A stretch of 24,533 nucleotides of DNA from a virus. A program made the position numbers and the translations under genes. The number at the start of each line of letters is the position of its first letter. Position 1 is the stretch's first letter. Below are positions 1 to 24,533 of the stretch, one piece after another. A model generated the notes under the pieces. It saw only the letters and a program-made list of their open reading frames with translations. It did not search any database and was not told the origin of the DNA. Location: IMG/VR virus record IMGVR_UViG_3300027759_005135, positions 1 to 24,533 of that record. One strand, 5' to 3'.

Positions 1-203
1 TTATTGAAAATTGCCGATGTTGATATGGTAGTAGATTCTCCCATTTTGTTTAAATCCGTACCACTTACGGTTTTGGTGTATCCTTTTTCAACACCAACTG
101 TTACTGATCTTACTCCAAATTCTTTATCCACATCAGGTTTTGTTTGAGCAAAAACAGACATACTAAACAAACTAAAAACTACAAATAACAATTTCAATTT
201 CAT
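1..203 (-). CDS. Exported protein, partial (C-terminus beyond window edge)
   Basis: An ATG at 201-203 opens a frame that runs 67 codons to the window edge without a stop; the TAA visible at positions 1-3 is out of frame. The first ~19 residues form a clear signal peptide (MKLK, then a hydrophobic run, then SVFA before Q), so the mature protein would begin QTKPDVDKEFG and is exported. I recognise no domain in the visible 48 mature residues. It starts 1 nt after the stop of the upstream Bug-like gene and has GGAAAT before the ATG, so it is the next gene of the same leftward operon. A perfect TATAAATA on the minus strand at 285-292 could supply an extra late transcript, but that sequence lies inside coding DNA and may be chance. 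Confidence 0.7.
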   Translation of the reverse strand, partial: MKLKLLFVVFSLFSMSVFAQTKPDVDKEFGVRSVTVGVEKGYTKTVSGTDLNKMGESTTISTSAIFN

Positions 204-204
204 T

Positions 205-1017
205 TTAATTTCCTTTTAAATTTATCCAAAACTTTCTTTCTGTGTTAAAAATTTTTACTGCTTCTTCACCTACATTTATGTCAATATTTATATTACTATT
301 TTTAATTAACAATTCTTCTTGATTATCAAACTTTTTGGTAATTTGTTTTATAAATTCTTCTTTTTTGTCTTGCGGCAATTCTTTGTTTGCAAATACATAA
401 AGTCTAGGAAACGAATCTTTTTCAAAGGTGTGAATTATTTTTCCGGTATTATTTTTAAGATACTGGTCACCAACATTTAATCCGCCTTGAGTTGTACAAT
501 GTCCGTCAAGATGGCCACCTAACATATCATTGCTAATCTGTTGAGCTAGTTTATATGGTACATAAGTAAAATCAATTTTATAATTTTGCATTAAATTTTT
601 CATTAAAAGACTACAAATTCCTTTTTCTCCTATACCGCCTACAAACCACTTACCTTTAATGTCTGCAATTTTATTATATGGAAAATTTGTATTAACAAAG
701 ATTGCTTGTTTACTCCGTGTTAATGTGGCTAATAATTCAGTTTCTTTTGTTGGATCTTGAGGCAAATAACCACTTTCTAAATTGGCTATATGCACAGCGC
801 TTGTGGTTGCTATTACAATTGAATTTTTATTTTGTAACACTTTTTGCCAAGCTATAGCTCCTTGTGCACCCGGTACTTTTTCTATTACCAAATTAGGAAA
901 TAATATATCTTTTATTGTGTTTATCTGTTGTTCACCGGCAGTATAAACAGTTTGAGAAACTGCCAAATTACAAACAAAAAATAAACTTCCTAAAAATGTT
1001 TTATAGATTAATTTCAT
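205..1017 (-). CDS. Bug/TctC-like periplasmic solute-receptor homologue
   Basis: This 270-aa protein has an N-terminal signal peptide (about residues 1-21, cleavage near AVS/QT). Its body resembles extracytoplasmic receptors of the tripartite tricarboxylate transporter type (Bug/TctC). Landmarks are VPGAQGAIA at ~48-56 (family: KPGAGG-x-IG), an FTYVPYK segment at ~150-156 (family: HVPYKG) and MLGGHLDG at ~165-172 (family: LLGGQVDL). Bug proteins are usually about 320 aa, so this is shortened. In bacteria they bind carboxylates and similar ligands in the periplasm and deliver them to a membrane permease; no permease is seen here. The start overlaps the ATP-grasp gene stop by 4 nt (ATGA), so translation is probably coupled. 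It could feed the infected cell, act as a decoy or exclusion factor, or have been recruited as a structural or binding protein; the sequence does not decide. Confidence 0.65.
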   Translation of the reverse strand: MKLIYKTFLGSLFFVCNLAVSQTVYTAGEQQINTIKDILFPNLVIEKVPGAQGAIAWQKVLQNKNSIVIATTSAVHIANLESGYLPQDPTKETELLATLTRSKQAIFVNTNFPYNKIADIKGKWFVGGIGEKGICSLLMKNLMQNYKIDFTYVPYKLAQQISNDMLGGHLDGHCTTQGGLNVGDQYLKNNTGKIIHTFEKDSFPRLYVFANKELPQDKKEEFIKQITKKFDNQEELLIKNSNINIDINVGEEAVKIFNTERKFWINLKGN

Positions 1018-2264
1018 AATTTTTTCAACTCGGTTAAAAACTCTTTAATATTATTTTGTATTTCATATGTATTTGAACCATATGCTCGCAGACCCACTAT
1101 ACTACTATGTAATCTAACGGGAACATTAATTTCTATGTTATATTTTTCAATCAAACTTTTAATATTAGAATTGATTCCTCCACTAGGCATGGGGCATACA
1201 AAATAACACATATAATTAGTATCGTCTATTATATTTGGTGCCACATCATGCATATAATTCAGTCTATTCACAATAAGGTTATTACTAGACCATGCCTTTG
1301 ATAACATTTTTTCTGCTCGAGAAGTGTAATCCATAATAATTAATTGATTGTTGTTTTGTATCACTTGAACGGAAAAAGGAGTATTTTTAATATTGTTTAT
1401 TTTAAACACATTATTAAGATAGGCAAAAATATTATTGGTGTCGTTGGAATCTGTTAACCTACCATAATCACCCATAAAAGATGGAGTATTTACAATATTA
1501 TATAATGTTTCTATAGTAACCATTCGGCGATTGTTGATAGGATCAGGTATAAAACTATCTTGAAAACTATCTGATTTTGGCTCTATGTAAATATCTCCAT
1601 TTCCATTAACCCATCCAGTGTAATATTTGATAAAATCAAAATCCATGGCTTGCTGTAGTATACATTGATGCATTCTTAGCGACTTATTGCTTTGTTGTAT
1701 TTCTAAAAAATTTTCAATATTGACATTGGCAATAAAATCAGCATAAGATGTAAATTTTTTATAGTATACATTAGAAGTTGGAGTTGGAATTGTTTTAATA
1801 TAGTTTTTAATATTATCACTAACACTTTCGTTTATTTCAATGCCTAAACCTATACTATGTAAAGCAGGATGTTTTGCTGCGGACCCCACTCTAGGCTTGC
1901 AAAACACTGCAGAATGTTCATTGAAAAAGTTTTGTATTTCCTCTATGGAAGTAGGTAGAATAGTGGGAATAGTAGGAAATTGATTATCAGCAAGAGCCTT
2001 ATGTAACAACCACTTGTCAGCTAAATTTTCATTTACTGGTTTAATTTTTGAACTTAAAAAAGATGGAGTGTGGCCGCCATATACTTCTACATATGTTTGA
2101 ATATCTTCTATGTTATCAAAAGATAAAGCATCTGGTTCCAATATAGTCAAATATGCCGTACATTCTGGATCATTATAGTTATTAGTTGTTTGTATACCAA
2201 AACTATTCAACGTACCAGCCAAACCGGTTCTTTGTGTTATACTATTAAGTAGAAATATTTTCAT
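1014..2264 (-). CDS. ATP-grasp-like enzyme
   Basis: A 416-aa protein with the general order of an ATP-grasp ligase: an N-terminal pre-ATP domain (~1-80); a LADKWLLHKAL helix followed by PTIPT (~81-101), as in the lid entry of carboxylate-amine ligases; FCKPRVGSAAK at ~121-131, where the ATP-phosphate lysine and flexible loop would lie; and a late acidic/Arg motif IIMDYTSRAE at ~309-318, matching the Mg-binding D-x-(N/D)-x-R of the fold. ATP-grasp enzymes join a carboxylate to an amine or thiol through an acyl phosphate, including on peptides. The substrate is unknown. It sits in a tail-fibre operon downstream of a radical SAM/SPASM gene and a glycine-rich protein, so a peptide or tail-protein substrate is conceivable. 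Family membership rests on motif order only; a distant glycan or amino-acid ligase is equally possible. Confidence 0.55.
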   Translation of the reverse strand: MKIFLLNSITQRTGLAGTLNSFGIQTTNNYNDPECTAYLTILEPDALSFDNIEDIQTYVEVYGGHTPSFLSSKIKPVNENLADKWLLHKALADNQFPTIPTILPTSIEEIQNFFNEHSAVFCKPRVGSAAKHPALHSIGLGIEINESVSDNIKNYIKTIPTPTSNVYYKKFTSYADFIANVNIENFLEIQQSNKSLRMHQCILQQAMDFDFIKYYTGWVNGNGDIYIEPKSDSFQDSFIPDPINNRRMVTIETLYNIVNTPSFMGDYGRLTDSNDTNNIFAYLNNVFKINNIKNTPFSVQVIQNNNQLIIMDYTSRAEKMLSKAWSSNNLIVNRLNYMHDVAPNIIDDTNYMCYFVCPMPSGGINSNIKSLIEKYNIEINVPVRLHSSIVGLRAYGSNTYEIQNNIKEFLTELKKL

Positions 2265-2265
2265 A

Positions 2266-2484
2266 CTAATATATCCATTGATTTTGTTGTGGCACAGGTG
2301 TTTCTGATTCTGTTGGTGTATTACTAGTATTCACAAAACCTCCAATCCACAAATCCAAATCAGATGTTGTCATTTCTTCAAATAAATTAATATCGTTTGG
2401 ATAAAGTAAAATGCGTGATGTGCCTTCAACGTCAATATGAATTGTTCGTTGTTCATCGTTATGTTCAATTATTGTATATGCCAT
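2266..2484 (-). CDS. Small protein, truncated paralogue of the neighbouring chaperone-like gene
   Basis: This 72-aa protein starts MAYTIIEH. It aligns with the N-terminal part of the next gene upstream (MSYKIVKF): both share the pattern of an Ile/Glu-rich strand pair followed by DLD-(L/I)-(W/Y)-I-x-GFV (here at ~42-51). It then ends in a short polar tail and lacks the C-terminal assembly-chaperone domain of its neighbour. It is separated by 8 nt from that neighbour and by 1 nt from the ATP-grasp gene. The most economical reading is tandem duplication followed by loss of the C-terminal domain, leaving a small module that may bind a fibre tip or compete with the full protein. No function is recognised from sequence alone. 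Confidence 0.6.
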   Translation of the reverse strand: MAYTIIEHNDEQRTIHIDVEGTSRILLYPNDINLFEEMTTSDLDLWIGGFVNTSNTPTESETPVPQQNQWIY

Positions 2485-2492
2485 GTGTATAA

Positions 2493-2954
2493 TTAATAAT
2501 TGTTCGGCCTAGTTGGCCATACCATGTTTGAGTCTAATGATTGTTTGGTAATATTTCGAAGTTCTTGCCTGTATTTTCTCCACATTTTTTTCTCCGTTGC
2601 AGTGAGAGGAGCATCAGACAATTGAGTCCAATCTGTTTCTTGCAATAAATATTTACGTTTTTGATATACTTGTTGTAAATTAAAATTACGTTTTTGATAT
2701 TCAGATTCATTTTCTGTAGAGTTATTAACTAATTTTTGAATTTCATTCATATTAGATATGCCAGCATTTAACAATTTATTTCGGTCCACTAACCAAGTGG
2801 GCACGAACCCTCTAATATAAATATCTAAATCATCACCCTCTGGATATTTTCCATTATCAATAGGTAAATCTATTGAAATTCGTTGATTATATCCTAAACA
2901 TTCAATTTCAATTTGACCCGTTTCTGGCCAAAACTTTACGATTTTATAACTCAT
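2493..2954 (-). CDS. Tail fibre assembly chaperone-like protein (APC domain)
   Basis: The C-terminal region has the look of the phage tail assembly chaperone (Phage_tail_APC-type) domain: LLQETDWTQLSDAPLT followed by a W-x-x-YRQELR-type motif and a terminal VWPTRP. These proteins accompany tail fibre genes and assist fibre folding or trimerisation. The frame is open to an ATG at 3023, but I place the start at 2954 (MSYKIV, 153 aa). That start avoids a 40-nt overlap with the glycine-rich gene and aligns exactly with the start of the 72-aa paralogue next door (MAYTII). A shared N-terminal module with DLDIYIRGFV precedes the APC domain. No strong Shine-Dalgarno is seen at either candidate start. 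Its place directly after the glycine-rich adhesin-like gene fits a chaperone for that fibre. Confidence 0.65.
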   Translation of the reverse strand: MSYKIVKFWPETGQIEIECLGYNQRISIDLPIDNGKYPEGDDLDIYIRGFVPTWLVDRNKLLNAGISNMNEIQKLVNNSTENESEYQKRNFNLQQVYQKRKYLLQETDWTQLSDAPLTATEKKMWRKYRQELRNITKQSLDSNMVWPTRPNNY

Positions 2955-2983
2955 TGAGTCATTATATGGCCCATTAATATTGT

Positions 2984-3373
2984 TCAAGTTATCGCTCCAC
3001 TTCTTGTACCAAAAGCTAACCAAGTAACAAAAGAATTCCCAGCAACTGCTGATCCACCTGCTCCTCCGCCACCATTACCAGTTTGCCCGTTCCAAGCGTC
3101 TCCAGCTTGTCCTGTGGTTCCAGAAGATCCTGCAGCTCCTCCAGCACCACCATAGTAAGTTTGCAAACCTTGTTGACCTGCTTGGCCACCATTACCAAAG
3201 GTTGCTAAAGTTCCGGACCCTCCTGAAGCGCCAGAGGGTCCACCAAAAGCACCAGAACCAGGCGATCCGCCAGTACCTTGGCCTCGGCCACCTCCACCTC
3301 CACCCCCGCCGGTGAATGAACATGCTCCACAGGCTATTAGTCTTTTTGATTGTATGTAAGGTTTAAATTTCAT
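2984..3373 (-). CDS. Glycine-rich adhesin/tail fibre tip-like protein
   Basis: From the ATG at 3371-3373 this is 129 aa. It opens with a short basic segment (MKFKPYIQSKR), then a two-cysteine motif ACGAC, then eight consecutive glycines (~22-29) and about 90 residues of Gly/Ala/Ser/Gln-rich sequence. It closes with GNSFVTW...GTRSGAIT, an ending I associate with glycine-rich C-termini of phage tail fibres. An upstream in-frame ATG at 3388 would overlap the radical SAM gene, but GGAG lies about 8 nt before the 3373 ATG, which decides the start; the gap to the radical SAM stop is then 4 nt. Two roles fit: the detached C-terminal half of the fibre gene at 4852-6390 (a receptor-binding tip, comparable in style to glycine-rich gp38-type adhesins), or a leader-bearing substrate of the adjacent radical SAM enzyme. 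The two are not exclusive. Confidence 0.7.
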   Translation of the reverse strand: MKFKPYIQSKRLIACGACSFTGGGGGGGGRGQGTGGSPGSGAFGGPSGASGGSGTLATFGNGGQAGQQGLQTYYGGAGGAAGSSGTTGQAGDAWNGQTGNGGGGAGGSAVAGNSFVTWLAFGTRSGAIT

Positions 3374-3377
3374 TTTT

Positions 3378-4838
3378 TTATACTCCATTAATTATGGACT
3401 GTTTAAATGTTTCATGATAAGGCAAATCGATACCCGTTTCTACCATTTCTACTGTATCATTAAACAATAATCTAAAAGCTGCTTTCTGTATTTCTCCATA
3501 CCAAATTTTTTCTACCCGGCAATTAGTCATAAAAACTTCATCTGGTAATTTAATTGGACAACTGCTTCTACAAATTTTAATATTATGACAAGAAGCGCAA
3601 TGCGACTCTTTTCGTTTCATATCTAGACTGATGATACGAATTCCTTTAATATTATTAAGGTGACCATATATATGAGATTCATCTGTATGTGGACAAGTTC
3701 TAATATTACCATCCAAATCCATTGACAATATGTCGGCCATGTCAGCACCACAATTTGTATTTTCTAATATAGGCTCTCCAGTAATAGTTTTGCGAGCATA
3801 TTGAGTTACACTATAACCCAGAGGACTTCCATATATGTCTGTATTTAACAAAGGAAGTTCATCAGCTGTGGCCTGGAACACAAGAGGTTCACCATTTTCA
3901 TCCAAACCCCTTTCGGTAAATTGTTTATAATGAGCTTCTAAGAAATTTTTTAAAATTATTCTAAATTTTTCTAAATTTTCTCCATGAATTACGTGACTAT
4001 AACTTTTACCTTTTGAAGCATCTGTTGGTTTAACGCCTTCAATTGGAGTACATGGTAAAGAATCAGTTATGTCATTTGCATTTTCAACATAGGTTCTTCC
4101 CAGGGAAAATGCAAGTTGAAAAGTCAATAAACCATGTTCCATAATTTTATTTCTAAAATAGTTGTTGATTTCAAATAAATCATAATTTCTATTTGATACG
4201 GTACAAGTAAATCCATATTCAACATTGCTTAATTTATCAAACATTTTTAATGTTTCTATTACCCGAGCTCGATGAAAAATATCTTCTCCACGTAATTCTT
4301 CTTGATGCATTGCATCATGAGATATATTAAGAAGAACGTCAGACTTTAAAGTACTAAAAAAATCTGCATGTTTTGGATGTAAAGCGCTTCCATTTGTAGA
4401 AATATAAAAATGACGACCTTCTTCGTCTAAAAAAGTCATTAATTCCATTACATCATTCCAATATAAAAATGGCTCACCGCCCCAAAGTTCAATACGAGAT
4501 AAATTATCCAAATCTAAGTTTTTATTAACAGCATCAAAAAACACTTCTAATTTCTCACGTTTAGGACGTTCATTTGGATTACCAATATCTTTTTGCATAC
4601 AGTATGTACAACTATAATTGCACGCATGGCCCATTAAAATACGTAATGCAACCGGTTTATTATGTTTTTTACGAGTGGCATAATTTTCTTTTGCTAGTTT
4701 GTAATACTCATTATCATTTCGTAGTGATGGATCACCAATAACAATTCTTGTGCCGTCCACTTCATGCAAAGAGTTAGTTTCATTACAATAATAAAACTCT
4801 AAGCCTTTTGATGTCACAAATTTTGTATAATTATTCAT
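3378..4838 (-). CDS. Radical SAM / SPASM-domain enzyme
   Basis: This 486-aa protein has the complete set of radical SAM motifs: CNYSCTYC (C73, C77, C80) for the 4Fe-4S cluster that cleaves S-adenosylmethionine, and GGEP at ~120-123 for SAM binding. It ends in a textbook SPASM domain with C363, C382 and the C-x2-C-x5-C-x3-C core (C414, C417, C423, C427) plus C440, which would bind auxiliary Fe-S clusters. Members of this group modify peptides or proteins (thioether or C-C crosslinks, epimerisation, formylglycine formation). The gene lies between a tail fibre gene that ends in a glycine tract and a glycine-rich, Cys-containing protein, 13 nt and 4 nt away. A tail-fibre substrate is therefore the leading hypothesis, but this is inference from context. 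The start at 4838 (MNNYTKF) has only a weak upstream GATAAG. Confidence 0.9.
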   Translation of the reverse strand: MNNYTKFVTSKGLEFYYCNETNSLHEVDGTRIVIGDPSLRNDNEYYKLAKENYATRKKHNKPVALRILMGHACNYSCTYCMQKDIGNPNERPKREKLEVFFDAVNKNLDLDNLSRIELWGGEPFLYWNDVMELMTFLDEEGRHFYISTNGSALHPKHADFFSTLKSDVLLNISHDAMHQEELRGEDIFHRARVIETLKMFDKLSNVEYGFTCTVSNRNYDLFEINNYFRNKIMEHGLLTFQLAFSLGRTYVENANDITDSLPCTPIEGVKPTDASKGKSYSHVIHGENLEKFRIILKNFLEAHYKQFTERGLDENGEPLVFQATADELPLLNTDIYGSPLGYSVTQYARKTITGEPILENTNCGADMADILSMDLDGNIRTCPHTDESHIYGHLNNIKGIRIISLDMKRKESHCASCHNIKICRSSCPIKLPDEVFMTNCRVEKIWYGEIQKAAFRLLFNDTVEMVETGIDLPYHETFKQSIINGV

Positions 4839-4851
4839 TTTCTTATCAATT

Positions 4852-6390
4852 TTAATAAATTGTTAAACCGCTACCACCACCACCGCCGCCACCACCGCCT
4901 ATGGTGCCATTGTTAGTAACGCTGATTGCATAACGAGCAATAAAGGCTGGGCCAGCAGTAGTTCCGTTTCGATTAGCTCCTACTATGCTATCAGTTCCAC
5001 TATTATAAAAAGCACCTTGTCCCCCATCTCCCCCTCGACCCAAAATAATTCCATTGTTTATTAAAGCAAGAGTACTTCCTGCAAAAAAACTGGAACCTGT
5101 GTCAAAAGCATAAGAACCAGTTGATGTTGAATATACATAAACGCCAGCATTGATTGTGATGGTAGCTACCAATGGTACGGTTTGATCCCAACCAGCTGCA
5201 ATTGCAGCCGATTTAAGATTATAGTTAGTCGTGTCACTAGAAATTGTTTGATTGAATACAAACTCTGGTGCAACATTAGTTATTGTAGGTGTAAAATTGG
5301 TGGAACCAAAATAACTTGGATCAGTTCCATTAGCAAAAGTTGCACCGGTGCCGTCTTGCGGAAACTTATATGTATAATTTATTGTAGGAATTCCTATAGT
5401 GGCTATTTTAAGTCCATTACTAACATTTGTAATAGCTGCTGATTCTAAACCTGATAAAGCATTTTCTAATTGAGTTTTTATATCACTAATTACATTTGCT
5501 TGTGTTGCACCACTTTGATGTGCTTTGTAAATATTATATGTTATTCCGTTTAAAACAACTTGTACATAGGAAAATAATGGAACACCATATGTGTTTGAAG
5601 ATTGGTTATTCCAAGTGCCACGGTTAAGTGAATAATCAAATAGACTTCCATATCCACTACCTGTGTAATACCAACCCCAATACAAAATTTGTTTAGTTGC
5701 GCCACCATTATGATCATATGCGTAAAGCCATTGGTCTTGTCCTGTATTATTTGTTATAGTGCAGGTTATATCATTTCCGCTTATAGTGGCCGTTACATTA
5801 AATCCAGAAGGAGAATCACCAAATACCGTTCTACCGCCACCTGCACCTCCGGCAAGAGCATAGTATGCCATTCCTGATACTTGAGCATCGGTATTTTGTG
5901 GTAAATTACTTTGAATCGAACAATAAGTTCTGTTGTCACTATATGCATTAGGATTATAAGCACCCCAAAAATAATTAGCACCAAAACTTACTGTACCATC
6001 AACATTTCTAGTTATTGGATTACCATTAAAATACATAACGATTAATGTGGAATAAGCAATTGATGGAAATGCTTTCATGGTCCATGTTGTAGTAACTGTA
6101 CCACCATTTATTAAATAATGGCCATTTTGTATTACTCTGGACGATCCTAACGTATTAAAATTTCCACCAGATAAATTTGATGGCCATAGTATATACATAT
6201 TTGAGTCTGCACGAGGTTGACCATAACCATCAAACAAACTTATTTCTCCACTAGCACGTTGTAATAAAGTTCTTACAGAAGAATTAAACAAATCAAGTTG
6301 TGCTGTTTGACTAATGTTTAATTGTTTTGCTATTGATTGGCCTGTAATCGATCCAATTAAACTAATTGGGCCTCCAGAATTTAATGGCAT
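4852..6390 (-). CDS. Tail fibre protein ending in a glycine tract (probable N-terminal part of a split fibre)
   Basis: A 512-aa structural protein. Its N-terminus (MPLNSGGPISLIGSITGQSI, then a later SGEISLFDGYGQPR) is of the kind seen in tail and baseplate-attached proteins of T4-like environmental phages. The middle is Ser/Thr/Asn/Tyr-rich beta-structure-like sequence. The C-terminal ~130 residues follow the common fibre pattern: INAGVYVYS..TGSYAFDTGS, LINNGIILGRGGDGGQGA, then ISVTNNGTI followed by nine glycines (codons 4873-4899) and an abrupt SGLTIY stop. Comparable fibres usually continue through a long Gly-rich region to a TWxxxGTRxGxI-type end, and that ending is instead found in the separate gene at 2984-3373. 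The start overlaps the preceding gene's stop by 1 nt. Receptor binding or a scaffold for a separate tip protein is likely. Confidence 0.7.
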   Translation of the reverse strand: MPLNSGGPISLIGSITGQSIAKQLNISQTAQLDLFNSSVRTLLQRASGEISLFDGYGQPRADSNMYILWPSNLSGGNFNTLGSSRVIQNGHYLINGGTVTTTWTMKAFPSIAYSTLIVMYFNGNPITRNVDGTVSFGANYFWGAYNPNAYSDNRTYCSIQSNLPQNTDAQVSGMAYYALAGGAGGGRTVFGDSPSGFNVTATISGNDITCTITNNTGQDQWLYAYDHNGGATKQILYWGWYYTGSGYGSLFDYSLNRGTWNNQSSNTYGVPLFSYVQVVLNGITYNIYKAHQSGATQANVISDIKTQLENALSGLESAAITNVSNGLKIATIGIPTINYTYKFPQDGTGATFANGTDPSYFGSTNFTPTITNVAPEFVFNQTISSDTTNYNLKSAAIAAGWDQTVPLVATITINAGVYVYSTSTGSYAFDTGSSFFAGSTLALINNGIILGRGGDGGQGAFYNSGTDSIVGANRNGTTAGPAFIARYAISVTNNGTIGGGGGGGGGSGLTIY

Positions 6391-7541
6391 TATGGAGTTC
6401 CGCCAGCAATAACGTTATTAGCAGAGATAAAGATTCCGTTTGCACCCATTGAAGCAATTACAGTTGCACCATATTTAAATATTAATTTTCCACCAGATTC
6501 CAATACAGAAAAATTAGAAGTTGTTAATGAATTTGCTGTGAGAGCTGCCGAAGCTGATCCTGTGTTTGCAAAAGTCACACGACCATAAGCATCAACAGAA
6601 ATAGTTGATAATGTATATGTTCCAGGAACAACACCAGAAACGGATAATCCTTCGGTAGACGTTGAGGTACTTGTGCTCGTAGTTGTTGTACTTGTACCAG
6701 AATATATGTTATTTGGATAACCTACAGGCACACTATACTGTAAATAATTTTGTAACTTGGTTGTACCAATATTTAAATCTTTAATGAGATACGATGAATT
6801 AACCCCAAGATTTGAGAATTGAAGAATGGTATTATAATCTTGAATGAGAGAGATTGAGTTTGTATAGAATGTTGTATCACCTACTCGCCTACTATTTAAT
6901 AAATCAAATGCTGTTTGAGCCGATGCAATAATAGTATTCATCGAGGCTCTTGATATGTCACTATAGGTATTACTGCCAACTATACTTAAACTGGCATTTA
7001 ATGTGGTTTTACTACTTAATAACTGTATAACACTATTTGAAACATCTTGTACAACTGCCAAACTGGTAAAATTGCCAAGAATAGGAGCATTGTTTTGAAT
7101 GCCGTCAACTTGATTACAAATTTGTAAAACTTGCCGGCCAATGGACATGGCAATTTGATAATCTGGTGTAGTTAATTTATTTGTTGATTCTGTTGCACCA
7201 GACATTCTATTTGTATGATCTGTAAAACTTGATATCTCAATTAGAAGATTATTGGCCAATGCATTCAAAGTATTAGCTTCTATTGGTGCTACGTTATATG
7301 TTACTGATTGAGTATTTGAATATGTGAGCAAATAATTTGTATAACTTGTCATCAAAGTCAAATTAGCAGAATGTGGATTCTGAAAATAATTTGCAACAGA
7401 ACTTCCGGACAAATCACTGGCCTGCCAAGTGTATAAAGGACTTGGATAATTTAGCGAAAGCTTTTGACCATCAGTAAGTTCGTTGTTTGCACCAAACTTG
7501 GCTGAATCAAAATTGTAATTTAGTCTACCAAAAACACTCAT
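6390..7541 (-). CDS. Tail/baseplate structural protein with fibre-like C-terminus
   Basis: This 383-aa protein has three parts. The first ~270 residues are mostly helical, uncharged Ser/Asn/Leu-rich sequence. A Ser/Thr-only linker lies at ~282-296. The C-terminal ~85 residues carry the fibre-type repeat VPGTYTLSTISVDAYGRVTFAN, and end LESGGKLIFKYGATVIASMGANGIFIS, which resembles the beta-strand tails of phage fibre and receptor-binding proteins. It lies between the gp5 needle and the tail fibre and overlaps the latter by 1 nt, so it probably forms part of the baseplate periphery or connects the fibre to it. I cannot assign a T4 gene number. The Thr/Ser linker resembles hinge segments between rigid domains. 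Confidence 0.6.
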   Translation of the reverse strand: MSVFGRLNYNFDSAKFGANNELTDGQKLSLNYPSPLYTWQASDLSGSSVANYFQNPHSANLTLMTSYTNYLLTYSNTQSVTYNVAPIEANTLNALANNLLIEISSFTDHTNRMSGATESTNKLTTPDYQIAMSIGRQVLQICNQVDGIQNNAPILGNFTSLAVVQDVSNSVIQLLSSKTTLNASLSIVGSNTYSDISRASMNTIIASAQTAFDLLNSRRVGDTTFYTNSISLIQDYNTILQFSNLGVNSSYLIKDLNIGTTKLQNYLQYSVPVGYPNNIYSGTSTTTTSTSTSTSTEGLSVSGVVPGTYTLSTISVDAYGRVTFANTGSASAALTANSLTTSNFSVLESGGKLIFKYGATVIASMGANGIFISANNVIAGGTP

Positions 7542-7549
7542 CTATATTC

Positions 7550-8296
7550 TCACATTAAAGGTGTAGGTAAAGAAGTAACGCCAAAATCTTTACTTAAAAC
7601 TACATGATTGTGTATGTCATAAATTATACGATCCATTGCCATTGTACGAACTATATCTGTAACCATAATTCCAGATACCCAACCAGGAATAGGATACAAA
7701 GGCACAGGAGAACCAGCAGAAATGTAACCTGGTGTTAACATGCCCAATGTGGCGTAACATTGTAATCCAGCATTTAAATTACCTAATGCTGAAACACTTT
7801 GTGTTGCAGCCACACTACCCGTCACATTCAATTGGCCATCGACATTGATTGCTTGAGCCTGTAAACTAATATCACCAGATGAAGCAATATCTACATCACC
7901 TTTGCCAACTATTTTTGTGGTGCCATCAACTGTCTGTGTAACATCACCTTTGACTTGTTGAGTGACGTTGCCTTCTACTTTCATCAAACTATCACCTTTG
8001 ATGGTTACAACACAGGCACCTTCAATAGTAATATTACATTGGCCAGTAATTTGTACATCTTTATCACCTAAAACAATCTCGTAGCCATTACCATAAATTT
8101 TATGAACTTCACCATCAGGTTGCATCTCTAAGAATGTACCCGCACGATGTTGAACACGCACACGCTCTCTGTTTGGAGTGTCATCCATCTCTATTAAATG
8201 GCCAGATTCAGATTGTTGAACCTTATTGTATGGACATTCTGGTGGATTTTCCGAATCTACTACGACCGGTTCTGTCCATGAACTATCTATTGTCAT
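7550..8296 (-). CDS. 5: Tail spike needle, gp5 C-terminal beta-helix-like
   Basis: 248 aa. Residues ~20-60 (CPYNKVQQSESGHLIEMDDTPNRERVRVQHRAGTF and onward) match the region of gp5/VgrG proteins that enters the triple-stranded beta-helix. After this come repeated VxGxxxxx-type octads (TIEGACVV, TIKGDSLM, KVEGNVTQ, QVKGDVTQ, TVDGTTKI), the hallmark of the T4 gp5 needle. Three copies would form the membrane-puncturing spike under the hub. The OB domain of gp5 is encoded by the next gene upstream and no T4-type lysozyme domain lies in either piece, so the spike here is assembled from two polypeptides. The C-terminal ~50 residues (DRIIYDIHNHVV...) are of unknown role. SD-like AGGATGAG sits just before the ATG. 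Confidence 0.8.
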   Translation of the reverse strand: MTIDSSWTEPVVVDSENPPECPYNKVQQSESGHLIEMDDTPNRERVRVQHRAGTFLEMQPDGEVHKIYGNGYEIVLGDKDVQITGQCNITIEGACVVTIKGDSLMKVEGNVTQQVKGDVTQTVDGTTKIVGKGDVDIASSGDISLQAQAINVDGQLNVTGSVAATQSVSALGNLNAGLQCYATLGMLTPGYISAGSPVPLYPIPGWVSGIMVTDIVRTMAMDRIIYDIHNHVVLSKDFGVTSLPTPLM

Positions 8297-8304
8297 TACT
8301 CATC

Positions 8305-9246
8305 CTATGATAATTGTGGTATTACTGATGCTGTATTTCCGCTGGCTACCACTTCTTGTATATCAACAACGGCTTGAACTTCCGCTTTTAATTCATTCAA
8401 CACAGCCGTTTGGTCAGTTAATGTACTAACTACTTCTTGAGCAGCTTTTAATTCAACTGTTGCTTCGGCTAAACATTTTGCTAATAACGCTTGTAATTGT
8501 GCTGGCAGGCTTTGTATATATGCGACCAATTGTTGTAAATATTTTATGTATTCTTGATATGCTCGTATTTCATCAATAATGGGTTCTAATTCTTTTTGTA
8601 TTAATTTAATTTTTGCTTTTAATGCCAGAGCAACTTCTTTTGCTTCTTCAATAATAGGTGTGCTTGATGTGCCGGCCCACAAGCCTTCTAATGTTGTTCG
8701 TATTAACTTAACGATACCCATAACTTCAGATTTAATCACGGCAACATCTTTATTAATCTCTACGGCTACGTTACAAATGTGTGTACGATTATTGGCCGCT
8801 CGACCTTGAGGAGTATTTGAAACTACGCCTCTGGCTGAAGGTGATGTGGTGGGCTGTCCTACTGATTCTACAATAATACCAGCTGGTGGTTTTGGTGCCG
8901 CAGCAATTTGTGCTGGCGTTCTTGGATCTTGGAAGCCCGCATCACCACCGGCAGATTGTTTTATGCCAGAATATACTCCCATAACTACAGGATCTTGATT
9001 TGATTCACCATCAGCAAAAAACCCTACAACATATTCTCCTTCTTTAGGAGGTGAAAAACTTTGTGTTGAATTTGGTGAAACAAGACAAGCCGCCCATGGC
9101 AAATCTGCTGTAGGTATTAATTGTTTATTTTCTGTATGATAGCCAAAGATACGAACTTGGCACCGACCCAACTTTAAAGGATCATTTCGGCTTTCTACAA
9201 CACCGACCCACCAATTAAACCCATCTTTTCCAATAAAATTTTCCAT
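8305..9246 (-). CDS. 5: Baseplate hub OB-fold protein (gp5 N-terminal domain) with coiled coil
   Basis: 313 aa. Residues ~9-95 are a clear gp5/VgrG OB domain: GFNWWVGVVESRNDPLKLGRCQVRIFGYHT, then LPWAACLVSP and GEYVVGFFADGESNQDPVVMGVY. In T4 this domain sits on the gp27 trimer and carries lysozyme and needle. Here it is followed by a Pro/Ala-rich segment (~105-150) and then a long Ala/Leu/Glu/Lys-rich coiled coil (~195-300) instead of a lysozyme domain. The needle part is the next gene downstream (gap of 8 nt). It overlaps the gp27-like gene by 1 nt, matching their physical contact. The coiled coil probably trimerises the protein or takes the place of the linker to the needle. Confidence 0.8.
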   Translation of the reverse strand: MENFIGKDGFNWWVGVVESRNDPLKLGRCQVRIFGYHTENKQLIPTADLPWAACLVSPNSTQSFSPPKEGEYVVGFFADGESNQDPVVMGVYSGIKQSAGGDAGFQDPRTPAQIAAAPKPPAGIIVESVGQPTTSPSARGVVSNTPQGRAANNRTHICNVAVEINKDVAVIKSEVMGIVKLIRTTLEGLWAGTSSTPIIEEAKEVALALKAKIKLIQKELEPIIDEIRAYQEYIKYLQQLVAYIQSLPAQLQALLAKCLAEATVELKAAQEVVSTLTDQTAVLNELKAEVQAVVDIQEVVASGNTASVIPQLS

Positions 9247-10619
9247 TATTCTTTCACTGCCTTATTATAATCAGAATTATAATTAATGTTTTGATATGCC
9301 TGTGCTGAACTATCTTTAGCCAATTCTAAAACAGTTTGATAACCGGTTGGTACGATAATATGCCTTACAGCCGTGACCAAATATTTACCTGAATAAAATT
9401 TATCCATTTCTTTTCCATTTGCCATTGGCTTTAAAGATGGTAATTGAATATTCACCGTTCTACCTGCCGTTATCGAAGCATTTCCCGGTACTGTAGCTTT
9501 AATAATTGTATAATTGGCCAAAGCAATTTGAGCCGTTCTGGTTGGAATAAATGTTTCAACAAAAATGTCCTTGGCGACTCCCGCTTCTTTATCTTTAATA
9601 TATGGCACGCTCTGCTGATTAGAATTTCCAAAAAGTACTTTTATTGTTCCATCATAATTTTCATTAGAATTGTTACCAAATCTATTTTTTAATGTATTTG
9701 AAGGACTATTTGAATTTAAAGTTTTTGCCTGTGGTTTAAATTTATCATAGTTAAATGTTGTGGTTTTGTATTTTCGTGTTAGAGGATCAATTGTTATTAC
9801 TTTATTTGCAAATGTTCCAGAACTAATTTCTTCTAATGCATCAAAAGGTTTTACAATTTCATAATTTAATATACTCATAAATTTTTCTTGTGTACTTTCC
9901 ACATTTTCAGGTAAATTTTGCATTTGATATTTGTATGTTCCAAATACAGGATCAGTATACATTGATTGTAACGACCTAAAATTGTAACCATTCTGTGTTT
10001 CAAAGAATAACATATCAGCACCAACATAATTCAATGGTCTGGCATAAGTTGATAACCAAGAGATTGCTTCAAGTGGTTTTAAACGGGGTATAATAAAGTC
10101 ATAAACACCTTTGGTTTTTTCAATTACTTGCACTCTTTCTTTTTTTATTTTCAATTGTTCATATACTATATTTTCAATAATCTTATAAATGTATTCTCCT
10201 TTATAAGATTTACTAATTTTAATTTGTTCAGACAAAAGTAATTCTTCTGAACAGAAATACAAGGTATAAAATTCAGTATTTAAATTACCTGCTGGCACTC
10301 TTGGTCCAATTTTGTATACTCGAAACTTTTGTACATTTTCACTTGGATCATTTTTGATTTTACTGAATACAACCTCAATATATTCATTACCAGTTAACTG
10401 TAATAACTCAATAAAACCTTGTGAATCGGTTACTGTAATATAACCAGAAGAAACAAAATTGTAGATATCTTCATAATATGAAAACTCACCTAAAATTCTT
10501 TTCAATTCTATTCGTTGACCATTGGCAGTCAAAAAATTTAAAGTTTTTAAATTATAATCTTGAGGATAGTATAAACCAGGCGATTCGGTCCCATTAGAAA
10601 AAGATGCAATTTCAGCCAT
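9246..10619 (-). CDS. 27: Baseplate hub protein, gp27-like
   Basis: 457 aa (T4 gp27 is 391). It has the order of gp27/gpD-type hub proteins: an N-terminal tube-like domain (FSYYEDIYNFVSSGYITVTDSQGFIELLQLTGNEYIEVVFSK at ~46-88), a strand-rich segment with YTLYFCSEELLLSEQIKISKSYKG, then PRLKPLEAISWLSTYARP at ~173-190, a motif common to these hubs. The C-terminal part returns to a second tube-like domain (GNASITAGRTVNIQLPSL..., GKYLVTAVRHII). The trimer forms the centre of the baseplate, connecting the tail tube above to the gp5 spike below. Position between gp53 and gp5-like genes supports the assignment. Confidence 0.8.
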   Translation of the reverse strand: MAEIASFSNGTESPGLYYPQDYNLKTLNFLTANGQRIELKRILGEFSYYEDIYNFVSSGYITVTDSQGFIELLQLTGNEYIEVVFSKIKNDPSENVQKFRVYKIGPRVPAGNLNTEFYTLYFCSEELLLSEQIKISKSYKGEYIYKIIENIVYEQLKIKKERVQVIEKTKGVYDFIIPRLKPLEAISWLSTYARPLNYVGADMLFFETQNGYNFRSLQSMYTDPVFGTYKYQMQNLPENVESTQEKFMSILNYEIVKPFDALEEISSGTFANKVITIDPLTRKYKTTTFNYDKFKPQAKTLNSNSPSNTLKNRFGNNSNENYDGTIKVLFGNSNQQSVPYIKDKEAGVAKDIFVETFIPTRTAQIALANYTIIKATVPGNASITAGRTVNIQLPSLKPMANGKEMDKFYSGKYLVTAVRHIIVPTGYQTVLELAKDSSAQAYQNINYNSDYNKAVKE

Positions 10620-10620
10620 A

Positions 10621-11220
10621 TTATGTTGTCAACAATTGTTTAAATTGCTCTTCAAATTGGTTAACGTAAATTGAATTTAAAATTTTAATGTTTCTTTTTG
10701 ATTCATTCAAATCTAATTCATAGTCGTAGATACTGACTGCATTACGTGTTGTGGTTATTGTTACGGGTCCAGTAGGTAAAGTATACGTTGCTGTTTGAGT
10801 GATAGGCAAACCATCGTAAACATTTTCATCAATTCTAACTCTATTAACTGTGGTCGTTTGAGTATCAACATCATATTGTGTTATAACTTTTTCATAATAT
10901 TCTACTTCAGAATATATATTTGTTGAAGGATATTTGTCTGCAAGATATTGCTCAAACATCTTATACGTTAATGGCCAATCCCATTGAGGATCCAATAACT
11001 CATTTGCAAACAATACAATCCAATAACGATATGAATCACCATAGTATTTGTGTGCAATAATTTCTGGTGTATCACCTTCTTGTATATCATAGGAATAATA
11101 AATCAATGGATCTTTAAGTATTTCTGGTATAATACTTATACGAGCCAATAAATTAGTATAGACGGACGACACCCCGTTTTGTGTGTAGATAACTTTTGGT
11201 AGAGTATCGAAATATTGCAT
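10621..11220 (-). CDS. 53: Baseplate wedge subunit, gp53-like
   Basis: 199 aa, close to T4 gp53 (196). It contains the LysM-like core typical of gp53: YYSYDIQEGDTPEIIAHKYYGDSYRYWIVLFANELLDPQWDWPL at ~41-84, with the W-IVLFAN-x2-DP-x-WDWPL signature. Gp53 joins neighbouring wedges around the hub during baseplate assembly. It is packed tightly in the operon, 1 nt from gp27 and 2 nt from the gp48/54-like gene. The assignment is firm by motif and by neighbourhood. Confidence 0.85.
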   Translation of the reverse strand: MQYFDTLPKVIYTQNGVSSVYTNLLARISIIPEILKDPLIYYSYDIQEGDTPEIIAHKYYGDSYRYWIVLFANELLDPQWDWPLTYKMFEQYLADKYPSTNIYSEVEYYEKVITQYDVDTQTTTVNRVRIDENVYDGLPITQTATYTLPTGPVTITTTRNAVSIYDYELDLNESKRNIKILNSIYVNQFEEQFKQLLTT

Positions 11221-11222
11221 TT

Positions 11223-12185
11223 TTAATATCCTTGAGCAATTTTTTTCTTGTCAACAAGTTCAATTTCTTTGAAGTTCATTGTCAATGTTGTTTGTACTGG
11301 TGCACCATCGGTGTGTGCTGACCATCCGTTAGGAGCATAATTGACATCAATACTTTCAATAATACTTTCTGTTACTCTAGAAATACCCGTATTTGTTTTG
11401 CCATTGTATAAAAAATCTATACTAAGTGTGCTGGGCGGAATAAAAAACATACCAAAAGCCGCATCTGTTATTCTTGGCATTGAAGCTTCTTTAAATAATG
11501 TAATTATTTTTTTCACATCTTCTGCCTCTTGTTGAGAATATGGTGTAAATGTGAACGCCAATTGATACGACCTAAAATCAATGGAATCAAATAATAATTG
11601 ATTCAATGGATTTAAAGCTAGACCTTGTGTTGATAATGCCAATCGAGTAACATTAGATTGAATGGCTGCTGTAATATTTTTTGCTGCATTTTTAAATAAA
11701 ATACCACCGGCTTGAATTAGTGTATTTCTTAATCCTAAGTTAGTATGTGTTGCAGTATATTGAAAATTTACTGTATCTGGCATATACAATGCCACCGTGG
11801 CCACTTGCCTTTTTTCTCTCTTTGTAAGGCTTAAGTTTGCATTAGACGCAATCTCTTTGGCAACAGAACCAACATCTGTTACAGTTTTTGTTATTGCACC
11901 ACCTAAATTTGCAAAAGCTGCAGCTGTGCCTTCTCGAGCAGCATTAGAAGTTTCATTAGCTAAATTGCCAAAAGTACTGGTCAAATCAGTTTGATATGAA
12001 ATTGGTTTTGGCTCATTAATTGTGAATTTAATGGCGTGGCCTTTGGTGGCTGAACCTAAATCTCTAGGATACTGATAGTTTGCCATTTTATACTTGCTAT
12101 CAAACAAAGCACCTAAAGGACCTTTTGTTGCAGTACCGGGTATGGTTACCCCGCCAATTGAGGTTGGAATTGAAATGATGGCCAT
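11223..12185 (-). CDS. Baseplate tail-tube cap/initiator, gp48/gp54 family
   Basis: 320 aa. The second half has the tube-fold features of T4 gp48 and gp54: FRSYQLAFTFTPYSQQEAEDVKKIITLFKEASMPRI (~192-227), then FFIPPSTLSIDFLYNGK and ITESIIES-type strands with MNFKEIELVDKKKI at the C-terminus. The N-terminal ~120 residues are Ala/Thr/Gly-rich. These proteins crown the hub and nucleate the tail tube. T4 gp48 is 364 aa and gp54 is 320 aa; the two are related and I cannot separate them here. It is the first gene of the leftward tail operon, with a T4-late-type TATAAATA 29-36 nt upstream of its ATG, and it faces gp4 divergently. Confidence 0.75.
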   Translation of the reverse strand: MAIISIPTSIGGVTIPGTATKGPLGALFDSKYKMANYQYPRDLGSATKGHAIKFTINEPKPISYQTDLTSTFGNLANETSNAAREGTAAAFANLGGAITKTVTDVGSVAKEIASNANLSLTKREKRQVATVALYMPDTVNFQYTATHTNLGLRNTLIQAGGILFKNAAKNITAAIQSNVTRLALSTQGLALNPLNQLLFDSIDFRSYQLAFTFTPYSQQEAEDVKKIITLFKEASMPRITDAAFGMFFIPPSTLSIDFLYNGKTNTGISRVTESIIESIDVNYAPNGWSAHTDGAPVQTTLTMNFKEIELVDKKKIAQGY

Positions 12186-12213
12186 TGATTTCTCTTTTTA
12201 GATTGAACATACA

Positions 12214-12221
12214 TATTTATA
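12214..12221 (-). promoter_or_regulatory. T4-type late promoter for the leftward tail operon
   Basis: The minus strand reads TATAAATA here, an exact match to the T4 late-promoter -10 element, which needs no -35 because phage sigma and co-activator replace it. Initiation would fall about 6 nt downstream, giving a leader of roughly 20-25 nt before the gp48/54-like ATG at 12185. It lies in the only gap between divergent gene blocks, and this phage encodes a gp33-like late co-activator. The same octamer occurs elsewhere by chance in this AT-rich DNA, so location, not sequence alone, supports it. Its last base overlaps the gp4 start codon. Confidence 0.6.
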
Positions 12222-12655
12222 TGGCTTACCAAGGAATATTCAGACCAAAGAATCCTAAAAAATATATTGGGAATTCAAATAACATTGTGTATCGCTCTTC
12301 ATGGGAATGTAGAGTGATGAATTGGTTCGACCAGAACGAGGACATTATATCATGGGCAAGTGAAGAATTGATTGTTCCTTATAAATCTCCAATAGATAAT
12401 CGTTTTCATCGTTACTTTCCAGATTTCATAGTAAAAGTGAAAACCAGAGATGGAACCGTGAAAACGTTGATGATAGAAGTTAAGCCAAAGAAACAAACCG
12501 TACCACCAGAACCAAGAAAACGAATCACTAAACAATACATAACTGAAGTTACAACATATGGAGTCAATCAAGCCAAATGGAAAGCCGCTCACGAATATTG
12601 CTTAGACCGTGGTTGGGAGTTCAAAATAATGACCGAAGAACATCTAGGACTGTAA
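12221..12655 (+). CDS. 4: Head completion protein, gp4-like
   Basis: 144 aa from the ATG at 12221 (T4 gp4 is 150). It matches the gp4/gp50 family: MAYQGIFRPKNPKKYIGN at the start, YRSSWECRVMNWFDQNEDIISWASEE, then PYKSPIDNRFHRYFPDF, VKTLMIEVKPKKQT and a final CLDRGWEFKIMTEEHLG. The (H)RYFPDF...(I)EVKPKKQ pattern is a nuclease-like (PD-(D/E)XK-type) core. In T4 the protein completes the head after packaging, before tail joining. A longer reading to 12185 would need a TTG and would extend into the gp48 start region; the family start MAYQGxF fixes 12221. There is almost no Shine-Dalgarno. It heads the rightward operon. Confidence 0.85.
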   Translation: MAYQGIFRPKNPKKYIGNSNNIVYRSSWECRVMNWFDQNEDIISWASEELIVPYKSPIDNRFHRYFPDFIVKVKTRDGTVKTLMIEVKPKKQTVPPEPRKRITKQYITEVTTYGVNQAKWKAAHEYCLDRGWEFKIMTEEHLGL

Positions 12656-12667
12656 CTAAATACTTTA

Positions 12668-13258
12668 ATGGAATCTAAACTTACACAATTAGCCAATGCA
12701 CGTCCAGCTGATATGCAGATGGGCTCAAAAAAATCACTTGAATGGTTGAGCCAGAAGATTGCTGAATTGCGAGGTACTTCAAACATACCCGCAGGTATGA
12801 GCCGTGAAAAATTTAGACAAGTGGATAATTTCAGATTGGGTAAATTGTATTGTTTTTACTACGATCCAAAAGGTAAAGAAAGTTTGCCATATTATGACCG
12901 TTTTCCAATGGTATTGGCAATCGAGAAGTATAATGATGGTTTTTTAGGCCTAAACCTTCATTATTTACCATTTAATTATCGGCTGGCATTTTTGGGTAAA
13001 TTACTTAAATTTGCGGTCCAAGGCGAACCAGGAGAAATTGACAGGTTGAGAGTCACCTATGATATTTTAGTCGCCTCCAGGCGTCTTAAAGAGTTTCGGC
13101 CTTGTATTAAACGCTATCTTGCTGGTCACATCCAGTCAAAGATACTTGCCATCCAACCTAATGAGTGGGATATTGCCGCTTTTCTGCCGTTACAGCAGTT
13201 TAGAGGTGCCAATTCTGAAAAAGTGTGGCAAGAATCACTAGAAGAAATAAGGAACTAA
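12668..13258 (+). CDS. Conserved T4-like structural protein, probably gp2 (DNA end protector)
   Basis: 196 aa. The core GKLYCFYYDPKGKESLPYYDRFPMVLAIEKYNDGFLGLNLHYLP (~57-100) is a strongly conserved signature I associate with a T4-like virion protein usually labelled gp2 in environmental myoviruses. In T4, gp2 binds packaged DNA ends and protects them from host RecBCD, and gene 2 is the neighbour of gene 4, as here. The remaining sequence (FAVQGEPGEIDRL..., RPCIKRYLAGHIQSKIL, WDIAAFLPLQQFRG) gives no catalytic motif. The name gp2 comes from family memory and position. No convincing Shine-Dalgarno precedes the ATG, which lies 12 nt after gp4. Confidence 0.55.
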   Translation: MESKLTQLANARPADMQMGSKKSLEWLSQKIAELRGTSNIPAGMSREKFRQVDNFRLGKLYCFYYDPKGKESLPYYDRFPMVLAIEKYNDGFLGLNLHYLPFNYRLAFLGKLLKFAVQGEPGEIDRLRVTYDILVASRRLKEFRPCIKRYLAGHIQSKILAIQPNEWDIAAFLPLQQFRGANSEKVWQESLEEIRN

Positions 13259-13259
13259 A

Positions 13260-13940
13260 ATGGCAGGCAGCATTAGCGAATTTAAATCAAGTTTTCGTGG
13301 AGACCTAGCAAGACCACATAAATTTGATGTCAATGTTAATATTCCTTTGGTATTAATACCATACGTTGCTGGCGCACGGTCATTAAATTTTCGTTGCGAG
13401 AATGCTCAACTGCCAGGTAGAACGCTTGCCACCACAGAACAAAAAACATATGGACCAATTGAAAAGTTTCCATATCTAAACACCTACAGTGATATAGATT
13501 TAACATTTATTGTTGATGATGACATGCAACAGAAAATATTATTTGATGCTTGGTTAAACTTTATCAATCCGTTGTACAACAACAATATTCGTTACAAACA
13601 AGAATATGCAACCATATTAACAATTAATCAATATGATGTAACCAATAAAGTATCATATTCTATTAATTTGTATGATGCTTTTCCTGTTTCTGTAAATCAA
13701 ATGGATTTAGATTGGAGTGGTGATGGTTATCATAAACTTAATGTAACTTTTGCTTATACATACTGGCAGAATAATTCTATACAAGCACTTGGTATGCAGT
13801 TTGTTGATGCTGGTATTGCTGCTGTATCAAGCATTTTAAATGGTGGAGTAGAACCAACTCAATTTGGCATAAGTCCTCCAGATCAATCAGCATCTTTTAG
13901 TGCTGAGGCTTTACGAGAAAGAACTACAAATTTAATATGA
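13260..13940 (+). CDS. Tail tube-fold protein (gp19/gp54 family)
   Basis: 226 aa. The N-terminus SFRGDLARPHKFDVNV resembles tail-tube subunits that begin DLAR-x-N-x-F. The middle TYSDIDLTFIVDDDMQQKILFDAWLNFINP and YDAFPVSVNQMDLDWSGDGYHKLNVTFAYTYW are typical of the contractile-tail tube beta-barrel. T4 gp19 is 163 aa; the extra ~50 residues here form a flexible Ser/Gln-rich C-terminus, so this may be a second tube protein or a tube initiator (gp54-like) rather than the main tube subunit. A clear SD (AAGGAA) precedes the ATG, 1 nt after the previous stop. Confidence 0.7.
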   Translation: MAGSISEFKSSFRGDLARPHKFDVNVNIPLVLIPYVAGARSLNFRCENAQLPGRTLATTEQKTYGPIEKFPYLNTYSDIDLTFIVDDDMQQKILFDAWLNFINPLYNNNIRYKQEYATILTINQYDVTNKVSYSINLYDAFPVSVNQMDLDWSGDGYHKLNVTFAYTYWQNNSIQALGMQFVDAGIAAVSSILNGGVEPTQFGISPPDQSASFSAEALRERTTNLI

Positions 13941-13957
13941 TTATATAAGGAGTTATT

Positions 13958-14683
13958 ATGGCTTTACCAAAACTTGATGTACCAATTTATGAACTTGAGT
14001 TGCCTTTATCTAAAAAGAAAATTCGTTATCGTCCTTTTCTTGTAAAAGAACAAAAGAATTTATTGATGGCCATTGAATCTTCTGATTCAAATACTGTGCA
14101 ACAAAGTGTTCGAGATATTTTAAACAACTGTACAATTACAGAAGGTGTTGATATTGATAAGTTGCCTATTATTGATATCGAATATTATTTTATCAATCTA
14201 AGAGCCAAATCTGTAGGTGAAGTGGTTGAATCAAAATATAAGTGTAATAATATTGTTGATGATAAAGAATGTGGTAATATTATGGAAAAGAATATTGACT
14301 TAACTAAAGTTCAAGTTACGTTTCCAGAAAATGCAAAATCAGAGATTCAACTTACACCAAAGATTTCAATCAAAATGAAATATCCTGAATTTAGTGTGGT
14401 TAAAGATTCTTTAAAGTATGAAGATATTAGTCAAGTGACCTTTAATATGATTGCCCAATCGATTGAATATATTTACGATGGTGAACAATTTTATTACGGC
14501 CATGAGGCACAACCTGGCGAAATGTTAGAATTTGTAGAAGGTATGAACCAAGAACAATTCTCTAAAGTAGAAAAGTTTTTAGAGAATCTACCAAAATTAA
14601 AAGAAGATGTGAATATCACCTGTAGTAAGTGTGGCTTCAACCACACGATAGAGGTGGAAGGGTTAGAAAGTTTTTTCGGTTAA
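13958..14683 (+). CDS. 26: Baseplate hub/tail assembly protein, gp26-like
   Basis: 241 aa (T4 gp26 is 208). It opens with LPLSKKKIRYRPFLVKEQKNLLMAIES (~15-41), and continues NNCTITEGVDIDKLPIIDIEYYFINLRAKSVGE (~51-83). This is the T4_baseplate (gp26) family pattern. Two Cys pairs could bind zinc: C96 with C104, and CSKC near the C-terminus. Gp26 is needed to assemble the central hub. The frame ends SFFG at 14681-14683, but a canonical -1 slippery heptamer just before the stop leads into a second coding frame that would extend the protein to about 302 aa, reminiscent of conserved tail assembly chaperone frameshifts. Strong SD (AAGGAG) before the ATG. Confidence 0.8.
   Translation: MALPKLDVPIYELELPLSKKKIRYRPFLVKEQKNLLMAIESSDSNTVQQSVRDILNNCTITEGVDIDKLPIIDIEYYFINLRAKSVGEVVESKYKCNNIVDDKECGNIMEKNIDLTKVQVTFPENAKSEIQLTPKISIKMKYPEFSVVKDSLKYEDISQVTFNMIAQSIEYIYDGEQFYYGHEAQPGEMLEFVEGMNQEQFSKVEKFLENLPKLKEDVNITCSKCGFNHTIEVEGLESFFG
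14671..14677 (+). other. Programmed -1 ribosomal frameshift site, T_TTT_TTC
   Basis: In the gp26 frame the codons read AGT TTT TTC GGT TAA, so the heptamer T TTT TTC is correctly phased (X_XXY_YYZ). After a -1 slip the ribosome would read TTT TTT CGG TTA ACA and bypass the TAA at 14681 into the open frame ending at 14865. Short palindromes follow (GTTAAC at 14679-14684, GTCATGAC at 14690-14697), but I see no strong downstream pseudoknot. Confidence 0.65.
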
Positions 14684-14865
14684 CATTTCGTCATGACAAT
14701 CTGAGTAATTATTATAAAACAAATTTTGCTTTAATGCAACACCACAAATATAGTTTGACCGAACTTGAAAATATGTTACCTTGGGAAAGAGATATTTACA
14801 TATCTTTGTTAATTTCGTATATTGAAGAAGAAAATCAAAAAATTAAAGAAAGACAAAGAAAATAG
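14674..14865 (+). CDS. -1 frame extension of gp26 (gp51-position short protein)
   Basis: The open -1 frame encodes FRLTFRHDNLSNYYKTNFALMQHHKYSL followed by TELENMLPWERDIYISLLISYIEEEN and a basic tail. This looks like a real conserved sequence, similar in style to the short second frame of phage tail assembly chaperones. It has no ATG until 14734, where a separate 43-aa product would lose the YYKTNF segment, and no Shine-Dalgarno there. Translation by frameshifting from gp26 (240 shared residues plus 62) explains it best. A GTG at 14629 would give an independent 78-aa protein but sits inside gp26 with no RBS. In T4, gene 51 (hub assembly factor) occupies this position; I have not established homology. 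Confidence 0.65.
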   Translation, partial: FRLTFRHDNLSNYYKTNFALMQHHKYSLTELENMLPWERDIYISLLISYIEEENQKIKERQRK

Positions 14866-14868
14866 TAA

Positions 14869-16413
14869 ATGGATTACCAAAAAGCCAAAGATGTTAGAGG
14901 TAAATCTTTTTCATCACTACTGATAGACAATATTGTTGGAGGTGGTGGTGTTGGTTCGTCTTTAAGTAAAACGGTTTCAGAAAAAACTCAAGCAAACGTC
15001 AAAGGCATCAAACAGGCTTTTGATCCATTACAAATTGCCAAAACTTTAACTTTTGGTAGTAATTTGGCACCAGCATTATTAGGTCGTGCAATGGGTCGAA
15101 GTAACGAAGATATTAAGTTTTTTACTGGTAGGACTAGAAAAAGACGTTCTGCATTTGCAAGTGCACTAGATGATTCTGCTTCTGGTATTGGCCAAGCAAA
15201 TCCTGCTGTCGAGGCTTTAGGTAACATTTACGATCTATTGGTTGAAAAAGATGAATTAAAAAAACAAGAAATACTCGATAGAGAAAAAGAATCTAAAAAT
15301 GAAGAAGATTATGCTGAGTTTGTTAATCAAGAATTAATTAAAGCATTAACTGCTCGTAGAAAACCTTCTAAAGAAAAAAAACAATATCGTGATGAAAAAG
15401 GCAGGTTTGCTAAAGAACCTCCTGTTGAAGCGCCAAAAAGTGCACCAGCACCTAAACCAGCAACACCAGCACCAGCACCTAAACCAGCAACACCAGCACC
15501 AGCACCTAAACCAGCAACACCAGCACCAGCACCTAAACCAGCAGCACCAGCACCAGCACCAGCACCAGCAGCTAAGCCACCAGCACCAGCAGCTAAGCCA
15601 ACAGTTAAACCATCTACAGCCGTAAAATTGTCAACTGGAGCTGCAGCAATATCAATATTGGGAGAAACCGGAGCAAAAACTCCAGAGCAAGCTTTAAAAA
15701 AAGGTGGCCAAATTGTGGGTAACGATCCTAGTGCCGGTTATTATTCATATGGAATTTTTGGTATGAATTCCAAATCAAAAACTATTGACGATTTTGTTGT
15801 ACAGAACCCACAATTTGGATTTAAAGAAAAACCAGGCACAAAAGAATTTAACGAAGAATGGAAAAAAGTGGCATCTGAACGAGCAAAAGAACTGTTTGAT
15901 GCACAGATGGATTGGTACGAAAAAAATGTATTTGATCCATTAAAGAAAGACTTATCATCTAAATTACCTAATGGTTTTGGAGAAGATCCTAGAGTAATAT
16001 CTTATTTTGCTGATAGGCGAATACAATATGGAGAAGTGCAAGAAAATTCAGCAATAGAATATGCAAAATCATCTTCAACACCAACAGAATTTTTAGAGAA
16101 AATCACTGATTACGATTTAAACACTTTAAATTTGAGCTTTCCAACAGCATTAAAAAATAATCCTGATATAAGAAAAGGTTTAGAAAATCGAGTAAAAAAT
16201 AGAAAAAGTTTATCCTTATCAATTAATAATTCTGGCAATGTAATTGTTACCGGAGCTAAAGAGAATCAAGAACTTAAAGAAAGCTTAAATAGAGATAAAC
16301 GAGCACAAGATACAGTAACAAATAATATAACCACAAATACAAGTCAAAAATCAGAAGAACGAGAAGAAGCTGTTGATGACAAACCAGCACATATGAAGAA
16401 AAGGCGCATGTAA
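14869..16413 (+). CDS. Hub/tape-measure-region protein with lysozyme-like domain
   Basis: 514 aa. Residues 1-90 form a module shared with the next gene (MDYQKAKDVRGKSF..., GSNLAPALLGRAMGRSNEDIKFFTG). A charged coiled-coil segment (~115-170) follows, then a Pro/Ala/Lys linker at ~186-250 built from PKPATPAPA repeats. Residues ~258-420 resemble phage tail and VgrG-associated peptidoglycan hydrolases: a helix ending in LGETG (candidate catalytic E266), then GGQIVGNDPSAGYYSYGIFGMNS (family: G-x-V-x-x-D-x-x-G-x-SYGxYQ), TIDDFV, F-N-E-E-W and FDAQMDWY. The C-terminus is basic and Asn/Thr-rich. A cell-wall-cutting role at infection would compensate for the missing lysozyme in this phage's gp5. Its place after gp26 corresponds to the T4 27-28-29 hub genes. 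The enzymatic assignment is by pattern only. Confidence 0.6.
   Translation: MDYQKAKDVRGKSFSSLLIDNIVGGGGVGSSLSKTVSEKTQANVKGIKQAFDPLQIAKTLTFGSNLAPALLGRAMGRSNEDIKFFTGRTRKRRSAFASALDDSASGIGQANPAVEALGNIYDLLVEKDELKKQEILDREKESKNEEDYAEFVNQELIKALTARRKPSKEKKQYRDEKGRFAKEPPVEAPKSAPAPKPATPAPAPKPATPAPAPKPATPAPAPKPAAPAPAPAPAAKPPAPAAKPTVKPSTAVKLSTGAAAISILGETGAKTPEQALKKGGQIVGNDPSAGYYSYGIFGMNSKSKTIDDFVVQNPQFGFKEKPGTKEFNEEWKKVASERAKELFDAQMDWYEKNVFDPLKKDLSSKLPNGFGEDPRVISYFADRRIQYGEVQENSAIEYAKSSSTPTEFLEKITDYDLNTLNLSFPTALKNNPDIRKGLENRVKNRKSLSLSINNSGNVIVTGAKENQELKESLNRDKRAQDTVTNNITTNTSQKSEEREEAVDDKPAHMKKRRM
15451..15558 (+). repeat. Four tandem copies of a 27-bp coding repeat (PKPATPAPA)
   Basis: Units begin at 15451, 15478, 15505 and 15532, each starting CCTAAACCAGC. 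The first three are identical and the fourth differs at one base, giving A for T at one residue. They encode an extended Pro/Ala/Lys linker and are followed by looser CCAGCA repeats to about 15600. Near-identity at DNA level implies recent copy-number expansion. Confidence 0.9.
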
Positions 16414-17813
16414 TGGATTACCAACAAGCACAGAAAATTAGAGGCAAATCTTTTGCTTCCATAATGACAGAAAAACTTGCTGAAGGTGATAGTATTGGTG
16501 GTTCATTGAGAGCAACTGTTTCTGAAAAATCACGAGCAAGAATGAAAGGTATTAAAGAAAAGTTTGATATTTTAAATATTGCCAAGATGATGACCGGTGG
16601 TTCAAACTTAGCGCCTGCCATTTTAGGTAGAATGTTAGGTCGTAGCACAAGAGATATAAAGTATTTTGCTGGTATCAAAGATAAAAAAACAGCTAGTAAA
16701 TTAGGGCCAACTGGTGATGGTGTCAATCCTGAAATGATGGGAATTTTAGAAAAAATATATGATTTTCTAAAAGAAACAAATGATGAAGATAGATTAAAGA
16801 AACAAGAAGAATCTCAATTTGCCGAAGAAAAACAATTAGAAAGAATTCGCCGACATAAAGAACTTATGGAAGCTATAACAGGTAAACCTTATACAAACAC
16901 ATATACAAAAGTTAAAAAGGAAGAAGATGGAACAAGTCTAATGGATTCCATTTTTGGTTCTGGGGCATTTAAATTATTAGGAAATTTACTTAAATTTGCA
17001 ATTAGTCCTTTAGGATTAACAATTCTTGGTTTTGTGGCCGCACAACAATTTATACAATGGGTCGCTGATAACATGACAGATTATTCAGCAATTACTCCAA
17101 AACAAGCCGCAGAAATTTTGGAACGAAATGATCCAAATGAAATAAAGAAATATGGTGGCGTTGAAGGACTAAAAAAAATAATTGAAAATACTCCTGAAAT
17201 AGCTCAAGAGTTGATGGATCGTTATAATGACCCCAATTTAAAACCAGAAGAAAAATTGCAAATTGAAAAAGAAGCAAGAAGATATGGTGGTATAGAATTA
17301 GTTAAACAAATAGCTAAAGAAGGAGAAATTTCTTATACACCAGGTGCGCAACAAGTTGAATTTGAAGAAAAATTGGGACTTGGCGCAAGACCAACCAAAG
17401 ATATGTTTCCAAAAGATTCACCACAAAGACTTAAACTACGGCAAGATAAATGGGATCAAATTGCTGCTGGTAGATATAATGACGATGGTACGTTAAAAGA
17501 AGAATTTAGAATTAAAAAACCAGAAACAACGCCACAAGAAAAAACTGAAGTAAAACCCGCTATAACACCAGTAAGTAATTCAGAACCCCCCTCAGTAGGA
17601 AACACAAACGTTGGCCAACAATTAAATACTTTGCAGGGTGAAAATTTGATGGCAAAAATTGATGATAAAACTGAGGTGGCAAAAGCTATTACAACAAACA
17701 ATGTTATTAAAAATGATTCGAATTCTTCTGTAAAGAGGGGTTATATACCTTCAGTAAGAAACCAAGAAGAAACGTTTCAACAAATGATATTACAAAGTAC
17801 CAGAGTTGTTTAA
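16413..17813 (+). CDS. Hub/tape-measure-like protein, paralogue of the preceding gene
   Basis: 466 aa. The first ~87 residues match the preceding protein at about 50 positions by hand alignment (MDYQ-x-A-x3-RGKSF, TVSEK, KGI, IAK, GSNLAPA-x-LGR-x2-GRS, DIK-x-F). The rest differs: a charged helical region (~100-165), a hydrophobic segment at ~188-215 (LLGNLLKFAISPLGLTILGFVA) able to span or enter a membrane, then Glu/Lys-rich helices and a low-complexity polar C-terminus. Length, helix content and the hydrophobic stretch recall tape-measure (gp29-like) proteins, which sit in the tail lumen and leave with the DNA, but no specific family motif is recognised. The ATG overlaps the preceding stop by 1 nt (TAATG), so the pair is translationally coupled. 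Last gene of the rightward operon. Confidence 0.55.
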   Translation: MDYQQAQKIRGKSFASIMTEKLAEGDSIGGSLRATVSEKSRARMKGIKEKFDILNIAKMMTGGSNLAPAILGRMLGRSTRDIKYFAGIKDKKTASKLGPTGDGVNPEMMGILEKIYDFLKETNDEDRLKKQEESQFAEEKQLERIRRHKELMEAITGKPYTNTYTKVKKEEDGTSLMDSIFGSGAFKLLGNLLKFAISPLGLTILGFVAAQQFIQWVADNMTDYSAITPKQAAEILERNDPNEIKKYGGVEGLKKIIENTPEIAQELMDRYNDPNLKPEEKLQIEKEARRYGGIELVKQIAKEGEISYTPGAQQVEFEEKLGLGARPTKDMFPKDSPQRLKLRQDKWDQIAAGRYNDDGTLKEEFRIKKPETTPQEKTEVKPAITPVSNSEPPSVGNTNVGQQLNTLQGENLMAKIDDKTEVAKAITTNNVIKNDSNSSVKRGYIPSVRNQEETFQQMILQSTRVV

Positions 17814-17817
17814 CCAA

Positions 17818-17862
17818 TAAAAAACCCGCCAAGGTTGCGCATTGTTAAGAGGCGTGGCGGGT
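17818..17862 (-). terminator. Rho-independent terminator for leftward transcription
   Basis: ACCCGCCA at 17824-17831 pairs with TGGCGGGT at 17855-17862 (8 bp, GC-rich, 23-nt loop). On the minus strand the stem is followed by a run of six T. It ends the gp32-side operon just after the small exported protein. The stem also faces the end of the rightward operon (stop at 17813) but has no T-run on that side. Confidence 0.8.
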
Positions 17863-17884
17863 GTGTTACTACTATTTAGAAGAA

Positions 17885-18013
17885 TTACTTCTTCTTTTCA
17901 TCTTTCTTAACTTCTGCTTTTGGAGCTTCTTTCTTTGGCTCTTCCTTTTTGGGGGCCTGAGCAAAGGCGGTTACTGCAAATGCAGCTGCAAGTAGGGATA
18001 CAAGATATTTCAT
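17885..18013 (-). CDS. Tiny exported Lys/Glu/Pro-rich protein
   Basis: 42 aa. Residues 1-18 (MKYLVSLLAAAFAVTAFA) are a near-ideal Sec signal peptide with an AFA/Q cleavage site. The remaining 24 residues are almost only Lys, Glu, Pro and Ala (QAPKKEEPKKEAPKAEVKKD and a lysine tail). AAGGAAG lies 5-6 nt before the ATG, and the gene is 40 nt downstream of gp32, followed by the terminator at 17818-17862. Short exported proteins of this composition are, from memory, common in Burkholderiales genomes. The function is unknown; a periplasmic or envelope-binding peptide is inference. The GC-richer signal-peptide codons stand out against the surrounding phage genes, which may indicate acquisition from a host. 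Confidence 0.75.
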   Translation of the reverse strand: MKYLVSLLAAAFAVTAFAQAPKKEEPKKEAPKAEVKKDEKKK

Positions 18014-18053
18014 TTTACTTCCTTTCAATCAAAGTTAAAAAAATCACAAGGCA

Positions 18054-18941
18054 TCAATTTTCTTCAGCAAGTTTACTAAAGTATGCCATATCATCATCTT
18101 CTACATCATCTTTAAAAGGTGAATCTCCAGATTTAGATTTAGGAGCATCAAAAGTTTTAGCTTTAACTTGTTCTACGGTTGTCTTTGGTGCTTCACCATT
18201 TAGACCAAGTACCTTATCAAGGCGTTTCTTCAAATCATCATATGATTTAAATTCTTTATCACCAACCAACTCTTGTAGTGAGTATTGTGATTTCCAAATT
18301 GTTTCAAGGTCAGCATCATTAGCGGACAATGGAGCTGCCGATTCAAATTCAGATTTATCGTAGTTTTGATAACCCTCAACTTTACGAATCTTTATCTTAA
18401 AGTTAGCACCTTTCCATAAATCAAATGGATTGACTGCTTCTTCATCAGCAAACTGAGGATTCATTGCTTCAGTAACCTTATCAAAGATTTTCTTACCATA
18501 ACGAAACAAGAATACTTTACCTTCATTCTCAGGATGTTTTGGATCGGATACAATATAAACGTTTGAAACGTAATTTAGTTTACGTTTTTGTTTACGAACT
18601 ACATCTTTGTTCGCTTCTATACCAGAATTCCATAGTGTAGAATTGTGTTCACAAACTGGACATTGTTGGTTCTTAGTGGTCAAACAATTATCAATTAACC
18701 AACCACCAGGACCTTGGAATCCATGTGAGAAGATTTTGACCCAAGGCAGAGCATCATCACCATCTTTTTCAGATGCAGGAAGAAAACGGATAGTGGCCAT
18801 GCCATTACCTGCCTTATCAACTTCTGGACGCCAGAAATTATCGACCTTTGTGTTGCCTTCGGTTGTTTGGGAGAGTGCCTCGACTGCTTTAGATAGTTTG
18901 TCAAGGTTGCCAGATTGGCGTTTTAGATTTGCAAAACTCAT
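18054..18941 (-). CDS. 32: Single-stranded DNA-binding protein, gp32
   Basis: 295 aa (T4 gp32 is 301). The N-terminus has the basic self-association segment (FANLKRQSGNLDKL, counterpart of the LAST motif). The DNA-binding core carries FWRPEVDKAGNGMATIRFLPA (~36-56) and the zinc ligands H73, C86, C94 and C97 (IFSHGF..., DNCL, CPVCEHN), equivalent to T4 H64/C77/C87/C90. The C-terminus is acidic (DDVEDDDMAYFSKLAEEN), the part that recruits replication and recombination partners. It coats ssDNA at the fork and stimulates polymerase, helicase loading and recombination. Its mRNA starts from a consensus sigma70 promoter and has a repeated leader that may serve autoregulation. Confidence 0.93.
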   Translation of the reverse strand: MSFANLKRQSGNLDKLSKAVEALSQTTEGNTKVDNFWRPEVDKAGNGMATIRFLPASEKDGDDALPWVKIFSHGFQGPGGWLIDNCLTTKNQQCPVCEHNSTLWNSGIEANKDVVRKQKRKLNYVSNVYIVSDPKHPENEGKVFLFRYGKKIFDKVTEAMNPQFADEEAVNPFDLWKGANFKIKIRKVEGYQNYDKSEFESAAPLSANDADLETIWKSQYSLQELVGDKEFKSYDDLKKRLDKVLGLNGEAPKTTVEQVKAKTFDAPKSKSGDSPFKDDVEDDDMAYFSKLAEEN

Positions 18942-18954
18942 AGTATTTCCTTTC

Positions 18955-18977
18955 GTATTAAACGGAGTATTAAACGG
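18955..18977 (-). repeat. Tandem 11-bp repeat in the gp32 mRNA leader
   Basis: GTATTAAACGG occurs at 18955-18965 and 18967-18977 on the plus strand, so the mRNA reads CCGUUUAAUAC twice with a 1-nt spacer, just upstream of the AAAGGAAA ribosome site of gp32. T4 gp32 represses its own translation by binding a leader that is rich in unstructured UUAAA-like repeats. The equivalent role here is inference. Confidence 0.5.
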
Positions 18978-19006
18978 TATATAAACAACTTATCCACGAA
19001 CTGCTC

Positions 19007-19035
19007 ATTATATAATAGTATTTATCCAATGTCAA
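19007..19035 (-). promoter_or_regulatory. Consensus sigma70 promoter for gp32
   Basis: The minus strand reads TTGACA (19035-19030), a 17-nt spacer, then TATAAT (19012-19007): a perfect match to both hexamers and spacing. Start of transcription would be near 19000, giving a leader of about 59 nt. The -35 overlaps the stop of the HAD gene. Such a strong host-type promoter fits early or middle, high-level production of gp32. Confidence 0.85.
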
Positions 19036-19517
19036 GTGTACATTTTCAAAATACCTAACGTGGTCATGGTATCTGTGTGAAGTATACCAACACCACCTTC
19101 TCTACGCCATTGGTCAATATTAACTGGTGTATCATCAATCAATATTGAATTGGCATTAGAAAAATCTTTTTTCAATCTTTTACCTGGTACCAAATTGACC
19201 TTGAAACCAATGTTATGGGTTTGTAACCATATTAGTTTCTGAGCCCTAATATCAGCATCACGTTTTTCGGATGATGTAGAAGATAATATCTCAGTAGGTA
19301 TGTTTAACTTACTAAGATAGTTAATTAACATCATCGCATCTGGCATCAAATCTAGTGTTGCAAATTGTCTGTCAGCAATGAATGTTGTGAAAAACTTATC
19401 AAACGTTTTATATGTGTCCGCATCTTTTGGTGCAATCTTATATAATTCTTTGTATCGCTTATCAAAATCGGCAATCACACCATCCATGTCCAAGTAAATC
19501 TTTGTAATCTTATGCAT
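19032..19517 (-). CDS. HAD-superfamily phosphatase, 5'(3')-deoxyribonucleotidase-like
   Basis: 161 aa. The N-terminal YLDMDGVIADFDKRY contains the HAD nucleophile and acid/base (D9, D11). ILSSTSS near residue 80 is motif II, the PGKRLKKDF lysine region is motif III, and SILIDDTPVNIDQW near residue 125 is the acidic motif IV. Size and DMDGVIADF fit small phage and bacterial 5'(3')-nucleotidases, which dephosphorylate dNMPs and can rebalance nucleotide pools during phage replication. Substrate choice is not visible; phosphopeptide or sugar phosphates are possible. The start overlaps the gp59-like stop by 8 nt, and the stop overlaps the gp32 promoter. Confidence 0.75.
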   Translation of the reverse strand: MHKITKIYLDMDGVIADFDKRYKELYKIAPKDADTYKTFDKFFTTFIADRQFATLDLMPDAMMLINYLSKLNIPTEILSSTSSEKRDADIRAQKLIWLQTHNIGFKVNLVPGKRLKKDFSNANSILIDDTPVNIDQWRREGGVGILHTDTMTTLGILKMYT

Positions 19518-20130
19518 GCTCTTTAATTTTTTCTTTCAATATTTCTTTAAACTTCTGTTTATCGTAATTAATAAACGGTGTGTATTTCTTTATAATTCTT
19601 CGGTGTGTTGGCCAAACAATATCTTCAGTAATTTGTTTTTCCCATCGTGGCATACAATCAAATATATCGATTAGAATACAAACTGTTTCCAATTTAATCT
19701 TATCGTGCATCATTTTGGTGATTAACATTGGCCAACCGCCATCAATAGGTTTAAAGTAATCATCAATGTGCCAGAACTCAGCGCCATCAACACTATCGAA
19801 CATATATATTATATCATTCTCAAAGGTATATGTCAAGCTTTGTTGAGTTTTTTGCCACTTGGTATAGTTCTCATCACCATCTTGAAGTAAATCACCCACC
19901 CAATCACCTTTGCCTTGTATGAAATTGGCAATATAAAAGTCCTTGAGTTCCTCTAGATTGTATTTTCGGGATAATTTATAGAAATGGTATTTTGATTTGT
20001 TTGTACTAAATGTGGATTTAGATACATTTGTCTTACCATTGTATTTGAAGTAATCGTAAGAATCGGAAGTAAAGTGCAGCTTCAATGCATTCCATAGAGC
20101 ATAGGCTGCAAAGCCTGTGTTCTCGGTCAT
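19510..20130 (-). CDS. 59: Helicase loader, gp59-like
   Basis: 206 aa (T4 gp59 is 217), basic and helical. The segment YDYFKYNGKTNVSKSTF...KYHFYKLSRKYNLEELKDFYIANFIQGKGDWVGDL (~25-80) mirrors T4 gp59's YDVIKYNW..., KYFFQKLSEKYKLKEL and AWIGDI. In T4 the protein loads the gp41 helicase onto gp32-coated forks. Position between gp33 and gp32 is the T4 order (33-59-32, with a HAD gene added). The ATG overlaps the gp33 stop by 4 nt. Confidence 0.85.
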   Translation of the reverse strand: MTENTGFAAYALWNALKLHFTSDSYDYFKYNGKTNVSKSTFSTNKSKYHFYKLSRKYNLEELKDFYIANFIQGKGDWVGDLLQDGDENYTKWQKTQQSLTYTFENDIIYMFDSVDGAEFWHIDDYFKPIDGGWPMLITKMMHDKIKLETVCILIDIFDCMPRWEKQITEDIVWPTHRRIIKKYTPFINYDKQKFKEILKEKIKEHA

Positions 20131-20348
20131 ATTGGCAGTTTCGAACTCTTTTTCAACATATTGTTTTCTTGTGCTTCATCTTTAATCTTTGCTTTGAGTG
20201 CAGAAGATATAAGAGTGGCAGCCACTTCTATTTCAAGTTCCGTTTCTTTGCAATGATGACAGATGGCATCCATATAACCTAAATGTTTATCTGTCACCAG
20301 TTTTTCAATCATTATACTAAATTCTTTAATTTCATCACGACTTGGCAT
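20127..20348 (-). CDS. 33: Late transcription co-activator, gp33-like
   Basis: 73 aa (T4 gp33 is 112). The ordered part CHHCKETELEIEVAATLISSALKAKIKDEAQENNML and the ending KKSSKLPI match short gp33 proteins of T4-like environmental phages. Gp33 binds the RNA polymerase flap and connects it with the sliding clamp for late transcription from TATAAATA promoters. It lies directly upstream of gp59, as in T4, and starts 1 nt after the endolysin stop. The presence of this gene supports reading the TATAAATA element at 12214-12221 as a working late promoter. Confidence 0.75.
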   Translation of the reverse strand: MPSRDEIKEFSIMIEKLVTDKHLGYMDAICHHCKETELEIEVAATLISSALKAKIKDEAQENNMLKKSSKLPI

Positions 20349-20349
20349 A

Positions 20350-20889
20350 TTAAATTCTACTATAAAATATATGATTACCTATTTTTATTACAACCTTGTT
20401 TTTATTCCATCCAGGATTCACGTAAGTTGCATGGTAATACAATGCATTTGTTTCTGCTATTTTATCATGTAAAACAGGAACTGTCAATGCTCTTTTTGCA
20501 ATTAAAAGAGATTCTTCCCATCTATACCGATCTTGTCCGTGTACCATTTCTTTGACCATACAAGTCCATGAGAATTGGCATACTGTTCTAAGATTGGCAT
20601 CTGTGGTCTTTTGATATACTACGGCACAGATGTCTGTTGGGAAGTGGCCACTTTTAACACGATTGAGTGTTACTTGTGCAACGGCTAACTTGCCTTCGTA
20701 TGATTCGCCAGCAGATTCATAGTAAATATTTTTGGCGAGGCATTCAACTTGTTTATTATAACTTGCAGAAACTTGTTTTTCTGTTGTTGACGATATAAAT
20801 TCTTTTGATAGTGTGGGTACAGTAAACAAAACAGCAATCGCTGTTAATGCTGCTGTAACTAAATTAATTTTTGGAAGATTAAACTTCAT
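20350..20889 (-). CDS. Endolysin, SleB-type cell wall hydrolase
   Basis: 179 aa. A hydrophobic segment at ~8-28 follows a short basic start (MKFNLPKIN), giving a signal or signal-arrest-release type anchor for export. The catalytic domain begins ECLAKNIYYESAGESYEGKLAVAQVTLNRVKSGHFPTDICAVVYQ (~49-93), the Hydrolase_2/SleB pattern in which E58 is the likely catalytic acid; QFSW-x-C (~105-110) and YYHATYVNPGW follow. SleB-type enzymes are lytic transglycosylases that cut glycan strands. Good SD (AAGGAG) before the ATG. A strong hairpin lies in the 41-nt gap upstream and could reduce read-through, which would keep lysin levels low early. No holin was recognised next to it, though two tiny membrane proteins lie at 21564-21801. 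Confidence 0.85.
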   Translation of the reverse strand: MKFNLPKINLVTAALTAIAVLFTVPTLSKEFISSTTEKQVSASYNKQVECLAKNIYYESAGESYEGKLAVAQVTLNRVKSGHFPTDICAVVYQKTTDANLRTVCQFSWTCMVKEMVHGQDRYRWEESLLIAKRALTVPVLHDKIAETNALYYHATYVNPGWNKNKVVIKIGNHIFYSRI

Positions 20890-20903
20890 CTTTTCTCCTT
20901 GTT

Positions 20904-20922
20904 AAAGGCGGCCAAAGCCGCC
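20904..20922 (-). terminator. Hairpin between the 90-aa gene and endolysin (terminator or attenuator)
   Basis: GGCGGC at 20907-20912 pairs with GCCGCC at 20917-20922 around a 4-nt loop. On the minus strand the stem is followed by only three T (TTTAAC), so it is a weak intrinsic terminator. It would lower transcript reaching the endolysin, or protect a 3' end. Confidence 0.55.
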
Positions 20923-20930
20923 ATCTCCAA

Positions 20931-21203
20931 TTACGAATTTGATTTCGATTTTATTTTAACTTCAGGTTGTGGAGGGGTTTGAGAAACGAATAGATTGAGG
21001 GCTTCTGCCTTCTTAACTATATCTGTTTCTGTGGGGAATGGTGGCAACTCGGGAATATCAGGTGACTCTAAACCGGCAATCTTTGCTGCCTCAACCTGTG
21101 TGTGCCATTGTTCTAGTTTAGCGCTTCTGTTATAAGAATACTCATCAGATACTAAACCTTGTGCCATTTTTAATAATTCTAGGCGAATTTCATATGGTGT
21201 CAT
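20931..21203 (-). CDS. Small conserved T4-like phage protein, function unknown
   Basis: 90 aa. The pattern MTPYEIRLELLKMAQGLVSDEYSYNR at the start, LEQWHTQVEAAKIAG, then FPTETDIVKKAEALNLFVSQT is one I have seen in uncharacterised proteins of T4-like cyanophage- and pelagiphage-type genomes, where they also begin MTPYE(I/V)R. Helical N-terminus, Pro-rich middle (PDIPELPPFP), basic Ser/Lys tail. No catalytic motif. SD AGGAG lies 10 nt before the ATG. Lies between the tmRNA locus and the endolysin. Confidence 0.7.
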   Translation of the reverse strand: MTPYEIRLELLKMAQGLVSDEYSYNRSAKLEQWHTQVEAAKIAGLESPDIPELPPFPTETDIVKKAEALNLFVSQTPPQPEVKIKSKSNS

Positions 21204-21235
21204 TCTTCTACTCCTGTGTGTTTATGTGTGTAATG

Positions 21236-21260
21236 TATCAGCGTTATGTGTGTGCTGATA
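21236..21260 (-). other. Inverted repeat downstream of the tmRNA coding piece
   Basis: TATCAGC (21236-21242) and GCTGATA (21254-21260) form a perfect 7-bp stem with an 11-nt loop. There is no T-run after it, so it is more likely a 3'-end or processing hairpin of the tmRNA precursor, or part of the leader of the following gene, than a terminator. A repeated TTATGTGTGT (about 21222-21231 and 21244-21253) overlaps it. Confidence 0.5.
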
Positions 21261-21318
21261 ATTTATTTATCCAGGTGATTCTGTTGCTAAGTTCACCTGG
21301 TGAAACTCCGCTTACCTT

Positions 21319-21351
21319 TTAGGCAGCAAGTGCAAACTTATTATCGTTAGC
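21319..21351 (-). other. tmRNA tag-peptide reading frame (ANDNKFALAA)
   Basis: Codons GCT AAC GAT AAT AAG TTT GCA CTT GCT GCC TAA. The resume codon is GCT, the AND start is near-universal among tmRNA tags, and the FALAA end carries the LAA degron read by ClpXP. The ending resembles betaproteobacterial tags of the ANDERFALAA kind more than the longer alphaproteobacterial ones. Confidence 0.92.
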
Positions 21352-21433
21352 GTTTAATTTAATTTAGTGATTACGCCTTCTCTGGCGATCCTCCATTATT
21401 ATACTAATCTGATAATCGAATCTATTCACCCCC

Positions 21434-21503
21434 ATTAGGAACTACACTAGACCAGTCTGGCTCTGTTTGCTACCGATAACTCGGTTCGTTCTAATGTAGT
21501 TGC
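21434..21503 (-). ncRNA. Intervening segment of the permuted tmRNA precursor with 12-bp stem
   Basis: The 70 nt between the encoded CCA and the 5' G of the coding piece begins GC then AACTACATTAGA and ends TCTAGTGTAGTT then CCTAAT. The two 12-mers pair throughout with a single G-U wobble. The stem would stack near the acceptor helix and hold the two pieces together until the segment is excised by RNase-type processing. Confidence 0.85.
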
Positions 21504-21563
21504 TGGTGGAGGCGGTGGGATTCGCACCCACGTCTTACCAAACTTTTTAATAACTTCTACGAA

Positions 21564-21674
21564 TTATTTCAAAATAAAAAGTATTGCTAATACACCTACA
21601 GCGAATGCACAGGCACCCATGTAGAAAGCAAAACTTCTTACCTTATATTCTTTTACACAATCTTTGCTAGGCAT
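21564..21674 (-). CDS. 36-aa single-span membrane protein
   Basis: MPSKDCVKEYKVRSFAFYMG followed by a hydrophobic helix (residues ~15-35, ending ILFILK). AAAGGA lies about 8 nt before the ATG at 21674, and the ATG shares one base with the stop of the preceding small frame (TAATG), indicating coupling. The 3' end touches the start of the tmRNA acceptor piece. The size and single hydrophobic helix would suit a holin/spanin accessory or inner-membrane peptide near the endolysin, but no family is recognised. Confidence 0.6.
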   Translation of the reverse strand: MPSKDCVKEYKVRSFAFYMGACAFAVGVLAILFILK

Positions 21675-21801
21675 TATAGAATCCTTTCTAGTAACCAAAT
21701 AACAAAAAGAAAACTTAAACCACCAGCCAAAAGTTTTAAAGCCCCGTACTGTCTTTCATTCTGCTCGGGAGTGCAGAGTTTTTTCCAATATTTGTTCATA
21801 G
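21674..21801 (-). pseudogene. Small membrane protein frame interrupted at an A8 run
   Basis: An ATG at 21801 with AGGA 5 nt upstream starts MNKYWKK, then the frame meets eight consecutive A (plus-strand T at 21779-21786) and runs out after 21 residues. In another frame the sequence continues directly as LCTPEQNERQYGALKLLAGGL, a membrane helix (SFLFVIWLLERIL), and stops at 21674, where it overlaps the next ATG. Six or nine A would join the parts into one ~41-aa membrane protein. Possible readings are a real frameshift mutation, transcriptional slippage on the homopolymer, or a sequencing or assembly length error. A TTG (21789) start without Shine-Dalgarno is the only alternative for the second part. 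Confidence 0.5.
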
Positions 21802-21810
21802 TGTTCCTAT

Positions 21811-21839
21811 TATAAGTGTTTATACTTATATAGGCAACC
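21811..21839 (-). promoter_or_regulatory. Probable promoter for the small membrane genes and tmRNA
   Basis: The minus strand reads TTGCCT (21839-21834), a 17-nt spacer, then TATAAT (21816-21811). A second, late-type element TATAAGTA (one mismatch to TATAAATA) lies at 21832-21825 in the spacer. The spacer also holds an inverted repeat TATAAGT/ACTTATA (21813-21819 and 21826-21832) that could be an operator. The sigma70 start would be only 2-3 nt before the 21801 ATG, so it suits the tmRNA better than translation of that frame. Confidence 0.5.
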
Positions 21840-21861
21840 AGTTTACTTCAAGTTTACCACT

Positions 21862-22296
21862 TTATGGACACCAACTGGTCTTTGCCTCACCATAGTATTC
21901 CCGTGCATAACCTTGTTGGATCAACATGGAACGCAAGGACTGACCATTCAATAGTACGTCACCTAGGACACGACCACCATACTTGTCCCAATCCATTAAT
22001 ACCACTTGCCGAGTGGTAGATTGTTCTATCATCTTCTTGGTAAATGCTGTGGCGGCTTGGCCACGAGCATCCTCAGAAGGACATTTGGCACGAAAACCTT
22101 TTTCTGGCGTATCAACACCAAATACACGGATTGACAATTCTTTCTTTAATGGATCTGGTAACCATAACGCTTGGAATGCCACAGTATCACCATCAATAAC
22201 TCTAGTAATTGTTGCATTGTATGTTACGCCAGCTTTTTGTTGTTGAGCAAAAGCCAACATTGGTACAAATAATAATGTAAGTAATATTTTTTTCAT
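21862..22296 (-). CDS. Exported thermonuclease (SNase-like)
   Basis: 144 aa with a signal peptide (MKKILLTLLFVPMLAFA, cleavage before QQQ). The staphylococcal-nuclease fold is complete: RVIDGDT with D35, SIRVFGVDTPEKG with R57, D62, T63 and E65, and DKYGGRVLG with R109, matching the Asp21/Arg35/Asp40/Thr41/Glu43/Arg87 set of SNase. It should be an active Ca-dependent endonuclease acting in the periplasm or outside the cell. Possible roles are degrading DNA of superinfecting phages during entry, or releasing nucleotides from external or lysate DNA. The ATG overlaps the upstream exonuclease stop by 4 nt. Confidence 0.9.
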   Translation of the reverse strand: MKKILLTLLFVPMLAFAQQQKAGVTYNATITRVIDGDTVAFQALWLPDPLKKELSIRVFGVDTPEKGFRAKCPSEDARGQAATAFTKKMIEQSTTRQVVLMDWDKYGGRVLGDVLLNGQSLRSMLIQQGYAREYYGEAKTSWCP

Positions 22297-22949
22297 TTGT
22301 ATTGGTCCTTATAAAATTGTATGGCCTTTACCAATCCATCGATATGATGTTCTGTTTTTTCTTGGAACAATAAAGGTTGTTCATCTTGTACTGCCATGAT
22401 AATGACCAAATTATTTATTGGTGTGCCAATCAATTCTTCATACATGAGTGCATATGCTGATGTTTGCCAGAAATAATCTTCAATCTCAACTTTAGATTTT
22501 ATTTTCTTAGATGTTTTAAAATCAATTACAGATAATACACCATCAAACTCACCAATACAATCTACACGACCTGCCATACCTAATTGTTTAGACCATAGTG
22601 CTTGTTCTTGATAATGAATATTATTGATACGATTGAGTAATGGCTTGATTGATTTAAACATTTCTTTGGCATCAGGCATAATATCACCTAACGATTCATT
22701 GTTTAAATAACGTTCACATAGTGTATGAACATTGGTGCCACGACCTGTGGCGGCCTTTGATATTCTATTGGCCTCTGCTTCACCAACTCGTTTACGCCAT
22801 GCCATGATGGCATCTTTCTTTTGTGCACCAAGAACTGTGGTGACCGATGGCAACTTCGTGCCATCTTCTAATGTATAGTATCGTTTACCATCAGGAAAAG
22901 TTTCGGATTGTAAGTCTTTTAGTTCTTTTGGTGAACAGTAATTAAACAT
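22293..22949 (-). CDS. PD-(D/E)XK exonuclease (RecB/Cas4-like)
   Basis: 218 aa. LPSVTTVLG (~33-41) and RGTNVHTLCERYL (~70-82, H75) precede GMAGRVDCIGEFDGVLSVIDFKTSKK (~124-149), where D130 and D143-x-K145 form the metal site, followed by the WQTSAYALMYEE helix (Q162, Y166) typical of RecB-type nucleases. Close relatives are common in phages near replication genes and degrade or process DNA ends for recombination or recycling of host DNA. The exact polarity is not visible. It overlaps the next genes at both ends (8 nt upstream, 4 nt downstream), placing it in one operon with the exported nuclease. Confidence 0.85.
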   Translation of the reverse strand: MFNYCSPKELKDLQSETFPDGKRYYTLEDGTKLPSVTTVLGAQKKDAIMAWRKRVGEAEANRISKAATGRGTNVHTLCERYLNNESLGDIMPDAKEMFKSIKPLLNRINNIHYQEQALWSKQLGMAGRVDCIGEFDGVLSVIDFKTSKKIKSKVEIEDYFWQTSAYALMYEELIGTPINNLVIIMAVQDEQPLLFQEKTEHHIDGLVKAIQFYKDQYK

Positions 22950-23730
22950 TTTTTATAATAGCCAATACAAAAGGTTCAAGGTTTGAATTTTTTTCATATA
23001 ATTTTCTTATATCACTCAGTGTTATTTTTTCAATTTTAGAAGAATCCTTAATGTATATTGCATAAATGTTGTCATTTGATTCGATATAAGATAAAATTGT
23101 TTCAAATGTATTTTCATTTATGTAAATTGACATAACACAATCTAATAAATTAACAGCGTCTGAAATAAAATTGATATCAATTTTATGATCTATGTTAATA
23201 ATTCGAATAAAATTTGGAGGTAATCCTTTTGTTAGATTTAAAGCTTTTAATTCCTCATACGCCAACTGTGAAGAAGATTTGCAATTTATTACTTCAATTA
23301 AAGGAACAACATTTAACATATAAAAAGTAACTGAATCACTTTTATAAGGATTTCCAGGACAAAATCTAACAATATGTTTTTCAGGATATAATTGTTTTAA
23401 TTTTTCCATTAATGAAATTGTTTTTAACGCAACATTTAATGGAACTTTTCTTTTACCTTGGTTGTTTATCCAAATATCATCAAGAGTTAGAACAATTTTT
23501 TTAGTTTGTTTTAAATGTTCAATGTTTAAAGAATTTACTGAAAAAAATTCAAACCCATTTTTTAATAATAGATTATATCCAACTGATGACGACTTGCCTT
23601 CTAATGTATTTTGTGATAATGATGAAGTTATTAACCCAATAATTTCTTTATCTGAAGAAATAAAATCTGTAAATTTTTTTGTTATAGATTTTTTATTTAA
23701 CGGCAAACCAATTATATAATTTTTAGACAT
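22942..23730 (-). CDS. Protein of unknown function
   Basis: 262 aa, not recognised. It begins MSKNYIIGLPLNKKSI and alternates hydrophobic strands with polar helices (LITSSLSQ, KKIVLTLDDIWINNQGKRK, KHIVRFCPGNPY, PPNFIRIINIDHKIDINFI, VMSIYIN), suggesting an alpha/beta fold of repeating units such as a TIM-barrel- or Rossmann-like protein. No nucleotide-binding loop or clear catalytic triad is seen. Base composition is even more AT-rich than its neighbours, with long A/T runs, which hints at separate acquisition. It starts 3 nt after the cupin stop and overlaps the exonuclease start by 8 nt, so co-expression with both is likely. Confidence 0.6.
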   Translation of the reverse strand: MSKNYIIGLPLNKKSITKKFTDFISSDKEIIGLITSSLSQNTLEGKSSSVGYNLLLKNGFEFFSVNSLNIEHLKQTKKIVLTLDDIWINNQGKRKVPLNVALKTISLMEKLKQLYPEKHIVRFCPGNPYKSDSVTFYMLNVVPLIEVINCKSSSQLAYEELKALNLTKGLPPNFIRIINIDHKIDINFISDAVNLLDCVMSIYINENTFETILSYIESNDNIYAIYIKDSSKIEKITLSDIRKLYEKNSNLEPFVLAIIKNV

Positions 23731-23733
23731 TAT

Positions 23734-24396
23734 TCATTTATTAATATAAGTTCTATTGAGCATAGTGTGATTGTGGTCAGTTGGTCCCCAATCACCGTCC
23801 GGATGAAAAGCAATTACAACCATTGGTTCTTTCTCAGTAATAAATCGGTGATTTTCTTTTTCTTCAATACAAAATAATGTTTCAGGTTTCAGTTTAATCT
23901 TTTTTCCATCACTTAGGCAAGCATATCCTGACCCACTCACAACAAAACCTAATCTAATACTTGGGTGTATATGATAAGATTGTTGTATATTTGGTGGAAA
24001 ATATAATGCATTTAATGTTGGATCACCCAATCGTGGAGGATATACCAACAATGTGTCGGAACAACCATCAATATAACATAATCTGCCGGTAGATTCTAAT
24101 TTATCACCAATGATATTCTGACCTTTGAAACCAATACGAGTAATTAATACTATTTTACCGGTGTATGATATTTCATAAGAACCCCAAGACCAATATGAAA
24201 AATATTTGCCTTCGTTTACAACTTCACCATTAGGTAAAGTCGCTTTACCTGAAAATATGTAACCATATATTGTGGAGCATTCATTTGTAAAAGTTAATCC
24301 TTGGTCCAAATTTGCATCATGAAAAGCCGCAGAACAAGGATACATAGTATTTGTGTAATCTAGCCACACTTTATCTTTTTTTGAGTAAATTTTCAT
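23734..24396 (-). CDS. Cupin-domain protein
   Basis: 220 aa. The C-terminal half is a clear cupin: ALYFPPNIQQSYHIHPSIRLGFVVSGSGYACL (~130-161, metal-binding H142 and H144) and LKPETLFCIEEKENHRF (~169-185, H183). The N-terminal half (GYIFSGKATLPNGEVVNEGKYFSYWSWG) looks like a second, degenerate cupin, making a bicupin. Such proteins occur in T4-like aquatic phages without proven function; oxygenase, isomerase or sugar-binding roles are possible, and the retained histidines suggest a bound metal. Its ATG immediately follows the stop of the preceding gene (TAAATG). Confidence 0.75.
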   Translation of the reverse strand: MKIYSKKDKVWLDYTNTMYPCSAAFHDANLDQGLTFTNECSTIYGYIFSGKATLPNGEVVNEGKYFSYWSWGSYEISYTGKIVLITRIGFKGQNIIGDKLESTGRLCYIDGCSDTLLVYPPRLGDPTLNALYFPPNIQQSYHIHPSIRLGFVVSGSGYACLSDGKKIKLKPETLFCIEEKENHRFITEKEPMVVIAFHPDGDWGPTDHNHTMLNRTYINK

Positions 24397-24533
24397 TTAT
24401 ATAAAATCATTGTTATAGTTATAAAAAGATTCATTTGGATAATCTTTACTAAAATTCATTTGACTGTCTATGTATGTACATGTACTTTTATTCTTAAATA
24501 AAGAAGATAAACTTCCAATTTTTGTTTTATTTA
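24397..24533 (-). CDS. Partial gene (C-terminus only), unknown
   Basis: An open frame enters from the right edge and ends with TAA at 24399-24397, directly before the cupin ATG. The 44 visible residues (NKTKIGSLSSLFKNKSTCTY... ending NYNNDFI) are polar and Asn/Ser/Tyr-rich with no recognised motif. The other two minus frames contain stops in this stretch, and the tight junction with the cupin gene supports it being coding. Confidence 0.6.
   Translation of the reverse strand, partial: NKTKIGSLSSLFKNKSTCTYIDSQMNFSKDYPNESFYNYNNDFI

Follow-up and report, generated by a model that had tools for sequence, protein, structure and literature searches.

A GP38-type phage adhesin encoded as two genes, with a cysteine tail at the break and a linked radical SAM/SPASM gene

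Why should a gene for a radical SAM/SPASM enzyme lie between two pieces of a phage tail fibre? The question is raised by a viral sequence of 24,533 nucleotides, which is called the window here. The first-pass annotation had placed half 1 of a fibre, the enzyme and half 2 in a row, and the coordinates confirm this layout, with all three genes on the minus strand and gaps of 13 nt from half 1 to the enzyme and 4 nt from the enzyme to half 2. The favoured reading, to which we give a probability of about 0.7, is that the two halves would form a two-chain GP38-type adhesin whose exposed cysteine tail at the break would be modified by the neighbouring enzyme. The features of the locus are:

4852..6390, minus strand: adhesin half 1 (512 aa), the N-terminal portion of an adhesin of the GP38-like poly-glycine type (PF05268 GP38, 29.5 bits, cutoff 25)
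4867..5265, minus strand: GP38-like part of half 1, residues 376-508, from an alignment with half 1 of L001, L002 and L003 and with unsplit phage fibres
3378..4838, minus strand: radical SAM/SPASM enzyme (486 aa; PF04055 6e-14, phrog_1802 8e-38), presumed modifier of the half-2 cysteine tail
2984..3373, minus strand: adhesin half 2 (129 aa), Gly-rich C-terminal adhesin part, matching the C-terminal half of unsplit fibres and kept as a separate gene
3320..3346, minus strand: tail motif KRLIACGAC, half-2 residues 10-18, presumed modification site, holding the only cysteines of half 2 and conserved at the protein level
2493..3023, minus strand: tail fibre assembly chaperone (Phage_tail_APC; PF16778 5.5e-15), start uncertain, possibly the ATG at 2954
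2266..2484, minus strand: small protein restricted to some of the split-fibre loci (profile match in 9/21 split vs 0/46 unsplit)
1014..2264, minus strand: ATP-grasp-like protein, probable second cassette component (weak PF14398 match, above cutoff for the L140 homologue)

Half 1 ends in ...ISVTNNGTI-GGGGGGGGG-SGLTIY, with nine glycines. Half 2, whose GGAG Shine-Dalgarno sequence lies at 3383-3386, reads MKFKPYIQSKRLIACGACSFT, continues with eight glycines and closes with GNSFVTWLAFGTRSGAIT; on its own it has no Pfam match, and neither NCBIfam nor Pfam names a family for it. The earlier suggestion that the joined halves resemble a single Gly-rich fibre is borne out by matches to single-chain phage fibres. 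Gp43 of Sphaerotilus phage vB_SnaP-R1 matches both halves in one chain (...TVTNNGTIGGGGGGGGGGG-PEAYGGSVDQ-GGGGGGGGRG...GNSNITWAATGTRLGSIT), and unsplit single-protein counterparts also occur in Macromonas phage BK-30P and Limnohabitans phage YIMV22061. All three share the order of a GP38-like domain, NNGTI with its Gly run, a short loop that varies, another Gly run and a C-terminal NSNITW..GTRLG. In 12 further unsplit fibres, length and sequence differ precisely at the break point of the window fibre. Half 1 ends at this same point in all 21 split loci (L001, L002, L003, L017, L025-L029, L137, L140 and L146 among them). Other viral contigs repeat this split together with a tail motif of the same kind, so the split in the window is not a chance event. 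The first-pass annotation had asked whether homologues of half 1 might simply end here with no Gly-rich partner; no such case was found in the split loci examined with contig sequence beyond half 1, where a Gly-rich half 2 follows either directly or after the enzyme. In L153, half 1, a desaturase and the enzyme are followed by the contig end, and any half 2 would lie beyond the contig.

The likeness to the GP38 adhesins of T2-type phages (S16, PP01; PF05268) lies in the hypervariable loops between Gly runs and, as seen for the unsplit homologue L148 only, in the poly-glycine II sandwich. Membership in the GP38 sequence family is carried by half 1. The model of L148 (pLDDT 84) matches S16 gp38 (6F45) with a Z of 24.2 and an rmsd of 2.9 over 209 aligned residues, and PP01 gp38 (9V85) with a Z of 23.0. 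A sequence search with the fibre domain of half 1 gave no match in the PDB, and a profile of the unsplit relatives did find gp38 there. In the sequence alignment the break falls on YSQANNWAGKYV of PP01 gp38, a stretch with a Gly run on either side that includes the distal, receptor-facing loop B (Q161-V170); the chain is therefore cut in a loop that faces the receptor. While known gp38 consists of a single chain, the window encodes two polypeptides from two genes, broken in loop B, together with a cysteine tail and, linked to them, a radical SAM gene.

The proposal of functional coupling between enzyme and fibre is strongly supported by the distribution of the two. Over all loci collected, the radical SAM gene is present in 20/21 split-fibre loci and in 0/46 unsplit ones (p 4e-16), several of the 21 being overlapping or near-identical contigs. 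A scan whose query was limited to the fibre domain preceding the break, with the break itself excluded, returned 13 split loci and 31 complete unsplit loci; the enzyme accompanied 12 of the former and none of the latter (Fisher p 6e-10). Counted by 80% clusters, the comparison is 8 vs 24 (p 1e-7). The thirteenth split locus, L145, is an enzyme-less fragment of 4.6 kb that is nearly identical to the enzyme-bearing L147. No radical SAM gene was found in the whole records behind 15 unsplit fibres, the positive control giving 5/5. The linkage holds in the other direction too: DNA scans for RLIACGAC and RLIGCGAC alone placed these motifs ahead of Gly-rich sequence in enzyme-bearing contigs only, and wherever the contig is long enough, enzymes at least 55% identical to that of the window adjoin a split fibre of this kind. 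Homologues of the ATP-grasp-like protein follow the same division (18/21 split vs 0/46 unsplit), as does the tail fibre chaperone (18/21 vs 4/46). A scan of 84,980 genomes for KRLI[AG]CGAC turned up no bacterial or prophage copies of the tail motif: its 7 hits were chance matches, and Gly-rich sequence followed none of them.

These data come from metagenome contigs, mostly fragments. The split-fibre enzymes form one clade (support 100/100 for the core ten and 83/57 for all twelve) next to three-rSAM peptide cassettes; because all of them fall in one clade, the linkage may go back to few independent events, and these are fewer than the loci. In the best tree of the fibre domain the split fibres do not form one group and 4 changes are implied, with support that is weak, compatible with a single origin and too weak to count origins.

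The same linkage could arise if the enzyme acted on another protein or on a small peptide and travelled with the split fibre as one mobile fibre cassette. ATP-grasp, cupin, desaturase and transport genes are also aboard, and the sister clade of the enzyme sits with a separate peptide of 64-93 aa. Yet the linkage persists over at least five gene orders and in different phages, including a genome of 367 kb, unsplit relatives of the same fibre have no enzyme, and half 2 has its only cysteines in a motif of the type that accompanies distant relatives of the enzyme. We regard this explanation as unlikely.

The cysteines of half 2 are confined to one place. In all 11 half-2 sequences tabulated, an N-terminal tail of 20-40 residues holds every one of their 2-4 cysteines. 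The motif is [KRS]RL[IV][AG]CGAC in the core clade, while the basal members carry CVCAC (L140) and CACACAC or CACACDC (L146/L147). Set beside the leader and core of a RiPP, the cysteine tail is N-terminal and leads into the fibre domain. Codons of the motif differ synonymously between loci, which shows conservation at the protein level and rules out that the motif is conserved as a DNA site. The conserved cysteine tail was absent from the first-pass annotation; it points to the likely substrate site.

The enzyme itself resembles known peptide modifiers. Its CX3CX2C motif (C73-NYS-C77-TY-C80) is invariant in 59 aligned relatives. The seven-Cys SPASM motif, defined as CX9-15GX4CXnCX2CX5CX3CXnC (PMC5715301), is complete, with C363-x13-G377-x4-C382...C414-x2-C417-x5-C423-x3-C427...C440. 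The AF2 model (pLDDT 87) shows a radical SAM barrel with a SPASM fold, and its best PDB match is CteB (5why; Z 21.6, rmsd 4.4, 347 aligned residues), a structure whose title refers to thioether bond formation in sactipeptides. The second-nearest fold, anSMEcpe, is nearly tied with it (Z 20.6), and ChlB, TigE and SuiB score lower; all five are peptide modifiers. Sequence identity to the solved enzymes is low, about 16-17%, and none of the curated NCBIfam maturase models scored above cutoff, the best being the PapB ranthipeptide maturase with 49.7 bits vs 340. With the thioether-forming SPASM peptide maturases (CteB, PapB, SkfB and others) the window shares the CX3CX2C motif, the complete SPASM motif and a Cys-motif protein encoded next door. 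Those maturases act on a small secreted peptide, whereas the presumed substrate here is a structural chain of a phage adhesin. The enzyme is built like the thioether-forming maturases and most likely modifies the tail cysteines.

The near tie with anSMEcpe raises another chemistry, in which an anSME-like enzyme would convert a tail cysteine to formylglycine and so place a reactive aldehyde at the adhesin tip. Achromobacter phage JWF indeed has a distant relative that is annotated as sulfatase-maturing. The CxPxR site of sulfatases contains a single cysteine, however, and half 2 has no such site; its conserved unit is 2-4 closely spaced cysteines, and the CxCxC repeats of the relatives fit cross-linking better. 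This makes formylglycine formation distinctly improbable. Still less probable is that the tail cysteines do no more than bind metal or pair as disulfides, locking the two chains together, with the enzyme irrelevant to them. Some unsplit, enzyme-less fibres (L009-L012) do have cysteine pairs in this same loop, but such a role would leave the strict co-occurrence with the enzyme unexplained.

The gene order differs between relatives, with at least five arrangements among the split loci and an identical split point in all of them. The order half 1, enzyme, half 2 is found in the window and in L001, and L003 has half 1 and then the enzyme, its contig ending inside the latter. The enzyme lies upstream of both halves in L002, L137 and L140. 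It lies downstream in L017, L025-L029, L023 and L146: the chaperone and a cupin gene separate half 2 from the enzyme and ATP-grasp genes in L025, L026 and L028, and L017 has the same order with TctC after the enzyme; ATP-grasp and chaperone genes intervene in L146 and L147, and a desaturase gene in L023, the 367 kb contig. The first-pass annotation had described the enzyme as inserted inside the fibre gene, which fits the window and is contradicted by these relatives, most directly by L002, a close one (enzyme 81% identical) in which the halves are adjacent and the enzyme is upstream. A chance insertion into an intact fibre gene with both halves kept working, as the order in the window, L001 and L003 might suggest, is thus ruled out for practical purposes by L002 and by the other orders in L017, L025-L029, L137, L140 and L146. 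What is conserved is the trio of half 1, enzyme and half 2, and not an insertion.

In the two-chain reading with an enzyme-modified tail, half 1 and half 2 would together make up a single poly-glycine adhesin of the GP38 type, in two chains, at the fibre tip. The break at the equivalent of loop B would give half 2 a free N-terminal tail with all its cysteines (KRLIACGAC). The radical SAM/SPASM enzyme would recognise this tail and modify its cysteines before or during assembly of the chains, most likely by thioether cross-linking as in CteB, its nearest structural relative, and a second modification may come from the linked ATP-grasp protein. Once modified, the tail would end up at the receptor-binding end, where it could take part in adsorption.

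The range of bacteria that can serve a phage as hosts is set by its receptor-binding tips, and these are normally regarded as unmodified protein. Enzymatic modification of the attachment tip of a virus would, if true, be a previously unreported chemical modification, and phage-host recognition would gain a new layer from a two-chain tip that presents, in a loop facing the receptor, a cysteine tail altered by an enzyme. Such a tip would also bring peptide-maturase chemistry into virus particles and would provide substrates, and perhaps a function, for the phrog_1802 radical SAM family, so far annotated by domain only. No earlier description of radical SAM with a tail fibre, of a RiPP with a phage or of Hint with a phage tail was found in the open literature.

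A broader reading, to which we give even odds, is that a widespread phage radical SAM/SPASM family cross-links Cys-repeat motifs at the chain ends of virion tip proteins; phages would then arm their receptor-binding tips by chemistry of the ribosomal-peptide type. The chain end would be reached by three routes, namely a break in the adhesin gene, a CxCxC at the C-terminus of a small protein, or a repeat immediately ahead of a Hint domain that cleaves itself. Among distant enzymes (23-50% identity), a CxCxC neighbour was found in 48/70 loci vs 4/40 control loci, the motifs being counted by a simple pattern and the controls having been picked afterwards; by clusters the figure is 33/49. The other 22/70 loci, partly on short contigs, have no such neighbour. 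NCBIfam and Pfam name no family for the cysteine peptides. The repeats lie mostly near chain ends. In the sister clade of the enzyme, the adjoining peptides of 64-93 aa end in ...FYDDYTTVCECQCQCDCSRGTL. Achromobacter phages JWF and 2-1 have radical SAM proteins of the same family, phrog_1802. The JWF enzyme, 24% identical to that of the window, is encoded two genes after a fibre-like protein, and there, as in others, the Cys repeat directly precedes a Hint domain (NCNCDCNCNCSC-FPAGT), whereas in the window the cysteines stand at a gene break. Given that Cys repeats tend to lie at chain ends or by cleavage sites, the broken gene may be what supplies the chain end here. At many other distant loci the repeat is at the C-terminus, and at a few it is internal.

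The sister clade of the radical SAM/SPASM enzyme in the window is formed by the enzymes of L030-L052, related viral loci with cassettes in which three radical SAM genes accompany a peptide of 64-93 aa, for example:
L030, 1932-7329: three-radical-SAM cassette
L031, 1770-7170: three-radical-SAM cassette
These peptides share the C-terminal end CxCxCxC-RGT, and the cassettes look like a peptide maturation system borne by phages.

Cysteines were also seen in fibre-like proteins of L059, L067, L070, L073, L079 and L096, where a cysteine repeat lies immediately N-terminal to a self-cleaving domain of the Hint type (in L067 backed by a Pfam match) and a related radical SAM gene adjoins the fibre-like gene:
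L059, 3321-4892: fibre-like protein with cysteine repeat and Hint-type domain
L067, 3802-5253: the same
The unsplit fibres of L009-L012 carry two cysteines (ICAYSSC) in the loop equivalent to the break between the fibre halves, and no radical SAM enzyme was found with them.

Half 1 of the window contains a stretch with no family match:
5266-6216, minus strand: extra stretch, residues about 59-375 (about 318 aa)
It is missing from the 197-aa half 1 of L001 and L003, which is otherwise very similar.

Further genes in the window and in related loci:
Window, 205-1017, minus strand: TctC-like periplasmic binding protein (sequence look/profile match)
L017, 4592-8839, and L146, 9008-12459: transport-like genes near the split fibre, also present in L140 and L147
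Window, 23734-24396, minus strand: cupin-domain protein (PF07883)
L023, 5138-5998; L137, 10377-11234; L153, 8377-9234: fatty acid desaturase-like gene
TctC-like, TonB-receptor-like and TctA/TctB-like genes, named by sequence look and profile match and confirmed in part by family search, lie close to the fibre in related split-fibre phages, a gene set unusual for phages. The desaturase-like gene (Pfam match shown for L023 only) adjoins the split fibres, and other cupin-like genes lie between the tail fibre assembly chaperone and radical SAM genes in L017 and L025-L029.
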